Assembly: GCA_018830645.1 (NCBI GenBank)
Contig: JAHJSA010000013.1
Location: forward strand, 1 to 64,000
Reading direction: 5' to 3'
Origin: Actinomycetota bacterium
GTDB taxonomy: Bacteria; Actinomycetota; Thermoleophilia; RBG-16-64-13
Length of the DNA: 64,000 nucleotides
Shown: positions 1-64,000 of the stretch, piece by piece
How positions within the stretch are numbered: position 1 is the stretch's first letter
Layout of the letters: the number at the start of each line of letters is the position of its first letter
Translations under genes and position numbers: made by a program
The notes under the pieces: generated by a model
Told to the model about the DNA's origin: nothing
The model's input: only the letters and a program-made list of their open reading frames with translations
The model's database searches: none

Positions 1-812
1 TCGGCCTGCTGTAACGCCTCGTCCGCCTGCACCCGTTCGGTGACATCGCGGGCCAGGCCGTAGTACCCCACCACCCGTCCGCCTTCAGCCACTTGGGGAA
101 CGAAGTCGTCTTCAAGCCAGCGATAGGCTCCCGAGGGCTTGTGTCGCACCCGGTACAGACGGCGACGCGGCCGGCCGTCGGCAAAAGCCCGGGTAGTTTC
201 CTCGCTTACTCTGGCGACATCTTCGGGGTGAATACTGGCGAACCAGAGGTTGGCGTTTCGCAAGAACTCCTCGGGCGTGTGTCCCATGATCGCTTCCGCC
301 TGGGGACTGACGAACGTCAGGGGGCCGTACACCAGATCCTGTCCTACTTCCCCGGCGTAGACGATGTCTTGGACTTTCTCCACCAGATGGCGGTACCTGA
401 CTTCACTCGTGCGCAGCGCATCCTCTATCTGCTTGCGCTCGATGGCGTGGCGGAGGACGCGTTCCAGTATCGGGGCGCTGATCTCACCTTTGACCAGGTA
501 GTCCTGCGCCCCCCGTCTGACCGCTTCGAGGGTGGTGAAGTCATCCCCCAGACCGCTGAGCACCACGACCGGCACCATGGGGAATCCTTGAACGATGGCG
601 GCAAGGGTCTCCAGCCCGCCGCTGTCGGGCAGGTTGAGATCCAGCAGGACCACGTCATAGTCCCGCTCGGCGAGCATGATCAAGCTGCCGGAAAGGCGGT
701 CGGCGTGCGCTATCTCGGTTCTGGCCTTGGCTTCCGCGAGAGTCTCCTTCAACAGGAGAACGTCATCGGGGTCGTCTTCGATCAGCAAGACCCGGATCGG
801 GTCAGTCGCCAT
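1..812 (-). CDS. Receiver-PAS signalling protein (partial, runs off left edge)
   Basis: The reading frame opens at ATG 812 and stays open to the window edge, so the C-terminus is missing. Residues 1-125 are a CheY-like receiver: the acidic pocket is IEDDPDD, the phospho-acceptor Asp lies in VVLLDLNLPDSGG, and VVLSGLGD and DYLVKGE supply the conserved Ser/Thr and Lys. Residues from about 140 form a PAS domain ending in the typical linker YGLARDVTERVQADEAL. A histidine kinase or output domain probably follows outside the window. It is the last visible gene of a minus-strand signalling operon beginning with a binding lipoprotein at 5870, so it is probably a downstream phosphorelay component. Confidence 0.85.
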   Translation of the reverse strand, partial: MATDPIRVLLIEDDPDDVLLLKETLAEAKARTEIAHADRLSGSLIMLAERDYDVVLLDLNLPDSGGLETLAAIVQGFPMVPVVVLSGLGDDFTTLEAVRRGAQDYLVKGEISAPILERVLRHAIERKQIEDALRTSEVRYRHLVEKVQDIVYAGEVGQDLVYGPLTFVSPQAEAIMGHTPEEFLRNANLWFASIHPEDVARVSEETTRAFADGRPRRRLYRVRHKPSGAYRWLEDDFVPQVAEGGRVVGYYGLARDVTERVQADEALQQA

Positions 813-883
813 CTTGCCAACTTCCTTTCGTCTGCTCTGCATCGAAGCCGACCACTCGGTTGGACCCCCGCGCTTGGCTTGTC

Positions 884-1339
884 TCAAGACGGCAATTCGA
901 CGATCTCGAACCAGTATCGGCCCAGCACCTTGACGGTTGCAGCCAAATCCGCAAAAGCCGTTGGTTTGGTGATGAAGCCTGCCACTCCCAGCTCGTACGT
1001 GCCCAGGACATCCTCTTCGGCCTGGGAAGTGGTCAGCACAACAACTGGGATCGAGCGCAATCCCCGATCGGCCTTGATTTCTTGCAGAGCCTCACGGCCA
1101 TCCTTGCGCGGCATGTTCAGGTCGAGCAGGATCAGACCCGGACGCGGCGCAGGTTCGGGGGCGGTGTACCCACCCCGTCGCTGCAGATACTCCAGCAACT
1201 CCTCCCCGTCCCGGACGAAGCGCAGCTCGTTGCTCAGGCGGCTTTCGCGGAGAGCCTCCGCGACCAGCATACGGTCATCAGGGTCATCCTCTGCCATCAG
1301 AATGGTGACTGGTCTTCGCTCATGTCTCGTCTCGTTCAC
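884..1339 (-). CDS. Stand-alone response regulator (Rcp1-like receiver)
   Basis: A 151-residue single-domain receiver with no output domain. The acidic pair is in ILMAEDDPDDR, the phospho-acceptor Asp in LILLDLNMPRKDG, Thr in VVVLTTS and Lys in GFITKP. The long insert before the phosphorylation site and the LNMPRKDG signature are typical of Rcp1/phytochrome-type receivers, which act as phosphotransfer shuttles. It is a close paralogue of the next receiver upstream (1348-1809), so the pair looks like a local duplication. It is probably cotranscribed with the histidine kinase at 1793-4030. Confidence 0.9.
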   Translation of the reverse strand: MNETRHERRPVTILMAEDDPDDRMLVAEALRESRLSNELRFVRDGEELLEYLQRRGGYTAPEPAPRPGLILLDLNMPRKDGREALQEIKADRGLRSIPVVVLTTSQAEEDVLGTYELGVAGFITKPTAFADLAATVKVLGRYWFEIVELPS

Positions 1340-1347
1340 AGGAGCCT

Positions 1348-1809
1348 CTACCCCTCGTTCCGAGGCAGCCTGACGATCTGCACCCAGTACTCACCCAGAC
1401 TTGTGACGGCTTCGATCAGTCCCTGGAAGGTCACCGGTTTTGTGATGAAACCCGCTGCGCCCAGGTCGTAGCTGCGCAGGACATCTTCTTCGGCTTTCGA
1501 CGTGGTTAGCACCACCACCGGCAGGTGCCGCAGGTGCGGATCGGCCTTGATCTCCCGCAGAGCCTCACGGCCATCCTTGCGCGGCATGTTCAGGTCGAGC
1601 AGGATCAGGTCGGGTGAGGGACAGCTCTCAGGGTCTACGTACTTGCCCTGCCGCCGAAGGTAGTCCAGCAGCTCGACGCCGTTCTCCACGAACTGCATGT
1701 TGTTGGTCACGCGGCCTTCTTGAAACGCTTCTTTCACGAGTAGACGGTCGTCGGCGTCATCTTCCGCCATCAGAATGACAACCGGCTGCGGGTCATGCGT
1801 CATCTTCAC
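1348..1809 (-). CDS. Stand-alone response regulator (Rcp1-like receiver)
   Basis: A 153-residue single-domain CheY-like receiver. Visible motifs are ILMAEDDADDR (metal-binding acids), LILLDLNMPRKDG (phospho-acceptor Asp), VVVLTTSKAEED and GFITKPVTF. Its start overlaps the 3' end of the histidine kinase gene by 17 bases, implying translational coupling and that the kinase is its phosphodonor. A second ATG two codons in (1803) is also possible. It shares most of its length and motifs with the receiver at 884-1339. Confidence 0.9.
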   Translation of the reverse strand: MKMTHDPQPVVILMAEDDADDRLLVKEAFQEGRVTNNMQFVENGVELLDYLRRQGKYVDPESCPSPDLILLDLNMPRKDGREALREIKADPHLRHLPVVVLTTSKAEEDVLRSYDLGAAGFITKPVTFQGLIEAVTSLGEYWVQIVRLPRNEG

Positions 1810-4030
1810 TCGTCTCCCTGGATTGAAGGATCGGCACGGTCACGAGAAAGGTTGCGCCCTTGCCCGGTGTGCTGTTCGCAGTGATGCTGCCGCCGTGACG
1901 TTCGACGACACGGCGGCAAATAGCCAACCCCATGCCGCTGCCCTCGTAGTCCTCACGGCCGTGGAGGCGCTGGAACGGTTTGAAGATGCGGTCGAGGTAC
2001 TGCATGTCAAAGCCGATGCCGTTGTCTTCCACGGACAGGCGACACTCTCCGCCCTCGATCTCTGCCACCACCCTGACGAGCGGCTCGGAGTCCTCGGAAT
2101 AAAACCTCAGTGCATTGCCGATCAGATTCTGCAGTAGCTGGTGCATCTGGGTTGGGTCTGCGTCGATGGTGGGCAGGTGGCCGACCTCCACGCGGCCCTT
2201 CACGCGCTCGATGTGGTCCTCTAGGTCGGATACTACGTCCCGGGCAACGATATTCAGGTCGACTTTAGCAAACCGTTGGGCGCGGGAGGACACGCGCGAA
2301 AATCCCAACAGATCGTTGATCAAGATCTGCATACGTTGACCGGCTTCATGCATCCGTCTCAGATAGTCGCGACCCGTTTCATCGAATGCGTCTTCGTACT
2401 TGTTCACCAACCGGTCGCTGAACGCCTGCACCTTGCGCAGGGGTTCCTGCAGATCATGGGAGGCCACGTAGGCGAACTCCTGCAAATCACGGTTGCTCTG
2501 TTCGAGTCGAGTAGCGTAGTCCTGCAGGGTGAGCTCCGCCTGCTTGGACGCAGATATGTCGTCGATCGTCAAGAGCAGGTGCGACTCTCCAGCGGAGAGA
2601 AACGGCGTGACGCGGCAGTCAAGCCAGACATCTGTTCCGGAGGCGCTCGCAGTAAGAATCTCTCGCCGTGTTTCCGTGCCGCTCCTGCTTGCCTCACGCA
2701 CGCTTTCAAGCAAACCTGACTCATGCCACAACTCGATCTGGTTGTAGTTCTGCCGCAAGACCTGTTCCTGGGTCGCACCCACCATCGTGCCGAACGCCTC
2801 GTTTGCCAGAACGCACTGCCCAGAACTGCCGTAGGCGGCGATGCCCAGGGTGGAGGACTCAATGAGCGTGTTGCTGAATGCGAGCGCCTCAGAAACACGT
2901 TGTTCCGCCTGCCTGTGCTCGGCTGTCCGCTGTTCCAGCGAGGCCGCCATCTCGTTGAAGGCAACGGCCAGCCGGCCGATCTCGTCGCTCGACTTCACCG
3001 CCACGCGGTGCTCCAAATCTCCCCGGCTCACACGTTGCACTCCGGTCTGCAGGGCCAGGATGGGACGGGTGAAGCTTCGCGCGAACGCGAATGCCAGAGC
3101 CGCGCCGAGCGCCAGTACCAGCCCGGAGGCCCAGGCCACCGTGCGGCCGAAGGCCGCCATGTGGGCGAGGGCCTCCGCCTGATCAAGTTCGGTGATCAGC
3201 AAGACCCGGTACTCGGGCAGCCAACGATAGGCGCCAATGACCGGTACCCCGCGATAGCCGTCGTACAGGGCTACGCCGCTGTTTCCCTCCACACCGCGCT
3301 GAACTGCTACCGTGCTGATGCTGAGCCGCAACACAGCCGGATCAGTGACAAACCGCGGCTGGGTGACCAGCAGGCCCGCGGCGTTCACCAGGTAGGAGTC
3401 GGCGGAATGGCGTAGACCGGTGCGCTGTGAGATCAGCGACTGCAGGATGTCCATATCCAGCCGTCCCGCGATCACGCCGAGCACGCGCCCATCCTCGGCA
3501 AGGACCGGCGCGGCGGCGGCGATCGCCGGACGGCCGAGGGAGGTCGAGTAATACACTTCCGACACGAACGGTTCACTCTTCCCGTGGATGAAGTAGGACA
3601 GGTTCTCCTTGAACTTGCCCTCTTCGCGCGCATCGGTGGAGACGAGTACTTCCGCGGTCTCGACTTCGATGAACATGAGGTCCGTGAGTGTCGTCTCCGT
3701 GGCAACGGCCGGCCGGAATTCTGCCACCAGGCGGTCGTGCGCCGCCAGCGCCTCCGGCGAGCCGGGAGCGGCGGACAACAGAATGGCAGACTGCTCCACC
3801 ACGGCCGGCGACGCCGACTTCGCGGTGATGTCAACACGGGCTTCGGTGAGCCAGCGCTCAAGGGCACGTTGCTTTTCGAGTTCCATCGACAGCAGTTCCG
3901 CGGTGACGGCTTCCTGCAGACCGGTGCGGCCGGTGACATAAGCCGACACTCCCAACCCGACCAGCAGAACCGCGCCGAACACCACGAAAATGATCGCGAG
4001 TTTGCCGGTGATGCCGAGACGGAGCCTCAC
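1793..4030 (-). CDS. Membrane sensor histidine kinase (dCache-HAMP-PAS-HisKA-HATPase)
   Basis: The GTG start at 4030 is chosen because it overlaps the upstream stop codon (GTGA) and places the first membrane segment (GKLAIIFVVFGAVLLVGLGV) near residue 10, giving 745 aa. A large extracytoplasmic dCache-like sensor (about 35-290) is closed by a second membrane segment, then HAMP (about 325-375), PAS (about 395-505), HisKA with phospho-acceptor motif ASHDLQEPLRK, and an HATPase with NLIGNALRF and GSGMGLAICRRVVERHGG. The DLQEPLRK H-box is typical of phytochrome-like kinases, matching the Rcp1-type receivers encoded next to it. An external ligand, possibly delivered by the binding lipoprotein of the same operon, is inferred as the signal. 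Confidence 0.92.
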   Translation of the reverse strand: MRLRLGITGKLAIIFVVFGAVLLVGLGVSAYVTGRTGLQEAVTAELLSMELEKQRALERWLTEARVDITAKSASPAVVEQSAILLSAAPGSPEALAAHDRLVAEFRPAVATETTLTDLMFIEVETAEVLVSTDAREEGKFKENLSYFIHGKSEPFVSEVYYSTSLGRPAIAAAAPVLAEDGRVLGVIAGRLDMDILQSLISQRTGLRHSADSYLVNAAGLLVTQPRFVTDPAVLRLSISTVAVQRGVEGNSGVALYDGYRGVPVIGAYRWLPEYRVLLITELDQAEALAHMAAFGRTVAWASGLVLALGAALAFAFARSFTRPILALQTGVQRVSRGDLEHRVAVKSSDEIGRLAVAFNEMAASLEQRTAEHRQAEQRVSEALAFSNTLIESSTLGIAAYGSSGQCVLANEAFGTMVGATQEQVLRQNYNQIELWHESGLLESVREASRSGTETRREILTASASGTDVWLDCRVTPFLSAGESHLLLTIDDISASKQAELTLQDYATRLEQSNRDLQEFAYVASHDLQEPLRKVQAFSDRLVNKYEDAFDETGRDYLRRMHEAGQRMQILINDLLGFSRVSSRAQRFAKVDLNIVARDVVSDLEDHIERVKGRVEVGHLPTIDADPTQMHQLLQNLIGNALRFYSEDSEPLVRVVAEIEGGECRLSVEDNGIGFDMQYLDRIFKPFQRLHGREDYEGSGMGLAICRRVVERHGGSITANSTPGKGATFLVTVPILQSRETSEDDA

Positions 4031-4884
4031 GACCGGTGTCTCCGCCAACCGATCCCCACCCAGAGCAGGCCGGCGAGAAGCAGACCGGCCGGCAGCCAAT
4101 ACTCGAGCGCCATATGCCACGAGCGCGCCGCGCGCGCCCGCGCCAGCTGCGCCGCCCGTGTCTCCGGCGTGTAGCGGGGGGACCAGTGGTAGAGATCGGC
4201 CACCCGCTCGTCGGTCTTCGCGTCCACGAAATAGGAGACTCCTTCGTCCTCGAAATCCACCACGACCCCGGAGAGCGGCTCGATCCAGAGCGTGCCCAGC
4301 CCATCCGACAGAGCGCGGTAGCGCTCCGGCACGTCCGGCAGAAAGGTGTAGCCGCCGGTGGCGTCGATGTCGACTGCGGTGTAGTCAAAAACATACGTGG
4401 TCAGGCCTTCCACCTCCTCGACGCGGCTAAACGTGGCCGTGCGCGGGCCGAGGTAGTACGGGTCCCAGAACTCGTAGGTCGTTTGCCGAACGTGTTGGGG
4501 GAAGAGGAACTGCCCGGTGCGATCCGCATCGCCGTAGCCGGGCACGTTCATCCGCGTGCGGCGGTTGACGCCGTAGAGAGTGGTGTGCTCGTAGCTCGGT
4601 GTACCGTCCTCGGTGATCCAGTGGACGTCACCTTGAATGATGGAGATGCCCCCCGAAACCGTGAGAGTCTGATCCGTCCGTCGGGCGATCAGCGGCGCGG
4701 AGACCCACGCGGCGGTGGGCGACCCGCGGAAGCGGGTGTCGGCGGTATAGCGCGTCTCGGCTGCGTAGCCGGCCGGGAGGGGAGTCAGCAAGAAGTCGAC
4801 CGCAGGGTGCAGCAGACCCGCCAGCGCGATGAGGCCCAGACCGATGAACAGGTGCGGTCGGAAGGGCCGTTGCCTGCCCATCAC
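4027..4884 (-). CDS. DUF3068 / PorA-family membrane-anchored protein
   Basis: A 285-residue protein with an N-terminal membrane segment (about 12-34), a large external domain and a second membrane segment near the C-terminus (WLPAGLLLAGLLWVGIGW) followed by a basic tail. This two-anchor layout and motifs such as YEFWDPYYLGP and YRALSDGLGTLWIEPLSG resemble the DUF3068/PorA family of actinobacteria, whose function outside Corynebacteriales porins is largely unknown. It overlaps the upstream lipoprotein gene by 4 bases (ATGA) and the downstream kinase gene by GTGA. This tight coupling suggests that it works in the same envelope sensing complex. Confidence 0.75.
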   Translation of the reverse strand: MMGRQRPFRPHLFIGLGLIALAGLLHPAVDFLLTPLPAGYAAETRYTADTRFRGSPTAAWVSAPLIARRTDQTLTVSGGISIIQGDVHWITEDGTPSYEHTTLYGVNRRTRMNVPGYGDADRTGQFLFPQHVRQTTYEFWDPYYLGPRTATFSRVEEVEGLTTYVFDYTAVDIDATGGYTFLPDVPERYRALSDGLGTLWIEPLSGVVVDFEDEGVSYFVDAKTDERVADLYHWSPRYTPETRAAQLARARAARSWHMALEYWLPAGLLLAGLLWVGIGWRRHRS

Positions 4885-5870
4885 TCCTCCCCGTAGATCT
4901 CCTCCAGGAACTGCAACGTATAGACCTGGGTTACGTCCAGCGGCTGCGTGATCACGCCCTGCTCGCGCAGGGTCTTCTCCATCCCGGTCCAGGTTTCCGG
5001 TCTCATCCAGCCGATGTGGTCTTGACCGGTGTTCACCAGCGGCAGCATGATACTCATCCGTAGGTTCTCCAGAGCAACATCCGCTGTGGGATTATAGAGC
5101 GCTACCAGGTCACCGTTCTGTTCTGGATCTTGGATGATGTAATCCCAACCCTGAAGCGTGGCGCGCACAAAACGAAGCACCAGGTCTGGGTTCTGCTCGA
5201 TGAAGTCATCGGTGGCAAACACCGTGTGGCCGTAGAAATGAACGCCGTAGTCGTCCGGGTACACGATATTGATCTCGTATCCGGCCTGCTGTGCGGCGAC
5301 CGCGAGGCCATCGATGAATCCTCCCCACACCGGCACTTCGCCCGTGGCAAAGGCCGCCAGATCGGAAGGCAGGGTAACCTCGTCATACTGGTCCGGCGGG
5401 ACTCCGACCCGCGCCGTCATGGCGTGCAACGAGGCGATGAGGTTTGGGGCCACCCGGATCGTCTTCCCGGCGAACTCCTGCGGGCGGGTGATTCCCAGTT
5501 CGGCCAGGCTGATATAGACCACCGGGCTGCGGCGATAGATCGTGGCGAGCGCCCGTACCGGCCGACCCTGCGCTCGGGCCTTGATCAGTTCATCGGCCCC
5601 GGTAACGCCGAACTGAGCGGTGCCATCAAGCACTGGAGACAGCAGATCCACCTGTGGCCCGCCTTCAACGAAGGTAACCGCCAGTCCCTCGGCGGCGTAG
5701 AATCCTCGTTGTTCGGCGGCGTAGAACCCGGAGAAATTGGACTGGTGTGTCCACGCCAGTTGGACGGTGATGGGGGTTGGCGGCGGAGTGGTGGTGGTCG
5801 GAGCGCAGGCGGACAGAGTAGACGCGATGACGAGCAGTAGCACAGTGAGTTCGCGCTTCGACGCTTTCAT
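4881..5870 (-). CDS. NMT1/THI5-like substrate-binding lipoprotein
   Basis: The ATG at 5870 gives 329 aa with a lipoprotein signal peptide: basic n-region MKASKRE, hydrophobic core and lipobox LSAC, followed by a Thr/Pro linker. The mature part starts with VQLAWTHQSNFSGFYAAE, the hallmark of the NMT1/THI5-like (pyrimidine-precursor or riboflavin type) periplasmic binding fold. No permease or ATPase gene is adjacent. Instead the gene heads an operon with a DUF3068 protein and a dCache histidine kinase, so a sensory rather than transport role is inferred. Frames extending further upstream lack a signal-peptide-like N-terminus. Confidence 0.85.
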   Translation of the reverse strand: MKASKRELTVLLLVIASTLSACAPTTTTPPPTPITVQLAWTHQSNFSGFYAAEQRGFYAAEGLAVTFVEGGPQVDLLSPVLDGTAQFGVTGADELIKARAQGRPVRALATIYRRSPVVYISLAELGITRPQEFAGKTIRVAPNLIASLHAMTARVGVPPDQYDEVTLPSDLAAFATGEVPVWGGFIDGLAVAAQQAGYEINIVYPDDYGVHFYGHTVFATDDFIEQNPDLVLRFVRATLQGWDYIIQDPEQNGDLVALYNPTADVALENLRMSIMLPLVNTGQDHIGWMRPETWTGMEKTLREQGVITQPLDVTQVYTLQFLEEIYGEE

Positions 5871-6147
5871 TCCTGGGACCCTCCGGCAGGTCGGCCTGCT
5901 GCTTGACTGGCTGGTCCGGGTCGTTTGTCGTTCATGGTATCTCGTAAACCCCTTTCTTCCGCAGGCCGACAACTCTGTCCACGTCGGTTTCTTGCGCGTC
6001 TGCGATCAGGACATCGGCAAAACGGCCGACTCTCCTTAGGGTGTCTTTCCATGAGAAGGTCAGCCCGTGTCGAGCCCCTCCTGATGTTGTTGTTCTCGAT
6101 CCGCCCAGGGTCTCCTTCACCTGGATCTGGCGAAAGGAGGAGCCCCC

Positions 6148-6250
6148 ATGGCTCATCCGATGGCGAAGCTGACTCCGGAGGCAAGACTGCTCGTGGTGAG
6201 ACGGGTGACTGAGTACGGCCGGACACCCGCTCAGACGGCCCAAGCTTGCT
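6148..6250 (+). pseudogene. IS481-type transposase N-terminal remnant
   Basis: A short reading frame beginning MAHPMAKLTPEARLLVVRR and continuing to about TPAQTAQA matches the highly conserved N-terminus of IS481-family transposases (helix-turn-helix start). It is preceded by a strong AGGAGG ribosome-binding site. The similarity stops abruptly near 6245, where the recognition helix should begin, and unrelated sequence leading into the SDR gene follows. It is therefore a 5' relic of an insertion sequence. The family assignment is from memory of the motif. Confidence 0.6.
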
Positions 6251-6296
6251 CCCCGCGCGTGCCTGGAACCCGGCTTCCACGGGTACATCGGCCTGC

Positions 6297-7016
6297 ATGG
6301 GTCTGTTAGTCGGCAAGACGGCGGTGGTGACCGGAGCGAGCAGCGGCATCGGCGCCGCGCTGGTTCGCGCCTTCCTCGTGGAGGGGGCTTCGGTCGTCGG
6401 CGCCGCTCGGGGGGCTGAGGGGCTGGCCAGGGCGTGTCTCCTTCCAGGCCTGCCGCCCGCCCTGCCCGTCCCCACCGACGTCGGTGACGAAGGAGCCGTC
6501 GCACGACTCTTCGCCACTGCGGTCGCCACCTATGGCCGCGTCGACATCGTCGTCAACTCCGCCGGCACGCTCGTGCGCGGCCCCATCGAGGAACTCGCGC
6601 TCGCCGACTGGGAGGCGGCGCTTCACATCAACCTCACCGGGGTGTTCCTGTGTTCGCGGGAGGCGGTGCGCGTCATGCTGCGTCAAGCGCCGGCTTCGGG
6701 TGGTGTCCGCGGGCATATCGTACAGATCGTCTCGGGCTCGGGTGTGCACGCCTGGGTGGGTGCGGGCGCGTATACGGCGGCAAAGCACGGTGTCATGGGC
6801 TTCTCCGACACGCTGCGGGAGGAGGTGCGCCACCGAGGGATCAAGGTCACTGACGTACTCCCGGGCATGGTCGAGACTTCCATGACGGATCATCCCGATT
6901 TCGCAGAGCGGGAGAAGCTCGCTCCCGAGGACGTGGTCCACGCGGTGATGGCGGCGCTGACCGCGTCGCCCCGCGCACTCATGAAGCGGGTGGACCTGCG
7001 CAACTTGGAGGTCTGA
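6297..7016 (+). CDS. Short-chain dehydrogenase/reductase (SDR)
   Basis: Start ATG 6297 gives 239 aa beginning MGLLVGKTAVVTGASSGIG. Classical SDR motifs are in order: TGASSGIG (NAD(P) binding), an NSAG variant of NNAG (VVNSAGT), the Ser-containing strand VQIVSGSGV and the catalytic YTAAK. An NAD(P)-dependent oxidoreductase acting on an unknown alcohol or ketone in the cytoplasm is expected. There is no clear Shine-Dalgarno sequence. The gene directly follows an IS481 remnant that may have replaced its original upstream region, and it stands alone next to a convergent permease gene. Confidence 0.88.
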   Translation: MGLLVGKTAVVTGASSGIGAALVRAFLVEGASVVGAARGAEGLARACLLPGLPPALPVPTDVGDEGAVARLFATAVATYGRVDIVVNSAGTLVRGPIEELALADWEAALHINLTGVFLCSREAVRVMLRQAPASGGVRGHIVQIVSGSGVHAWVGAGAYTAAKHGVMGFSDTLREEVRHRGIKVTDVLPGMVETSMTDHPDFAEREKLAPEDVVHAVMAALTASPRALMKRVDLRNLEV

Positions 7017-7069
7017 GCCCGCCGGAATCACGAGGAGCCGGGGGGTTCTCCGCCTCCCGACTCAAGCTG

Positions 7070-8071
7070 TCAGAGCGGCGCCTGCAGCTCCAGCTGCTCT
7101 TCCACCGCGGCCGCCGCGGACTCCCGCCGGAGGCCGGTCTGAGCGAGCACGGTGCCCGCGAACACGAGCGTGAATCCGAGCGCCGTCCGTGCCTCGAGCG
7201 ATTCCACCCCCAGCGCGATCGACAGCAGAACGGCGAACACGGACTCCAGGCTCAGGAAGATGCCCACGTGGGTGACGGGAGTGATCCGTTGACCGAGGGT
7301 CTGTAGCAGCACGGCGAGCAGGCTCGACCCGAGGCCTCCGTAGAGTATGGCGGCTCGGGTCCAGGGCCCGAGTCCGGAGGGGACCGCCGGCCACTGCTCC
7401 GCGAAGAAGCTGATGACGGCCGCGCCGCCGCAGGTGACGGCCACCTGCACCCACACCAGGACGGGTGCGGGCGCCTGGTGGGTGAGCTTCCCCAGCACGA
7501 TCATGTGCACCGAGAGGAGCACCACGGCCAGCGCGATCAATGCCGTCGCGGGCGCGAACGCGACCTCCTCGCCGAGGAGAAATATCACTGCCATGCCCCC
7601 CAGAACGAGGACGATGGCCCCTCCCAGCCGTCGGTCGAACCAGCCTCCGCCGGAGAGACCCACCAGGATCGGAGTCACCACGGCGGTCTGGATGACGATG
7701 AACGCGGACAGTCCGGCGCTGGTCTCGCGAAGTCCCAGGAACACCAGGCTCACTCCTCCGAACCACAGTAGGCCCATGCCCAGCGCTTTCAACAGGATCG
7801 TCGGTGGCGTCCTGCGAAGCCGCGGCGCCGCGACGGGGAGGAGGACCAAGACCGCCACCAGGTATTCGAGCGTGATGAGGGTGAACGGCTGGGTCTCGAG
7901 GAGCGCGCGCTTCATCACCGGGTACATGCCGCCCCACAGGGCCGAGGCCGCAAGCAGGGCGAGGGGGCCGAGCAGCGTGTGAGTGGAGGCGCGAGCGGTC
8001 GCGTTCCGGGCGGAGGACGCGGCGCGATCCGTTCGCCCTTCCCCGGGGCCGCTCTCGGAATCTGAGGTCAT
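7070..8071 (-). CDS. DMT-superfamily permease (EamA family)
   Basis: The protein shows about ten hydrophobic segments arranged as two EamA repeats, starting at LALLAASALWGGMYPVMKRAL, with the second repeat containing GLGSSLLAVLLQTLGQR and VFAVLLSIALG. EamA proteins export or exchange small metabolites such as amino acids; the substrate cannot be predicted. The start is uncertain: ATG 8071 gives 333 aa, and an ATG at 8083 or further upstream would add a few residues to a hydrophilic N-terminus. It is monocistronic and converges with the SDR gene. Confidence 0.85.
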   Translation of the reverse strand: MTSDSESGPGEGRTDRAASSARNATARASTHTLLGPLALLAASALWGGMYPVMKRALLETQPFTLITLEYLVAVLVLLPVAAPRLRRTPPTILLKALGMGLLWFGGVSLVFLGLRETSAGLSAFIVIQTAVVTPILVGLSGGGWFDRRLGGAIVLVLGGMAVIFLLGEEVAFAPATALIALAVVLLSVHMIVLGKLTHQAPAPVLVWVQVAVTCGGAAVISFFAEQWPAVPSGLGPWTRAAILYGGLGSSLLAVLLQTLGQRITPVTHVGIFLSLESVFAVLLSIALGVESLEARTALGFTLVFAGTVLAQTGLRRESAAAAVEEQLELQAPL

Positions 8072-8097
8072 GCAGGCAAACATACTCCTCTGGGGCG

Positions 8098-8149
8098 CGT
8101 GCGCCAACCGGCCGCGGGTCGGTCACGGGCGTGCGCCAACCGGCCGCGG
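8098..8149. repeat. Two direct copies of a 20-bp GC-rich repeat
   Basis: The 20-mer beginning CGTGCGCCAACC and ending GGCCGCGG occurs at 8098-8117 and again, identical, at 8130-8149, a period of 32 bp. It lies between the permease gene and the thioredoxin-like selenoprotein gene and probably arose by slippage or local duplication. Confidence 0.85.
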
Positions 8150-8209
8150 TTCAGTTGGGCGGCCGGGCTCGGCCGTGGGGGGCGGCGTCGAGCCCGGCCT
8201 TGAGGGGCG

Positions 8210-8518
8210 TCAGCCTTTTGGCGTCGTCTGCCCCTCGAGCCACTCCCCGAACTCCTCCATGTCGGGGATGCGGTCGAAGATGATCGATCCGTCCATCATC
8301 ACTCCGGGAACGGGGATCTGGCGCCCTGCCGCCTGCCGCAGTTCTTGCAGGCGCTTCACGCCCTCTCGAGTGGACGCGTCAACCACCGAGAAGGTGAAGA
8401 GGCCCGGGCTCTCCTCCTGCAGGTCTTCCATCGCGCTCACGGCGAGGTTGCAGAGTACTCACGAGGGACCCTTGGAGATCAGGTCGATGTGCGGGTGTTC
8501 TGGGCGAGCCGAGTCCAT
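8210..8518 (-). CDS. Thioredoxin-like selenoprotein with UxxC motif (UGA read as Sec)
   Basis: ATG 8518 opens a frame of 19 codons, meets UGA at 8461-8459 and continues without another stop to 8210. Read through as selenocysteine it gives 102 aa with LISKGPSUVLC at the position of the thioredoxin/glutaredoxin CxxC site, that is U20-x-x-C23. The rest fits a short thioredoxin-like fold, including the cis-Pro segment IPVPGVMMDGSII. Without read-through, the N-terminal beta strand and active site would be lost. A possible hairpin follows the UGA. It is the third UGA-interrupted gene in a row, after the ArsR and DUF5714-AhpD genes. A thiol/selenol reductase role in the cytoplasm is inferred. selA, selB, selC and selD are not in this window. 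Confidence 0.75.
8414..8455 (-). promoter_or_regulatory. Candidate SECIS hairpin in the thioredoxin-like gene
   Basis: Starting 3 nt after the UGA, CUCUGCA (8455-8449) can pair with UGCA-G-GAG (8421-8414) around one bulged G. Between them a smaller CC-UCG / CGA-U-GG stem can form. Position just 3' of the UGA is where bacterial SECIS elements lie. The pairing was found by eye and is less compact than in the two neighbouring genes. Confidence 0.4.
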
Positions 8519-8679
8519 GGATCCCCTTTCGTGTTCGTGGGCGGCCGTCACGGGCCGCTCTTCTACTTTCACGTGGAACCGGATGCGGGTTGAGGCGGGC
8601 TGCCCGCGGCGCCTGCAGCTACAGCGGTGTCCGTGGCTGACTGCGACGCCGAACCGGCGTCGTCGGGTCCTCAGCCGGT

Positions 8680-9903
8680 TCAGCCGCCGCCCGCCTGCTC
8701 CACCACCTCCGCCGCCGCGAACGCCGGCGCGCCTCCGCTGTTGACTGCCGCGCACGGGCCGGGTTCCCCGGCCGCCGCGGATGGCCTCGTCGAGGTGGTC
8801 GCTTCGGGCGTGGTGAGCTTCGCGGCCTCCTGCGAGAGCATCACCTGCATGCGCGTGGCTCCTACGGTCATCGCGGCGTGGAGCACCTCGTCGACCTCCT
8901 CGTCCGTCACCCCGAGCCGCCTCCCGACCGAGAGGCAGTACTGGGTTCAGGGGGCGCAGCCGGAGGCCAGTGACGCCCCCAAAGCCACCAGGATCTTCGT
9001 CTTCTGATCGAGGACACCCTCGGCGTAGGCGAGTTCGAAGAACTCGTCGTAGCGCGCTTTGGCGGCGGGTCCTGTGCCGCTCGTGGCGCCGGGGGCCGAT
9101 TCCGCGCCAACCGCGAACGTGGCCGATCCCTGGTCGGTCATGTCGGTCTCCTCGTGGTCGGGATGCCAGGCGCACCCCGCGCCTCGGCAGCCGTGGGGGT
9201 GGCGTTCTGTGTCGGCACAGCTGACAGGCGCGGCGGCCTCGAGGGCGATCCCCAACTCTTCCTCGAGGAAGGCCGTGGCTTCGCGAAGGCCGACGCGCAC
9301 ATAGGCTTTGCAGCACCCCGGGTGAGCCTCGGCGGCCGTGGCCGCCGCGAGGCGGGAGACGAGGGTCATGGCCGCCCTGGTCTCCGGGCCCTTGCCGCAC
9401 CGGCCACCCACCAGGACGCTGTAGCAGGCGCCCAAGGCCGGCACCACCCCGCACACGCCGCTCAATCCGCAGTAGGCGCTCACCGCCTGGCGGGCCGTCC
9501 GCTCCAACACTTCCGCTCTGTGCGCGGCGGTGACTCCCGCCACACCCGCGTTCTCCAGTGCACGCATCAGGGCACCCGCCGCCACGTGCGCGTGTTCGCA
9601 CCCCAGCATCGGGAGATCGGACTGGGCGATGAGATCCTCGGCGATCGCAAACGGAGAGGGTGAGCGGGACGCGTCGAGCAGACCGGGGAGACGTTCCATG
9701 AAGCCGGCTCCGTGACAGCTCTCGCACACGTAGTGTCCGCGCGGGCAGACGACGTGCCCGCGGTGCTCTCCGCCGCAGACGGTGCACGTGAGCGTGGCGG
9801 CGGAATCCAGATACTCGAGCGTGCTCCCGCAGATGACGCAGGACTCCGTGCCCCCGGGTGCGGTGGTTCGCACCGGCGCGCCCGACGTGGATGCGTCGCT
9901 CAT
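8680..9903 (-). CDS. DUF5714-AhpD/CMD fusion selenoprotein with CxxU motif
   Basis: ATG 9903 overlaps the ArsR stop (ATGA). Residues 1-255 resemble DUF5714: a zinc-ribbon-like N-terminus (CVICG, CTVCGG, CPRGHYVCESCHG) and further Cys/His motifs (CEHAHVAAGAL, AYCGLSGVCGV, HPGCCKAY). Without an intervening stop the frame runs into an AhpD/carboxymuconolactone-decarboxylase domain (from about MTDQGSATF, codon at 9141). UGA at 8949-8947 falls exactly where the second Cys of the AhpD CxxC site belongs, giving C316-A-P-U319, and downstream sequence TQYCLSVGRRLGVTDEEVDE is typical of the family. Full read-through is 407 aa with an Ala/Gly/Pro-rich tail. An internal GAGGAG site 7 nt before the ATG at 9141 could also yield the AhpD domain alone. 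A peroxidase or disulfide-reductase role is inferred. Confidence 0.78.
8917..8938 (-). promoter_or_regulatory. Candidate SECIS hairpin in the AhpD domain
   Basis: Eight nucleotides after the UGA, CUGCCUC (8938-8932) pairs with GAGGCGG (8923-8917) in seven pairs including one G-U, closing an 8-nt loop UCGGUCGG. Compact stems a short distance 3' of the UGA are what SelB recognises in bacteria. Confidence 0.55.
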
Positions 9904-10238
9904 GACGCCCCCTCCGGCTCGACGGCCTTCTCGGCTACCCTGATGGCCTCCCGGACCACGGTGCGCTTCAGTCAGTAGTACACCTGGTTGCCTCGCCGAT
10001 CGGGCTTGGCGATGCCCGCGTCGCTCAGGATACGAAGGTGGTGGGAGACCAGCGGCTGGGGGAGGCCGGTGGCCGCCACCACGTGACTCACAGGGCGGCA
10101 TTCGTCGGTGAGGGCCAGTGCTATGCGCAATCGAGTGGGTTCGCTGAGCGCCTTGAAGAAGCGGCCGAGGCGCGCGAGGTGCGCGGCCTCCGCCGCCGCA
10201 CCTCCGCCGTCACTCCGTATGGAAGTATCAACATACAT
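9900..10238 (-). CDS. ArsR-family repressor, probably a selenoprotein
   Basis: ATG 10238 starts MYVDTSIRSDG. The winged helix-turn-helix follows: LGRFFKALSEPTRLRIALAL, the recognition helix VVAATGLPQPLVSHHLRIL and wing GNQVYY. At UGA 9974-9972 the frame would stop directly after VYY, before the final dimerisation helix found in nearly all ArsR proteins. Read-through as Sec89 adds LKRTVVREAIRVAEKA and ends in a TGA that overlaps the next ATG (ATGA), exactly as expected for an operon. The complete protein is then 112 aa. A 17-nt hairpin follows the UGA. A selenol- or thiol-based redox or metal switch controlling the downstream selenoprotein genes is inferred. Confidence 0.72.
9943..9959 (-). 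promoter_or_regulatory. Candidate SECIS hairpin in the ArsR gene
   Basis: Twelve nucleotides after the UGA, GUGGUC (9959-9954) pairs with GGCCAU (9948-9943) through six pairs, two of them G-U, around the loop CGGGA. Spacing and size fit a short bacterial SECIS with guanines in the loop. The pairing was found by eye. Confidence 0.5.
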
Positions 10239-10250
10239 GCATATAGTATG
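10232..10250 (-). promoter_or_regulatory. Palindromic operator overlapping the ArsR start codon
   Basis: On the minus strand CATAC-N9-GTATG forms a perfect inverted repeat with a nested ATGCAT core. The ArsR ATG (10238) lies inside it, and a CATACT/TACTAT -10-like hexamer overlaps the left arm. This is the size and placement of an autoregulatory ArsR/SmtB operator on a leaderless transcript. Binding by the adjacent repressor is inferred. Confidence 0.5.
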
Positions 10251-10290
10251 CGTGATGACCGGTGCTCGCGCAACCCCGAAGAGGGTCGGG

Positions 10291-10758
10291 TCAGTGGCGG
10301 GGGATCGCCGACGAAGCGTTACGCTGGTGGAAGACCCGGATGGGGCAGACGAGGCAGCGACTGAATCCACCTTCTCCGCTGCAGGGGCAAGGTTCCGACA
10401 ACTCCCAGCAGCGTGCGCCGTCGGTGTGAGCCGGGCAGGTGCCCCGCACGGCTTCGGTGCACTCCTCGATCTCCCAGCATTGGCCGGAGGCTACGCGCTC
10501 GACGGCCCGGAGCATGATCTCAAGGTCCTCTTCGGCCAGCCGGCTCTCGATCTCTTCCTTGTGCCCGAGGTAGACCGGGCATTCGATGAGGATGCAGATG
10601 GCCGGGTTGCAGGAGCAAGGAGTGCCTTCCACTTCCCAACAATCGACGCCCGTCAGGTACGCCGGACACGAGCGGCAGCCGCGATCGCTGTGACCGCCGT
10701 CCCCTACGATCTCCCAGCACAGTTCCCCCACTGCGCGTCTCCCTGTCGGTCGTTCCAT
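10291..10758 (-). CDS. Cys-rich protein with duplicated two-CW modules
   Basis: ATG 10758 gives 155 aa. The protein consists of two copies of an 8-Cys module, each starting CWEI, containing a central C..CPA segment and a second CWE (DCWEV, RCWEL), then PC-x-C and C-x2-CP(V/I). In total 16 cysteines and four CWE motifs are visible, separated by a helical linker EESRL-like stretch in the middle. The pattern resembles the two-CW putative metal-binding domain seen in some bacterial sensory proteins. It lies 52 bp upstream of the ArsR start, in the same direction as the UGA-containing genes. A metal, metalloid or Fe-S binding role is inferred. Confidence 0.7.
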   Translation of the reverse strand: MERPTGRRAVGELCWEIVGDGGHSDRGCRSCPAYLTGVDCWEVEGTPCSCNPAICILIECPVYLGHKEEIESRLAEEDLEIMLRAVERVASGQCWEIEECTEAVRGTCPAHTDGARCWELSEPCPCSGEGGFSRCLVCPIRVFHQRNASSAIPRH

Positions 10759-10943
10759 CTTCCATAGTTCCGATCCTCCGTAGCATGGACGTGGTGCGCG
10801 AGGATCGAGCTTGAACAGTATCACCCGGCCGCCGGTCCGGACAATCGCGCTTGGGCGGTACGCGATACGCGGTACGCGGTCACGCGGGGCGGCGCGGGGT
10901 CGCGACTGCGCGGCGCACAGGCATGCCGGGGCGGCGCAGTGCC

Positions 10944-11327
10944 TCACTCGTGTCGCTTCGACCCTCTCTGTGAGGTCTTGAACCAGCGGGGATGCGCCAG
11001 GCGCAGACTGATCGTGCGCAGACGGACGCGGCGGAGGAATGAGGCCTGAACCTCCGGATGGTCCGAGGGACCGAGGGGGATGAAGTGCCAGAGCACCTGC
11101 CGGTCGTCGATCTCACTGCCGTCGGGGAGACCGAACCAGCCCCGGGGCCCTTCGTCTGCGAAGCGCTCCCCCAGATAGATGGCCCAGGAGAGGGTGGGCT
11201 GCACGCCGCGGGTCCCGGCGGTGGCTTTGGGCGCCCGGATGCGACCGTGCTCCGGCGCTTCGACGTGCCGATATTCCACCACGACCACGCGGCCCGGTCT
11301 CAGGGTCCTGTATCCGAAGTCGTCCAT
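10944..11327 (-). CDS. Hypothetical protein (127 aa)
   Basis: The frame starts MDDFGYRTLRPGRVVVVEYR and ends in a basic tail. Composition is that of a soluble globular protein, with segments TLSWAIYLGERF and DRQVLWHFIPLGPS; no family was recognised. The start is supported by a -10 hexamer (TATGCT) 6 nt upstream of ATG, consistent with a leaderless transcript, and the gene is divergent from the ABC exporter operon. Confidence 0.6.
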   Translation of the reverse strand: MDDFGYRTLRPGRVVVVEYRHVEAPEHGRIRAPKATAGTRGVQPTLSWAIYLGERFADEGPRGWFGLPDGSEIDDRQVLWHFIPLGPSDHPEVQASFLRRVRLRTISLRLAHPRWFKTSQRGSKRHE

Positions 11328-11333
11328 GAAAAG

Positions 11334-11339
11334 AGCATA
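11334..11339 (-). promoter_or_regulatory. -10 element of a leaderless promoter
   Basis: TATGCT ends 6 nt before ATG 11327, so transcription should begin at or next to the start codon. No clear -35 was seen. Confidence 0.5.
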
Positions 11340-11454
11340 CCCTCACGGGAAGCAGTGTAGGCGCGGGGTGCGTGTGGGTTTCGGCCGGGGTGCGTGCCGC
11401 GTGCCGCGGGACCTCGCACGCGGCGACGCCGTGCGCGCGTGAGCGGCCGAGGTC

Positions 11455-11460
11455 TATACT
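11455..11460 (+). promoter_or_regulatory. -10 element of a leaderless promoter for the ABC exporter
   Basis: TATACT ends 8 nt before the ATG at 11469 and no ribosome-binding site is present, consistent with transcription starting on the ATG. The divergent gene at 11327 has the same arrangement. Confidence 0.6.
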
Positions 11461-11468
11461 CGTGGCTC

Positions 11469-13256
11469 ATGAAAGAACGCCGCCGCGACCTTCCCTGGCA
11501 CGACCTGACGCGCGCTTTGGGCTTCCTCAGGCCCTACGCGGCCCCATCCCTGGCCGCCTTCGTCTCGGTGCTCCTCATGACAGTGGCCACCTTGTTCGCG
11601 CCGCAGTTCATCCGGCTGCTCATCGACCGGGGTATCACCGCGGGCAGCTGGCGCTGGATACTGTTTTCGACGGCCGGCCTGCTGGGCGTCGCCGTCGTGC
11701 GGGGCCTCTTCACGTTCCTTCATGGCTACCTGGCCGAGAAGGCCGGTCAGGGAGTGGCGTTCGACCTGCGCAACGCCATCTACGAGAAGCTCCAGAACCT
11801 GTCGTTCAGCTACCACGACCGGGCGCAGACCGGCCAGCTCATGACCCGGGTGACGTCGGACGTAGAGAACATCCGCACGTTCACGGGCCAAGGGTTCCTG
11901 GTGTTCACCTCGTCGCTGCTCACCCTCGTGGGCACGGCGGCGGTACTGCTGTGGATGCAATGGCTCCTGGCCCTCGTGGCGCTGGCGGCGATCCCGGCGA
12001 TCTTCGTCGTGCTCGGTCTGTTCGTCAGCCGGGTTCTGCCGCTGTTCCGAGACATCCAGGTGCGCTTGGCAGCTCTGAACACCGTGCTCCAGGAGAACCT
12101 GGCCGGCGTGGCCGTGGTGAAGGCCTTCGCTCGGGAGCCCTACGAGCTCGCGCGATACGAGGCGGCGAACCGCGATCTCCTGAACGAAGGTCTCAAGGTG
12201 GTGCGCGCCCTGGCTTCCACGCTGCCCTATGTGTTCGTCATCGCGAACCTCGGCTCTCTTGGCGTGGTGTGGGTGGGGGGCGACCGTGTGATCTCGGGAC
12301 ACATGTCCCTCGGCGACCTAGTGGCCTTCAACGCCTACTTGAGTTTCCTCCTCATGCCCATCTTTCAGCTGGCCTTCCTGTCGAGCACCCTTTCCCGGGC
12401 CGGCGCAAGCTCGCGCCGGGTCTTCGAGATACTCGACGCCGAGGTCGAGGTGCGCGACCGGGCGGGGGCGATCGAGTTGGGGCGCATCGAGGGTAGGGTG
12501 ACCTTCGAGGGGGTCGGATTCCGGTATGTGGGGCAGGAAGGCGCGGTGCTGCAGGACGTCTCCTTCGACGTGGAGCCGGGGGAGACGGTGGCCCTCCTGG
12601 GCACCACCGGGTCGGGCAAGTCGACCATCATCAATCTCATCCCCCGCTTCTACGACCCCACCGAGGGTGTCGTGCGGGTGGACGGTGTGGACATCCGCGA
12701 CGTCACCGTGAAGAGCCTCCGTGCCCACGTGGGCATCGTGCTGCAGGAGGCCGTGCTGTTCGGGGGCACCCTGCGCGAGAACATCGCGTACGGCCGACCC
12801 GATGCGTCCGCGGAGGAGGTCGAGGCCGCGGCCCGAACGGCTCAGGCGCACGACTTCATCAGCGACCTTCCCGACGGCTACGAGTCGGTTGTGGGCGAGC
12901 GGGGCGTGACTCTGTCGGGCGGACAGCGCCAGCGGGTGTCGATAGCGCGCACCCTCCTGGTGGACCCGCGCATCCTGCTCCTCGACGACGCCACCAGTGC
13001 CGTCGACGTGGAGACCGAGGTGCGCCTGCAACTCGCCCTGCGCGAGTTGATGAAAGGGCGCACCAGCTTCGTCATCGCGCAACGCCTTTCCACCGTGCGA
13101 CTCGCGAACCGGGTGATCCTCATCGACGAGGGCCGAGTGGTGGGGCAAGGCACCCACGACGAGCTGCTGCGCACGATCCCGCTCTACGGGGAGATCGTCG
13201 ACACGGAGCTGGTGCGGCAGGGCGAGGTCGGCATCGTGCCTGAGGAGGCCGCGTGA
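11469..13256 (+). CDS. ABC exporter half-transporter (degenerate-site subunit)
   Basis: ATG 11469 gives 595 aa. Six membrane segments (about 25-325) form an exporter-type transmembrane domain, followed by an ATPase with Walker A GTTGSGKST, signature LSGGQRQR and Walker B ILLLDDATSAVD. The catalytic Glu after Walker B is Asp and the switch His is Gln (VIAQRLSTVR), so this subunit contributes a degenerate ATP site. The next gene overlaps by GTGA and supplies a canonical site. This is the asymmetric heterodimer arrangement known from TM287/288 and BmrCD-type multidrug or lipid exporters. The substrate is unknown. Confidence 0.92.
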   Translation: MKERRRDLPWHDLTRALGFLRPYAAPSLAAFVSVLLMTVATLFAPQFIRLLIDRGITAGSWRWILFSTAGLLGVAVVRGLFTFLHGYLAEKAGQGVAFDLRNAIYEKLQNLSFSYHDRAQTGQLMTRVTSDVENIRTFTGQGFLVFTSSLLTLVGTAAVLLWMQWLLALVALAAIPAIFVVLGLFVSRVLPLFRDIQVRLAALNTVLQENLAGVAVVKAFAREPYELARYEAANRDLLNEGLKVVRALASTLPYVFVIANLGSLGVVWVGGDRVISGHMSLGDLVAFNAYLSFLLMPIFQLAFLSSTLSRAGASSRRVFEILDAEVEVRDRAGAIELGRIEGRVTFEGVGFRYVGQEGAVLQDVSFDVEPGETVALLGTTGSGKSTIINLIPRFYDPTEGVVRVDGVDIRDVTVKSLRAHVGIVLQEAVLFGGTLRENIAYGRPDASAEEVEAAARTAQAHDFISDLPDGYESVVGERGVTLSGGQRQRVSIARTLLVDPRILLLDDATSAVDVETEVRLQLALRELMKGRTSFVIAQRLSTVRLANRVILIDEGRVVGQGTHDELLRTIPLYGEIVDTELVRQGEVGIVPEEAA

Positions 13257-15160
13257 GAGGCGGCTCGCTCGAATCCATCTCGCGAGAAGACCGACCGGCT
13301 TCCTCGCCCCGGCGCGTGCTCCGGAGACTCTGGAGCGAGATAGCCGACTTCTGGCCGCAGTATGTGGTGCTCGGAGTGGTGGTCGTGGTGGGCGCGTTGT
13401 CGCTGGCGGCCGGTCCGTATCTCATCGGTCGCGCCATCGACCAGGCGATAGCCCCGGGCGACAGAGGCGTACTCACCCAGATCATGCTCCTTCTGCTGGC
13501 CGCGTACCTCGTGGGCCTCGCCGCCAACGTGGCTCAGTTCCGGCTCATCGGGAGAGTGGGGCAGGTGGTGTTGGCCCGTTTCCGTTCGCAGATCTTCGCG
13601 GCCGTGCAGAAGCTGGACAAGGGATTCTTCGACCGTCACGGCACCGGCGACCTCATGAGCCGTCTGGTGAACGACGTGGAGGTTTTGAACACCCTCTTCT
13701 CGCAGGGGATCGCCCAGACGGTGGGCAGTGTGGTGGGGCTGGCGGGCATCATCGTAGCCATGCTCCTCTTGGACTGGCGGCTCGCCCTCGCCTCGTTCCT
13801 CGTCATACCGTTGATGCTGCTCACCACGGGCGTCTTCGCGCGCCTGGCCCGGCGGGCGTTCCGGCGTACGCGACAGGCCATCGGTGACGTGAGCTCGGAT
13901 ATCCAGGAGGACATCGGCGGGGTCAAGGTGGCCCAGGCCTTCAACCGCACCGAACTCAACACCGAGCGTTTCCGCGAGAGGAACGCCGCCAACCGCGACG
14001 CCAACGTCGGCGCCGTGGGCATCACCAGCGCTTTCACGCCGGTGATGGACGTGCTGAGCACGGTGGCCACCGGCATCGTTGCCCTGTACGGAGGCTGGCT
14101 TGCCCTGCGCTCACCGCCTGAGGTGACGGTGGGCGTGGTGGTAGCCTTCCTCACCTACGTGCAGCAGTTCTTCCGTCCCATCCAGGCGATGTCGGCCTTC
14201 TACACCCAGGCGCAGGCCGCTCTGGCGGCAGCCGAGCGCATCTTCGAGCTCGTCGATCGGCAGCCCCGGGTGCTCGACGCGCCTGACGGTCTCGAGTTGG
14301 CGACGGCGATCGGGCGCCTGGCCTCACACGGCTCGGGGCGCGCCGGCGCCTCCGGCGCCTCCGGCGGCGACGAGCGCACCGAGGATCCGCACGGCACGGT
14401 GACCGGCCGCGTGACCTTCTCGAGGGTCTCCTTCGCCTACGAGCCCGATCGACCCATCCTCGAGGACGTGAGCTTCGAAGCCCTTCCGGGCCAGACGGTG
14501 GCCATTGTGGGACCCACGGGCGCCGGCAAGACCACTATCATCAACCTCCTGCTCCGCTTCTACGATGTGGACGGAGGCGCCGTCCTCCTCGACGGAGTCG
14601 ACGTGAGGACCGTGACCCAGGCCTCACTGCGCACGGAGATGGGTCTAGTGCCTCAGGAGCCCTTCCTGTTCGCCGGGTCGGTGGCCGACAATATCCGCTA
14701 TGGGCGCATGGACGCCACTCCCGAAGAGGTAGAGGAGGCCGCCCGGCTCGCGGGCGCCCACGGGTTCATCGCTTCCCTCGACGGTGGGTACGAGCAGGAG
14801 GTGGGCGAGCGAGGCGGAGGCTTGAGTCAGGGGCAACGCCAGCTGGTGGCTTTCGCCCGCGCCGTGTTGCGCGACCCCAGGGTGCTCGTGCTCGATGAGG
14901 CCACGGCCAGCGTCGACAGTCGCACGGAAGCCCTCATCCAGCAGGCCCTCGAGCGGCTGATGGAGCAGCGTACCACCATCGTGATCGCCCACCGCCTCTC
15001 CACGGTTAGGCGGGCCGACCTGATCCTGGTGATCGACGGCGGGCGGGTGGTCGAGCGGGGCACTCACGAGGAGTTGCTCGAGGCGGACGGCCTCTACGCC
15101 GACCTCTACTCGCGCCAGTTCCTGGCCGGACAGCCGGAGCAGGCGGCGGCTTCGGGCTGA
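13253..15160 (+). CDS. ABC exporter half-transporter (catalytic-site subunit)
   Basis: GTG 13253 overlaps the preceding stop codon. The 635-aa protein has six membrane segments, a linker rich in Gly/Ala/Ser (about 360-385) and an ATPase with Walker A GPTGAGKTT, signature LSQGQRQL, Walker B VLVLDEATASVD with the catalytic Glu, and switch His in VIAHRLSTVR. The signature motif carries Gln instead of Gly. It complements the degenerate partner encoded directly upstream to form a heterodimeric exporter. No dedicated regulator is adjacent. Confidence 0.93.
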   Translation: MRGGSLESISREDRPASSPRRVLRRLWSEIADFWPQYVVLGVVVVVGALSLAAGPYLIGRAIDQAIAPGDRGVLTQIMLLLLAAYLVGLAANVAQFRLIGRVGQVVLARFRSQIFAAVQKLDKGFFDRHGTGDLMSRLVNDVEVLNTLFSQGIAQTVGSVVGLAGIIVAMLLLDWRLALASFLVIPLMLLTTGVFARLARRAFRRTRQAIGDVSSDIQEDIGGVKVAQAFNRTELNTERFRERNAANRDANVGAVGITSAFTPVMDVLSTVATGIVALYGGWLALRSPPEVTVGVVVAFLTYVQQFFRPIQAMSAFYTQAQAALAAAERIFELVDRQPRVLDAPDGLELATAIGRLASHGSGRAGASGASGGDERTEDPHGTVTGRVTFSRVSFAYEPDRPILEDVSFEALPGQTVAIVGPTGAGKTTIINLLLRFYDVDGGAVLLDGVDVRTVTQASLRTEMGLVPQEPFLFAGSVADNIRYGRMDATPEEVEEAARLAGAHGFIASLDGGYEQEVGERGGGLSQGQRQLVAFARAVLRDPRVLVLDEATASVDSRTEALIQQALERLMEQRTTIVIAHRLSTVRRADLILVIDGGRVVERGTHEELLEADGLYADLYSRQFLAGQPEQAAASG

Positions 15161-15203
15161 GGCGGCGGGGCGGCAACCGGTCCCTTCGAGCAGTCCGAGG
15201 TGC

Positions 15204-15234
15204 TTGACTTCATCTGAACCGGCGGTGCTATGAT
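15204..15234 (+). promoter_or_regulatory. Strong sigma-70-type promoter
   Basis: TTGACT (15204-15209) and TATGAT (15229-15234) with a TGC extended -10 are separated by 19 bp. Six nucleotides follow before an ATG at 15241. The promoter lies 275 bp before the SDH protease gene and could drive it with a long leader or drive a small leaderless ORF. Confidence 0.6.
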
Positions 15235-15240
15235 GCGTTC

Positions 15241-15375
15241 ATGCCCGTCCGCCCAAGACACTCACGAGGCCCGAACTGCCCACTTGCCCTGTCTCTTGCC
15301 GCAGGTGAGGCAGTCAAGCAGGAAAGGTCTGGGTTGAGCCAATCGAGGAGTCGGGGGCAGAGAAGAACTCCGTAA
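15241..15375 (+). CDS. Possible leaderless small ORF (44 aa)
   Basis: An ATG sits exactly where transcription from the 15204-15234 promoter should begin and opens 44 codons ending at TAA 15373-15375. The peptide is basic (MPVRPRHSRG start, Arg-rich end) with no recognised motif. The leaderless geometry matches confirmed-looking genes in this window, but the codon content is not distinctive; it may equally be a leader RNA for the protease gene. Confidence 0.3.
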   Translation: MPVRPRHSRGPNCPLALSLAAGEAVKQERSGLSQSRSRGQRRTP

Positions 15376-15508
15376 CCGGCTAACACACCGATGAGGTGCG
15401 ATAACGGTGGAAGTGCGTGCCGCTGGGGATTCAACGAAGGACGTCTGTCCGATATAGCAGGGAATGCTGCCCGCGTCCGTTGGCAGTCTCATCGGGAGGA
15501 GGGGGACA

Positions 15509-16417
15509 GTGCCGGTGCCGACTCCGAGTAGCGCGAACGAGTTCATTGAGCAGCGACTAGATGAGTGTATCGAGGACCTTGAGCAGCACTTCTCCGGCCA
15601 TGCGATGGCTCTGAGCGGACCGCTGATGGAGGGAGTGGACAACATAGTACGAAACGTTGTCGAGCGGCGGCACGAGCAGGGACCGCCCCTCGACAGGCTC
15701 ATCTTCGTCCTCACAACGAGTGGCGGCTACATCGAGGTGGTTCGGCGGATCGTCGACACGTTGCGCAAGCACTACAGTCTCGTAGACTTCATTGTTCCAG
15801 ACTACGCCTATTCTGCGGGCACCGTGCTTGTCATGTCTGGAGATGCGATCCACATGGATTACTACTCGCGACTGGGGCCGATTGATCCGCAAGTGGAGAG
15901 CCCGGCAGACGGTCGTCTGCGTCCTGCGCTCGGCTACCTGGACAGATATGACTCGCTCATCCAGAAGGCCCGGGACGGCACCATCACCATGGCAGAGGTG
16001 CAGCTGCTGATTAGCGGGTTTGATCAGGCGGAGTTGCACGAGTATGAGCAGGCACGAGAGCTTTCGATTGCCTTGCTCAAAGAGTGGCTGGCTAAGTACA
16101 AGTTCAAGAACTGGCTGACGACCGAAACCCGCAAGAAGAGAGTCACAGAGGCGATGAGAACACGCAGAGCCTCGACGATTGCTCGTCAGCTCAACGACAC
16201 CAAGAAGTGGCACTCACACGGTCATGGGATATCCCGAGATGTTCTGGAGCGCGATTTGAAACTGAAGACCGATGACTTTGAAGCGGATGCTGGCCTAAAC
16301 CGTACAATCCGTGGGTATCACGCACTACTGGATGACTACATGGTCAAGCAGGGAGACCGTGGCGTGGTTCACGCCAAAGGTCAGTACAGTTCCTACTGGC
16401 GGAATAGGGGAGCATGA
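15509..16417 (+). CDS. SDH-family Clp-fold serine protease
   Basis: GTG 15509 follows a GGAGGAGG ribosome-binding site and gives 302 aa. The Clp/crotonase fold is visible in LIFVLTTSGGYIEVVRR and in DYAYSAGTVLVMSGD, whose Ser is the probable nucleophile, followed by SRLGPIDPQ. This matches the serine dehydrogenase proteinase (SppA-like) family. A helical, charged C-terminal region (about 205-250) contains KKWHSHGHGIS. Codon and base composition are visibly less GC-rich than neighbours, suggesting recent acquisition. The substrate is unknown. Confidence 0.8.
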   Translation: MPVPTPSSANEFIEQRLDECIEDLEQHFSGHAMALSGPLMEGVDNIVRNVVERRHEQGPPLDRLIFVLTTSGGYIEVVRRIVDTLRKHYSLVDFIVPDYAYSAGTVLVMSGDAIHMDYYSRLGPIDPQVESPADGRLRPALGYLDRYDSLIQKARDGTITMAEVQLLISGFDQAELHEYEQARELSIALLKEWLAKYKFKNWLTTETRKKRVTEAMRTRRASTIARQLNDTKKWHSHGHGISRDVLERDLKLKTDDFEADAGLNRTIRGYHALLDDYMVKQGDRGVVHAKGQYSSYWRNRGA

Positions 16418-16629
16418 TGGTCGAAAGGATAGATCTTCTGCAGATCCTGGGGAAGAACCCCACGCTCCAGGAGGGTGAGTTGCGAGAAGGAACGGAGTTG
16501 ACAGAGAGACTCCGCGCGTTCGGCCTGGGGCGAGCAGAGTATCGACTTGCCCCTCCCGGGGAGCGCTGCAAGGCCCACGTGACAGACACGACGAGCCACC
16601 GGCTCTCCATCCACCTTCGTGGCGCCTGA
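16414..16629 (+). CDS. Small hypothetical protein coupled to the SDH protease
   Basis: The ATG overlaps the protease stop (ATGA), so translation is coupled. The 71-aa product begins MMVERIDLLQILGKNP, has an acidic first half and a basic second half, and no recognised domain. Being encoded in the same transcript it could be a partner or adaptor of the protease; this is inference from context only. Confidence 0.55.
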   Translation: MMVERIDLLQILGKNPTLQEGELREGTELTERLRAFGLGRAEYRLAPPGERCKAHVTDTTSHRLSIHLRGA

Positions 16630-16885
16630 CCGCGCACTTTGCGCCTCTCTCTCAAGCACCGAACGAACTCAGTGCGGTCTTAGCATTTCGCCGGGTGACT
16701 GACGGCGGCTGCTTCCTAGACCACTGCCTCGTTCGGCGCTTCCCGTCGCCCTCCTGTCTTCAGTCAATAGCGGACTGGAATGATTCCGACGCTTTCGTCT
16801 GGGCTCTGCAGGAGGCTGCTATTTGCCGGAGTCAAACCGACCCACCACTCCCGCGCCTCGCCCAGAGGCGGCGCCCGACGCCTTT

Positions 16886-16893
16886 GCTATGAT
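16886..16893 (+). promoter_or_regulatory. Probable extended -10 promoter before the CobW operon
   Basis: TGC-TATGAT (16886 onward, hexamer 16888-16893) lies 33 nt before a small ORF and 136 nt before the CobW-type gene. No -35 match is visible. The preceding stretch from 16630 contains no gene I can support. Confidence 0.4.
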
Positions 16894-16925
16894 ATCCGTA
16901 GTGAAGCCCACGCGGGAGGTGGACG

Positions 16926-17039
16926 ATGTTGGCGCAGGTTCCGGGCTCAGCGTGTATGAAGTGCGGCGAACTCATCGCCGGTATCCAGGCGGTCACCGGG
17001 TCGGGGCACGTGGAGGAGCGTGTCGGCCATGGCGCATGA
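16926..17039 (+). CDS. Small CxxC peptide upstream of CobW (37 aa)
   Basis: ATG 16926 is preceded by GGGAGGTGG and opens 37 codons (MLAQVPGSACMKCGELIAG start) that overlap the CobW start by 11 bases. A single CMKCG pair could bind metal or be redox-active. It may be a coupled small protein or a leader peptide controlling the metal chaperone downstream. Support is the ribosome-binding site and the overlap only. Confidence 0.4.
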   Translation: MLAQVPGSACMKCGELIAGIQAVTGSGHVEERVGHGA

Positions 17040-18054
17040 GGTCGACGTCTATCTGATCTCGGGGTTCCTCGGTTCGGGCAAGACCACCTTCCTGAATCGC
17101 CTGGTGAAGGTGGTTCCCGACGACCTCCGCTTCCTCATCCTCATGAACGAGTTCGGCGAGATGGGGCTCGACGGCACGCTCGTGGAGGGCGAGGATCTCG
17201 ACATGATCGAGATCAGCAAGGGCTCCATCTTCTGCGCCTGCGTGAAGACCGATTTCATCAAGGCGCTCCACGAGATCGCCCACACCGTGCGTCCCGACAT
17301 CATGCTGATCGAGACCACGGGAGTGGCCAATCCCAGCGACCTCGGCCGCGACCTCAAGCTTCCCATCTTCAGCGACGCCTTCCGACTGCGCGACAAGTTC
17401 TGCCTGGTCGATGCCGCCAACTTCCTCGACACCTACGAGTCGTTCCTCGCGATCGAGAAGCAACTGGCGGCCTCCGACGTGTTCATCATCAACAAGCTCG
17501 ACCTCGTGGACTCGGAGACGGTCGAGCGTATCAAGGAGATCGTGCGCGGGTTGAACCCCGAGCCCCGCTTCTATGAGGCGGTGTACGCGGACGTGTCTTT
17601 CGAAGGGCTCTTCCGTGAGGGCGAGCTGCGGGACCTGGCCGACGACGACGGCTCGCCCGGCACCGACGGAGGCGAGGACGAAGGCGCGGGGCCGGATGGG
17701 GCGGCGCCGGCCACAATGACCGAGCGGGAGCTCGAGGCCTACATCGACGACCTCCTTACCGACGAGACCGCCCAGGTCACGCCGCCCGATAGGCTCCTGT
17801 CCTGGGTGGTCGAATGGACCGACGGATCACAGGAGGAACTGCGCGCCTGGCTCGACGCACTTCCCGAGCCCGTGGTGCGCGGCAAGGGGATCGTGAAGTT
17901 GGAAGACGGGTTGTGGTTGTTCGGCCTCGTTAATGGGAAATGGACTATCGAGCCCTACACGGGGCCGTCTCCGCGGGAAGAGGTGGTGAACCGCCTCGTC
18001 TTCATCTCCCATCCGGAGCACATTGCCGAGATCGCACGGGCTCTGCCCCGCTGA
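17029..18054 (+). CDS. CobW/G3E-family GTPase metallochaperone
   Basis: ATG 17029 gives 341 aa. The GTPase domain has Walker A GFLGSGKTT, the CobW Cys motif in SIFCACVKTD, IETTGVANP (switch region) and base-recognition motif NKLDLVD. An acidic Gly/Asp-rich linker (about 205-235) precedes the C-terminal CobW_C domain with RGKGIVKLEDGLWLF. Members insert metal ions such as zinc or cobalt into target proteins; here a corrinoid or zinc target is possible. The sequence CAC rather than CxCC makes metal preference uncertain. Confidence 0.88.
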   Translation: MAHEVDVYLISGFLGSGKTTFLNRLVKVVPDDLRFLILMNEFGEMGLDGTLVEGEDLDMIEISKGSIFCACVKTDFIKALHEIAHTVRPDIMLIETTGVANPSDLGRDLKLPIFSDAFRLRDKFCLVDAANFLDTYESFLAIEKQLAASDVFIINKLDLVDSETVERIKEIVRGLNPEPRFYEAVYADVSFEGLFREGELRDLADDDGSPGTDGGEDEGAGPDGAAPATMTERELEAYIDDLLTDETAQVTPPDRLLSWVVEWTDGSQEELRAWLDALPEPVVRGKGIVKLEDGLWLFGLVNGKWTIEPYTGPSPREEVVNRLVFISHPEHIAEIARALPR

Positions 18055-18102
18055 AGACGCGGCCGGCCCGGCGACACATCACGACTCGAGGAGTGGAGCA
18101 AC

Positions 18103-18510
18103 ATGGCGCAGATCCCGGAGAACGTACAGGAACTACTTCGAGGCGGCTACAACGTGTGGGTGGCCAGCATAGGTGAGGACGGCTGGCCGAACGTTGCTAT
18201 CAAAGGCAGCGGCGCACTCCTGGACGACGAGCACGTGTACTTCGCCGATCTGTTCTCGAAGAAGACCCGCGACAACCTTCTCTCAAACAGCCGTGTCGCC
18301 GTGGGCGTGTACTCAGCTGATGAGAAGGTGGCCGTGCAGCTGAAGGGCGTCGCTGACATGGTCCAGACGGGCGAACTCTTCGACAAGGTGACAGCGCAGA
18401 TGGAGGCCCTGCAGATGGGCCTGCCACCGGTGGCCTACGTGGTGCGCATCCTCGTAGATTCCGTGTGGGATATGGGCGCGGGTCCCACCGCGGGAGAGAA
18501 GATCGGCTGA
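18103..18510 (+). CDS. Pyridoxamine-5'-phosphate-oxidase-like FMN-binding protein
   Basis: A 135-aa split-barrel flavoprotein. IGEDGWPNVAIKGSGALLDDEHVYFADL is the first part of the barrel and KKTRDNLLSNSRVAV the characteristic FMN-contacting helix and strand (both shown as landmarks at residues 24-66). A GAGGAG ribosome-binding site precedes the ATG. Proteins of this type bind FMN, F420 or haem and have diverse reductase roles. It follows the CobW gene by 48 bp and may be cotranscribed. Confidence 0.85.
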   Translation: MAQIPENVQELLRGGYNVWVASIGEDGWPNVAIKGSGALLDDEHVYFADLFSKKTRDNLLSNSRVAVGVYSADEKVAVQLKGVADMVQTGELFDKVTAQMEALQMGLPPVAYVVRILVDSVWDMGAGPTAGEKIG

Positions 18511-18561
18511 GCCGGTCGCGGCGCGGCCTCCCGCAGCCGCCGCGTCGCTTCTGTACCATCG

Positions 18562-18601
18562 GTAAGAAGGCTCTCACGAGCCCCTTATCGCCTTCTTAAC
18601 C
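18562..18601 (+). promoter_or_regulatory. Putative response-regulator site A with inverted repeat
   Basis: TAAGAAGG (18563-18570) is repeated inverted as CCTTCTTA (18591-18598). The elements GTAAG, TCTCACG and CTTATCGCC recur in the same order in site B (21367-21398), upstream of the secreted repeat protein. A GATACT hexamer 6 nt before ATG 18622 suggests a leaderless start. Binding by the OmpR-type regulator encoded next is inferred. Confidence 0.45.
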
Positions 18602-18621
18602 TACGGCGGGATACTTGAGCC

Positions 18622-19116
18622 ATGAGGAACCGTACGATATCGGTGCTTGGTCCGGCCACCTTGGTGCTGCTTGTCATGGGTCTTGCCCTGTGGGTGGTGT
18701 CGCAGCTGACCGATTCGGGAGCAGCGGCCGAGAGGCTGCCGGTGATTATCGTCGGCGCTTCTGACGGCGCGGCGCAGGCAGAAACGCCTGATTCCGACGT
18801 TGCGACTCCAGCGGACTCGGCCGGATCGGTCGGGACATCGCAGCCGACCACGGCGTCGTCTACCACGGTGCCGCCGGTCGAGGGGTCGGCCGGCCAGGGG
18901 ACGCAGGCAACGACTCCGCCTACCAGTGTGCCCGCCACCGGCTCGCAGGGCGGCAGCATCACGACCACCGTTCGGATAGTGGTCCCCGATCCCGTGCGTG
19001 AGCTTGATCGAGGGCGCCCGGGGTCGCGACCTCCGGGTGGCACGTCCACCGGCGGCACCGGCGCCGGCTCCTCGGGGGCGGGCGGATCCACCGGGCCCGG
19101 CACAGCGGGCCGCTGA
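18622..19116 (+). CDS. Membrane-anchored Thr/Pro/Gly-rich protein
   Basis: A 164-aa protein with a single N-terminal membrane anchor (about 7-29, GPATLVLLVMGLALWVVSQL) and a low-complexity extracytoplasmic region rich in Thr, Ser, Pro and Gly, ending GSGGSTGPG-like. No catalytic domain is visible. Its stop codon overlaps the response-regulator start (TGATG), so it heads the two-component operon. It may be an accessory envelope component of the sensor; function is unknown. Confidence 0.7.
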   Translation: MRNRTISVLGPATLVLLVMGLALWVVSQLTDSGAAAERLPVIIVGASDGAAQAETPDSDVATPADSAGSVGTSQPTTASSTTVPPVEGSAGQGTQATTPPTSVPATGSQGGSITTTVRIVVPDPVRELDRGRPGSRPPGGTSTGGTGAGSSGAGGSTGPGTAGR

Positions 19117-19799
19117 TGCGGGTCTTGGTGGTGGAAGACGAGGGACGCGTGGCCTCCTTCATCGCCAAGGGGTTGGTTGGCGCCGGCTTCGCCGCCGAGG
19201 TCGTTGGGACTGGTGCGGAAGCGGTGCGGCGCACCCTTGAGGGCGCTGCCGATATCGTTCTCCTCGACGTGGGGCTTCCCGACATCGACGGCTTCACCGC
19301 CCTGGCCGAGATCCGCACTGTGGATCAGGCAACGCCCGTCATCATGCTCACCGCCCGCGGTGATGTGAGTTCCCGCGTGCGGGGCCTCGAGCTTGGCGCC
19401 GACGACTACCTTCCGAAACCCTTTGACTTCGAGGAACTTCTAGCGCGGATCCGGGCGCGCCTCCGCCAACCCCGCCAGCCGGAGTCCTTCGTGCTCACGT
19501 CCGGAGATCTCGAACTCGATCTCCGGACGCGCCAGGCGCGGCGCGCCGAACTACTGGTGGATCTCACCTCGCGCGAGTTCGCACTGCTCGAGTTCTTCCT
19601 GCGCCATGAGGGGCAGGTGCTCTCGCGGACCCAGATCCTGAACGCGGTGTGGGGCTACGACTTCGACCCAGGAAGCAACGTGGTCGACGTGTATGTGGGA
19701 TATCTGCGCTCCAAGCTGGACGCGGGGGCGACGTCGGTGATCGAGACCGTGCGCGGCGGGGGGTACCGCCTGCGCGGGCGGAGCACTGCGGGATCTTGA
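19116..19799 (+). CDS. OmpR/PhoB-family response regulator
   Basis: Receiver domain (1-115) with acidic VVEDEG, phospho-acceptor Asp in IVLLDVGLPD, Thr in IMLTARGD and Lys in DYLPKPFDF. The DNA-binding winged helix (about 125-222) contains LTSREFALLEFFLRHEGQV, the recognition helix region NVVDVYVGYLRSKL and wing VRGGGYRLR. It is cotranscribed with the kinase gene through a TTGA overlap. The likely targets are the two similar upstream sites at 18562-18601 and 21367-21398, inferred from shared motifs. Confidence 0.95.
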   Translation: MRVLVVEDEGRVASFIAKGLVGAGFAAEVVGTGAEAVRRTLEGAADIVLLDVGLPDIDGFTALAEIRTVDQATPVIMLTARGDVSSRVRGLELGADDYLPKPFDFEELLARIRARLRQPRQPESFVLTSGDLELDLRTRQARRAELLVDLTSREFALLEFFLRHEGQVLSRTQILNAVWGYDFDPGSNVVDVYVGYLRSKLDAGATSVIETVRGGGYRLRGRSTAGS

Positions 19800-21274
19800 G
19801 GTTGCGCCTGACCCTGTGGTTCGTGGTCGGGGTCGCACTGCTCGCCATCGCCGGGGTCGCTGTCACCTACACTCTTCTGGCCCGCCAGTTGCAGGCCGAC
19901 ATCGACGACATGCTGGCCCAGCAGCTCAGTCTCTTCGGCCGTGCCGTGTCCACAGCCGACGGCACCGAGACGTTGGTGGAGCTCACGAGACGGTACCTAG
20001 CGGGACCGGGCGCCGAGAACCTTAGGCGGGACGGGGTGATCCTCGCTCTCCAGACCACGGACGGCACCGTCGTGGCCAGCACGGGAGACGTGGCTCTCGA
20101 GCAACTGCCGGAGGCCGCCGGGCTGCTCGAGGGAGGCGAACGTGTGCTGACGACGGTCGACACTCCGGCGGGTCCGTACCGTCTGGCCGGCACCTCCGTG
20201 TCTGCGGGAGACACGCGTATCGCTTCCGTGGAGGTGGGTGTCTCGCTCGCCGGTCTTCGCTCGACGCTCCGCAGGGTGCTCATCCTCGTAGCGGGCGGCG
20301 CCGCTGCGGGCTCGCTCGCGGTGGGATACGGCTCCTGGTTCCTGGTGGGTCGGGCCCTCGACCCCGTGCGGCGCATCACGCGGACGGCGTCTGCCATCTC
20401 TCGGGCGGATCTGAGCCGGCGTATCGGCTACTCGGGGCCGGACGACGAGATCGGCGAGTTGGCGGCGACGATGGACGCCATGCTCGACCGCCTGCAGGAA
20501 GCCTTCAAGGCTCAGGAGAGCTTCATCACCGACGTGTCTCACGAACTCCGTACTCCGCTTACCATCGCGAAGGGCCACATACAGGTACTCGATCGGGAGG
20601 CTGTCTTCGACCCAGAAGTGGTCAGGCGGGAGCACCGTCTCGTGCTTGAGGAACTCGACCGGATGAACCGTTTGGTGGGGGATCTGCTGACCCTGGCTCG
20701 GGCCACCCGTGTGGACTTCCTGCGCAGGGAGACTGTCGATGTCGATGGCCTGCTGCGCATGCTCGTGGAGCAAGGGCCGCACCTCGCCGATAGGCGGTGG
20801 CGCCTGGACGACCTGCCCGGGGGGACCGCGCTGGTGGATCAGGACCGTCTCATCCAGGTGTTCCTCAACCTCATGCACAATGCCGTCGCCCACACCGACC
20901 CCGGCGAGGTGATCGCCCTCGGTGGGCGGTGGGACCGGCTCGGCCTGGCCGCGCCGGTCGGCCGCGCGGTGCCGCCGCCCTCTGGCTGGGTGCAGCTCTG
21001 GGTGAGGGACGAGGGCGCCGGTATGACGGCTGAGGTGCGCGGACGCCTCTTCGATCGTTTCTATCGGGGCCCGGAGGGAGTCGCTGCCGCACCGGGCTCC
21101 GACGGTCGCGTGCGCGACGACGGGACGACTGCCGTTGCGGAAGCGCCCATGAACCAGCACCTCGGTCTCGGTCTCGCCATCGTCGCGGCACTCGTGCGCG
21201 CCCACGAAGGCCGTGTCGACGTGGAGAGCGCGGTGGGGGCAGGCTCCCGGTTCACGGTCACCCTGCCGGGCTGA
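19796..21274 (+). CDS. Sensor histidine kinase of the OmpR-type system
   Basis: A TTG start at 19796, overlapping the regulator stop, puts the first membrane segment at about residues 5-28 (492 aa). An extracytoplasmic domain of about 130 residues, a second membrane segment (ILVAGGAAAGSLAVGYGSWF), HAMP, HisKA with SFITDVSHELRTPLT and an HATPase with NLMHNAVAHT, DEGAGM and LGLGLAIVAAL follow. The layout matches actinobacterial CseC/TcrY-type kinases. The signal is unknown; the adjacent regulon suggests envelope stress or metal sensing. Confidence 0.94.
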   Translation: MRLRLTLWFVVGVALLAIAGVAVTYTLLARQLQADIDDMLAQQLSLFGRAVSTADGTETLVELTRRYLAGPGAENLRRDGVILALQTTDGTVVASTGDVALEQLPEAAGLLEGGERVLTTVDTPAGPYRLAGTSVSAGDTRIASVEVGVSLAGLRSTLRRVLILVAGGAAAGSLAVGYGSWFLVGRALDPVRRITRTASAISRADLSRRIGYSGPDDEIGELAATMDAMLDRLQEAFKAQESFITDVSHELRTPLTIAKGHIQVLDREAVFDPEVVRREHRLVLEELDRMNRLVGDLLTLARATRVDFLRRETVDVDGLLRMLVEQGPHLADRRWRLDDLPGGTALVDQDRLIQVFLNLMHNAVAHTDPGEVIALGGRWDRLGLAAPVGRAVPPPSGWVQLWVRDEGAGMTAEVRGRLFDRFYRGPEGVAAAPGSDGRVRDDGTTAVAEAPMNQHLGLGLAIVAALVRAHEGRVDVESAVGAGSRFTVTLPG

Positions 21275-21366
21275 AGGCTACCCTGCCGGGCTGAAGATGC
21301 CGCCCCGACCGCCGTCTCCATCTGGCGTCTGGATCCTGCACGGCCTCCTCCCCGTCCTCCGCTTTT

Positions 21367-21398
21367 GTAAGGGCATTCTCACGCTGTTCTTACGACCG
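21367..21398 (+). promoter_or_regulatory. Putative response-regulator site B
   Basis: GTAAG-GGC, TCTCACG and CTTACGACC appear in the order and nearly the spacing of site A (18562-18601). GTAAG and CTTAC also form an imperfect inverted pair. It lies 87 bp before the secreted repeat protein gene, so that gene is a probable target of the two-component system encoded upstream. Confidence 0.45.
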
Positions 21399-21484
21399 TT
21401 TCATCCTGTCCGACTAAGGTGGAAGCAGCGGACAGGACAGCGTGGACCGTCCGGCCCACCCAAGACGCGAGGAGGATCGATATC

Positions 21485-22024
21485 ATGCTTCAGCGTAAGA
21501 CAAGGTTGATCAGCACGGTAGCGGCGACAGTCACACTGGCACTGGCCCTGGGAGGCGCCGCAGCGGCCTCTCCGAACGACATGAGGCAGATGGGGGACGG
21601 TGCACCGTCCGGCGGTTCGGGGCACATGGGCGCCCGCACTGACACCAACCAAACCCGTGCCGGCGAAGTAGCCGCGCAGCAGCGGGCCGAGGTGCAGCTG
21701 GGGATAGCCGCCCAGGTGCGGACCGTCGCCCAGAGCATCGGCCAGACCGTCGCCCAGACGGCCACCCAGACCCCCGCCCAGGTGCGGACCGTCGCCCAGA
21801 GCATCGGCCAGACCGTCGCCCAGACGGCCACCCAGACCGCCGCCCAACAGCGCACCGCCGCCGGCGACGCCAACGGAGCGGGCTTCTACACGGGCGACGC
21901 GGAGATGTCGCGGTCGCTCGAGTGGAAACGTGAGCGCCTGCGCGATGAGCGGGGCGACGGAAGCGGCTTGTACTGCCCGAAGGTCACCCCTACCCGCGCC
22001 CAGACGAGCGCGATGATGCGATGA
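21485..22024 (+). CDS. Secreted Gln/Ala/Thr-rich repeat protein
   Basis: ATG 21485 follows a GAGGAGG ribosome-binding site and gives 179 aa with a clear Sec signal peptide (MLQRKTRLIS then an Ala/Leu core, cleavage probably after GGAAAA). The mature protein contains two near-perfect 22-residue repeats built on TVAQSIGQTVAQTATQT, encoded by a 66-bp tandem duplication, and a basic helical region SLEWKRERLRDERG. No family was recognised. Its upstream region carries the putative regulator site B, suggesting two-component control. Confidence 0.75.
   Translation: MLQRKTRLISTVAATVTLALALGGAAAASPNDMRQMGDGAPSGGSGHMGARTDTNQTRAGEVAAQQRAEVQLGIAAQVRTVAQSIGQTVAQTATQTPAQVRTVAQSIGQTVAQTATQTAAQQRTAAGDANGAGFYTGDAEMSRSLEWKRERLRDERGDGSGLYCPKVTPTRAQTSAMMR
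21721..21852 (+). repeat. 66-bp tandem repeat (two copies) inside a coding region
   Basis: Copies at 21721-21786 and 21787-21852 are identical over the first 51 bases or more and differ only near the end. The period of 66 bp keeps frame, adding 22 residues per unit. Confidence 0.9.
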
Positions 22025-22096
22025 CGTGGAGGTCGGAGGAGACACCGAGCTGTAGTTGGGAGTCGTCTTCGCCCGACCGAGGTGACGTGATGAAGT

Positions 22097-22126
22097 AGGC
22101 GGGGCGCTCCAAGGGGCGCCCCGCCT
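22097..22126 (+). terminator. GC-rich hairpin terminator
   Basis: AGGCGGGGCGC and its complement GCGCCCCGCCT flank a short loop, followed by GTCTTGGTCT. It closes the secreted-protein transcript. The rest of 22025-22310 shows no gene. Confidence 0.6.
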
Positions 22127-22310
22127 GTCTTGGTCTCGAGGCGTTGTACGCAGAACCTTGACGCGACAATGCGCCGTGCGCAGAGATCGTAAAGATCAGG
22201 TCAAGCTCTCGCCCGTCGGGGCACTTCCTACTAGCCTCTGTAGTACATTGCGTGCAGGAGGCTCGCCGCCTCCGCGGTCCCGGCAACATCTGTGACTATT
22301 TGGAGGTGGC

Positions 22311-23075
22311 ATGCACGCCCCAACCTTGCTTCGTCGATCGGTCATAGTCTGGATGGTGGCGGCGATCATCGCAGGTTCCCTCGCCGGCCCGGCGGTCGCC
22401 GACGGACTCCGGAGCATCGAGTTCGAGCCGCTGGGCGGTCTCCCGGTCGTCGGGGTGGAGCATCGCTTCATCGTCCGCCTGCTCGAAGGTGGCGACCACG
22501 GCGTCGACGGCGCTCGTGTGACTATGATCGCGGGCATCGGCGGTAGTCACGACGAGCACTCTCTTCATGGCGGCGGGTCGGAGGAGTACGCCGAGCCGTT
22601 CGAGGTGGCAGCGGTCCCCGGCAGCGCGCCGGGGGAGTATGAGGCCTCCGCCGCCTTCCCCATCGAAGGCATGTGGACCGTCTGGATCGTCGCGGACGAG
22701 GGCGACGTTCCCACCGAGGCCTCATGGATAGTGTCGGTGGTGCCGGACACCGGCACCGCAGGCACCGGGGCGCTCGGAGGCACGTCCCCCGCGATCGGCG
22801 CCGCGGCACCGGATGGGTCCGCGGCACCCGGTGCCGACGCGGCGGCGGGAACGACCGGTCTCGCGCCGTCGGTAGGCGCCGGTGACGATGGACACGCCGG
22901 CAGCGGCGACGGGGGGCACGGCGCCGCCGACGCAACCGCAACGGTGAACTGGTGGGTCATCGGGGGCTTCTTCGCTCTGGTGTTCGCGGCGTGGGCTCAT
23001 GCCGGCTGGCTCAAGCGACGCCTGCGGGCGGCGATGGCTTCAGGGAGCCTGGTCGACTCGGGAGTGCGGTCATGA
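22311..23075 (+). CDS. FixH-like secreted/membrane protein
   Basis: A 254-aa protein with signal peptide (about 1-31, cleavage near GPAVADG), an Ig-like FixH/YtkA-type domain (about 35-147) with LPVVGVEHRFIVRLL and GMWTVWIVADEG, a Gly/Ala/Pro/Asp-rich linker (150-210) and a C-terminal membrane segment VNWWVIGGFFALVFAAWAHA. FixH-type proteins assist copper or haem-copper oxidase assembly. It overlaps the downstream iron-sulfur membrane protein gene by ATGA, forming a pair reminiscent of fixG-fixH. Confidence 0.7.
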   Translation: MHAPTLLRRSVIVWMVAAIIAGSLAGPAVADGLRSIEFEPLGGLPVVGVEHRFIVRLLEGGDHGVDGARVTMIAGIGGSHDEHSLHGGGSEEYAEPFEVAAVPGSAPGEYEASAAFPIEGMWTVWIVADEGDVPTEASWIVSVVPDTGTAGTGALGGTSPAIGAAAPDGSAAPGADAAAGTTGLAPSVGAGDDGHAGSGDGGHGAADATATVNWWVIGGFFALVFAAWAHAGWLKRRLRAAMASGSLVDSGVRS

Positions 23076-24676
23076 GCACCAGCTCGTCCGGCGGGCCGGC
23101 AGAGCCGCTCCTGAGCCCCGGTGCGGTGCTTGAACCAGTCGCGGCACTCGACCCTGTCGAGGAGCCTGAGCCGGGCTCGGAGCCTGGGCTGGATGAGGAA
23201 CGCGGGTTGGAATGCTGCGCGGTGTGCGACCACGAGGACGCCGCCGTCACGAGCCCCATGATCATCCACCACACGGCCCCGGCCGGCGACCGGTCCCTCG
23301 AGCCCGGACTGATGGCCTTTCTGCCACCGTCAGGTGCGGAGCCCAACCTCCTGCACGTTCCCCTTATCGGCGCCGTCTTCCGGAGCAGGCTCTACCCCGG
23401 TATCTTCCAGGCGGCCGGCGTCGCCGTCTTCGCGGTTGTGATGTGGGCGACCCTGTTCGGCACCGTCGATCCGCACGCCAACGTGGGGTCTACCATCGTC
23501 TGGATCCTCTGGTGGCCGCTGCTGCCGTTGACCTTCTTCCTGGCAGCCCGCTTCTGGTGCACGGTCTGTCCGTTTCCCGTGGTAGGTGACCTGGTTCAGA
23601 AGATCAGCGGGGTATCGCTCCCCGTTCCGAAGTTGCTCAAGCGATACGGTATCTGGATCATCGACTTCCTCTTCATACTTATCACGTGGGCCGACCACGT
23701 CTTCGGGATCGTGGGGTCACCGCGCGGCACCGGCTATCTGCTCTTGGCGTTGTTCGCCGGCGTGGTGGTCATGAGCCTCTACTTCGAGCGGCGCTCCTTC
23801 TGCTCCAACCTCTGCTTCCTCGGCGGGCTGTCGGGCAACTACTCGATGACCTCGCCTCTCGCCCTGCGCGCCAACCACGACAATTGCCGCACCAAGTGTC
23901 GCGACCTCTGGTGCGCCAAGGGGTCGGATCGTGCGGCGGCCTGCCCCATGTTCGAGATCCCTCGCACCATGGACACCAACCGCGAGTGCAACCTGTGCGG
24001 CAATTGCGTCAAGTCGTGCCCCCACGGCTCTCTCCGTCTCGAGCTGCGCAAGCCCACCTCCGAGTTCTGGGATGTCAAGAAGCCGCGTCCGGAGGTGGCT
24101 TTCTTGGCGATGGTGCTCGTGGGAGTGGTGATCATCCAGAACCTCACCATGCTCAGCGTGTGGGAGCCCCTGCTGGCCTGGACCGGTTCGCTCACCGGCA
24201 CCGATAGCTTCAACGTCAACTTCACCGTGCTGTTCGTGGTGGCGATGGCGGCTCCGCTGGCGGCGATGCTCGCGGTGAGCAAGGTGTCGTCGCGCTTCTC
24301 GGATCGCGACGCGCTTGCCGATTTCACGATCTTCGGTTACGCCATCATCCCGCTCGACCTCGCGGCCCACATGGGGCACAACCTGTTCCACCTACTGGGC
24401 GAAGGTCTGGCCGTGCCGCGGTCGATCGTGGAGGCGTTCGGCGGTGTCTGGGCACACGGCGACGCCCTGCTCAATACCCCCACCATCCAGGTGCTCCAGT
24501 ACCTGATGCTGGGCGCCGGTGCTCTGGCGACTGCCTACGCCGCCTACCGCATCGCCGGCCGTGGCTTGAAGCGGCCGGACTTCCGCGTGCTCGTGCCGCA
24601 CCTCGTGCTCATCGTGGTGCTGGTGGCGGTGAACGTGTACATGTTCGCCCAGCCGATGGCCCATCGCGCCGGATAG
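23072..24676 (+). CDS. NapH/CcoG-like membrane iron-sulfur protein
   Basis: ATG 23072 overlaps the FixH-like stop; 534 aa. An acidic N-terminal region with a CCAVCDHE motif (about 50) precedes a polytopic membrane domain. The paired motifs FWCTVCPFP and FCSNLCFLGG are the conserved NapH/NosR/CcoG cysteines. A cytoplasmic ferredoxin module follows: a modified first site (CRTKCRDLWC then AACPMFEIP) and canonical CNLCGNCVKSCPHGS. Several more membrane segments occupy the C-terminus. It probably carries electrons from quinol or a cytosolic donor across the membrane to an external enzyme or metal centre. Confidence 0.85.
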   Translation: MSTSSSGGPAEPLLSPGAVLEPVAALDPVEEPEPGSEPGLDEERGLECCAVCDHEDAAVTSPMIIHHTAPAGDRSLEPGLMAFLPPSGAEPNLLHVPLIGAVFRSRLYPGIFQAAGVAVFAVVMWATLFGTVDPHANVGSTIVWILWWPLLPLTFFLAARFWCTVCPFPVVGDLVQKISGVSLPVPKLLKRYGIWIIDFLFILITWADHVFGIVGSPRGTGYLLLALFAGVVVMSLYFERRSFCSNLCFLGGLSGNYSMTSPLALRANHDNCRTKCRDLWCAKGSDRAAACPMFEIPRTMDTNRECNLCGNCVKSCPHGSLRLELRKPTSEFWDVKKPRPEVAFLAMVLVGVVIIQNLTMLSVWEPLLAWTGSLTGTDSFNVNFTVLFVVAMAAPLAAMLAVSKVSSRFSDRDALADFTIFGYAIIPLDLAAHMGHNLFHLLGEGLAVPRSIVEAFGGVWAHGDALLNTPTIQVLQYLMLGAGALATAYAAYRIAGRGLKRPDFRVLVPHLVLIVVLVAVNVYMFAQPMAHRAG

Positions 24677-24683
24677 AGTCGCG

Positions 24684-26030
24684 CTAGACCAGGCCGCGGG
24701 CGTTCTCTTCTTCGGAGAGTACCTCGTCGAGAACGCTCACGGCCCAGTCGAGTTCGTCCTTCGAGATCACCAGCGGCGGCGCGAATTCGAGGGCCGGGCC
24801 CATCATCTTGATGATCAGGCCCTTCTCGCGCGCCCGGCTCACCAGAGACGGGCCGGGGTGGTCGGCGGGCGCGAACATCGCCCGCGTGGTCTTGTCGGAC
24901 GTGAGATCGAGGGCGCACCAGAGGCCGGTGCCTCGTGCCTCGCCGACCAGGGGGTGCGTCTCGAGCTCTTTGAGCGCGGCCAGGAAGTAGCCGCCCACCT
25001 CGGCCGAACGCGCCACCAGACCTTCGTTCTCGATGATCTCGATGTTCTTCAGACCCACCGCGCAGGCGACGGGGTGGCTGCCCCAGGTGTGCAGGTGCAG
25101 GAACGCGGGCATGTGCTCGGTCACCTTCGGACGGCACGCCGCGGCGCTCAGCGGGATATAGCCGGAGGTGATCTGCTTGGCCATGGTCATGATGTCGGGA
25201 ACGAGGCCCAGCGCTTCGCTCGCGAACATGGTGCCGGTGCGGCCGAACCCGGTGATCACCTCGTCGACGATGAGCAGGATGTCGTAGTGGTCGCATATCT
25301 CGCGCACGCGCTGCCAGTACTCCTTCGGCATCGCCAAGGCGCCGAAGCCCTGCATGATCGGCTCGCCGATCACCGCGGCCACCATATCCGGCATCTCGAA
25401 CTCGATCGCGTCCTTCACCGTCTCCGCGCACAGCAGGTCGCATCCCGGGTAGCTCTGCTTCCAAGGGCAGCGGTAGCAGTAGGGTGGGTCGACGAACACC
25501 GCGCCCGGCACGGCCGGCTCCATCACCTGCCGCATCGGGTGCACGCTCCCCAGGATGCTGAGCGCGCCCATGGTCTGCCCATGATAGGCGCCGCGCCGGG
25601 CGATGATCTTGTAGCGTTTCTGCTCGCCCTTGTAGTAGTAGTGCTGTTTGGCCAGCTTGAGGGCCGACTCGACCGCCTCCGACCCGCTGCTGGCGAAAAA
25701 CACCTCGTTCACGTCGCCGGGGAGTAGGGAGGCGAGCTTCTTCGCCAGACCTATCGCGGGAGGGTTCGAGTACTGCATGGGGGTGAAGTAGCAGAGCTTC
25801 TCCGCCTGTTCGGCCATGGCCTGGGCGAGTTCCTTCCGCCCGTACCCGACTCCGACCGGCCGGGTCACGCCCGCCACCAGGTCGAGGTACTCCTTGCCGG
25901 TGGTGTCCCAGACCTTGCAGCCCAAGCCGCGCTCGATGATGGGGATTCCGGCGGCGAGTTCCGCCCGGGTGGTGCGGTGGGAGACCAGGTGCTCGAGGTC
26001 TCGGTAGAGGTCGTTGCTTTCGGTGGTCAT
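24684..26030 (-). CDS. Class-III PLP-dependent aminotransferase
   Basis: ATG 26030 after GGAGGAGG gives 448 aa. Fold-type I aminotransferase motifs are in order: FASSGSEAVESALKLAK, GAYHGQTMGALS, the Asp-containing DEVITGFGRTG that contacts the pyridine nitrogen, and the Schiff-base lysine in TMAKQITSGYIPLSA. An inserted Cys cluster (YCYRCPWKQSYPGCDLLC, about 180-200) is typical of the taurine/4-aminobutyrate-like subgroup. The amino donor is not predictable. It is encoded next to aspartate kinase but separated by about 80 bp. Confidence 0.9.
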   Translation of the reverse strand: MTTESNDLYRDLEHLVSHRTTRAELAAGIPIIERGLGCKVWDTTGKEYLDLVAGVTRPVGVGYGRKELAQAMAEQAEKLCYFTPMQYSNPPAIGLAKKLASLLPGDVNEVFFASSGSEAVESALKLAKQHYYYKGEQKRYKIIARRGAYHGQTMGALSILGSVHPMRQVMEPAVPGAVFVDPPYCYRCPWKQSYPGCDLLCAETVKDAIEFEMPDMVAAVIGEPIMQGFGALAMPKEYWQRVREICDHYDILLIVDEVITGFGRTGTMFASEALGLVPDIMTMAKQITSGYIPLSAAACRPKVTEHMPAFLHLHTWGSHPVACAVGLKNIEIIENEGLVARSAEVGGYFLAALKELETHPLVGEARGTGLWCALDLTSDKTTRAMFAPADHPGPSLVSRAREKGLIIKMMGPALEFAPPLVISKDELDWAVSVLDEVLSEEENARGLV

Positions 26031-26113
26031 AATCCTCCTCCGTTCGCCTGCCAAGGCGATGGGTGTGACTCGCGAGTGGTGTCGTCAGGTAAGCGCGCGC
26101 GGGCCCGGATGGA

Positions 26114-27445
26114 TCAGCCGAACACCTCGTCGCGCTCGACGGAGTCTTTGCCGAGACCGAACGCTTCGTGCAGCGCCTGCACCGCGCGCTCTGTGTGCTG
26201 CTTGCGGATGACGCACGACACCTTGATCGAGCTGGTGGAGATCATCTCGATGTTGATGTCGTTCTCAGCCAGCACCTCGAACATGCGCGCGGCGACTCCT
26301 GGGTGGCTCTTCATTCCCGCCCCCACGATGGACACCTTGGCCATGTCGGCGTCGGCCTCGAGGGCGGCGAAACCGCACTCCTCGCGCATGCTCTCAAGTA
26401 GAGCGACGGTCGTAGGGATATCGTCCTCGTCTACGGTGAACGAGATGTCGGTCGTGCCGCCCTCACTGACGTTCTGGATGATCATGTCCACGTTGATGTT
26501 CGCCGCCGCCATGGCCGTGAAGACGCGGGCCGCCACGCCCGGTCGGTCGGGCACTCGATGCAAGGTGACTTTGGCGTCCTCCAGCGCGTAGGTGACGCTC
26601 GAGACGATAGCCTGTTCCATGTGCTCCTCTTCCTGGACGATCCACGTGCCTTCGTCGTTCGAGAAGCTCGACCGCACATGCAACGCCACCCCATACCGGC
26701 GCGCGAACTCCACGCTCCTGAGCATGAGGACTTTGGCGCCGCTCGCCGCCATCTCGAGCATCTCTTCGTACGAGACCCTGCTCAGCTTCCGCGCCGTCGG
26801 GACCATGCGCGGGTCTGTGGTGTACACACCGTCCACGTCGGTGTAGATCTCGCACACGCGGGCTCCCAACGCGGCTGCAATTGCGACGGCGGTGGTGTCC
26901 GATCCGCCACGACCGAGCGTGGTGACGTCGTTCGTGACCGTGGACACTCCCTGGAATCCCGCCACCAAGACGATCTTGCCGGCGTCGAGGGCGTCTTGTA
27001 CCCGGAAGGGCCGGATGTCGAGGATCTTTGCCCTGGTGTGCACAGAGTCGGTGACGATGCCCGCCTGAGATCCAGTGAGAGATATGGCCTGGAAGCCCAG
27101 ATCGGAGATGGCCATGGCGACGAGGGCCGCCGAGATACGTTCTCCCGCCGAGAGCAGCATGTCCATCTCGCGCTCGGGAGGTTGGGTCGAGATCTCCCGG
27201 GCCATCAGAATGAGGTCGTCGGTGGTGTCGCCCCTCGCGGAGACGACCGCCACTACCGGGCTTCCCGCCCGGCGCGCCTCCACGATGCGGAGGGCCACCC
27301 GTTTCATGCATTCGGCGTCGGCCACGGAGGTGCCGCCGAACTTCATCACGATGGTAGAGGTGCGCTCCGGGGCGTCCGATTGCGCTTCAAGCACAGCTAC
27401 GGGTTGGCCGGTCGCGTCGAGGCCCACATCGTCTCGCGCGTCCAT
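26114..27445 (-). CDS. Aspartate kinase
   Basis: The kinase motif [12 protein letters not shown] lies at about residue 34 from the ATG at 27445; a start nearer this motif (27346) is also possible. [21 protein letters not shown] forms the aspartate/ATP site and [11 protein letters not shown] the hinge. Two ACT domains follow (about 270-345 and 350-430), including [14 protein letters not shown] and [22 protein letters not shown], so feedback inhibition by lysine and/or threonine is expected. It catalyses the first step of the aspartate amino-acid pathway. It is divergent from the GGDEF gene. Confidence 0.95.
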
Positions 27446-27539
27446 CGCCTCATTCGATGCCGACAAAGGGGTCAACTCTCTTGTGATCGGGGACGATACA
27501 ATCCGAAGGAGTCAGATTCTACCCGACCAGAGGAAGGTT

Positions 27540-29144
27540 GTGAAAGACATCTCGCCCGACGAGGCGCCGGACGTGGATGCTGCCCCCGAGTTCGGCCCGT
27601 CGGCCTGGGAGCATTCCACGACCGACGCCGACTCCGATCACGGTCTCGCCGAGGCGCCATTGCCCGTGGCGCTGGAGGTGCGGTCGGCGGTCGCCGCAGA
27701 GATCGAAGACGCTCTCGACGAGAGCGGATCGGCCGGCCGTGGTTCGGTGATGGACTTCTTCTGGACAGGCCTGGCTCCGTTCACCTTCCTCGTGGTGTTC
27801 GGGTTGACGGTACTGTTGTTCGTGTTGACCGTGTTCCTGTTCGACCCCACTTCCACCGACCTCGCGATCCTGTGTGCCTCTGTGCTGGCGGTCGGGCTGC
27901 TGGTGCTCCTTCCGCTCGAGTACCATCTGGTGCGATCGAGGATCGAACGGCCGATCCGGCGTCTGGAGCACGAGCTGCTGGGGCAGTTGCCCTGGCACCC
28001 CGAAGGCGATCAGCTCCTGGGGAGGCTGCGGCGCACGGTAGTCGAAGTGCGCAACGCGCTACGCATCATGGATACGGATCTGAGGCTTGAGCAGGAGCGC
28101 GCCGACGACCTGCTCGCCCGATTGGGAGAGCGAAGCGGGGCAGACGCCTTCTCGACCCGGGTCGCGGACTCACTTCGCCAGGCCGAGAGCGTGGAGCAGT
28201 TCGCGGCGGAGGCGACTCGACTGGTTCGCGAGGTGTGGCCCGCCGACGAGGTCGTCGTGCTTCATCGGTTGGAGCTTGAGAACGACCTCGAGGTGCTCCG
28301 CTGGGAGTGTCTCGGTGAGGCGATCGATCCCGAAAAGAGAGAAGGCGGCGCCCCGCGCTACCGAAAGGCCTCACTTCCGGCGCCCGTCAAAGAGGCGTTC
28401 CGTCGCGGCTTCTATGCCGAGTCGGGGCTGCCCTTTAGCCAGGACCCCGCCTTCCCCGACGCCCGAAGCTTCGTGGCAATGTCGCTCGAGCACAGAGGGG
28501 TCGGGGCGGGGATCCTCCTGGCCGCATCCGCGGAGCTCGACCCACCCAGCTCCGAGTCCTTGCGCCGGGCCCATCCTCTGTTCAGCTTGGCCTTCGGGCG
28601 CGCCATGTACGTACGTGAACTCGGCGAGGCCGAGATTCGCGATACGCTCACGGGGGTGTTCACCTACGATCACTTCTTGACCATGGTGCGGCACGAGGTG
28701 GCCAGGAGCAACCGCTATTCGCGGCCCGCCGCCTGCGTCATGGTCGACGTGGACAACCTGCGCCGCGTGAACCAGACGCACGGATCGGCAGCCGGCGATC
28801 AGATCATCGCCGAGGTGTCCCAGCTCGTTCGTGGGCTCATCCGGTCCACGGACAGCCTCGCCCGCATCAGCGGCGGGCGGCTGGCGCTTCTGCTGCCGGA
28901 GACCAACGAGGAGGCCGCGCTCGTGGTGGCGGAGCGCGTGCGGGCTCGTGTAGAGGAGTATCCCTTCATCATCCTGCGGAACCAAGTGGAGCGCATGACG
29001 GTGAGTGTGGGCGTGAGCATCCATCCGCCGTTCGGTGTGACGGCGCTCTCCCTGGTCGATGCCGCGTTAAGCGCCCTCACCGAGGCAAAGGAGCAGGGGC
29101 GCAACCGCGTGGTCGTGCTCCGGGAGCAGGAGCCCGCTACCTGA
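27540..29144 (+). CDS. Membrane protein with GAF-like and degenerate GGDEF domain
   Basis: GTG 27540 after AGAGGAAGG gives 534 aa. Two membrane segments (about 80-130) are followed by a signalling helix, a GAF-like region (about 200-350) and a diguanylate-cyclase fold starting RDTLTGVFTYDHFLTMV. The active-site loop reads SGGRLAL instead of GGDEF/GGEEF, lacking the catalytic acidic residues, so cyclase activity is unlikely and a GTP- or c-di-GMP-sensing role is more plausible. An acidic N-terminal tail precedes the membrane part. A GATACAAT -10-like box lies about 45 bp upstream. Confidence 0.82.
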   Translation: MKDISPDEAPDVDAAPEFGPSAWEHSTTDADSDHGLAEAPLPVALEVRSAVAAEIEDALDESGSAGRGSVMDFFWTGLAPFTFLVVFGLTVLLFVLTVFLFDPTSTDLAILCASVLAVGLLVLLPLEYHLVRSRIERPIRRLEHELLGQLPWHPEGDQLLGRLRRTVVEVRNALRIMDTDLRLEQERADDLLARLGERSGADAFSTRVADSLRQAESVEQFAAEATRLVREVWPADEVVVLHRLELENDLEVLRWECLGEAIDPEKREGGAPRYRKASLPAPVKEAFRRGFYAESGLPFSQDPAFPDARSFVAMSLEHRGVGAGILLAASAELDPPSSESLRRAHPLFSLAFGRAMYVRELGEAEIRDTLTGVFTYDHFLTMVRHEVARSNRYSRPAACVMVDVDNLRRVNQTHGSAAGDQIIAEVSQLVRGLIRSTDSLARISGGRLALLLPETNEEAALVVAERVRARVEEYPFIILRNQVERMTVSVGVSIHPPFGVTALSLVDAALSALTEAKEQGRNRVVVLREQEPAT

Positions 29145-29166
29145 TCGTCGCGCCGGGGCCCCCGTA

Positions 29167-29955
29167 CTACGGCCGGCGGGAGCCTCTCGCGAACTCGGCG
29201 GCCCACGTCGTGAAGAGTGTGGCCAGCCTGGCCCCCCTCTCCTTCACCACCACCTCGAAGCGGGCCGCTTCTTCGAGGATCATGTGGGTGTCCACGCCCG
29301 CCTCGGCGGGCAGAGGAGACTGGGCCACCCAGACCGGCATGAGGTCCGCGGTGGTCTCGAGGTGGAACTGCAGACCGTAGGCCCAGCGCCCCAATCGGAA
29401 CGCCGAGGTGGCGTAGAGGTCGGTGGCGGCCAGACGCACACCGTCGCGCGGAAGGTCGTGGGTGTCGCGGTGCCAGAAGAGGACCGGGGGCGGGTCGGCG
29501 AAGATCGTCATGACCGGGTCGGTCGCGCCCGCTTCGGTGACCCGGAGGGGGAAGTATCCTACCTCCGGCGCCAACCCCCGCTCCGAGCCGGGGAACACCC
29601 TGGCCCCGGCCAGATGGGCGAGCATCTGCGAGCCGAAGCAGAGGCCGAGCACGGGTGCTTCACGCCGCAGGGCGTCGCTCATGAGTCGCAGCGAGTCTTG
29701 GAGATACGGTAGGTGGTCGGCATCGTACACGCCCACGGGTGAGCCGAGTGCTATCAACCCGTCGTACCCTCCTGAGGCGATGAGCTCTTCTATCTCGAGA
29801 CGACCCCGCGCGGGGTCCGCGTAGCCGCGGAGTACGCGTAGCCGTGAGTGCTCTTCCAGCGTGGAGGCGAGCGCGCCCAGGCGCACGCGCTCGTGGTGTT
29901 CCAGGACGACGACGCGAGGTCGTCGATCGTCGTCGTCGGCCTGGAACGTCAGCAT
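29167..29955 (-). CDS. Class-I glutamine amidotransferase-like protein
   Basis: A 262-aa GATase1 fold: the nucleophile elbow is VLGLCFGSQMLAHL with Cys, and the catalytic His-x-Glu is in YGLQFHLETTADL. LIALGSPVGVYD is the oxyanion-type loop preceding it. This resembles the GMP-synthase-like stand-alone amidotransferases used in peptide or small-molecule gamma-glutamyl hydrolysis. Its start overlaps the end of recR by 7 bases. The substrate is unknown. Confidence 0.82.
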   Translation of the reverse strand: MLTFQADDDDRRPRVVVLEHHERVRLGALASTLEEHSRLRVLRGYADPARGRLEIEELIASGGYDGLIALGSPVGVYDADHLPYLQDSLRLMSDALRREAPVLGLCFGSQMLAHLAGARVFPGSERGLAPEVGYFPLRVTEAGATDPVMTIFADPPPVLFWHRDTHDLPRDGVRLAATDLYATSAFRLGRWAYGLQFHLETTADLMPVWVAQSPLPAEAGVDTHMILEEAARFEVVVKERGARLATLFTTWAAEFARGSRRP

Positions 29956-30626
29956 CGCCCGTCGTCGATGGTCTCTCGGCCGTGGGTTCCGCGAGGCCGG
30001 CCGGCGGGCGCATACCCCCCGAGCACGTCCGTTCTGGCAGCCAGGGCCCGGCCGAGAGTGACCTCGTCGGCGTATTCGAGGTCGCTGCCCATGGGGAGGC
30101 CGGCTGCGGGCCGGGTGACCCGCAATTTCCCGGCCGTCACGAGCGGCTGCAGGTGCTCCGCGATGTAGAGAGCGGTGGCCTCACCCGTCATGGTGGGGTT
30201 CGTCGCCACCACAACCTCGCGGATCTCCTCGTCCTTGATGCGCTGGAATAGCTCGGATATGCGAAGTCGGTCGGGGCCGATGCCGTCGATGGGCGAGAGG
30301 GCGCCGCCGAGTACGTGGTAGAGGCCGCGGATCTGGTGCGCCCGCTCGAGAACCGGGACGTCGCCCGGTTCCTCGACCACGACCACGAGCGAGGGGTCGC
30401 GGCGCACGTCGCGGCAGATCTCGCAGAGTTGTTCCGCCGTCAGGTTGAAGCAACGCTCGCAGAGGCCGATGGTCTCCTTGGCTTCGATGAGCGCGTGGGC
30501 CAGAGGGAGCGCTTCCTCCGGGGTGAGACGCAAGAGATAGAACGTGAGCCGCTGGGCCGTCTTGGGCCCGATGCTCGGGAGTTTGGCGAACTCGTCGATC
30601 AGTCTCTGGATGGGCGGGCTGTACAG
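29949..30626 (-). CDS. recR: Recombination protein RecR with an apparent CTG start
   Basis: Homology to RecR extends upstream of the first TTG (30533). The codons preceding it read YSPPIQRLIDEF and AQRLTFYLL, the canonical RecR N-terminus, beginning at CTG 30626, exactly where RecR proteins start with Met-Tyr-Ser. No in-frame ATG, GTG or TTG precedes it within the intergenic region, and GAGG lies 8 nt upstream. The 225-aa protein contains the helix-hairpin-helix LPSIGPKTAQR, the zinc site CERCFNLTAEQLCEIC and a Toprim domain (VVVVEEPGDV). RecR works with RecF/RecO in gap repair. Confidence 0.88.
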   Translation of the reverse strand: MYSPPIQRLIDEFAKLPSIGPKTAQRLTFYLLRLTPEEALPLAHALIEAKETIGLCERCFNLTAEQLCEICRDVRRDPSLVVVVEEPGDVPVLERAHQIRGLYHVLGGALSPIDGIGPDRLRISELFQRIKDEEIREVVVATNPTMTGEATALYIAEHLQPLVTAGKLRVTRPAAGLPMGSDLEYADEVTLGRALAARTDVLGGYAPAGRPRGTHGRETIDDGRC

Positions 30627-30655
30627 TATGTGTGCCTCGATCCTGGTCGCGCGGG

Positions 30656-30696
30656 GCGGTGAGGTGCCGGTCGGTTCTGCGGTGAGGTGCCGGTCG
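30656..30696. repeat. Two direct 18-bp repeats between ybaB and recR
   Basis: The sequence GCGGTGAGGTGCCGGTCG occurs at 30656-30673 and 30679-30696 (period 23). It lies in the short gap upstream of the RecR start and may be a slippage product. Confidence 0.85.
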
Positions 30697-30735
30697 TCTG
30701 GCGGCGCTCGCCGAGGGCCGGCGGGAGGGTGCCCG

Positions 30736-31056
30736 CTAGAAGGAGGGCAACCCCGGGATGTTCAGGCCGGCCGTAAGGCCGCCCAACCGTTTCGCCTGCA
30801 GGTCCTGCGCCTGTCGTATGGCCTCGTTCGTAGCGGCGATGACCATGTCTTCCAGCATCTCGACGTCTTCAGGGTCGAGCGAAGCCGGGTCGATCTTCAC
30901 CGCGACGAGCTCCAGCGCTCCGGTCACCCGAACGGTGACCATGCCGCCGCCGGCCGAGGCTTCCACTTCTTCCTTCGCCAGGTCCTCTTGAGCCTTGGTC
31001 ATGTCGGCCTGCATCTTCTGCACCTGCTTCATCATCTTCTGATAGTTCGCGTTCAC
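30736..31056 (-). CDS. ybaB: YbaB/EbfC nucleoid-associated protein
   Basis: A 106-aa protein of the size and organisation of YbaB/EbfC: N-terminal coiled helix MMKQVQKMQADMTKAQEDL, a beta sheet with VEASAGGGMVTVRVTG, and C-terminal MVIAATNEAIRQAQDLQAKR. It dimerises and binds DNA. It sits between dnaX and recR as in most bacteria. Confidence 0.95.
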   Translation of the reverse strand: MNANYQKMMKQVQKMQADMTKAQEDLAKEEVEASAGGGMVTVRVTGALELVAVKIDPASLDPEDVEMLEDMVIAATNEAIRQAQDLQAKRLGGLTAGLNIPGLPSF

Positions 31057-31078
31057 ACGGGTCTCCTCACGCGTGGTA

Positions 31079-32767
31079 TCAGCGGGTGGTGTCGTCGTCG
31101 ACTGGGTGGGCGTCGAACTCCGTCTTCAGGATATCGACGAGCTCCTCCTTGGTGAGGAGTTTAGCATGCCCCTCTTCGGTCTCCGGAGCTGCGCCGGTCG
31201 AGCCGGCCAAGCGGGACGCCACTTTGAAGCGGCGGCCCGTCGACTCTGCCAACACGTCTGCGAGGAACAGCGCATTGTCCGGTTTCGTGGCCTGTTTCGC
31301 GGGGAAATCCGCCCCGGCGGGGAACTTGAGCGTGAGTATGTCGTTCTCGATGGACTCGGGTTTGGCCTCGCTCAGTACGGCGTATAGGCTCGGCCTCAGT
31401 CGCTTCACCCCGTCGAGGATCGCGGGCCACGCGCGCGTGAGGTGTTCCACCGTGGGCTTGATGGCGGGACGCAGGCTTGGGCTCTCCTCAGGCGACCCTG
31501 GGTCGCCTTGACCAGCCGGGGTGGCGGTTGGCTTCTCTTCCGGCGCGGACTCGTCCGGCGCGCTCCTCGCGCCCGACGTCGCCACCGACCGGTTGGGGGT
31601 CGGCCCGTGGTGGGTGCCACCGCCGGCCTCCAGCTTCTCCAGGCGAGCGAGCACGCCGCGCAGCGTGGCGTCGGCGTCCGGGCGGGTCAGCTTGATCAGG
31701 GCGAGCTCCAGCTCGAGTCGCGGATCGGCGCCTTGGCGTATCGCCCGCTGAGCGTCGCCCACCAAGTCGATGAAAGCCACCATCTCAGCTGTGGGCACCC
31801 GGTTCGCCTGGCTGCGCAGGTGGCCGAGGTGCTCCTCGCTGCTGACGATGCTGTCGGGTGGTTCCACGGTGTGGCGCACCACGTAGAGGTCGCGCAGATG
31901 GCCGAGCATGTCCTTCAGGAACTGGTTCAGGTCGGTGCCGGACTGCGCCAGCCGTTCCACGAACAGCAGCGCGGCCTTGGTGTCGCGCTCGTCGACCACA
32001 TCCACCAGCTCGAAGAGTAGGTCCTGCTCGGCCACCCCCAGAAGGGTGAGCGCGTCCTGCAGGGATATCTTCCCCTCGCAGTAGGCGGAGAGCTGGTCGA
32101 GCGTGCTCACGGCATCGCGGAAGCTGCCCCCGGCGGCGCGGGCGATCACCGAGAGCGCGCTCTCGGTGACGTCGATGCTCTCCCTATCGGCCACCATGGC
32201 GAGCACGGCCCCGATCTCCTGGGCCGACGGGCGACGGAAGTCAAAACGCTGGCAGCGCGACAGGATGGTGGGTAACACCTTGTGCGGCTCGGTCGTGGCC
32301 AGCACGAACACCACGTGGGCGGGAGGCTCTTCCAGCATCTTGAGGAGCGCGTTGAACGCTTCCGGCGTGAGCATGTGGACCTCGTCCACGATGTACACCT
32401 TCATGCGCCCTTCCACTGGAGCGAAGTTCACCCGGTCACGGATGTCACGGATCTCGTCGATGCCCCGGTTCGAGGCGGCGTCGATCTCGAGCACGTCGAG
32501 CGAGCTACCCCGGCGGATGGCGACGCAGTGGGCGCACGTGCCGTCGGGCTCGATGGTGGCCCGACCGTCGCCCGATTCGCAGTTGAGCGCCATGGCCAGG
32601 ATCTTCGCCGTCGAGGTCTTGCCGGTGCCCCGCGGCCCGGCGAAGAGGTAGGCGTGGCTCACGCGGTCTTGGCGTATCGCGTTGGCCAGCGTGCGGGTCA
32701 CATGGCCTTGCCCGACAACGTCGTTGAACGTGATCGGCCGGTACTTCCGGTAAAGGCTGATGGACAT
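31079..32767 (-). CDS. dnaX: DNA polymerase III subunit gamma/tau
   Basis: ATG 32767 gives 562 aa beginning MSISLYRKYRPITFNDVVGQ. The clamp-loader AAA+ module shows Walker A AGPRGTGKTST, a zinc-binding set (CESGDG, CAHC), Walker B YIVDEVHML and the sensor motif TILSRCQRFDFRR. The C-terminal third (from about 380) is the less conserved tau-like part, with a Pro/Ser/Glu-rich linker and a final domain ending in KTEFDAHPVDDDTTR. It heads the dnaX-ybaB-recR block. Confidence 0.96.
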   Translation of the reverse strand: MSISLYRKYRPITFNDVVGQGHVTRTLANAIRQDRVSHAYLFAGPRGTGKTSTAKILAMALNCESGDGRATIEPDGTCAHCVAIRRGSSLDVLEIDAASNRGIDEIRDIRDRVNFAPVEGRMKVYIVDEVHMLTPEAFNALLKMLEEPPAHVVFVLATTEPHKVLPTILSRCQRFDFRRPSAQEIGAVLAMVADRESIDVTESALSVIARAAGGSFRDAVSTLDQLSAYCEGKISLQDALTLLGVAEQDLLFELVDVVDERDTKAALLFVERLAQSGTDLNQFLKDMLGHLRDLYVVRHTVEPPDSIVSSEEHLGHLRSQANRVPTAEMVAFIDLVGDAQRAIRQGADPRLELELALIKLTRPDADATLRGVLARLEKLEAGGGTHHGPTPNRSVATSGARSAPDESAPEEKPTATPAGQGDPGSPEESPSLRPAIKPTVEHLTRAWPAILDGVKRLRPSLYAVLSEAKPESIENDILTLKFPAGADFPAKQATKPDNALFLADVLAESTGRRFKVASRLAGSTGAAPETEEGHAKLLTKEELVDILKTEFDAHPVDDDTTR

Positions 32768-32829
32768 CGTTCGGCGGACTCCCCAATCGATCGACCCGCG
32801 AGATGACAGCGACCGTGCACCCACCGTCG

Positions 32830-33080
32830 AAGACGAGCCTCCGAGCGCCTTCCGCCAGCCGGCTCAGATCAAGTTGCCCCACGGCACATGGAAGGGTCCG
32901 CTTAGGGCTGCTACCTCCCGGTCCTGACCCGGTTCACGGATTCCCATTGCGTGGGACCTGATCCTCAACACCACTTGACGGCGGCACGACCTCACAGGCG
33001 CGCTCCTCGGGTGGGAATTCAGCCCCGCTATAGCGGATTGCGGGTACAGGGCACCGCTACCTCCCCACCTAGCACGGTCA
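32830..33080 (-). ncRNA. ffs: Large-type bacterial signal recognition particle RNA
   Basis: On the minus strand the conserved helix-8 core is seen: GUGAACCGGGUCAGGACCG followed by GGAGGUAGCAGCCCUAAGC (about 32895-32935). Further 5' an Alu-domain signature is present, with UGUACCCGCAAUCCGC and UAUAGCGGGGCUGAAUUCC (about 32995-33040). Flanking sequences pair as a long helix 5 (for example UCCCACG with CGUGGGG and GCGCC with GGCGC). The presence of the Alu domain indicates the long, Bacillus-like form of about 250 nt; exact ends are approximate. It lies between tRNA-Ser and dnaX. Confidence 0.85.
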
Positions 33081-33086
33081 CGCCGA

Positions 33087-33092
33087 AGTATA
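33087..33092 (-). promoter_or_regulatory. -10 element of the SRP RNA promoter
   Basis: TATACT on the minus strand lies about 7 nt before the inferred 5' end of the SRP RNA. No clear -35 was recognised; the upstream sequence is a GC-rich tandem repeat. Confidence 0.55.
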
Positions 33093-33094
33093 GC

Positions 33095-33168
33095 AGTCGC
33101 ACGGGAGGGGTCCGGGCGCAGTCGCACGCGGCGGGTCCGGGGTGGAGTCGCACGGGAGGGGCCGGGGG
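33095..33168. repeat. Three imperfect 23-26-bp tandem repeats
   Basis: Units starting AGTCGCACG lie at 33095-33119, 33120-33145 and 33146-33168, between the tRNA-Ser gene and the SRP RNA promoter. Units one and three share AGTCGCACGGGAGGGG. Confidence 0.8.
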
Positions 33169-33190
33169 GGAGAGGGAAGGGCGATTGAGG

Positions 33191-33281
33191 CGGAGAGGGA
33201 GGGATTCGAACCCTCGAGACGGGTTACCCCCGCCTACACGATTTCCAGTCGTGCTCCTTCAGCCAGCTCGGACACCTCTCC
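33191..33281 (-). tRNA. tRNA-Ser (anticodon GGA)
   Basis: The 91-nt minus-strand sequence begins GGAGAGGTGTCCGAG and ends CCCTCCCTCTCCG. The acceptor stem GGAGAGG pairs with CCTCTCC, the anticodon loop is CTGGAAATC, the T arm contains GGTTCGAATCC, and an extended variable arm (class II) is present. CCA is not encoded. Confidence 0.95.
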
Positions 33282-33327
33282 ACGTGGTTACCCCGGCTCG
33301 AGAGCAGAGCGGATTATAGCAGAACGC

Positions 33328-34080
33328 CTACCACGGCCAGGAGGGTTGACCTCCCACGAGAAGCGCCCATGCGAACAGGATCAAGCCGCCCGTTGCGGCC
33401 CCCGGGATCACGAGTAGACTCACGGGATCGTAGCCGACCTCGCGGAGCGAGAAGTAGCGCAGCCCCGGCGCTACGAGCAGCGCCGCGCAGATGATGGCGG
33501 GCACGAGGTGCCGCTCTTCCACCCCGAAGAAGAGGATGCCCGAGCCGTAGGTGAGAAGCGAGCCGATGATGAGCAGCGTGCGCTCCGGCCCCACGACGCG
33601 CTGCGTGGACCCTTGTCCCAGCACGAGTATCACCAGCGACATGGTGGTGAACCCCACGCCGAACATCCAGAAGCCGAGAGACGTGTCGAAGAAGCGCACC
33701 ATCTCGCCGTACTCGCCCATACTCACGACCTCCGGCACCGCATCGCTCAGGAGGTGGGCGGTCGCGTAGACCCCCTGGCCTGCCAGCGCCAGCCCCGATC
33801 CAGCCCAGAAGATCCAGGCCAAGGGGCTCGCGGTGAGTGTGTAGGTGTTCAGCGAGCCGTAGCTGGACTGGGTGACCGCGAGGAAGAGCCGGGCGAAGGC
33901 CAGCGTGAACAAGGGAAGCACCAGCAGCAGGTGGAGCAACTCGAACGGGCCGACGGGCCAGCCCCCCGTGCTCGTGGGGCCCGATCTGCCCAGGATCTCG
34001 AGGACCTGCCAGAGGATCAGGACCCCGAGCACCCAGCGCACGCTCCCCCGCACCGGGGCCGCGCTTCGCCCGCCGATCAT
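33328..34080 (-). CDS. Polytopic membrane protein of unknown function
   Basis: A 250-aa protein with about seven hydrophobic segments, the first at WVLGVLILWQVLEILG and later LLHLLLVLPLFTLAFARLFL, MFGVGFTTMSLVILVLG, LLIIGSLLTYGSGILFFG and HLVPAIICAALLVAPG. No transporter or enzyme signature was recognised. It is transcribed away from tRNA-Ser and has no obvious operon partner. Confidence 0.7.
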   Translation of the reverse strand: MIGGRSAAPVRGSVRWVLGVLILWQVLEILGRSGPTSTGGWPVGPFELLHLLLVLPLFTLAFARLFLAVTQSSYGSLNTYTLTASPLAWIFWAGSGLALAGQGVYATAHLLSDAVPEVVSMGEYGEMVRFFDTSLGFWMFGVGFTTMSLVILVLGQGSTQRVVGPERTLLIIGSLLTYGSGILFFGVEERHLVPAIICAALLVAPGLRYFSLREVGYDPVSLLVIPGAATGGLILFAWALLVGGQPSWPW

Positions 34081-34219
34081 CGTGGTCCTCTCGGTGGCGG
34101 AACTCGAAGTGTCCGGGAGTTGTCGATGGGGCGATCCACAGGGCCGCTAGTATACAACGGCCTCGAGGGCGGCGCGGGTCGTATGGGAGGGAGCTTCGGC
34201 CCGCGGGCGGCACGCCGTC

Positions 34220-34279
34220 GAGTGACGGGCTGCCGAGTGACGGGCTGCTGAGTGACGGGTTGCTGAGTGACGGGTTGCT
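34220..34279. repeat. Four 15-bp tandem repeats
   Basis: GAGTGACGGG(C/T)TGC(C/T) is repeated four times head-to-tail at 34220, 34235, 34250 and 34265, in the gap just beyond the DUF362 stop codon. The number of copies is likely variable between strains. Confidence 0.92.
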
Positions 34280-34283
34280 GATC

Positions 34284-35486
34284 TCAGGAATGGATGAGGC
34301 GGCCGAGAAGCGGGGTCTTCACGTAGATGGCGTGCTCGGGGCAGGTCTCCTGGCAGCAGTAGCAGCGGATGCAGACGCTGTAGTCGTAGGTGGGCGGCCT
34401 GAGCTCGGTCTCCCGCGGATCGTAAGCCCCCGTCCGGTCGTGTTTCGCGTGAGGGGTCAGCGCCTTGGGGGTGACCGGGCACATCTTGACGCACGTGTGG
34501 CAGGCGGTGCAGAGGGCGGGATCGATCACCGGACGCGGAACGAGGTGGTCACGCGCGAGCCTGCTCTTGAGGCCCGGCCCCGTGGGGCTCGGGGCCCTCT
34601 TGCGGTCGACTCGGAAGTCGGGTTCGTAGAACGAATCGAGTGGGTCACCGAGAAGCTGTATGTCTTTCGGTTCGCCGAGTCCCCAGAGGCCGCCCCAACG
34701 GATCGTGTCCACGATCTGCGGGTCGAGGCCGATGATCCTACAGGCGCAGGCGTCGATCGCGACGGGGTCGGCGGAGAGCAGCAGTGCTCCCAGAGGACGG
34801 GGATCGCCTCCTCGCGGCCCGTTGCCCTCCATGGCCACGATGGCGTCCATGACGAACAGACGGGGCTGGAGGAGTCTGTTCAAATCCACCAGCATCTGGG
34901 CGAAGCGCTCCGCGTCGGGCATGCGCACGTGGAACGTACCTTTGCGCATCCCCGGCACGCACCCGAACTGGTTCTTGATAGCACCGGTCATGCGGGTGAG
35001 GGCGTGGGTCTTGAGTTTGGGGAGCGATACCAGACCGTCTGCATCGAGGACCGCCTGCGCGATATCGAACTGCTTGATCAGGCCCCCGGAGGGGAACGAG
35101 ACGGTCTGCGGGTGCCCGAACTGAACCCGCTGCACTCCCAGCTCCTGCGCCACCGCTTCGATGCCGGCCCTCCGCGCCACCATGCGCGTGCCACCGAACG
35201 CGGGCGAGTCGCCGTAGCTCAGTTCTGCTCCGGTCTCGGCCAGGTGGCGGCTCACGGCTCGGAAGACCTCGGGGTGGGTCGTGACCGCCTCACCGGGGGT
35301 GCTGGCCACCAGCAGATTCGGTTTGAGCAGGATACGTTCTCCCGCCTCGGCGAACCGACCGGCTCCGCCGAGGAGGTCAAGACCGCGTCCGACCGCAGCG
35401 TACACGGAGGAAGGGTCGTAGCCGTCGCATCGGACCAGCGCCACGGTCGACGGTACTCGGCGCGGCTCGTCGGTCGTGACGCTCAC
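34284..35486 (-). CDS. DUF362 protein with 2[4Fe-4S] ferredoxin domain
   Basis: GTG 35486 with GGAGG upstream gives 400 aa. The DUF362 domain (about 10-290) contains ILLKPNLLVASTPGEAVTTHP and LVSLPKLKTHALTRMTGAIKN. A C-terminal ferredoxin has CTACHTCVKMCPV and CIRCYCCQETCPEHAI, two four-Cys cluster sites. Proteins of this family are common in anaerobes, and their reaction is undefined. An ATG at 35537 would extend the N-terminus by 17 residues. It precedes the hcp genes but is separated from them by a hairpin. Confidence 0.88.
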   Translation of the reverse strand: MSVTTDEPRRVPSTVALVRCDGYDPSSVYAAVGRGLDLLGGAGRFAEAGERILLKPNLLVASTPGEAVTTHPEVFRAVSRHLAETGAELSYGDSPAFGGTRMVARRAGIEAVAQELGVQRVQFGHPQTVSFPSGGLIKQFDIAQAVLDADGLVSLPKLKTHALTRMTGAIKNQFGCVPGMRKGTFHVRMPDAERFAQMLVDLNRLLQPRLFVMDAIVAMEGNGPRGGDPRPLGALLLSADPVAIDACACRIIGLDPQIVDTIRWGGLWGLGEPKDIQLLGDPLDSFYEPDFRVDRKRAPSPTGPGLKSRLARDHLVPRPVIDPALCTACHTCVKMCPVTPKALTPHAKHDRTGAYDPRETELRPPTYDYSVCIRCYCCQETCPEHAIYVKTPLLGRLIHS

Positions 35487-35715
35487 GTGGCCTCCAGACT
35501 CACATCGCCTCCAGACGGGTGTTGGTGGTCCTATCATGTCGCCCGCCTGAGTCGTGCGGAGAGGTCGGACCATCATGGCGCGTCGGTGCGCCACCCGACA
35601 CAGTACCGGCGCGGAGACCTCTGCGCCAGACTGTTCGGCGGGGGCTCGGCGCCGCCGAACACTGACGCTCGGCGCCGCCGGCGGCGCGCGAACGGCGCGC
35701 GAAACGCGCGAGGGT

Positions 35716-35744
35716 CGCCTCGCGGGCTTCCTGCCCGCGAGGCG
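35716..35744. terminator. Perfect 12-bp stem hairpin after hcp
   Basis: CGCCTCGCGGGC and GCCCGCGAGGCG flank the loop TTCCT, immediately beyond the stop of the hcp gene at 35751. Very GC-rich without a T-run. The adjoining 35640-35715 also holds GCTCGGCGCCGCCG direct copies and GCGCGCGAA-type inverted stretches. Confidence 0.6.
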
Positions 35745-35750
35745 GAGTGA

Positions 35751-37412
35751 TCAGGCGCTCAGAATGGCCGCGAGGTCGTCCTCCGGCGTGGCGATGGGGA
35801 TGACCGCGAACCGCTCGGTGAGCATCTCGAGCGTCTCCGGGGTGAGGAACGCAGGCATGGTGGGGCCCAGCCTGATGCCCTTCATGCCCAGGTGCAGGAG
35901 CGTCAGGAGGATGGCCACGGCCTTCTGCTCATACCACGACAGCACCAGGGAGAGCGGGAGGTCGTTCAGGCCGACCCCTGTGGCCTCCGCCAGAGCCTGA
36001 GCGATGCGGATGGCCGAATAGGCGTCGTTGCACTGGCCCACGTCCACCAATCGGGGCACACCGTCGATGGCGCCGAGGTCCTTATCGAAGAAGCGGAACT
36101 TGCCGCAGGCCAAGGTGAGGATCACGGTGTCCGCGGGAGCCTTCTCCACGAACTCGGTGTAGTAGTTGCGACCCGGTTTGTCGCCGTCGCAGCCCCCCAC
36201 CAGGATGAACCGCTTGATCGTGCCGGCCTTCAGGTAGGCGAGGAGGGTGTCTTTCACGCTGCCCATGGGATGGTCCTGCAAGATGGTGTTGCGGGCGTAC
36301 CCCACCCAGACGGAGCCCGCCTCGGTGGCGTCGGGGAAGCCGGGCAGCTCCAGGGCGCGCTCCACGAGCGGACCGAAGTCGCCGCGCTCCACGTGCGGGA
36401 CTCCCGGGAAGGCCACCTGGCCCGTGGTGAACAGGCGGTCGCTGTACTCGTCCTTGGGCGGCATCAGGCAGTTGGTGGTGAGCAGGATGGCCCCGGGGAA
36501 CTCGGCGAACTCGGTCTGCTGATTCTGCCAGGCCGTGCCGTAGTGCCCGTGGAAGTGGGCGTGTTTCTTGAAGGCGGGGTAGCCGTGGGTGGGTAGCATC
36601 TCCCCGTGCGTGTACACGGTGACTCCTCTACCTTCGGTCTGTGCCAGGAGCAGCTCCAGGTCCTTGAGATCATGCCCGGAGATGAGCACAGCCTTGCCCG
36701 CCGCGTGGCCCAGGGGCACCGGCGTCGGCACCGGGTGGCCGTACGTGCCGGTGTTGCCGGCATCGAGCAGTTCCATGGCCCGCAGATTCACCCTGCCGGT
36801 CTCGAGGGCGAGAGCCGTCCAATCCTCGACTCCAAGCGAGACGTCGACCATCTTCGCAAGCGTCTCTTGCACGAAGGCGTACACGGCTGGGTCTTCTTGG
36901 CCGAGGATGGCGGCGTGATCGGCATACGCCGCCACGCCTCTCAGTCCGTAGAGCGTGAGTTCCTGCAGGCTCTGCACGTCCTTCGTTCGGGTGCGGTCCA
37001 CGGGAAGACCGGTGGAAGCACCCTGATCGATCAGACCCATCAGGTCGGCCGCTAGCTCGAACGTCGCGGCTCCATCGATGGGTTCAGCCTCACCGGCGGG
37101 GCCGGCGGCGGCACGGAGGCCGTCCCGGAGCTCCGCGGCACGGCGGACGAGGGCCTCGAGACGCTCAGGATCGAAGTCCACGTTGGTGAGCGTGGCGAAC
37201 AGGGCCTGCATGGTGAATCGATCGGCGGCGGGGTCGCCTGCCCCCGAGGCGCGGGCGAGCGTGGCCCAGTATGAGAGGCCGCGAAGGGTGTAGGTGAGCA
37301 GGTCCTGCAGGGCGGCCGCCTCAGGCAGCTTCCCGCAGACTCCCTCCACGCGGCAACCCGTCCCCTGAGTCTGTTCGCATTGGTTGCAGCTCATCTCGAG
37401 ATCGTCGAACAT
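35751..37412 (-). CDS. hcp: Hybrid-cluster protein (hydroxylamine reductase), copy 2
   Basis: ATG 37412 after GAGGAGAGG gives 553 aa. The N-terminal cubane ligands are CNQCEQTQGTGC and GVCGK. Hybrid Fe-S-O cluster ligands are visible: GHDL (His), HGEM (Glu), TTNC, VGGCDG, LACGKF, VGQCND and the Glu/Lys pair SWYEQKA. Hcp proteins reduce NO or hydroxylamine and protect anaerobes from nitrosative stress. This is the second gene of a tandem pair with a hairpin between them. Confidence 0.95.
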   Translation of the reverse strand: MFDDLEMSCNQCEQTQGTGCRVEGVCGKLPEAAALQDLLTYTLRGLSYWATLARASGAGDPAADRFTMQALFATLTNVDFDPERLEALVRRAAELRDGLRAAAGPAGEAEPIDGAATFELAADLMGLIDQGASTGLPVDRTRTKDVQSLQELTLYGLRGVAAYADHAAILGQEDPAVYAFVQETLAKMVDVSLGVEDWTALALETGRVNLRAMELLDAGNTGTYGHPVPTPVPLGHAAGKAVLISGHDLKDLELLLAQTEGRGVTVYTHGEMLPTHGYPAFKKHAHFHGHYGTAWQNQQTEFAEFPGAILLTTNCLMPPKDEYSDRLFTTGQVAFPGVPHVERGDFGPLVERALELPGFPDATEAGSVWVGYARNTILQDHPMGSVKDTLLAYLKAGTIKRFILVGGCDGDKPGRNYYTEFVEKAPADTVILTLACGKFRFFDKDLGAIDGVPRLVDVGQCNDAYSAIRIAQALAEATGVGLNDLPLSLVLSWYEQKAVAILLTLLHLGMKGIRLGPTMPAFLTPETLEMLTERFAVIPIATPEDDLAAILSA

Positions 37413-37461
37413 CACCTCTCCTCGTTCGGAAGGGCTGCGGCAAACGCCGCGCGTCTCTCGA

Positions 37462-37493
37462 AAGAGGGCGGCGTCGTTCGACGCCGCCCTCTT
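37462..37493 (-). terminator. Hairpin between the tandem hcp genes
   Basis: AAGAGGGCGGCGTC and GACGCCGCCCTCTT form a perfect 14-bp stem with a 4-nt loop, followed on the minus strand by TCGAGAG. It lies just after the first hcp gene and may attenuate read-through into the second. Confidence 0.7.
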
Positions 37494-37549
37494 CATCGTC
37501 CTCGTCATCCCGATCGCAGGCGCGGTCTGGATGGGAAGCCCATCGGCTC

Positions 37550-39193
37550 CTAAGCGCTCAGCATCGCCGCGAGGTCTTCGTCCACCGAGCCGACCGGCTT
37601 GATGGCGAAGTTCTCCACGAGCACGTTCAGCACGTTCGGTGTGATGAACGCGGGCAGACTCGGGCCGAGCCGGATGTCCTTGATACCCAGGTGCAGCAGG
37701 GAGAGCAGGATCGCGCACGCCTTCTGCTCGTACCAGGAGAGTACGAAGGAGAGGGGCAGGCCGTTCACGTCTGTCTCGAACGCCTCGGCGAGCGCCACGG
37801 CGATCTGCACAGCCGAGTAGGCATCGTTGCACTGACCAACGTCGAGCAGGCGCGGGATGCCGCCGATGTCGCCGAGCTTGCGGTCGAAGAAGCGGAACTT
37901 CCCGCAGGCGAGCGTGAGGATCACCGTATCCGCGGGAGCGTGCTCCACGAACTCGGTGTAGTAGTTGCGGCCCGGCTTGGCTCCATCGCAACCGCCCACC
38001 AGGAAGAAGTGCTTGATGGCCCCCGACTTGACGGCGTCAATCACCTGTCCGGCCACGCCCATCACGGCGTTCCGGGCGAAGCCCACCATGACCTCGTCGC
38101 GCACTTGGTCCCTGGCGAAGCCCGGCATCTTGAGCGCCATGTCGATCACCGGACCGAAGTCGCCGTTCTCCACGTGGCGCACACCAGGCCAGCCAACGAG
38201 GCCGGTGGTGAAGATGTTGTCCATGTATTCCTTGGGGTCCTGGATGCAGTTCGTGGTCATCAGGATGGCCCCGGGGAACTCTCCGAACTCGCCTACCTGG
38301 TTCTGCCACGCGGTGCCGTAGTGGCCGTAGAGGTGCGGGTACTTCTTGAGCTCGGGGTAACCGTGGGTGGGCAGCATCTCCCCGTGGGTGTACACGTAGA
38401 TGCCCTTGCCTTCCGACTGCTTCAACAGTTCGTCGAGGTCTTGGAGGTCGTGCCCCGACACAAGGATGGCCTTGCCTTCCTTGTGTCCGAGTGGCACCGA
38501 GGTGGGCACCGGATGCCCGTACGTGCCGGTGTTGCCCGCGTCGAGCAGTTCCATGGCGCGCAGGTTCACCTTGCCGGTCTCGAGAGCGAGGCCCACCCAG
38601 TCGTTCAAGCCCAGGGAGGAATCGGCGAACTTCGCGAGCGTATCCTGGACGAAGGCGTAGACCTCGGGATCTTCCTGGCCGAGGATAGCCGCGTGATCGG
38701 CGTAGGCGGCCAGGCCGCGCAGGCCGTAGAGCGTGACCTCTTGTAGGCTGCGCACGTCTTCGTCGGCGTCCCAGGCGATGGGGAGGCGCACCTTCGCGCC
38801 CTGGCGTACGAGGCCGGTCAGGTCGGGAGCCGGGCGGAAGGTGGCCGCCGGGTCGTCGGCCGAGTACGAGATACCCGCGGCGGCGAGTGCCTCTTCGAGC
38901 TGCTCGCGGCGGAACACCGTTTCGTGCACGAGCGTCTGGAAGCGGGATGTGTCGAAGTTCACGTTCGTTAGCGTAGAGAAGAGGGCCCGCACCGTGAACC
39001 GGTCGATCCGCGGATCGGTGATCCCCTCCGCACGCGCGGTGAGCGCCACCTGAGACAGGCCCCTCAGCGCGTACGTGAGCAGGTCTTGCAGCGCCGACAC
39101 TTCGGGCGACTTGCCACACACACCTGCGGTGACACAGCCTCCGTCCTTCCTCGTCTGCTCACACTGGTTGCAGAACATCGCAAGGTCTTCCAC
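37550..39193 (-). CDS. hcp: Hybrid-cluster protein (hydroxylamine reductase), copy 1
   Basis: A GTG start at 39193 lies 9 nt after GGAGGAG; the product is 547 aa. Cubane ligands CNQCEQT, GGC and GVCGK, and hybrid cluster ligands GHDL, HGEM, TTNC, VGGCDG, LACGKF, VGQCND and SWYEQKA are all present. It is closely similar to the downstream copy, indicating an in-tandem duplication. A perfect 17-bp palindrome 42-58 bp upstream of the start suggests control by a dedicated regulator, probably responding to NO or redox state. Confidence 0.95.
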   Translation of the reverse strand: MEDLAMFCNQCEQTRKDGGCVTAGVCGKSPEVSALQDLLTYALRGLSQVALTARAEGITDPRIDRFTVRALFSTLTNVNFDTSRFQTLVHETVFRREQLEEALAAAGISYSADDPAATFRPAPDLTGLVRQGAKVRLPIAWDADEDVRSLQEVTLYGLRGLAAYADHAAILGQEDPEVYAFVQDTLAKFADSSLGLNDWVGLALETGKVNLRAMELLDAGNTGTYGHPVPTSVPLGHKEGKAILVSGHDLQDLDELLKQSEGKGIYVYTHGEMLPTHGYPELKKYPHLYGHYGTAWQNQVGEFGEFPGAILMTTNCIQDPKEYMDNIFTTGLVGWPGVRHVENGDFGPVIDMALKMPGFARDQVRDEVMVGFARNAVMGVAGQVIDAVKSGAIKHFFLVGGCDGAKPGRNYYTEFVEHAPADTVILTLACGKFRFFDRKLGDIGGIPRLLDVGQCNDAYSAVQIAVALAEAFETDVNGLPLSFVLSWYEQKACAILLSLLHLGIKDIRLGPSLPAFITPNVLNVLVENFAIKPVGSVDEDLAAMLSA

Positions 39194-39234
39194 GTATGCA
39201 CTCCTCCATTTTGACGGTCTCAGCAGTTCTAAGT

Positions 39235-39251
39235 GTTTACACTGTGTAAAC
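39235..39251. promoter_or_regulatory. Perfect palindromic operator upstream of hcp
   Basis: GTTTACAC-T-GTGTAAAC is a perfect inverted repeat with 8-bp arms. It is located 42-58 bp before the first hcp gene, overlapping a likely promoter. The binding protein is unknown. It does not match the FNR/HcpR or NsrR consensus sequences I know; a TetR- or CRP-like regulator is possible. Confidence 0.65.
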
Positions 39252-39429
39252 GTGCGATACCATACGCGAGGAGGCCGGGCTCGTCAAGTGACGTGCGGGC
39301 GTTCAAGTCAGATGGCGGGCGTTCAAGTGAGGCGGCGGACACGCGTGACCACTTCGCCGGATGAGGGTACAGTGTAGCGGCGCAACGCCCGCGTGGTCGC
39401 CGACGGCGTGCTTGGAGGAGGATCCGCTC

Positions 39430-39885
39430 ATGACATCATCACCTGGAGAATCCGGTCGGCCGGTGCGCCACGTGGAAGGCCCAAGCTCACCCGCGCCCGG
39501 CGGCTCGCGGCTGCCGGTGGCGGTCTGTATCGCAGCCGCTGTTATCGCGTGCCTACTGCTGGCGGCCCATTTCTTGCGGTCGTTCACCATGCCTCTCATG
39601 GTGTTCTTCCTGCTGCTGCCGCTCCTGTTGACGGTACGTAAGGCGTGGGCGCCGAGGGTTGTGCAGGTGGCACTGGTGCTGGGCGCCTTCGAGTGGGGCA
39701 TGACCACGCTGGCGCTCCTGGGAGACCGGCGCGCAACCGGCGAGCCGTTCGGTCGCATGATGCTGATCATGGGTGGGGTGATCCTCTTCACCCTTGCCGC
39801 CGCCCTCGCGCTGGAGTGCCGGTCGTCGAGACGGCGCTACGGGCTGAAGACCGGTAGGTCGTTCCAGGCGGCGCCTCGGGAGTAG
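39430..39885 (+). CDS. Small membrane protein of unknown function
   Basis: ATG 39430 follows GGAGGAGGA and gives 151 aa. A Pro/Ser-rich start precedes about four hydrophobic segments: LPVAVCIAAAVIACLLLAAH, MPLMVFFLLLPLLL, VVQVALVLGAFEWG and MLIMGGVILFTLAAALAL. No family was recognised. It is transcribed divergently from hcp and shares the intergenic region with the palindromic operator. Confidence 0.65.
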   Translation: MTSSPGESGRPVRHVEGPSSPAPGGSRLPVAVCIAAAVIACLLLAAHFLRSFTMPLMVFFLLLPLLLTVRKAWAPRVVQVALVLGAFEWGMTTLALLGDRRATGEPFGRMMLIMGGVILFTLAAALALECRSSRRRYGLKTGRSFQAAPRE

Positions 39886-40011
39886 GTAGTCGTCCGTCGT
39901 TCTACGTCCTTCGCTCCCTCCTCGCCGGGGGGTGCCGAGATCGGGTGCGTGACCCGGCGCGACCCCCTCCCGGGCCCGGTTGTGTCGGGTCGCGGCCTGT
40001 ACTACGCTGGG

Positions 40012-40171
40012 AGGCTGCTGAAGAACGAAGCCTTGGCCGCCAGAGCGCACTGGGCGAGCGCGATAGGGCGTCCTCAGTCGCGCACGTAGCGCTGCTACGA
40101 GCGCTCCCTGCGTCCTTCTCTCGCGCTCGCCCATCGCGCCCTGACAGCGCGGCGTCATTCTTCAGCAGCCT
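40012..40171. mobile_element. MITE-like fold-back element with 14-bp terminal inverted repeats
   Basis: AGGCTGCTGAAGAA at 40012-40025 is matched by its perfect complement TTCTTCAGCAGCCT at 40158-40171. Internal pairs GGGCGAGCGCGA / TCGCGCTCGCCC and GTAGC / GCTAC allow nearly the whole 160 bp to fold into one hairpin. There is no coding capacity for a transposase. It lies 70 bp before the ABC-2 operon. The remaining sequence of 39886-40240 holds no gene. Confidence 0.7.
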
Positions 40172-40240
40172 GCGAGGTGTCGGCATCGTCCGCCGGACCT
40201 CCGGCAGCGTGGAGCGTCGTAGACAGACCAGGGAGGCGAT

Positions 40241-41116
40241 ATGACGGCACCGGCCATGACGGCGCCGGCCATCCAGGTGGAGGGGCTCACGTACGCGTAC
40301 GGTTCTCAAGTGGCGGTGCGCGGGGTGAGCTTCGAGGTGCAGCCGGGCGAGATCCTCGGGTTCCTGGGGCCGAACGGCGCGGGCAAGTCGACCACCATCA
40401 AGGTGCTGACCGGTCAGTTGACCCCGAAGGCGGGCGTGGCCCGCATCCTCGGCCGAGACGTCACTCTGGACGACTCCGAGATCCAGGCTCAGATCGGAGT
40501 CTGCTTCGAGGAGAAGAACCTCTACCTCAGCATGAGCGGCAAGGAGAACCTGGATTTCTACGCGTCGCTCTTCGGCATCAAGGACTTCGACGCCATGGCC
40601 GTGCTGCGCCGAGTGGGCCTCGCCGAGCGGGCGAACGATCGGGTGAGCAGCTACTCGAAGGGCATGCGTCAGCGCATGATGATCTCGCGCTCGTTCATCA
40701 ACCGACCCAAGGTGCTGTTCCTCGACGAGCCCACCGACGGGCTGGATCCCGTGTCCTCCGCGGCCATCCGAAAGACCATCCGCGAAGAGGCCGACCGCGG
40801 CGCAGCCGTGCTGCTCACCACGCACGACATGTTCGAGGCCGACGAGCTCTCCGACCGCGTGGCCTTCATCAACGAGGGCGAGATCGTCGCGCTCGACACG
40901 TCCGAGAACCTCAAGCTGAAGTATGGCAAGCGCTCCATCAAGGTGCGCCTTCGCGACGGCGACCGCGTGCGCGAGGAGGTGCTGGAGCTCGGAGACCCCG
41001 AGGCGGGCGCCAGGATGGCGGTCGCGGTCGCGTCGCCCGACCTGCTGACCATCCACACGGAGGAGGCGACGCTCGAAGCCATCTTCATCCAGCTGACCGG
41101 GAGGGGATTGGCGTGA
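40241..41116 (+). CDS. ABC-2 type exporter ATP-binding protein
   Basis: A 291-aa ATPase preceded by GGGAGG. It has Walker A GPNGAGKST, Q-loop region, signature SYSKGMRQRM, Walker B VLFLDEPTDGLD and switch His in LLTTHDMFEADEL. The first ten residues are a duplicated MTAPA MTAPA. It is translationally coupled (GTGA) to two ABC-2 permease genes, so the three form one exporter, comparable with YhaP/NatAB-type sodium or drug exporters. The substrate is unknown. Confidence 0.94.
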   Translation: MTAPAMTAPAIQVEGLTYAYGSQVAVRGVSFEVQPGEILGFLGPNGAGKSTTIKVLTGQLTPKAGVARILGRDVTLDDSEIQAQIGVCFEEKNLYLSMSGKENLDFYASLFGIKDFDAMAVLRRVGLAERANDRVSSYSKGMRQRMMISRSFINRPKVLFLDEPTDGLDPVSSAAIRKTIREEADRGAAVLLTTHDMFEADELSDRVAFINEGEIVALDTSENLKLKYGKRSIKVRLRDGDRVREEVLELGDPEAGARMAVAVASPDLLTIHTEEATLEAIFIQLTGRGLA

Positions 41117-42306
41117 CCGGGCGGCCGGCATCGCGGGCTGCCATCATCGCCGCGATCGTCAGGAAGGACTTCAAGGAGTTCTCGCGCGACAGGCTCTACG
41201 TGTTCCTGTCGGCTCTGATGCTCGTGTTCTTCATCGGCATCTTCTGGGTGGTGCCGAGCACCGTCGACGAGTCGATAGTCATCGGCATCTACCAGACCGG
41301 TATCGACGAGCTCGGCATGCTGCTCCAACAGGAGGGGGACGAAAGCGGCGGTCTGGAACTCGTGCCGCTCGCTTCCGAGGAGGATCTGAAGGGTGTCATC
41401 GCGGGCGACCTCGAGGCGTACCGCACGGTCGGCGGCGATATCGTGACGAGGGACGAGGAAGCGGGCGACGAGAAGCCCAAGGACGCCGAGCGCGTGCGCG
41501 TGGCGATAGGCATCGCCTTTCCGGAGGGCTTCGCCGGCCCGGCGGCGTCGGGCGTCGGGACCGCCGTGACCGTCTACTCCGACGCGGACGTACCGCCCGA
41601 GATCCAGGGGGCGATGAAGAGTCTGGTGCGCGAGTTGGCCTTTTCGATCGCAGGCCACCCGCTGCCGGTAGAGCTGCCGGCGGCCGACACCGTGATCCTC
41701 GGGCAAGACCGTGCGGGCAACCAGGTCGCCATGCGCGACCGAATGAGACCGCTGTTCGTGTTCTTCGTGCTGATGATGGAGACCTTCGCGCTCGCCTCCC
41801 TGATCTCGAGCGAAGTGATGACCCGCACGGTGCTGGCCGTACTGGTGACCCCCGCGAAGCTCGGTGACGTACTCGCGGCCAAGACCATCTTCGGGACTCT
41901 GCTGGCCCTGTCGCAGGCACTCATCCTGCTCGTGGCCGTAGGCGCTTTGACTGCGCAGAATTGGTCTGTGCTGATCGTGGCCGCGCTCATCGGCGCGCTG
42001 ATGTTCACCGCCATCGGTATGATGGTCGGCGCCGCGGGCAAGGACTTCATCGGCACGATCTTCTACGCGATGCTGTTCGTGCTCCCGCTCGCGATCCCCG
42101 CGTTCGCCGTGTTCTTCCCTGGAACGGCGTCGGCATGGATCAGGGTGATCCCCTCATACGGACTCATCCAGACGATCACAGGCGTGTCCAGCTACTCCGA
42201 GGGCTGGGCGGACGTATGGCCGCACGTGGCCACCACGTTGGCGTGGGTGGTGGTGCTCTACATGGCCGGACTCTTCGTTCTCAAGAGGAAGGTGGAATCG
42301 CTATGA
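41113..42306 (+). CDS. ABC-2 type exporter permease, subunit 1
   Basis: GTG 41113 gives 397 aa. One N-terminal membrane segment (about 29-50), a large external loop (about 55-195) and five or six C-terminal segments form the NatB/YhaP-type ABC-2 layout. Landmarks are FKEFSRDRLYVFLSALML, MRPLFVFFVLMMETFALASL and the coupling-region SEVMTRTVLAVLVTPAKLGDV. It pairs with the next gene to form a heterodimeric membrane channel. Confidence 0.88.
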   Translation: MTGRPASRAAIIAAIVRKDFKEFSRDRLYVFLSALMLVFFIGIFWVVPSTVDESIVIGIYQTGIDELGMLLQQEGDESGGLELVPLASEEDLKGVIAGDLEAYRTVGGDIVTRDEEAGDEKPKDAERVRVAIGIAFPEGFAGPAASGVGTAVTVYSDADVPPEIQGAMKSLVRELAFSIAGHPLPVELPAADTVILGQDRAGNQVAMRDRMRPLFVFFVLMMETFALASLISSEVMTRTVLAVLVTPAKLGDVLAAKTIFGTLLALSQALILLVAVGALTAQNWSVLIVAALIGALMFTAIGMMVGAAGKDFIGTIFYAMLFVLPLAIPAFAVFFPGTASAWIRVIPSYGLIQTITGVSSYSEGWADVWPHVATTLAWVVVLYMAGLFVLKRKVESL

Positions 42307-43415
42307 GCTCCACGCGTGCCTTCGGCCTCACACGCACCTCCAAAGGCTTCAGCCTCACACGCACGCTCAAGGTGTTCAAGAAGGACATGGCCATGGGACC
42401 GCGGTCTCCTTTCTTCCTCTACGCACTCGTGTTGCCGGTCGCCATGACCGTGATCCTCCAGCTGGTCTTCGGTACGCTATTCGAGCCCAAGCCCCGGCTG
42501 GGCTTGGTGGACTTCGGGGATTCAGCCGTGAGCGCCGGTGCACGCGCGATCGAGGGCATCGAACTCACCTTCCTCGACGACGTCGAGACGTTGAAGCGGC
42601 AGGTCGAAGCGAACGACCTCGATGTGGGCCTGGTGCTCTCGGCGGACTTCGACGAGGCCGTGCGGTCGGGCGGCAAGCCGCCACTCGAGCTGTACATCGG
42701 CGGGGAGAGTCTGGCCTCCACACGCATCGTGCTCGACGTCACCGCCTTGGATCTGATCCGGGCCGTCGAAGGATCGGTGCCGCCGGTGGTGGTGGAGTTG
42801 GTGCACCTGGGCGATGCGCCCTCACTGCCCATCTCGGCGCGGCTCGTGCCGCTCATCATGATGTACGCCTTGTTGATAGCCGGCATCTTCGTCCCGGCCT
42901 CAGGCTTGATCGAGGAGAAGGAAAAGGGCACGCTCACGGCGATGTTGGTCACTCCAGTTCGCGCGTCCGAAGTGGTGGCGGCCAAAGCGCTCCTCGGTTT
43001 CGTACTTGCCTTCGTCATGTCGGTGGTGACCCTCGTCCTGAACAACGCGCTCGGGTCGCGTCCCCTCTCCCTTATCGTCGTGGTGTCGGTAGCCGCCGCG
43101 TTCTCGGCCTTGCTCGGTGTCGTGCTGGGAGCCGCCGCCAGGTCGGTCACCGCCCTCTTCACCATCATGAAGAGCAGCGGCATCATACTGATCGGGCCGG
43201 TGATCTTCTATCTGTTCCCCGAGTGGCCGCAGTGGATAGCCAAGCTCTTCCCCACGTACTGGATGATCGACCCGATCTGGCAGGTGGCTCTGCAGGGGGC
43301 CGGATTGGGCGACGTGTGGGTGAAGGTGGCGATCGCCGTGGCTATCGGTGTGGTCCTCGCGGCCATCGCTGGCGTCTTGGCCGGGCGTATGGCTGAGCAG
43401 GTGGCCGGGGAGTAG
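42303..43415 (+). CDS. ABC-2 type exporter permease, subunit 2
   Basis: ATG 42303 overlaps the previous stop (ATGA) and gives 370 aa. An N-terminal membrane segment (about 38-60), an external domain (65-175) and C-terminal membrane segments follow. The conserved ABC-2 motif is SGLIEEKEKGTLTAMLVTPV. Repeated FGLTRTSKGF / FSLTRTLKVF segments at the N-terminus suggest a tiny internal duplication. It works with the adjacent ATPase and permease. Confidence 0.88.
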   Translation: MSSTRAFGLTRTSKGFSLTRTLKVFKKDMAMGPRSPFFLYALVLPVAMTVILQLVFGTLFEPKPRLGLVDFGDSAVSAGARAIEGIELTFLDDVETLKRQVEANDLDVGLVLSADFDEAVRSGGKPPLELYIGGESLASTRIVLDVTALDLIRAVEGSVPPVVVELVHLGDAPSLPISARLVPLIMMYALLIAGIFVPASGLIEEKEKGTLTAMLVTPVRASEVVAAKALLGFVLAFVMSVVTLVLNNALGSRPLSLIVVVSVAAAFSALLGVVLGAAARSVTALFTIMKSSGIILIGPVIFYLFPEWPQWIAKLFPTYWMIDPIWQVALQGAGLGDVWVKVAIAVAIGVVLAAIAGVLAGRMAEQVAGE

Positions 43416-43420
43416 CGATC

Positions 43421-44332
43421 GTGACCCCGATCGTGGGATCCTGGGGATCCGGGGGATCTGTAGGCCCGGCGATCTCGCGGAGGGCCTTCCTGCGCGGCGC
43501 TCTCGGCGTGGGACTGGTCGCCGGGTATCCGTTCGCACTCGAGCGGTACCTGGTATCTGTGAACCACTACGAAGTGCCGATAGACGGACTTCCCGCCGCG
43601 TTCGAGGGGTTCCGCATCGTCCACCTCACAGACCTCCACTACGGGAGTCTGGTGCCGCTGTCGTGGCTCTCGCGGGTCCTCGACCAAGCACTGCGAGAAG
43701 ACGGCGATCTGATCGTGCTCACCGGTGACTACGTGCACGCCCGCGACACCCGCGCGGAGCTCGAAGCCGTCTGGCCCGAGTTGCTGCGGTTGGACGCGCG
43801 CCATGGTGTGCGCATGGTCCTGGGGAACCACGACCACTGGGCCGACAGCGATCTGGCCCTGTCGCTGCTCTCCGAGAGCGGGCGTTCGCTGAGGAACCGA
43901 TCGCGCGTGCTTCGTCTTGACGGCGCGGAACTCGCGATCGCGGGAGTAGGCGACTACTGGGAAGACGAGGTGGCGATCGATCTCGCCCTTGCCGGTGTGG
44001 ACCCCTCGACTCCACGGATCGTGCTCGCCCACAACCCTGATTGCGCCGACCTCGAGTACGAGTCGCGGGTCGACCTCTTCGTGTGCGGCCACACCCACGG
44101 CGGCCAAGTGCGTGTGCCTTTCGTGGGTTCGCCCATCCTACCCGTGAGCAACCACCGCTACGACCAGGGGCTTCGAGAAAGTGGCCACGAAGGCGGCCGC
44201 GAAGGCGGCCGCTCCCAGGTGTTCGTGAGCCGGGGCATCGGTTGGGCGGTGATCCCCGTGCGCTTCAACTGTCCGCCCGAGATCGCGGTCCTACACCTCA
44301 CGGGTGGACTCGGGCGGACTCGGGGGTCCTAG
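43421..44332 (+). CDS. Tat-exported calcineurin-like metallophosphoesterase
   Basis: A GTG start gives 303 aa with a twin-arginine-type signal (SRRAFLRGALGVGLVAG). The five metallophosphoesterase motifs are present: DLHYG, GDYVH, GNHDHW, a His in AHNPD and GHTHGGQ. Two metal ions are expected in an external active site. It resembles the YkuE/YaeI family that hydrolyses UDP-sugars or lipid-linked phosphates at the membrane. It follows the ABC-2 operon by 5 bp and is probably cotranscribed. Confidence 0.9.
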   Translation: MTPIVGSWGSGGSVGPAISRRAFLRGALGVGLVAGYPFALERYLVSVNHYEVPIDGLPAAFEGFRIVHLTDLHYGSLVPLSWLSRVLDQALREDGDLIVLTGDYVHARDTRAELEAVWPELLRLDARHGVRMVLGNHDHWADSDLALSLLSESGRSLRNRSRVLRLDGAELAIAGVGDYWEDEVAIDLALAGVDPSTPRIVLAHNPDCADLEYESRVDLFVCGHTHGGQVRVPFVGSPILPVSNHRYDQGLRESGHEGGREGGRSQVFVSRGIGWAVIPVRFNCPPEIAVLHLTGGLGRTRGS

Positions 44333-44339
44333 CCCGAGC

Positions 44340-44771
44340 CTAGAACCCCAGTGCTCCGATGACTCCTTCCAGATCGACGGCCAGGGCTTCCGACGGAGTC
44401 ACCACGACCTTCTTGTCGCCGACCGGGTACGAGTAGCGAGGCTCGTCGATGTGAGCGGTGTAGACGTCTCTCAGTGCATCGGAGAGGTCCTGTACCTGGT
44501 CTCCGCTGAGCCCCTTCTCCTTCATCACCGACATGAAGCTGTGCTCTTCGCCGTCCTTGTACCAGACGACGCCGAACTCTTTCGGCGGCTTGCCCACGTA
44601 GACGTAAAGCCCGTGGTCGGTCGGGATCGCTTCGAGCCGATCGTTAGCGCGTTTCAGCAGATCAGCGAGCGTGTCTGTTTGGCTGCTCAAGCGGGTCGCG
44701 GCGGCACTTGCCGGGTCGAGAGGTGGATGCTCCTCTTGCTTCTTGCCCAGGATCCCACTAAGTAGTCCCAT
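44340..44771 (-). CDS. Hypothetical soluble protein (143 aa)
   Basis: The protein starts MGLLSGILGKKQEEHPP and contains a helical segment SSQTDTLADLLKRANDRLEA followed by an alpha/beta region with YVYVGKPPKEFGVVWYKDGE and KKVVVTPSEALAVDLE. No known family was recognised. A GAAAGGGGAAG ribosome-binding site lies upstream. Its 5' region contains a terminator hairpin (44839-44877) and, further up, a Fur-box-like promoter, so expression may depend on read-through of a regulated leader. Confidence 0.6.
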   Translation of the reverse strand: MGLLSGILGKKQEEHPPLDPASAAATRLSSQTDTLADLLKRANDRLEAIPTDHGLYVYVGKPPKEFGVVWYKDGEEHSFMSVMKEKGLSGDQVQDLSDALRDVYTAHIDEPRYSYPVGDKKVVVTPSEALAVDLEGVIGALGF

Positions 44772-44838
44772 GTCTTCCCCTTTCGATCATGGTGCCTTCG
44801 GTGCCGTGTTGCCTTCCCCGATCGCCCTCCACTACGCG

Positions 44839-44877
44839 AAAAAGCCGCTGCCTGGAGAGCTATCTCCAGGTAGCGGC
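44839..44877 (-). terminator. Rho-independent terminator in the leader before 44771
   Basis: On the minus strand GCCGCTACCTGGAGA pairs with TCTCCAGGCAGCGGC (one mismatch) around a 4-nt loop and is followed directly by TTTTT. It terminates transcripts starting near 44943 or could act as an attenuator for the gene at 44771. Confidence 0.85.
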
Positions 44878-44943
44878 CCGACTACCTGACCTGCGACCTC
44901 CGGACAACCCAAGCGTGCCCGGACCCCATATCTGTAACGGTCA
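44839..44943 (-). ncRNA. Candidate small RNA or attenuated leader (about 105 nt)
   Basis: A strong promoter (44950-44978) and an intrinsic terminator (44839-44877) bracket about 105 nt without an evident coding frame. This is the architecture of a trans-acting small RNA or of a transcription-attenuating leader for the downstream gene. No known riboswitch or sRNA family was recognised. Confidence 0.45.
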
Positions 44944-44947
44944 GTAC

Positions 44948-44978
44948 AATCATTATCGATTATTCCCGAGCCTGTCAA
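44948..44978 (-). promoter_or_regulatory. Sigma-70 promoter overlapping a Fur-box-like sequence
   Basis: TTGACA (44978-44973) and TAATGA (44955-44950) are 17 bp apart on the minus strand. The -10 region lies in the AT-rich AATAATCGATAATGATT (44964-44948), which resembles the GATAATGATAAT repeats of Fur boxes in an otherwise GC-rich region. Iron control is inferred from the sequence only. Confidence 0.55.
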
Positions 44979-45024
44979 GGCATCCGGCTTGCCGTCGAAG
45001 GTCCCCGCCAACGCCCCGGGGCGT

Positions 45025-45555
45025 CTACTCGGGCAGTTCTTCCGCGGCGGAGAGCGTGAAGCGCCAACGGCAATCGAGCCCGGGCGGGCGGTCGTCGGGA
45101 GGGGCGACGTCGCAGTGCACGAGGATGCGAGGCTCGATGGCGTGAGCGAGTCCCTCGAACTCCAGCCTGTGCATGTCGCGGCAGGCGTACTCGCCGAGGC
45201 CGCGCGTGCGCCGCGCTTCTTGGGTCACGCAGACGGGCACCGTCACGGTGATCTCATCGTCGGTCTCTTCGATCTGGTAGCCCACGAGGAGGGTCCAAGG
45301 GAAGAGGCGCAGGGCTTCGGCAAAGCCGGCGAGCCCCACCTTCTCTATGCGGAACCGCCGGACGAGATCACCGGCCGCCATGCCCGAGATGCGGCCCCAC
45401 ACCTCCTCGTTGACCGCCTCGGCGACGGGTTGACCGTAGCGCTCCGCCACCTTGATGAACCAGAACGAGTCCATCACTCTGTAGTGCCACAGCAGGAACT
45501 CTACGTATTCGCGGAGCCCCTCCGCATCCAAGTGGTCGAGTCGCGAGAGGTCCAA
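45025..45555 (-). CDS. DUF6125-like protein (tentative)
   Basis: A 176-aa soluble protein starting MDLSRLDHLDAEGLREYVEF and containing LLWHYRVMDSFWFIKVAERYG. The C-terminal segment has conserved-looking Cys/His residues in EYACRDMHRLEFEG, RILVHCDVAPPDDRPPGLDC. This pattern resembles the DUF6125 family (L-2-amino-thiazoline-4-carboxylate hydrolase-like), but the assignment is from memory and tentative. It is upstream of the iron-box promoter and transcribed in the same direction. Confidence 0.55.
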   Translation of the reverse strand: MDLSRLDHLDAEGLREYVEFLLWHYRVMDSFWFIKVAERYGQPVAEAVNEEVWGRISGMAAGDLVRRFRIEKVGLAGFAEALRLFPWTLLVGYQIEETDDEITVTVPVCVTQEARRTRGLGEYACRDMHRLEFEGLAHAIEPRILVHCDVAPPDDRPPGLDCRWRFTLSAAEELPE

Positions 45556-45666
45556 AGGTGCCTGTGTCCTCCTCGTCGTGGGGCCGCCGGCGCCGTGGCG
45601 GGAGCGCCTCGGTGGCGGCGGCGCCTCGGTGGCGGGTGCCGGCAGCTGGTGCCGGCGGCCCTGGAT

Positions 45667-46109
45667 CTACCCTGCCGCGCGCTCCACGAGCGCCTTGCCG
45701 TACTGCTGGCAGGCCTTCATGCCCTCGGGTGTGCCCACCACCGACTCCTCCATCTTGAACGGACCCAGGTCCATCATGTTCATCTTGAACACGTGGGCCA
45801 TCGTGTCGAAGAGGATGCCGGGGCCTCGCCGGAGTGCGTGTGAGAACCGAACGCCCCGCCCGCCTTGCCGTCCAGGCCGCCTTCCTTCGCCTTGAACAGC
45901 CAGGCCTTCATCCCGTGCAGCAGGTCTTTGTGGTACGTCGGTCCGCCGAACACGTAGCCGTCGTAGCCCGCGAAGTCCTCGGGATCGCGAACATCGGTGA
46001 ACGACTTCACTTCGGCTTCCTGCCCGGCGAAACGCATGCCTTCGGCGATGTAGCCGGCCATCTTCTCGGTGCTGCCTTTGATGCTGCCGTAGACGATCAA
46101 GAACTTCAC
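45667..46109 (-). pseudogene. Flavodoxin-like protein with a frameshift
   Basis: ATG 46109 begins a flavodoxin: FMN phosphate-binding loop in IVYGSIKGSTEKMAGYIAEG and the loop GYVFGGPTYHKD. After GAFGSHTHSGEAP (near 45825) the frame is lost, but the adjacent frame continues the family sequence as GILFDTMAHVFKMNMMDLG and runs to a stop at 45667. Adding one base in the GGCCCCGG run near 45820-45828 would restore a protein of about 147 aa. It is either a sequencing or assembly error in a C/G run or a recent inactivation. Confidence 0.75.
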
Positions 46110-46374
46110 GTCCGAACACCTCCATGTGTGGCCACCTGCGCTCTACGCAGAAAGCACGCTTGAGGGCGGGACCATCCCGCCGGGCTCCGGCGTACCCAGG
46201 AACGCAGTGTCGCCAAACTGCCGCGACCCTGGCGCCCGCAGCTTCCCCGACGGCTGCGCCCGCGTCTCAGATGGCTTCGTTTGTGTCTGGCGGACCTGCG
46301 CTCTTGCCCCACGCCGGTTCCTCTTGTAGCGTGGAGCCGTCGGCCGATACGTCACGACGGCGGAGTGAGGACGC

Positions 46375-48357
46375 ATGGACATCGTGGACTTCCGGTGGAA
46401 CACCTCAGGGCAGCCGAGAGCCGGAGCCGCAGCCCGGCTTGCAGCCTACTTCCTCGCGGCGCTCTGCGTGGTGGCGGCGCTTTGCCTGATCGTCGCGTCC
46501 CCCGCGCAGGCGAAGGATTGGCGCATCGACTCCCTGGACGTCACGCTCGACGTGCAGCCTGACAGCCGGGTGCTCGTCACCGAGAAGATCACGTTCACCT
46601 TCGAGGGATCGTATAGCTTCGTGGGGCGTCTGATCCCGACCGGGAAGGTGGACTCCATCGGCGCCGTCGAGGTGTTCCGCGATGGCACGGCCCTGCCCGT
46701 CGGCGACGGACCCGACTCGTACAGCACCTTCATGGAAGGCGAGTACCTGGTGGTGCAGCTCAACTTCGCGCTGGCCGACACCACCGCGACCTGGGAGATC
46801 CGCTACGTCGCCGAAGGCGCCCTCTCCTACTTCGACGACGTGGACGAGTTGGTCTGGCGGGTGTTCGACGCCGACACTCCCGTGCCCATCGGGTCCGTGC
46901 GGGTGACGATGAACCTCCCCGGATCGACTCCGTCCGACCTGCTCGTCGCGGCGGTTGACACCGGGCCCGACGTCTACAACACGACCTCCAGTCCCGGCCC
47001 CTCGATGATCGTGTTCGAGGCGGATGACGTCGCCCCGTACACGCATTTCTGGATTGCGGGCGGCTTCCCCAAAGGTGTGGTGGGGCACCCGTGGACCTAC
47101 CGGCGCGTCATGTCGTTCATCACTCCGCGGGTAGGCTTCGCTTTGCCGATCTTCACGCTGCTCATGATGCTGCTCGTCTGGGTGCGCCGGGGCCGCGATG
47201 AGCCCTCGGTGGTGCATGCAAGCTTCATAGCCGAGCCGCCGTCCGGCCTGTCGCCGGCGATGGCGGGCGCCCTTCTCGACGAGAAGGTGGAGCACCGTGA
47301 GGTCTTGGCCACACTGGCCGAGCTGGCCCGTCGGGGGTACGTGAAGCTTCCCGACGCCACGGGCTCGAAACAGGCGTCGGCTCAAAGGTTGCAGCTGTTG
47401 AAGCCCGCGGCGGAGTTGCGGGGCCTGGAAGCTCTGGTGGTCTCGACCATCTTCCCGGGCGGCGCGGTGAACGTGACGGGGGCGACCATCGGCGAACGCC
47501 TTCGCGGCCTGACCGTTCCCTTCGAAGAGGCGGTCTTCGCTGAGATCGTAAAGGCAGGCTACTTCGCCGAGAGTCCAAAGGCAGCCAGGAGTGCCTGGAG
47601 GAAGCGCACCTGGTGGTTCGGCCTGCTCCTTGCCGTAGTCACGATCTTCCTCATGCTCGAGGACATCGGGGGTTGGGGCTACTTCTTCGTGGGCGCTGTG
47701 GCGAGCGTGTTAGCCATGCGCATGTTCGTGCGACGAATGCCGCAGCGGACGGCGGCGGGCGCACAGGAGCAGCGGAAGTGGGAAGCCTTCCGCAACTATC
47801 TGCGTGATCTGCAGCGTTTCCAGGACCTCGAAACGGCGCGTGATTCGTTCGAGCGGTTCCTCCCCTATGCCGTAGCGTTCGGGGTGGAACGGAATTGGGC
47901 TCGACGGTTCGAGGGGCTCTCGCTGCCAGCCCCAGGGTGGATGGTGCCCGTGCCGGTTCCCACATCCCTCCCCTCTGGGGACGTGCCTTCCCCGGGGTCG
48001 GTGGGCGGACCCGTCGGTGCGGGCCCGGTCTGGGCGCCGGCCGCCGACACCGCTCCCGCCGGCCCTTCGGGCGGCGGGAGCGCCCCTTTGACTCTCGACA
48101 CTCTTTCCGACCGCATCTTCGGCGGTCTCGACGGCGTCACCCGCACCTTGCTCTCCGCCCCATCGAGCACTGGATCGGGCAGGGGGGCGTCCGGCGGCCA
48201 TCGCAGCACCTCGTCGCGCAGTTCATCAGGGAGTTCCTTCGGGAGTCGCTCGTCCAGCCGTAGCGGCGGCTGGACCAGCAGCTCGCGGGGGTCTTCGGGC
48301 GGGTCGTCGAGGGGCTTCTCGGGAGGCGGCGGTGGAGGGGGGTTCCGCGCGGGCTGA
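46375..48357 (+). CDS. DUF2207 membrane protein with Gly/Ser-rich C-terminus
   Basis: A 660-aa protein: signal peptide/first membrane segment (about 24-46), external DUF2207 beta-rich domain (about 50-230) starting WRIDSLDVTLDVQPDSRVLV, membrane segment FALPIFTLLMMLLVWV, a cytoplasmic winged-helix-like region (about 285-395) with LATLAELARRGYVKL, two more membrane segments (WWFGLLLAVVTIFLML), a C-terminal soluble part (ARDSFERFLPYAVAFGVERNW) and a long Ser/Gly tail ending in GGGGGGGFRAG. This is the standard DUF2207 architecture; the function is unknown. Confidence 0.88.
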   Translation: MDIVDFRWNTSGQPRAGAAARLAAYFLAALCVVAALCLIVASPAQAKDWRIDSLDVTLDVQPDSRVLVTEKITFTFEGSYSFVGRLIPTGKVDSIGAVEVFRDGTALPVGDGPDSYSTFMEGEYLVVQLNFALADTTATWEIRYVAEGALSYFDDVDELVWRVFDADTPVPIGSVRVTMNLPGSTPSDLLVAAVDTGPDVYNTTSSPGPSMIVFEADDVAPYTHFWIAGGFPKGVVGHPWTYRRVMSFITPRVGFALPIFTLLMMLLVWVRRGRDEPSVVHASFIAEPPSGLSPAMAGALLDEKVEHREVLATLAELARRGYVKLPDATGSKQASAQRLQLLKPAAELRGLEALVVSTIFPGGAVNVTGATIGERLRGLTVPFEEAVFAEIVKAGYFAESPKAARSAWRKRTWWFGLLLAVVTIFLMLEDIGGWGYFFVGAVASVLAMRMFVRRMPQRTAAGAQEQRKWEAFRNYLRDLQRFQDLETARDSFERFLPYAVAFGVERNWARRFEGLSLPAPGWMVPVPVPTSLPSGDVPSPGSVGGPVGAGPVWAPAADTAPAGPSGGGSAPLTLDTLSDRIFGGLDGVTRTLLSAPSSTGSGRGASGGHRSTSSRSSSGSSFGSRSSSRSGGWTSSSRGSSGGSSRGFSGGGGGGGFRAG

Positions 48358-48424
48358 GGTGGGCCTGTCGTCCTCGCGGCGCCTCGTTCGCGGGGCCTGG
48401 ACGACCACGGAGCGCCGGCCTGCA

Positions 48425-48467
48425 TGACACCCGGGCGCTTGACACCCGGGCGAGGCACGGGTATCGT
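48425..48467 (+). promoter_or_regulatory. Promoter with a direct repeat before the methyltransferase operon
   Basis: TTGACA (48439-48444) and TATCGT (48462-48467) are separated by 17 bp. The 13-mer TGACACCCGGGCG occurs twice, at 48425 and 48440, 15 bp apart, with the second copy overlapping the -35. This suggests an activator or repressor binding to two direct sites. Confidence 0.55.
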
Positions 48468-48885
48468 GCCGGTGCCCGCATGGTGGCGTGGCGGGCATGT
48501 CTCATTCGTCTCGTCGTGGAGTGCTCGATGGATCGCCGACCACATCACGAGCGGCTCGCAGGGCCGCATTCCGCCGGGTGTCCAGTTGGAACCCGCGTCG
48601 GCGCTCGCGCACTTGGATCCCCTGTACGAGCCGCGCTTCCTCCTACGCCACTCCCCATCACGCGTCCCCACCTTCATGCGAACTTCGGCGAGGACTGGTA
48701 ACCCGGATCTTCGTTCGTAGCCCGGCTCGTCCGGCGCTCTTCTTGGAGATGTGTTCAGTTCTGGTTCCCTGAGTCGTTTCACGGACTCCGGTCTGCATGT
48801 CTCTCCAGCGACCAAGCGCCCGCCCACGAGCCTCGGCGACGGACGTATCGGGTCCCGAGACGACCTCAAAGGAGCGCCACTGGAT
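48468..48885 (+). other. Long 5' leader of the methyltransferase operon, no gene seen
   Basis: About 410 nt separate the promoter from the MttB-family ATG. Small frames exist but lack a ribosome-binding site or recognisable content. I searched by eye for a cobalamin riboswitch B12 box and did not find one. AAAGGAG occurs about 11 nt before the start codon. Confidence 0.4.
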
Positions 48886-50337
48886 ATGAAGGAACTTCGA
48901 AACGCATCACAGGTAGGCCGCCTCTCCTTCCTCACGGAGGAGAATAAGCGCGACATCTACATCGCGGCCCTCGACGTCATGGGCCGGGTGGGCATGCGCG
49001 TGTATCACGAGGAAGCCAAGGTCATGCTTCTGGAGGCAGGCTGCACCCTCACTCCCGACGACCGGGTGCTCTTGCCGCGGCACTTGGTGGAACGGGCGCG
49101 GCTCTCCGTGCCTGCCGTGGTCGATGTCTACGATCGCAACGGCGACCTCGCCATGGAACTCGGTGGCTACAACAGCTACTTCGGCACCGGTTCCGACCTC
49201 ATGCACACCTACGACCTCGACACGGGGGAGAGGCGGGCGAGCGTGCTCGACGACGTGGCCCGCGCGGCCCGTCTCTGCGACGCACTCCCGCACATGGACT
49301 TCATCATGTCGTCCGCGCATCCCACCGAAGTCGACGCGCATCACTCGTATCTGCTCAGTTTCAAGACGATGATGGAGAACAGCACGAAGCCTCTGGTCAT
49401 GACCGCCGAGAACGCCGGTGACCTCGCCGTGATGGTAGAGATCGCCCGGGAACTCCGCGGCGACGCCGAAGGCCTCCGCCAGAAGCCGTACTTCGTCGTC
49501 TACAACGAACCCATCTCGCCGCTCGAGCACCCGGAGGAGAGTGTGGCGAAGCTCCTCCTCTGCGCGGAGACGGGCGTGCCCTCGATCTACTCGCCGGCGC
49601 CGCTGGCCGGGGCCACGGCGCCCATCACGGTGGCCGGTCACACCGTGCAGGGCGTGGCCGAGTCGCTCTTCGGCTTGGTCATGCACCAACTGCACCGCCC
49701 GGGCGCCCCGTTCCTGTTCGGCATCGGCTCGGCCGTGCTCGACATGGTGACGGCGCAGTCTTCGTACAACGATCTTGGCTATCTCACCGGCTACATGTGC
49801 GCGGTCGAGATGGCCAAGTGGCTCGACATCCCCAACTGGGGCAATGCGGGCACCAGCGACTCGCAGGTGGTCGACGCACAGTCGGGCATGGAGTCGACTC
49901 AGATCACGTTCCTCGCCATGCAGGCGGGATCAAACCTGGCCCACGACGTCGGCTACCTCGACTTCGGCCTCACCGGCTCGCTCGAGGAGATCGTGATCGT
50001 GGACGAGTTCATCGCCATGAATCGCCGCCTTCTGCGGGGTATCGAGGTGAACCGCGACACCCTCGCCGTGGACGCCATCGCCGAGACCGGCCCCGGCGGC
50101 CACTATATGACCAGCGACCACACCTATCGCTACATGCGCGACGTGCGGTGGAGACCCACCATCTTGAACCGCAAGGGCCGCGAGAAGTGGGAAGCCGAAG
50201 GGTCGCTCGACCTCGCCGCCAAGGCGAGGCGCAAGGCGCTCGAGCTTCTGGCCACTCACCACGTGGAACCGCTTTCCGCCAACGTGAGCGCGAAAATGAG
50301 CGAAGGAGTGGAGGCTTTCACGGCCTCAAGCGCGTAG
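48886..50337 (+). CDS. MttB-family corrinoid methyltransferase (non-pyrrolysine)
   Basis: ATG 48886 gives 483 aa with the TIM-barrel sequence pattern of the trimethylamine methyltransferase superfamily (COG5598): LDVMGRVGMRVYHEEAKVML, a Gly-rich SPAPLAGATAPITVAG strand, FGIGSAVLDMVTA and the C-terminal FIAMNRRLLRGIEVN. Around residue 323, where archaeal MttB carries pyrrolysine, the sequence is GNAGTSDSQVVDAQ with no in-frame UAG. Non-Pyl members demethylate quaternary amines such as glycine betaine, but the substrate here is unknown. It passes the methyl group to the corrinoid protein encoded next. Confidence 0.88.
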   Translation: MKELRNASQVGRLSFLTEENKRDIYIAALDVMGRVGMRVYHEEAKVMLLEAGCTLTPDDRVLLPRHLVERARLSVPAVVDVYDRNGDLAMELGGYNSYFGTGSDLMHTYDLDTGERRASVLDDVARAARLCDALPHMDFIMSSAHPTEVDAHHSYLLSFKTMMENSTKPLVMTAENAGDLAVMVEIARELRGDAEGLRQKPYFVVYNEPISPLEHPEESVAKLLLCAETGVPSIYSPAPLAGATAPITVAGHTVQGVAESLFGLVMHQLHRPGAPFLFGIGSAVLDMVTAQSSYNDLGYLTGYMCAVEMAKWLDIPNWGNAGTSDSQVVDAQSGMESTQITFLAMQAGSNLAHDVGYLDFGLTGSLEEIVIVDEFIAMNRRLLRGIEVNRDTLAVDAIAETGPGGHYMTSDHTYRYMRDVRWRPTILNRKGREKWEAEGSLDLAAKARRKALELLATHHVEPLSANVSAKMSEGVEAFTASSA

Positions 50338-50405
50338 CACCTGTCCAATGGACTGACGGGTGGGAGCCCCACCCGCAGACATCTCCAGTAGGAGGGATCA
50401 GTACG

Positions 50406-51047
50406 ATGGAAACGATCGACAGGCTCAAAGAAGCCATGGTCGAAGGTGACGAAGCCGGTTGCGCCGAGCTCGCCGCGGAGCTGGTGGCCGGGGGCGCCGA
50501 CCTGAAGGCGTCCATAGCAGTCCTGGCGGCCGAGATGGAGGAGGTGGGCCGTCGCTTCGAGACGATGGACATCTTCCTGCCCGAAGTGTTGCTGGCCGCC
50601 GACGGCATGGCCGCGGTGATGAAGGTGTTCGCCCCGGAGTTGGCCAAGGATGCCACGGTCGAGAAGAAGGGTGTGGTCGTGGTGGGCACCGCCCGCGGCG
50701 ACATGCACCAGATTGGGAAGGACCTGGTGGCTCTCTTCCTCGGCATCGCCGGCTTCGAGGTCGTCGACCTCGGCACCGACGTGGACGCTCTGGACTTCAT
50801 CCACGAGGCCGAGCGTGCCAACGCCGACGTCATCGGCATCTCCTCACTCATGACCACCACCATGCCCGGCGCTACCGAAGTGCTCAAGTTGCTGCGCGAC
50901 AAAGGCGTGCGCGACCGCTTCAAGGTGGTCGTGGGCGGAGCTCCCACCTCCCAGGAGTGGGCGGACAAGATCGGCGCGGACGCCTGGGCCGAGGAGTCCA
51001 GCGGCGCCATCGACGTCATCAAAGAGCTGATCTCGGGGAGGGCCTAG
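50406..51047 (+). CDS. Methyltransferase cognate corrinoid protein
   Basis: A 213-aa two-domain corrinoid carrier: a helical cap (1-85, with EEVGRRFETMDIFLPEVLLAAD landmarks at 45-66) and a Rossmann-like B12 domain with the lower-ligand motif GDMHQIGKDLV (His101), LGTDV, SSLMTTTM and VVGGAPTSQEWADKIGADAW. It resembles MtmC/MttC/MtgC proteins. It is flanked by the two methyltransferase genes at 68 and 2 bp, so it probably serves one or both. The reactivating ATPase (RamA-type) and the folate methyltransferase partner are not in the window. Confidence 0.94.
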   Translation: METIDRLKEAMVEGDEAGCAELAAELVAGGADLKASIAVLAAEMEEVGRRFETMDIFLPEVLLAADGMAAVMKVFAPELAKDATVEKKGVVVVGTARGDMHQIGKDLVALFLGIAGFEVVDLGTDVDALDFIHEAERANADVIGISSLMTTTMPGATEVLKLLRDKGVRDRFKVVVGGAPTSQEWADKIGADAWAEESSGAIDVIKELISGRA

Positions 51048-51049
51048 TC

Positions 51050-52426
51050 ATGGCGTATCGTCAATGGGAGATCATGGAGCGTGCCGCGACCGGGCCCTTC
51101 ATGGAAGAGAAGGAGTTCCTCAATAAGCGGATCACCGCGAAGATGCGCGAGGTGATCAAGAAGTACGGTGTGAAGTACGACCCGGCCCATCCGGTGCCTG
51201 CGGACGACGCCATGGCCGACGCCGTGTGGCAGGCGGCCTGGGAGTTCTTCCGCGACGTGGGCGTGTACAACCAGGACACGCACCGCATCATGGAGTTCTC
51301 CGAGGAGGAGATGCGCGAGGCCCTCTACTGCGCGCCCTCGAGCTACACCGTGGGCGTGGGCAAGGACTCGCGGGTGTTCGGTCACCGCACGGTGGAAGAC
51401 CCGCGGCCGCCTTTCGTGATCTTCAGCCCCGACATCACCTACGACGAGGCCGACTTCTTCCAGGCCTGCGTCGCGTATCTCAAGGAACCCCTGCTGGACG
51501 CCATCTGCTCGCCGCTCCTCGAGGACTTCCAGGGTCGGGCCATCCAGTCGAAGACGCCGTTCGAGATCGGCGGCTCCATGCAGCACGCCATGCACCTTCG
51601 GAGCGCCGCCCGGCTCATGGGCGTGCCCGGGGTATGCATGATCGCGGTGGGGACGGCCGAGACCGACGTGGCCCAGGTGGCGGTGAGCCAGCCGGATTGG
51701 GGCATCCGTCCCTCGGACGGCCGCCTCGTGAGCTCGATCACCGAGATGATGACCAACAACGCCATGCTGAACAAAGGTGCCCACTACCAGATGTACGGCT
51801 CCTTCAGCGGCAACCTGACCGGCACCATCTACGGAGCGTACGCCGGCGGCGCGGAAGGCACGGCCATCATGCAGGCGGCGTACCACCTGATGGGGCTGCT
51901 CACCTACGGCTGCCAGTTCCAGCAGAACTTCCCCTTCCACCTGAAGTACGGCTCCAACACAGGTCGGGAGATGCTCTGGGTGGTGAGCATGTACTCCCAA
52001 GCGGTGTCACGGAACACGCACCTGGTGCAGGACTCGAACGGCTTCGCGAACGCGGGCCCCGGCACCGACATGCTGTTCTACGAAGCGGCGGCGCATGCCA
52101 TGACGAGCACCGTGTCGGGCGCCAACCTGTGGGAGCACGCCCCGGCCCGCAACAAGCACGCCAATCACGGCACCCCGCTCGAGGCGCGCTTCGCCGCCGA
52201 GGTGGGTCACGCCGTCGCTCGCCAAGGCATGAAACGTGGGCAGGCCGACGAGATCGTGAACGCGCTGCTGGCGAAGTACGAGGAGAACATCGCCGACGCG
52301 CCGATCGGCCAGACGTTCCAGGAACTCTACGACGTGGCGAAGGCTGTGCCCACGCCCGAGTACTTCGACCTGTACAAGAAGGTGAAGGAAGAGGTGCACG
52401 AGATGGGCGTGGAGTTCATCTACTAG
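51050..52426 (+). CDS. MtmB-family methyltransferase homologue lacking pyrrolysine
   Basis: The 458-aa protein has the length and landmarks of archaeal monomethylamine methyltransferase MtmB: N-terminal KKYGVKYDPAHPVPADD, DTHRIMEFSEEEM, SKTPFEIGGSMQHAM, SGANLWEHAPARNKHANHG and C-terminal APIGQTFQELYDV and TPEYFDLYKKV. At residues 199-201, where MtmB carries its essential Pyl202, the sequence reads MIAVGTAETD, so a plain Val/Ala replaces pyrrolysine and no UAG interrupts the frame. It starts 2 nt after the corrinoid gene stop. A different methylated substrate or mechanism from archaeal MtmB is implied. Confidence 0.85.
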   Translation: MAYRQWEIMERAATGPFMEEKEFLNKRITAKMREVIKKYGVKYDPAHPVPADDAMADAVWQAAWEFFRDVGVYNQDTHRIMEFSEEEMREALYCAPSSYTVGVGKDSRVFGHRTVEDPRPPFVIFSPDITYDEADFFQACVAYLKEPLLDAICSPLLEDFQGRAIQSKTPFEIGGSMQHAMHLRSAARLMGVPGVCMIAVGTAETDVAQVAVSQPDWGIRPSDGRLVSSITEMMTNNAMLNKGAHYQMYGSFSGNLTGTIYGAYAGGAEGTAIMQAAYHLMGLLTYGCQFQQNFPFHLKYGSNTGREMLWVVSMYSQAVSRNTHLVQDSNGFANAGPGTDMLFYEAAAHAMTSTVSGANLWEHAPARNKHANHGTPLEARFAAEVGHAVARQGMKRGQADEIVNALLAKYEENIADAPIGQTFQELYDVAKAVPTPEYFDLYKKVKEEVHEMGVEFIY

Positions 52427-52439
52427 AGGTCACATCCGC

Positions 52440-52470
52440 CGGGTGGGGCGCGCCGTGGGCGCCACCCGGC
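52440..52470 (+). terminator. Hairpin terminator of the methyltransferase operon
   Basis: CCGGGTGGGGCGC and GGCGCCACCCGG form an 11-12-bp GC stem around a short loop 14 bp after the MtmB-like stop codon. Confidence 0.65.
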
Positions 52471-52507
52471 CGGACTCATGCAGATGCCCGACGTCGCGGT
52501 CGGCTTG

Positions 52508-53464
52508 TCAGGCGGCCGCGCCGCGGCCGCGACCTGATACCAGGCGGTACGTTCGGACAAGGGCGATCACTCCCACGATGGCGAAGGCCACCGCCGCCAC
52601 CATCTTGAGCAAAGGTTCAAGAGAGGCAGTCTCCGCGAGCGGCCCGGTCGCCAGCATGCTCCCGAGGATACCCAGGGTGAACACCGAGAGTCCGATCTCC
52701 AGCGCGCGGGTGAGAGGGCGCCAGTGACCGGCCGCGAGCACGCTCGCCGACAGCGCGATCTCCATGAGCCACAGAGCTGTGAGCCAGGGTACGAACCCGA
52801 AGAACACTTCGGAGAGCAGCGGGATCACCGTGACTTCCCCGTCATCAAGGCTGATGCCCTGGAAGAGGTGGGGGTACCAGTTGAAGATGACGATCGCCGC
52901 CGCCGCCATGCCGATGCCCACGACGATGTCGGCCAGGCTGTAGCGGTCGGGCGTGGTGGCCGGGGGCAGGCTGCGCACGTCCCACGTCTTCCCCTTGCCC
53001 GGCCGGCTCGCGACCTCGCGTCCGGTAAAGCGCTCGATCAGCGCGAACACGACGACCAGCGTCGCGAAGGTCTGCACGATCCCCCTGAGGAGGCCGTCGA
53101 GCGCTGCAAGCGGCTCGAACCCTGCGCGGTCGGTGCCTGCCGCCACGGCGATGCCGAAGAGCCACAACCCCGCCACCACCACGAGCACGATCGACGCGAC
53201 CGTAATGAAGTGTGGGAAGAGAGCCGGTCCGATCAGGTAGCGTTCCGGCTGAGAATCGGCCGCCAACCGCTTCGGGTCGCCGAAACCTTCGAGAACGCGC
53301 AGCACGGTTTCCTCGTCAGCCTGCTCCGGGTCGGGGAAGCCGGCTGCTTCCAGCCCGTCGTGGATGAGGGAACGTATCTCCAACTCTGCGTCGCCCGCCT
53401 TCTTCGCGGGCAGTGCGCCTCCGACCGCAGTCACGTATCGGTCGATCCACTCCGCGGGTCTCAT
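52508..53464 (-). CDS. HAAS/DUF1700-type membrane protein
   Basis: ATG 53464 overlaps the PadR stop (ATGA); 318 aa. An N-terminal HAAS-like helical domain (WIDRYVTAVGGALPAKKAGDAELEIRS region, residues 4-60, and EETVLRVLEGFGDPKRLAA) is followed by about seven membrane segments such as FPHFITVASIVLVVVAGLWLF and VFFGFVPWLTALWLMEIALS. Such proteins are regularly encoded directly after PadR repressors and are proposed partners of membrane stress systems. Function is unproven. Confidence 0.82.
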   Translation of the reverse strand: MRPAEWIDRYVTAVGGALPAKKAGDAELEIRSLIHDGLEAAGFPDPEQADEETVLRVLEGFGDPKRLAADSQPERYLIGPALFPHFITVASIVLVVVAGLWLFGIAVAAGTDRAGFEPLAALDGLLRGIVQTFATLVVVFALIERFTGREVASRPGKGKTWDVRSLPPATTPDRYSLADIVVGIGMAAAAIVIFNWYPHLFQGISLDDGEVTVIPLLSEVFFGFVPWLTALWLMEIALSASVLAAGHWRPLTRALEIGLSVFTLGILGSMLATGPLAETASLEPLLKMVAAVAFAIVGVIALVRTYRLVSGRGRGAAA

Positions 53465-53823
53465 CTCTCCTGCTCCTTTCCTATTCCCAGGTTGTCCAGG
53501 GTGCCTACGAGGTCCCGCCACGCCGAGGTGAGCTCACTCAGGGTGTTGGCGCCCGCCGGGCTCAACTTGTAGTAGCGGCGCGGGCGCTGGTCGTCGACCA
53601 CCTGCCATTCACTCTCGAGAAGCCCCTGGCCCTCGAGGCGCCGCAGCAGGGGGTAGAGGGTGCCTTCGCTGATCTCGACTCCGGCGTCCGCGAGAGACTG
53701 CTTCAGCGAGTAGCCGTACTGGAGCGCGCGGCACTCGTTCAGCACCACCAGTACGAGAGCGCCCCGGCGCAGCTCCGACGTGAGGCTGTTCGATGGATCA
53801 AGCTGTGGGTGGTGCGTTACCAT
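53461..53823 (-). CDS. PadR-family transcriptional repressor
   Basis: ATG 53823 gives 120 aa. The PadR winged helix shows LRRGALVLVVLNECRALQYGYSL as helix 1-2 landmarks, LADAGVEISEGTLYPLLRRLEGQGLL (recognition helix and wing start) and RRYYKLSPAGANTL (wing). A dimerising C-terminal helix (ELTSAWRDLVGTLDNL) follows. A promoter with a 23-bp inverted repeat overlaps its start, indicating autoregulation of the PadR-HAAS pair. Confidence 0.93.
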   Translation of the reverse strand: MVTHHPQLDPSNSLTSELRRGALVLVVLNECRALQYGYSLKQSLADAGVEISEGTLYPLLRRLEGQGLLESEWQVVDDQRPRRYYKLSPAGANTLSELTSAWRDLVGTLDNLGIGKEQER

Positions 53824-53830
53824 GAAACCA

Positions 53831-53860
53831 AGAATACATGGTGGCACACAGTATTGTCAA
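53831..53860 (-). promoter_or_regulatory. Leaderless promoter with PadR-like operator
   Basis: TTGACA (53860-53855) and TATTCT (53836-53831) with an 18-bp spacer precede the PadR ATG by 7 nt, so the transcript should be leaderless. AATAC-N13-GTATT (53833-53855) forms an inverted repeat inside the promoter, a good candidate for the PadR operator. Confidence 0.75.
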
Positions 53861-53912
53861 GCGGGAGCACCCCGGGCGGTCCGGGCACGTCCCGGGTCCT
53901 ACGCGAGGTGGG

Positions 53913-56051
53913 TCAGTCCGGCTGGCGCATCCCGTCGCGCCCGGTGAGAGCCGGGATGACCAACAAGGCGGTAAGCGCAGCCGTCGTCATAGAAACCCAC
54001 ATGATCATCGAGACCTGCCCGTGGTACTTGAGGGGGCTGAGCCACAGAGCGGTAAGACCGATCGCGATGCCGAGGGCGTTCGCGATTATCGGCCGACCCG
54101 CCTTGTCGATCGCGCGCAGCACGTATCCCGGACCATCGGCCCGGGCCCGTTCGATCGCGGCCACGAAGTGTATCGAGTAGTCGATGCCCACACCCAGGAC
54201 GATGCTCGAGGCGATAGCCGTGAGCAGGTTGAGCTGGATGCCCGAGTCGGCCAGGAATCCAAGCAGCGTGAGGATGGTGAGCACGAGGGGCACGAGCGCC
54301 ACCAAGGTCAGTCGCACGCGTCGGTAGGCGATGAGGAGCATCACGATCACCAGGGCGAAGGCGGCTAGGAGCGATCGACCCTGCGCGCGCAGCACGAGGC
54401 GGGCCATCTCGTCCCAGAGAACGGTCATGCCGGTGAGGGTGCGGATCTCGGGCTGGGTGGCCGCGAAGTCCAACCACCCGCGAAGGTCGGCGGTCGTGAA
54501 GTCCGAGGGGAAGAGCACGAAGCGCAACCCGTCGGAGGAGACCATCCGGCCGAGTGGCGACACGGTCGTCCCGCTCGCGAGGCCTGCCACGACGCCGGGT
54601 AGCTCTGCGGGGGGCACGTCCGCCAGGAGGTCTGCGGCGGAGAACACCCTCCTCACACCGGGGAGGCTCTCCAACTCGCGGGACACTTCGAGGATGCCGG
54701 GCAGCTGCCCGAGGCCCGCCGCCGGGTCGAGCACGAACTCGCCCATGAGAGGGGTCGCTCCCCCGAAGACCTCTTCCATCTTCGCGAAGTCGGCGCGGAC
54801 GGGGTCGTCGTCCTTGAAGAAGAAGAGCTGGTCGGTGTCCACTGCTATGCGGGGGATGGAGAACGCCGCAAAAGCGAGGAGACCCACCGTCAGCACCGCG
54901 GCCACCCAGCGCCGGCGGGCAAGAGCTTTGACCGCCCCCGTGAGCCGCGGGCCGAGCAACGCCCCGCTGGGCTTGCTGGTGATCTCGGCGCGCGAGAGGA
55001 GTGCCGGCAGGAAGAAGAACGAGATCACTCCGGCGAAGACGATGCCCACAGCTGCGAAGACGCCCATCTGCTGCATGGGACCGACTCCCGTGGCGAGCAG
55101 TGAAAGGAAGCCGGCCGCGGTCGACACAGTGGTGAGGATCATGGGCACGCCGATGTCGCGCAATGTGGTGGTGACGCGCTCCACCTTGTCGTCGGTACGC
55201 CTGGCCTCCTCCTGGTAGTGAGTCACGAAATGCAGGCCGTCGGCCGAGCCCATCACGATCACGAAGATGGGCACGATCACGCTCACGATGTCGATGCGTA
55301 TCCCGAGCCCCGAGAGGAGGCCGAAGGTCCAGACAGAGGCGAGAGCGGCCGGCACGATCGCCATCACGGTGAGCTTTCGGTCGCCGATCGTGACGTAGAA
55401 GGTGAGTAGCAGCAGGCCCATCACGACCGGAGGGATCACCAGGAGGAACCAGGTGATCATGTCGATCACCCGGGCGAAGATCACCGGGTTGCCCGTGAGC
55501 GTGAGCTCGAGGCCGTCGGGCGGATAGGCTTCCACGAAACGGGCTAGGTCGCGGGCGAGTCCGGTCGCGTCTCCCTCGGGAACGACGAGGGTCAGGGTGC
55601 TGCGGCCGTCTTCAGAGAGGAGCAGCCCGGCGATGGGGCCCGCGAAGACCGCCTTCTCGAGCGCCGCAGGGGGCAGCGCAGCCACAGCGTCCGCGGTCAG
55701 CGTGGCGCCGGTGAGCGGGTCGGTCTGGGGGACGATCGTCGCCACGCCCCCGACGCCCTCGAGTTTGGAGATCGCGTCGCGCAGTCCGATCAACTCCACG
55801 AGGGCGTCCGCGTCGCGGAAGGTGCGGCCCTCTGGCAGGGACACGAGCACGTTCACCGGGTCGCCGGTGTCGTACTTCTCCTGAAGCTCAACGAAGTCGC
55901 GCCCCACCTCGTTGCCCTCCGTCATGAACTGCGTGACGTCGGCGTTGAACGAGATACGGAACAGCGCGACCACAGCCAGTAGGGTGATCAGCCCGGTCAG
56001 GCCGAGCACGCGCTTGTGGTGCTTCACGATCAGAGCGGCGATGCGTTCCAT
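53913..56051 (-). CDS. MMPL/RND-superfamily transporter
   Basis: A 712-aa protein with twelve predicted membrane segments in two 1+5 halves, each with a large external loop. Landmarks are SVIVPIFVIVMGSADGLHFVTHY (shown as the second-half of the first core, with the DGLHF motif) and LLTAIASSIVLGVGIDYSIHFV, the conserved GxGxDYxIH region. The family exports lipids or hopanoids using proton motive force. It follows a small lipoprotein gene by 6 bp, probably one operon. Confidence 0.92.
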   Translation of the reverse strand: MERIAALIVKHHKRVLGLTGLITLLAVVALFRISFNADVTQFMTEGNEVGRDFVELQEKYDTGDPVNVLVSLPEGRTFRDADALVELIGLRDAISKLEGVGGVATIVPQTDPLTGATLTADAVAALPPAALEKAVFAGPIAGLLLSEDGRSTLTLVVPEGDATGLARDLARFVEAYPPDGLELTLTGNPVIFARVIDMITWFLLVIPPVVMGLLLLTFYVTIGDRKLTVMAIVPAALASVWTFGLLSGLGIRIDIVSVIVPIFVIVMGSADGLHFVTHYQEEARRTDDKVERVTTTLRDIGVPMILTTVSTAAGFLSLLATGVGPMQQMGVFAAVGIVFAGVISFFFLPALLSRAEITSKPSGALLGPRLTGAVKALARRRWVAAVLTVGLLAFAAFSIPRIAVDTDQLFFFKDDDPVRADFAKMEEVFGGATPLMGEFVLDPAAGLGQLPGILEVSRELESLPGVRRVFSAADLLADVPPAELPGVVAGLASGTTVSPLGRMVSSDGLRFVLFPSDFTTADLRGWLDFAATQPEIRTLTGMTVLWDEMARLVLRAQGRSLLAAFALVIVMLLIAYRRVRLTLVALVPLVLTILTLLGFLADSGIQLNLLTAIASSIVLGVGIDYSIHFVAAIERARADGPGYVLRAIDKAGRPIIANALGIAIGLTALWLSPLKYHGQVSMIMWVSMTTAALTALLVIPALTGRDGMRQPD

Positions 56052-56057
56052 GCCTGC

Positions 56058-56453
56058 CTAGTCGCCGATATTGACGTTCAACATGGCGATGACGCCGGCG
56101 GGTTCCACGAGGATGTCGTACGTGTCGTCTGAGAACTTGTTATCGCCCTCGTACAGGCCTTCGTTGCTCCGGGCGTCCCAGTAGAGGTCGGCGCTCACCG
56201 GCTCCATATCGACGAAGTACTGCGTCTCCAGCTTGGTGACCGCGTCACGCTCCATCCCCCCGATCTGCCACGCGTAGTTCGCCTTCTCGTTCAGGCTGTT
56301 GATCGCGACGTCGTCGAGTTCGAGGTACTCGCCCACTGGGGCGGGGTTCTGGGCGTTCTCCACCTTGGCTTTCAGCTCTTCGCAGCCGGTGAGGGACGCA
56401 AGGATCAGCAGTCCTGCCGCCGCAGTCAGTAGGATCCGAGTCGTCTTCTTCAT
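56058..56453 (-). CDS. Small lipoprotein encoded with the MMPL transporter
   Basis: A 131-aa protein with a lipoprotein signal peptide: MKKTTRILLTAAAGLLILAS then lipobox LTGC. The mature part is acidic with no recognised family; segments DVAINSLNEKANYAWQIGG and KFSDDTYDILVEPAGVIAML resemble a small beta-rich domain. Its position in front of the MMPL gene suggests a periplasmic/external accessory or cargo-handling role (inference). Confidence 0.75.
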   Translation of the reverse strand: MKKTTRILLTAAAGLLILASLTGCEELKAKVENAQNPAPVGEYLELDDVAINSLNEKANYAWQIGGMERDAVTKLETQYFVDMEPVSADLYWDARSNEGLYEGDNKFSDDTYDILVEPAGVIAMLNVNIGD

Positions 56454-56583
56454 GTGCGTCGCTCACCTTTCGTCTTGTGCGTCGATGCCGGTGGGCGGAC
56501 TCGCGCGAAGCGTTCCCATCGTCCTAGCCGACCGCAAGATTTCACATGGGACTGCGTGCGGGGAAGGGAGCTCGACGCGCCGA

Positions 56584-57174
56584 TCAGCGAGGCTTCGGTA
56601 TTGCCGGCTGTTGTATCTCGATCTCGATGATGTCGGCGCCAAGTTGGCCGGGCTCGGCCAGGTGCATCTCGCGCGGTGCGCCGGCCGGTAGGTAGGGGCG
56701 CTCGCGCACCCAGCTCGCCAGCCGCTCGTAGGCGTGCACTGATCCTCCGGCCGCTCCGCGGTAGTAGACCACCGCGGCCAGGATGCGCGGTACCTCGCGC
56801 ACCTCCAGGACGTCACCCGGCGCAAGGTGAGACGGCGACGGCGCTCGGTGAGTGGCTCCCATCGTCGCGGCTCCGTCGTTGGCTTCGAGGAGAGCCGCCC
56901 GGGCTCTTGCGGCTTCCGGCTTCGACGTGGGTAGGCAGACCCCGTATCTGCGGACGGCGGATGGGTCTGGAGTGGGCCGGTCGAAGAACAGGCAGACGGT
57001 GCTCCCGGTGGGGAGCACGTCCACGTCGGCCGACCATCGCTTGAGTCTGGAGAACGACTCCGCGAGGGTCTCGTATGGGCCGCGGTTCGCGAGCATCACC
57101 GCCGTGAACTCGGGGATGTGTCTCAACTGCACTTCGCCGACCACGCTCTGGTCGGCCGCTTGTCTGTCCGTCAT
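56584..57174 (-). CDS. GyrI-like/BmrR-type effector-binding protein
   Basis: The protein is 196 aa and consists of a GyrI-like small-molecule-binding fold without a DNA-binding domain. Typical strands are VGEVQLRHIPEFTAVMLANR, YGVCLPTS, VREVPRILAAVVYYRG and a final IIEIEIQQP. The repeated SHS2 arrangement (about 10-110 and 115-190) fits. Stand-alone members bind hydrophobic ligands or act as hydrolases; the role here is unknown. It follows the MMPL-lipoprotein operon region in the same orientation. Confidence 0.75.
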   Translation of the reverse strand: MTDRQAADQSVVGEVQLRHIPEFTAVMLANRGPYETLAESFSRLKRWSADVDVLPTGSTVCLFFDRPTPDPSAVRRYGVCLPTSKPEAARARAALLEANDGAATMGATHRAPSPSHLAPGDVLEVREVPRILAAVVYYRGAAGGSVHAYERLASWVRERPYLPAGAPREMHLAEPGQLGADIIEIEIQQPAIPKPR

Positions 57175-57202
57175 CAGTACTCCCTGTGTTTCGTTCCGCC
57201 GG

Positions 57203-57655
57203 CTAGCGCAAACCTTCGAGAACGCGCCTCAGAGTGCGCGCGAAATGCTCTCGGTCTTCCTCCTCGAGCGGAGAGGGTCCGCGGGTCCTTCCGCCGCGGC
57301 GTCTGTGAACCTGCTCGGCGTGGCGCACTGCGAGTTCCATGTCGATAGTCTCGGGCAGGTACTCGCGCCCGCGGAAGGCGAGCGCGCGGGCTCCGCGCCC
57401 GAGCACCATGGCGGCGAGGCCCAGGTCTCCGGTCACTACGATGTCCTCGGGCTGGAGGCGGCTGATGATGGCGAAGTCGGCAACGTCCTGCCCTGCGCCC
57501 ACCTCCACCGCCTCTACGCCCGCGCGCCCGGCGTGGCGCGCCAGGTTCTGCGTGGTGTTGCCCACCAGTACCACCGGTATCTTGTGGGTGCGGCCCGCAG
57601 CGAGCACTTCTTTCGTCACCGGGCAGGCATCCGCGTCTACGTATAGAGTAGTCAT
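57203..57655 (-). CDS. YaiI/YqxD (DUF188) family protein
   Basis: ATG 57655 gives 150 aa starting MTTLYVDADACPVTKEV, the family signature with acidic metal-binding residues, followed by VGAGQDVADFAII, DIVVTGDLGLAAMVLGRGARAL and LPETIDMELAVRHA. This NYN/PIN-like fold is proposed to be a metal-dependent nuclease. It is divergent from the molybdopterin oxidoreductase gene; a TACACT hexamer lies 9 nt before the ATG. Confidence 0.92.
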   Translation of the reverse strand: MTTLYVDADACPVTKEVLAAGRTHKIPVVLVGNTTQNLARHAGRAGVEAVEVGAGQDVADFAIISRLQPEDIVVTGDLGLAAMVLGRGARALAFRGREYLPETIDMELAVRHAEQVHRRRGGRTRGPSPLEEEDREHFARTLRRVLEGLR

Positions 57656-57821
57656 GCTGTGCCCAGTGTAGCGCGCCGCGAGGGAGCGCGCCGAGGGTCC
57701 GGGGTCTTGCGGCCGGGAGATCGCGTCACTAGACTCCTGCATGAGGTGCTCCCGAATCCACCAGCGCCTTCAGCCGGCCGAGCGTGTTTCCGCGGCCGAG
57801 GCGCATCGAAAGGAACGCGTG

Positions 57822-59927
57822 ATGGAGTCCACACGACCCGACGTGAAGTGCTTGGTTCCCGATGGAGTCACCAAGACCACGTGCATGCAGTGCCCGTGGG
57901 GCTGCGGCATCGAGGTGGCCATCGAGGGCGGCGCGATCGCGCGCATCGCCGGCAACAAGTCACACCTGTTCAGCAAGGGCATCGTATGCCCCAAGGGACT
58001 CGCCTCGCCCGAGGTCATGCTGCACCCCGACCGCATCACGACGCCCATGCGCCGCACCTCGGAGGGGTGGCAGCCGATCGGGTGGGACGACGCCTACGAC
58101 ATCCTCGTGGAGAACCTCACCAAGATCAAAGATGAGTATGGCCCGAAAGCCCTGGCGGTGGCCATCGGTATGCCGGTGCTCCTTGGAGGTAACTCCACCG
58201 TCAGCTTCCTCCGCCGGTTCTGCGACATCTACGGCACGCCGAATTGCTTCTCGGTGGAGAGTATCTGTTTCCGCTGTCAGATCATCGGTCGGATCCTGAC
58301 TCTCGGGACGTATCAAGTGCCCGACATCGACAACAGCGCCTGCGTGCTGGTGTGGGGCAACAACCCTGATGCTTCCGCTCCGCCCACCGCCGGTCGGGTG
58401 AGGGAAGCCCTGCGCAAAGGCGCCACTCTTCTGGTGATAGACCCCCGCGTGACTCCCATGGCGGAGAAGGCGCACCTGCACCTCCAGGTGCGGCCCGGCA
58501 CCGACACAGCTCTCGCCCTCGGCATGATGAACGTGATGATCGTGGAGGATCTGTACGATCGCGAGTTCGTGGAGCGTTGGACTCTGGGTTTCGGCGAGTT
58601 GGCGAAGGTGGCCGCCGAGTATTCGCTCGAGACTGTCGCATCCATCACGGGTGTGCCCGCGGAGAAGATCGCCGAGGCGGCCCGGATATTCGCCGGAGCC
58701 CCGTCGGCCTGCATCGCACAGGGCACGAACTCCCTCGACCAGCACACCATCGGGTTGCAGAACTCCCGATGCGTAGCGATCCTGCAGGCTATCACCGGCA
58801 ACATCGACACCACCGGCGGTTTCGTGAGCACGTCGAAGGTGGCCTTGAGCCCCATCCGGATGCCCGAGAAGATGGAGGGGGAGCCGCTCGGCGCCGACCG
58901 TTTCCCGCTCTTCAACGAGGTGTGGGGTCGGAACTTCGGCGAAGGGCAGTCCATGCTGCTCGCCGACACCATCCTCACGAGCGATCCGTACCCCATTCGG
59001 GGCATGATTGTCTCGGCCTCGAACCCGGTGATCACCTGGCCGGGGGGCAGGAAGCTCGAGCGGGCGCTCGAGAGCCTCGACTTCCTCGCCGTCATGGACC
59101 TCTTCATGACGCCCACCGCTACGAAGGCCCACCTTTTCCTACCGGCCGCGACGTACCTCGAGCGGGTGGAACTCTGCGACTACTACGGCACCCTGCACGC
59201 CGTCCCCTACGTGGGCATGCGCAGGAAGCTGTTCCAGGTTGGAGACGCGGTCTCCGACTTGGACTTCTGGATCGAGCTCGGGCGGCGCATGGGCTACGGC
59301 AAGTGGTTCCCCTGGGAGAGCGTCACCGAGGCGCTCGACTACGCCCTCGAGCCCTCGGGCCTCTCGATGGGCCAGCTGGACGCGCTGCCCGATGGCGGCA
59401 TGCCGTTCGGCACCGTGAGGCTGGGCTACTCAGAGAAGAAGGGCGGCTTCGCGACCCCCTCGCGCAAGATCGAGCTGTACTCGGAGACGCTTGCGGAACT
59501 CGGGCACGACCCCGTGCCGCGGCACAAGGAGTCCCCCGACCAGATAGTGGTGACGGACGCGACCGGCGAGACCGAGTACCCGCTCATACTGACCACGGGG
59601 GCCCGGACCTTGCAGTACCTGCACTCGCAGCATCGTGACATCGAGAAGCTGGCAAAGCGTGGCCGGGATCCTCTCGCCGAACTCCATCCGGCGACCGCGG
59701 CGGCGGCGGGTATCGGCGAGGGCGACGCGATCGAGATCGAGACGCCGCTCGGCTCTGTGACGATGAAGGCGCGGCTGATCGAGTCGATGTTGCCCGACGT
59801 GGTCAGCCTGCCTCACGGTTGGAACGATGCCAGCGTGAACGACATCACGGGCGACTACATCGGCGACCCCATCACCGGTTACCCGATCTTGAAGTCGAAG
59901 CGCTGCCGCATCCGGGCGGGCGCCTGA
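57822..59927 (+). CDS. Molybdopterin oxidoreductase catalytic subunit
   Basis: ATG 57822 gives 701 aa. The N-terminal [4Fe-4S] site is CMQCPWGCGI then GIVCPKG (C-x2-C-x3-C-x26-C). The Mo-bisMGD domains follow, with the probable metal ligand Cys in SVESICFRC, WGNNPDASAP, IDPRVTPMAEKAHLHL and the C-terminal dinucleotide-binding domain PLILTTGART to PHGWNDASVND. No electron-transfer or membrane subunit is encoded next to it and no Tat signal is present, so it is a cytoplasmic stand-alone enzyme of the Phs/Psr/acetylene-hydratase-like branch. The substrate is unknown. Confidence 0.9.
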   Translation: MESTRPDVKCLVPDGVTKTTCMQCPWGCGIEVAIEGGAIARIAGNKSHLFSKGIVCPKGLASPEVMLHPDRITTPMRRTSEGWQPIGWDDAYDILVENLTKIKDEYGPKALAVAIGMPVLLGGNSTVSFLRRFCDIYGTPNCFSVESICFRCQIIGRILTLGTYQVPDIDNSACVLVWGNNPDASAPPTAGRVREALRKGATLLVIDPRVTPMAEKAHLHLQVRPGTDTALALGMMNVMIVEDLYDREFVERWTLGFGELAKVAAEYSLETVASITGVPAEKIAEAARIFAGAPSACIAQGTNSLDQHTIGLQNSRCVAILQAITGNIDTTGGFVSTSKVALSPIRMPEKMEGEPLGADRFPLFNEVWGRNFGEGQSMLLADTILTSDPYPIRGMIVSASNPVITWPGGRKLERALESLDFLAVMDLFMTPTATKAHLFLPAATYLERVELCDYYGTLHAVPYVGMRRKLFQVGDAVSDLDFWIELGRRMGYGKWFPWESVTEALDYALEPSGLSMGQLDALPDGGMPFGTVRLGYSEKKGGFATPSRKIELYSETLAELGHDPVPRHKESPDQIVVTDATGETEYPLILTTGARTLQYLHSQHRDIEKLAKRGRDPLAELHPATAAAAGIGEGDAIEIETPLGSVTMKARLIESMLPDVVSLPHGWNDASVNDITGDYIGDPITGYPILKSKRCRIRAGA

Positions 59928-59940
59928 CCTATGACAGAGG

Positions 59941-59966
59941 CGGGGGCGGCCGTCGTGCCGCCCCCG
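59941..59966 (+). terminator. Hairpin after the molybdopterin enzyme gene
   Basis: CGGGGGCGGC and GCCGCCCCCG form a perfect 10-bp stem with a 6-nt loop 13 bp beyond the stop codon. Confidence 0.7.
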
Positions 59967-60135
59967 CTCGCACTTCCACGTCTCTTCTGCCTGCGCGTCT
60001 CGCCTTGGCGTGCGACGTGCTGGGGAATGCGCCCTCACTCGACCTCGCAGTATCTTTACGGCAACTTGACCCGCGTAGGGCATGCTTCCTCAAACGATGT
60101 CGCGCCTGGCAAGCCTTTCGCAAGGAGACCGCACA

Positions 60136-60738
60136 GTGAGAAGAAGCAAGGCAGGGATCATCATGGCGGCGGGCTTCTTCGCGCTGGTCGCGGTCGCTTG
60201 GCTGTACCTCCAGGACCAGCAGCAGGTCTCTTCCGGCGCTGCGGCGCAGGCCGTCGCCCCTGGCAGGAGTGCCTCCGTGGACCAAGGTGGGTCCGCCGCT
60301 GAATCGCCCGGCGCGGCCCCATCCACTCGGCGGCCGGGCACACCCACCTACGTGGCCGAGGATGAGGGGGCCGGCGGCGTGAACGTCATGGCCGCGGCTC
60401 TCACGCCGGGGGCGTTGGAGACGGATCCATCGCTCGGCGACCTGGCGGCCCAACTCGATCCCGCGACCGAGGTCGGGTTCCTGATCGTGTTCGAGACGCA
60501 TGCCGGAGATCTCTCCAAGTTGGATCTTGTGGCCCTATCGAGTCTCGACTCGCCGGACGGTGAACATCGTGCGATCCGCTGGGTGGGAGAAGACGACTCG
60601 AGCCATCATCGCTCGGGCATGCTGGTCTTCGAACGTGGAGGGCTGGACCTGGCAGCCCCGGGTGATCTCACGCTCACCGTGCGCGATGTGGCTGATGTGC
60701 CGAGCAGGGCGCTCACTTGGCTCCTCCCCCTCCAGTAG
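60136..60738 (+). CDS. Membrane-anchored protein preceding ccdA
   Basis: GTG 60136 after AAGGAG gives 200 aa. One N-terminal membrane segment (GIIMAAGFFALVAVAWLYL), a Ser/Ala/Gly/Pro-rich linker (to about residue 75), and a beta-rich external domain (about 95-200) with EVGFLIVFETHAGDL and DLTLTVRDVADVPSR. No Cys is present, so it is not a thioredoxin. The gene ends 10 bp before ccdA and is probably cotranscribed with it. Function is unknown. Confidence 0.65.
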   Translation: MRRSKAGIIMAAGFFALVAVAWLYLQDQQQVSSGAAAQAVAPGRSASVDQGGSAAESPGAAPSTRRPGTPTYVAEDEGAGGVNVMAAALTPGALETDPSLGDLAAQLDPATEVGFLIVFETHAGDLSKLDLVALSSLDSPDGEHRAIRWVGEDDSSHHRSGMLVFERGGLDLAAPGDLTLTVRDVADVPSRALTWLLPLQ

Positions 60739-60748
60739 GCGCAGAGAC

Positions 60749-61486
60749 GTGGAAGCACCTATACTGCTGGCCCTCGCAGCGGGAGTCGTCTCCTTCCTCT
60801 CGCCGTGCATCGTGCCCATGATCTCGGTCTACCTGACTTTGATAACTGGCATGACCATGGAGGAACTCACCGCCAAGCCGGGGCTCGTGCTCAGACGCAC
60901 CATCGTGGTGAACACGCTCCTGTTCACTCTCGGGTTCACCATAGTGTTCACCCTCGCCGGAGGAGCCGCCGGTGCGCTCGGCGCGGCCCTGCAGCAGGCG
61001 ACGCGCGGGCTCGAGATCGGCGGCGGACTTGTCATCATCTTGATGGGCCTGTCGATGGCCGGTGTGTTCCGCCTCGGCCTGCTGGACAAGATGCGACTCC
61101 CGCTGAAGCGACCTCTCACCAAGCCGAAGGGCCCCCTTGGGTCCTTGGTAGTGGGGCTGCTCTTCGCCGTCACGTGCTCTCATTGCATCGCCCCCACGCT
61201 CCTGTCGATGATGGCGGTCGCCGGCACGACCGGCTCGACCACAGCGGGCATGGTGACCATGCTGGCCTTCTCCATCGGGCTTACCGTGCCCTACCTGGCC
61301 ACGGCCGTGGCCATCACTCCGGCACTGCGAGTCCTCTCGCGGTACAAGCGCACCACGAGATTCGTCGCCGCGGGCACCGGCGTGTTGCTGGCAGGCTTCG
61401 GGGTTCTCGTGGTGGCCGGCCAGTTCACAAGACTGGTGGAGATCAGCTCTCGGCTCTTGCCTTTCCGCGTTCCGCTCGGCATGTGA
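60749..61486 (+). CDS. ccdA: CcdA/DsbD-type cytochrome c biogenesis membrane protein
   Basis: GTG 60749 gives 245 aa with six hydrophobic segments. The paired redox cysteines are in VSFLSPCIVPMIS and VTCSHCIAPTLL, spaced as in CcdA. These proteins carry reducing equivalents from cytoplasmic thioredoxin to extracytoplasmic disulfides. The second motif has an additional CSHC pair. It is encoded between a membrane-anchored protein and an Lgt-like protein. Confidence 0.9.
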   Translation: MEAPILLALAAGVVSFLSPCIVPMISVYLTLITGMTMEELTAKPGLVLRRTIVVNTLLFTLGFTIVFTLAGGAAGALGAALQQATRGLEIGGGLVIILMGLSMAGVFRLGLLDKMRLPLKRPLTKPKGPLGSLVVGLLFAVTCSHCIAPTLLSMMAVAGTTGSTTAGMVTMLAFSIGLTVPYLATAVAITPALRVLSRYKRTTRFVAAGTGVLLAGFGVLVVAGQFTRLVEISSRLLPFRVPLGM

Positions 61487-61517
61487 TCGAAGAACTTCGA
61501 GACTAGGAGGCATCAAG

Positions 61518-62321
61518 ATGCCCTATCGCACCTTCGAAATGATCGTGCTCGGCCCGCTCCACCTGCGCACGTGGGGACTGCTCGTGGGTCTAGGCATCGC
61601 TGCGGGCGCCTTCTTGACGGTTCGACTTGCTCGCGACCGCGGTATCTCGGCGGACAGACTCTGGACCCTCACGATCGTGGTCGCACTGGCCGGCGTACTC
61701 GGCAGCAAGGTACTCTGGGCTCTACAACCAGGTCTCATCGGCGAGACCATCGCCCATCCCCTGCGCCTTGTCTCGGTCTGGGAGGGCGGGCTCACCTTCA
61801 TCGGAGGGTTGCTCGCCGCGGTAACTGCCGGGGTGGTCTACGTGCGCCGAGCCGGACTCCCTGTGCGCCGCACAGCCGATGTGGTCGCTCCCGGCCTCGC
61901 GCTCGGCATTGCGGTGGGACGCGTGGGATGCTTTCTGACAGGTCTTCACCCTGGGAGGCCGACCTCACTGCCGTGGGGCATTGACTACCTCGGAGCGGTA
62001 CGTCACCCGATCCCGCTGTACGAATCCGCACTCGGTCTTCTGCTGCTTGCCGCTGGGCTCATCCTACTGAGACGGCGCACAGCACCCGGTATCACAGCGC
62101 TGGTCGTGGGCCTGGGGTACCTGGTCGGCCGCTCCCTGCTGGACCTTCTCCGCGCGGGGAGCGTCGAGGCGATCGCGGGGACTGATCCCCGCTTCTTGGG
62201 TGAGTTCACACTGACCCAGGGCGTGGCGCTTCTCGCGGTCCCTGGGTTGGCGGGCCTTCTTGTGTGGGTGCTGCGAGGGCGTGCCCATTCCAGCCCGCTT
62301 CGGTCTCGACTCAACCGCTGA
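61518..62321 (+). CDS. Lgt-like membrane protein with altered active site
   Basis: A 267-aa protein with the topology and landmarks of prolipoprotein diacylglyceryl transferase: HLRTWGLLVGLGI, SVWEGGLTFIGGLLA and RHPIPLYESALGL. The signature loop, GRxxNFxxGE in characterised Lgt, reads GRVGCFLTGLHPGRPTSLP, replacing the conserved Asn by Cys and Glu by Leu. It therefore belongs to the Lgt-like side branch and classic lipidation activity is uncertain. AGGAGG precedes the ATG, and the gene follows ccdA by 31 bp. Confidence 0.8.
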   Translation: MPYRTFEMIVLGPLHLRTWGLLVGLGIAAGAFLTVRLARDRGISADRLWTLTIVVALAGVLGSKVLWALQPGLIGETIAHPLRLVSVWEGGLTFIGGLLAAVTAGVVYVRRAGLPVRRTADVVAPGLALGIAVGRVGCFLTGLHPGRPTSLPWGIDYLGAVRHPIPLYESALGLLLLAAGLILLRRRTAPGITALVVGLGYLVGRSLLDLLRAGSVEAIAGTDPRFLGEFTLTQGVALLAVPGLAGLLVWVLRGRAHSSPLRSRLNR

Positions 62322-62375
62322 CGCTCACTGCCTCATGCAACGATCCTCGCAGACGACCCAACGAAGGAGGTGATC

Positions 62376-62444
62376 ATGAAGCGGTTCACCATTCCACGGG
62401 TTGCCCATTGCAGCGAGGGCTGCTCAGCACGGTCCTGGGCATGA
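62376..62444 (+). CDS. Possible 22-residue Cys-containing peptide
   Basis: ATG 62376 is preceded by AAGGAGGTGATC, a perfect complement to the 3' end of 16S rRNA. The frame MKRFTIPRVAHCSEGCSARSWA (given here as 20-residue core plus two) ends at TGA 62442-62444, followed by a strong terminator. The HCSEGC motif could be redox-active, metal-binding or a modified-peptide core. It is the last cistron of the ccdA/Lgt-like operon if real. Confidence 0.45.
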   Translation: MKRFTIPRVAHCSEGCSARSWA

Positions 62445-62467
62445 CCTGAAACTGCCGCCTTCTTTCT

Positions 62468-62512
62468 CCCGAAGCGTTGGAGGGGTGCTGTCTGGGCACC
62501 CCTCCTACGCTT
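62468..62512 (+). terminator. Long-stem hairpin terminator
   Basis: CGAAGCGTTGGAGGGGTGC pairs with GCACCCCTCCTACGCTTCG in an almost perfect 19-bp stem with a 7-nt loop. It lies between the peptide gene and the convergent NfeD-like gene and can serve both strands. Confidence 0.8.
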
Positions 62513-62551
62513 CGCCCATGCTCGACCGCGACGGGTGCGTCACGGTGATCC

Positions 62552-62899
62552 CTACAGGGGTGGCCCCACTATCAGCCGGTTGCCCACGATCTCTGTGATC
62601 ACCACGCTTTCGCCCGGCTGCGGCGAGCCGCCGGTGAAGCCGACGGCCTGGGCAGTCCATAGTTCACCGCGCAGATGCAGCAGCAGTCCTCCTGGGCCAA
62701 CGCGTCTCACACTGGCGTGGGCACCCAGCAACGCCTCCTTTCCCGTGACCACGGTGCGACGCATCGCCCGGATGATGGCTCCGTAGAGCAGAGCGGTTGC
62801 AGCGGCGATCACGAAGTAGGCCGCGAGCGCCTCCGGGAGCGGAAGCACCAAGAAGACTGCCAGGCCTGCGATCGGCGTGAGGAGTACGAGATGGCACAT
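62552..62899 (-). CDS. Short NfeD-like membrane protein
   Basis: ATG 62899, 4 nt after the Rieske stop codon, gives 115 aa. Two membrane segments (LVLLTPIAGLAVFLVLPLP and LAAYFVIAAATALLYG) are followed by an OB-fold NfeD domain: GKEALLGAHASVRRVGPGG, GESVVITEIVGNRLIV. Short NfeD proteins partner with stomatin-like or protease proteins. Coupling to the Rieske gene is clear from the spacing. Confidence 0.82.
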   Translation of the reverse strand: MCHLVLLTPIAGLAVFLVLPLPEALAAYFVIAAATALLYGAIIRAMRRTVVTGKEALLGAHASVRRVGPGGLLLHLRGELWTAQAVGFTGGSPQPGESVVITEIVGNRLIVGPPL

Positions 62900-62903
62900 G
62901 AGT

Positions 62904-63365
62904 CTAGGCCGGGCTCCAGCCTTCGACCCAGATCTCTTCACCCTGCACCGCGACCTTCAACGCAGGCAGGGGGCTTGGGGGAGGACCTGCGAGCACCTCG
63001 CCGGTGGGGGAGAAGACGCCTGCATGACATGGGCAGAAGAAACGCGTGTTGTCGGGTTCCCAGGTGATGATGCAGCCGAGATGCGTACACACGCGCGAGA
63101 GACCGGCGTAGGTGCCATCCTCGAGTTGCAGTAGGGAGCAGGGGGTTTCCTGGTACTCGAAGTCGACCGTGTCGCCGAGAGGGGTCAGTTGGCCCGTCGA
63201 TGCAACGCGCACACGTGCGGCGACTTCGGCCTTGGCCCTGGGAAATGCGTAGCGCACGATCGGCGCAAGAAGACCGACTGCAGCGAAGGCGCCCGTAAGA
63301 CTGAGCACCATCACCAGAAAATCGCGACGTGTTATCGGGCCGGCCGGCTCTCCGCGCGGCTCCAT
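62904..63365 (-). CDS. Rieske [2Fe-2S] protein
   Basis: ATG 63365 gives 153 aa. A Tat-like N-terminus (TRRDFLVMVLSLTGAFAAVG) anchors the protein. The cluster ligands are CTHLGC (Cys, His and the disulfide Cys) and CPCHAG (disulfide Cys/ligand Cys/His) as in QcrA/PetC-type Rieske proteins. No cytochrome b gene is adjacent; an NfeD-like gene follows. A role in membrane electron transfer is likely. Confidence 0.92.
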   Translation of the reverse strand: MEPRGEPAGPITRRDFLVMVLSLTGAFAAVGLLAPIVRYAFPRAKAEVAARVRVASTGQLTPLGDTVDFEYQETPCSLLQLEDGTYAGLSRVCTHLGCIITWEPDNTRFFCPCHAGVFSPTGEVLAGPPPSPLPALKVAVQGEEIWVEGWSPA

Positions 63366-63645
63366 GGATGCACCTCTCGGTTGCTTCTGAGAGACTTGTC
63401 TCTTTCCAGAATAGGCTAGGGGGGTATGCGGAACAAGCATCAACGCGGTCTTGTGGGCACATCATTACGTCATCTTCACAAGACGAGCGCGAAACCACGT
63501 TCGAACTTCCAGCGGCATGGCCCGGTCTTTACGTGTCTTTGACATGAGCGATGGATACTGAGGGCGGCGCCGCGCCTCGAGCCGTGACGAACGCGGCTGT
63601 GGGTTCCAGGAATCCGGCCATCGACGGATCAGCATCGGAGGATTC

Positions 63646-64000
63646 ATGACCGTACCAGCATCGCCCTCTCGTCATAGCCGCAGCCGTAGGAGGTGGCGTC
63701 GTCGTCTGGCAAACTTGCTCATGCTCGCCGGCTTGGGCGTAGTGCTCTATCTGCCGGGCACGTGGGGCTTCACGTGGTGGCAACAGGGGTCCCTGGCCGG
63801 TGAGCTGGCCGGGGCCTACCCGGCGTTGGCCGAATCCACCCCGGAGGAGTACTTCGTCAAGGAAGACATGACTCTCCTGCGGGCCGAGCAAGGAGGGCTC
63901 GCAAAGGCGGGCTTGGAAGCCGAATCTCTCAGCCGTCGGAAGGCTCTGCGACAGGCCTCCTTGGATTTCTCCGCGTCACTGCAAGGGAAGACGGGGGAGC
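63646..64000 (+). CDS. Sortase-like membrane protein (partial, runs off right edge)
   Basis: ATG 63646 after CGGAGG opens a frame to the window edge. A very basic N-terminus (HSRSRRRWRRRLANLL) precedes one membrane segment LMLAGLGVVLYLPGTWGFTWW and a hydrophilic helical region (TPEEYFVKEDMTLLRAEQ). This beginning resembles class D/E sortases, but the catalytic His-Cys-Arg part is not in the window, so the family is tentative. Confidence 0.45.
   Translation, partial: MTVPASPSRHSRSRRRWRRRLANLLMLAGLGVVLYLPGTWGFTWWQQGSLAGELAGAYPALAESTPEEYFVKEDMTLLRAEQGGLAKAGLEAESLSRRKALRQASLDFSASLQGKTGE

Follow-up and report, generated by a model that had tools for sequence, protein, structure and literature searches.

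Operons that encode several selenoproteins and carry metal or organometal themes, such as the Tso and SAO operons, have been described (PMC13188914, a review, with its references 63 and 64; Haft and Gwadz 2023; Haft and Tolstoy 2025). The three-selenoprotein (Tso) operon is headed by TsoR (NF045707), an ArsR/SmtB-type regulator that is not named as a selenoprotein in its model. Further relevant families are the metal-binding double selenoprotein MbdU (NF045648) with two selenocysteine (Sec) residues per protein, the small HUIPC-motif thioredoxin-like selenoprotein (NF047660) with a UxxC motif, as well as the AhpD/CMD selenoproteins and the ArsM/AhpD selenoprotein (NF041537), which possess an AhpD domain with a CxxU motif. 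To our knowledge, the bacterial selenoproteins known so far are enzymes, redox partners and metal-binding or transport proteins. The consulted part of the 2026 review lists no DNA-binding regulator among the selenoproteins, and the term 'ArsR' occurs nowhere in the whole review (PMC13188914). Moreover, no report of a Sec-containing ArsR protein (Sec-ArsR) was found among titles and abstracts, a coverage outside which the study by Haft and Tolstoy (2025) lies, and none of the ArsR models among the NCBIfam matches is flagged as a selenoprotein.

On the minus strand of the window, by which we mean the whole stretch of 64,000 nucleotides that was analysed, the region from 10238 to 8210 contains three co-directional genes, all with in-frame UGA codons and together with four candidate Sec residues. 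These genes and the frame downstream of them are:

9900 to 10238, minus strand: ArsR/SmtB-family regulator; candidate Sec89 at UGA 9974-9972 (...NQVYY-U-LKR...), invariant Cys47
8671 to 9903, minus strand: DUF5714 and AhpD/CMD-domain protein; two candidate Sec residues at UGAs 8949-8947 and 8682-8680
8210 to 8518, minus strand: thioredoxin-like protein, HUIPC-related; UxxC motif with candidate Sec20 at UGA 8461-8459 (...GPS-U-VLC)
7070 to about 8083, minus strand: DMT/EamA-like transporter frame downstream of the operon, named by eye and not by a profile search

The preliminary description had assigned one UGA to each of the three genes; all three genes were confirmed, but the second one has two UGAs. 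A divergent ABC exporter pair is located upstream of the operon, and no metal resistance gene adjoins the operon in this window. Directly upstream, a Cys-rich protein with repeated CWE motifs (CWEIVGDG, CWEVEG, CWEIEEC, CWELSEPC) is encoded on the minus strand (10297-10767); it has no match in Pfam or NCBIfam and is present in one related locus (L022) and absent from another (L023). Elsewhere in the window, an nhaA-I riboswitch (44868-44926, minus strand) exceeds the Rfam gathering score.

The regulator is recognised by the Pfam model HTH_5 (39.8 bits, above the cut-off) and by the NCBIfam model HTH_metalloreg (75.6 bits, cut-off 55), and it shares the fold and the HTH with the metal-sensing repressors SmtB, CzrA and ArsR. 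A Csa3 identity suggested by PADLOC matches was rejected because these reflect generic HTH similarity. TsoR, which likewise heads a selenoprotein operon, is the second-best NCBIfam match (54-68 bits) but remains below its cut-off of 115. Furthermore, the genes following the window's ArsR gene are not those of the Tso operon, as the TsoA, TsoB and TsoC models matched none of the three proteins. The second protein scores 116 bits with PF18978 and 49 bits with PF02627 (cut-off 23). It has two candidate Sec residues, of which the one in the CxxU motif is well supported, while MbdU has two Sec residues per protein. Its DUF5714 half matches positions 28-281 of the MbdU model (276-292 bits, cut-off 600). 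However, the second half of this 468-position model is unmatched, and the window's protein has an AhpD domain with CxxU and a GxGU tail. The AhpD part reaches 93-101 bits with the models of the AhpD selenoproteins, but it is fused to DUF5714 and not to an arsenite methyltransferase as in NF041537. The thioredoxin-like protein is small and of the UxxC type like NF047660 (50.7 bits, within 50-56 bits; cut-off 105), with the motif SUVLC instead of HUIPC. The best PDB matches of its AlphaFold2 model are mostly thioredoxins, with a TM score of about 0.55 and weak E-values. Since the scores lie below the respective cut-offs, the window's proteins are relatives rather than members of the MbdU, HUIPC and TsoR families. 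The operon thus has the design with several selenoprotein genes in common with the Tso and SAO operons, whereas the genes differ.

In relatives with 53-89% identity, UGA is present at the identical codon of all three genes. It is the only codon found at each Sec site, in the case of ArsR in 11 of 11 copies, and thus its occurrence at all sites is not due to chance. The UGA of the thioredoxin-like gene is kept in six sequences. A protein search revealed the complete cassette of Sec-ArsR, DUF5714 protein and thioredoxin-like protein, in the same order, in six genomes of the window's family (the window, L022/L026, L023/L027, L028, L029 and L030). The ArsR frame read through the UGA ends at 9900 in a TGA sharing bases with the ATG (9903) of the DUF5714-AhpD gene, and in five cassettes its end falls exactly within the overlapping start codon of the following gene. 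For the AhpD part and the thioredoxin-like gene, pN is lower than pS after the UGA. For the 23 ArsR codons 3' of the UGA, pN is about equal to pS, and the lack of a clear signal of purifying selection in these codons is the main weakness of the case, although only few codons are involved and a hairpin is encoded at their synonymous sites as well.

In the AhpD domain, the candidate Sec319 lies in GCAP-U-TQYC, that is, in a CxxU motif, in which CAPU is aligned to CEPC in L035; ordinary CxxC AhpD proteins have Cys in place of the UGA-encoded residue. This CxxU motif and the UxxC motif of the thioredoxin-like protein (U-VLC) are as given in the preliminary description. The additional UGA of the second gene (8682-8680) is located only three codons ahead of its UGA stop codon (8673-8671). 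The tail reads ...EQAGGG-UGA-ACC-GGC-UGA, corresponding to GGG-U-T-G-stop in the protein. The tail UGA is kept in every relative, including L030 and L031, whose DUF5714 protein is without an AhpD domain, and the tail of the distant L115 is DC-U-TP, with TAA as the stop codon. The review PMC13188914 lists selenoproteins of the 'UXX-star' type with a C-terminal Sec, and judging from the sequence, the tail UGA quite probably encodes a Sec residue of this kind.

Hairpins follow each UGA, as the preliminary description had proposed for the three UGAs that it listed:

9943 to 9959, minus strand: SECIS-like hairpin of the ArsR UGA; 6 pairs, 5-base loop, starting 12 bases after the UGA
8917 to 8938, minus strand: SECIS-like hairpin after the AhpD UGA; apical loop GGUC
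8645 to 8661, minus strand: SECIS-like hairpin after the tail UGA; GACGCC-GGUUC-GGCGUC
8428 to 8447, minus strand: hairpin after the thioredoxin-like UGA; CUCGC...GCGAUGG with a bulged U

The hairpin of the ArsR UGA shows covariation. Across the 11 Sec sequences, 97% of the base-pair cells are kept and three pairs display compensatory changes (C-G/U-A, G-C/A-U and C-G/U-A). The covariation score was reached by 0 of 500 shuffles and exceeded that of all slid versions, while only 60 of 126 cells (48%) are paired at the same spot in 21 non-Sec ArsR homologues. When folded as a single sequence, the ArsR region of the window gives no better result than shuffles. The AhpD hairpin has a z value of -2.6, with 6 of 200 shuffles folding equally well, and a consensus fold of -13.8 kcal/mol for five sequences. 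The six pairs of the tail hairpin are formed in 95% of the cells in seven closer sequences, with one compensatory pair, and the covariation is not significant (65 of 500 shuffles reach it). The hairpin of the thioredoxin-like gene is conserved, yet it lacks covariation and taken alone is no better than shuffles.

The Sec machinery, which the preliminary description had named as a check and whose absence it would have taken as a refutation, is present in the genome with tRNA-Sec, selA, selB and selD. The tRNA-Sec was identified with 72.6 bits (cut-off 47) and has the anticodon UCA according to ARAGORN; selA and selB are adjacent on the contig that also carries tRNA-Sec. Apart from a single in-frame UGA at the position usually taken by Cys or Sec (LSHGSGUACK), the selD gene (L018, G000:C73:21163-22089) is intact, and from its sequence, SelD of this genome is itself predicted to be a selenoprotein. 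Moreover, selA was found in all 10 genomes that contain Sec-ArsR. The conserved UGAs and the Sec machinery support the previously proposed selenoprotein operon with its own Sec-containing regulator.

The search for Sec-ArsR covered the phylum of the window and yielded 11 copies in 10 genomes from three families, in which the frame continues past the UGA. Besides the cassettes, the search with ArsR uncovered UGA-bearing genes in another family (L056, L057 and L058), in another class of the phylum (L115) and as a second copy in the genome of L030 (L079). Among 36 genomes of the class to which the L115 genome (G424) belongs, no further Sec-ArsR was found. The profile scores fall into two groups: all sequences with 136-165 bits have TGA at the site, and the next ones, with 79 bits or less, have no stop codon there. 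A second Cys residue, C47, is invariant in the 11 Sec-ArsR copies, and non-Sec ArsR homologues usually have Ser or Arg at the position of Sec89, which does not correspond to a generic active-site Cys of ArsR proteins. In one homologue (L055, genome G159), Cys takes the place of the UGA-encoded residue (YIYYC). The L055 gene adjoins a methyltransferase gene whose product is 47% identical to the one next to the Sec form in L081, and selA is absent from its genome. The Cys residue, the shared neighbour and the missing selA thus provide the classical argument of a Cys/Sec pair together with genomic context. A stop at the UGA positions in all homologues had been named in the preliminary description as a refutation; L055 and the ordinary CxxC AhpD proteins, with Cys at these positions, show that this is not the case. 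In a phylogenetic tree, the Sec forms and L055 are separate from 19 of 20 other ArsR proteins, with long branches. In a plasmid collection, the only relatives were a partial ArsR at 52% and DUF5714 proteins standing alone, for instance from Acetoanaerobium noterae.

Sec-ArsR genes are placed in at least four different selenoprotein neighbourhoods. Encoded near the other copies are, among others, a TehB-like methyltransferase, DUF2284, a UROD-type methyltransferase, DsrE, small HMA-like proteins with U replacing Cys and an AhpD-like protein with CxxU. The entire 8.5 kb of L079 (genome G076) comprise a second selenoprotein cluster with Sec-ArsR (VYYU), two HMA-like proteins, one of them small (NTGNUIPV) and the other with two UGAs (GMQUTTU), a UROD-type methyltransferase and an AhpD-like protein with CQRU; the families were named by reading the sequence and not from profile searches. 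In L081 (5340-8100), L082 and L080, the genes after Sec-ArsR encode DsrE, a thioredoxin-like protein (GFSUR), a TehB-like methyltransferase and DUF2284. The DUF2284 gene contains an in-frame UGA (GATUPSGEE), past which similar sequence resumes in both L081 and L082. In L115 (1800-4330), Sec-ArsR is accompanied by a UROD-type methyltransferase and a DUF5714-AhpD protein (GCQPU).

The AlphaFold2 monomer model of ArsR has a mean pLDDT of 75, with about 90 in its core. It matches structures of SmtB and CzrA, and the SqrR and BigR structures are also among the fold matches. By counting on the alignment, Sec89 corresponds to Ser81 of CzrA and thus precedes by three residues Asp84, which together with H86 belongs to the alpha5 zinc/metal site of CzrA. 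In the model, Cys47 maps to the short beta1 strand and Sec89 to the end of strand beta3. As beta1 and beta3 are neighbours in winged-helix folds, Cys47 is predicted to lie beside Sec89, with which it likely forms a Cys-Sec pair. We know of no ArsR-family site that corresponds to a Cys47/Sec89 ligand pair. In front of the regulator gene, two candidate control elements were located:

10273 to 10245, minus strand: candidate promoter, TTGCGC-17-CATACT; transcription start near the ATG
10243 to 10218, minus strand: candidate operator, 12-2-12 imperfect dyad at -5 with 9/12 matches; covers the predicted transcription start

The TTGC of the candidate promoter is invariant in six upstream regions, and a scan for sigma-70 consensus promoters found nothing. 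The best 12-2-12 dyad occurs at the same place in five of six cassettes, and the candidate operator dyad is no better than shuffles. From this arrangement, autorepression by Sec-ArsR is plausible.

If the ArsR UGA were a normal stop codon, a short regulator ending at the wing (VYY-stop) would be made and only the two enzymes would be selenoproteins. The weak selection on the 23 codons 3' of the UGA fits such an early end. However, the codon is never TAA or TAG in the 11 copies, the covarying hairpin 3' of it is absent in non-Sec homologues, the Cys homologue L055 continues past the site and, in five cassettes, the frame read through the UGA closes within the following start codon. It is also established that SmtB-type dimers use helix alpha5. 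A normal stop is therefore improbable. Frameshifts, sequencing errors or pseudogenes might be suspected in a draft assembly, the more so as UGA-split frames resemble decay in automatic annotation, but identical UGA codons occur in independent assemblies without any other lesion and pN is lower than pS in genes 2 and 3. This reading, to which we attach hardly any probability, was rejected because it is refuted by the UGA conservation. A genome-wide reassignment of UGA, for example to Trp, which we consider just as far-fetched and for which no observation speaks, was rejected as well because UGA terminates genes nearby, among them that of the ABC transporter at 11394-13256, tRNA-Sec(UCA) is present and the aligned residue is Cys and not Trp.

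A more serious alternative accepts the Sec proteins and sees in them a redox module directed against peroxide, persulfide or sulfite, with a Cys47-Sec89 oxidation switch like the SqrR/BigR dithiol and a peroxidase chain of the AhpD and thioredoxin-like proteins. The CxxU of AhpD and the UxxC of the thioredoxin-like protein make a peroxidase-like pairing, and the regulator is weakly similar to BigR and has SqrR and BigR among its fold matches. The Cys positions are, however, unlike those known from SqrR/BigR, and the TehB-like and UROD-type methyltransferases, DUF2284 and the HMA-like neighbours elsewhere suit metal(loid)s better. The 'redox module' of the preliminary description was a reasonable guess, but the Sec-ArsR neighbourhoods point as much to the handling of metal(loid)s or methylated metals. 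Judged by gene content, these neighbourhoods favour metal(loid)/organometal handling over simple peroxide defence, and we regard the redox module as possible, albeit rather doubtful.

Based on the sequence evidence, we regard it as probable that the locus is an autoregulated selenoprotein operon in which a Cys-Sec ArsR senses a soft metal(loid) or an electrophile and all four UGAs are read as Sec. Cys47 and Sec89 would either bind an ion of a soft metal(loid) or organometal or form a selenenylsulfide, and either event would lower the DNA affinity of the repressor and release the promoter. The DUF5714-AhpD protein may capture the toxic species and reduce or transfer it via its CxxU motif and the Sec tail at its C-terminus, and the UxxC thioredoxin-like protein would be the putative electron donor. 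Since the repressor itself needs selenium, the full-length switch would exist only when Sec is available.

The operon appears to be a further case of the known multi-selenoprotein theme, and Sec-ArsR appears to be a variant of ArsR and a new use of selenocysteine. There is a good probability that Cys-Sec ArsR repressors constitute a family of Sec-containing transcription regulators, which control several kinds of selenoprotein operons and whose switch is gated by the selenium supply. As annotation pipelines would cut the regulator at the UGA, Sec switches may be overlooked elsewhere, and Sec-ArsR together with its hairpin could serve as ready markers for new selenoprotein operons. A selenolate ligand should make the binding and detection of soft metal(loid)s or electrophiles very tight and fast, and the response of a Sec switch to toxic metals or oxidants could be unusually strong. 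If true, Sec-ArsR would extend the 21st amino acid to the control of transcription.
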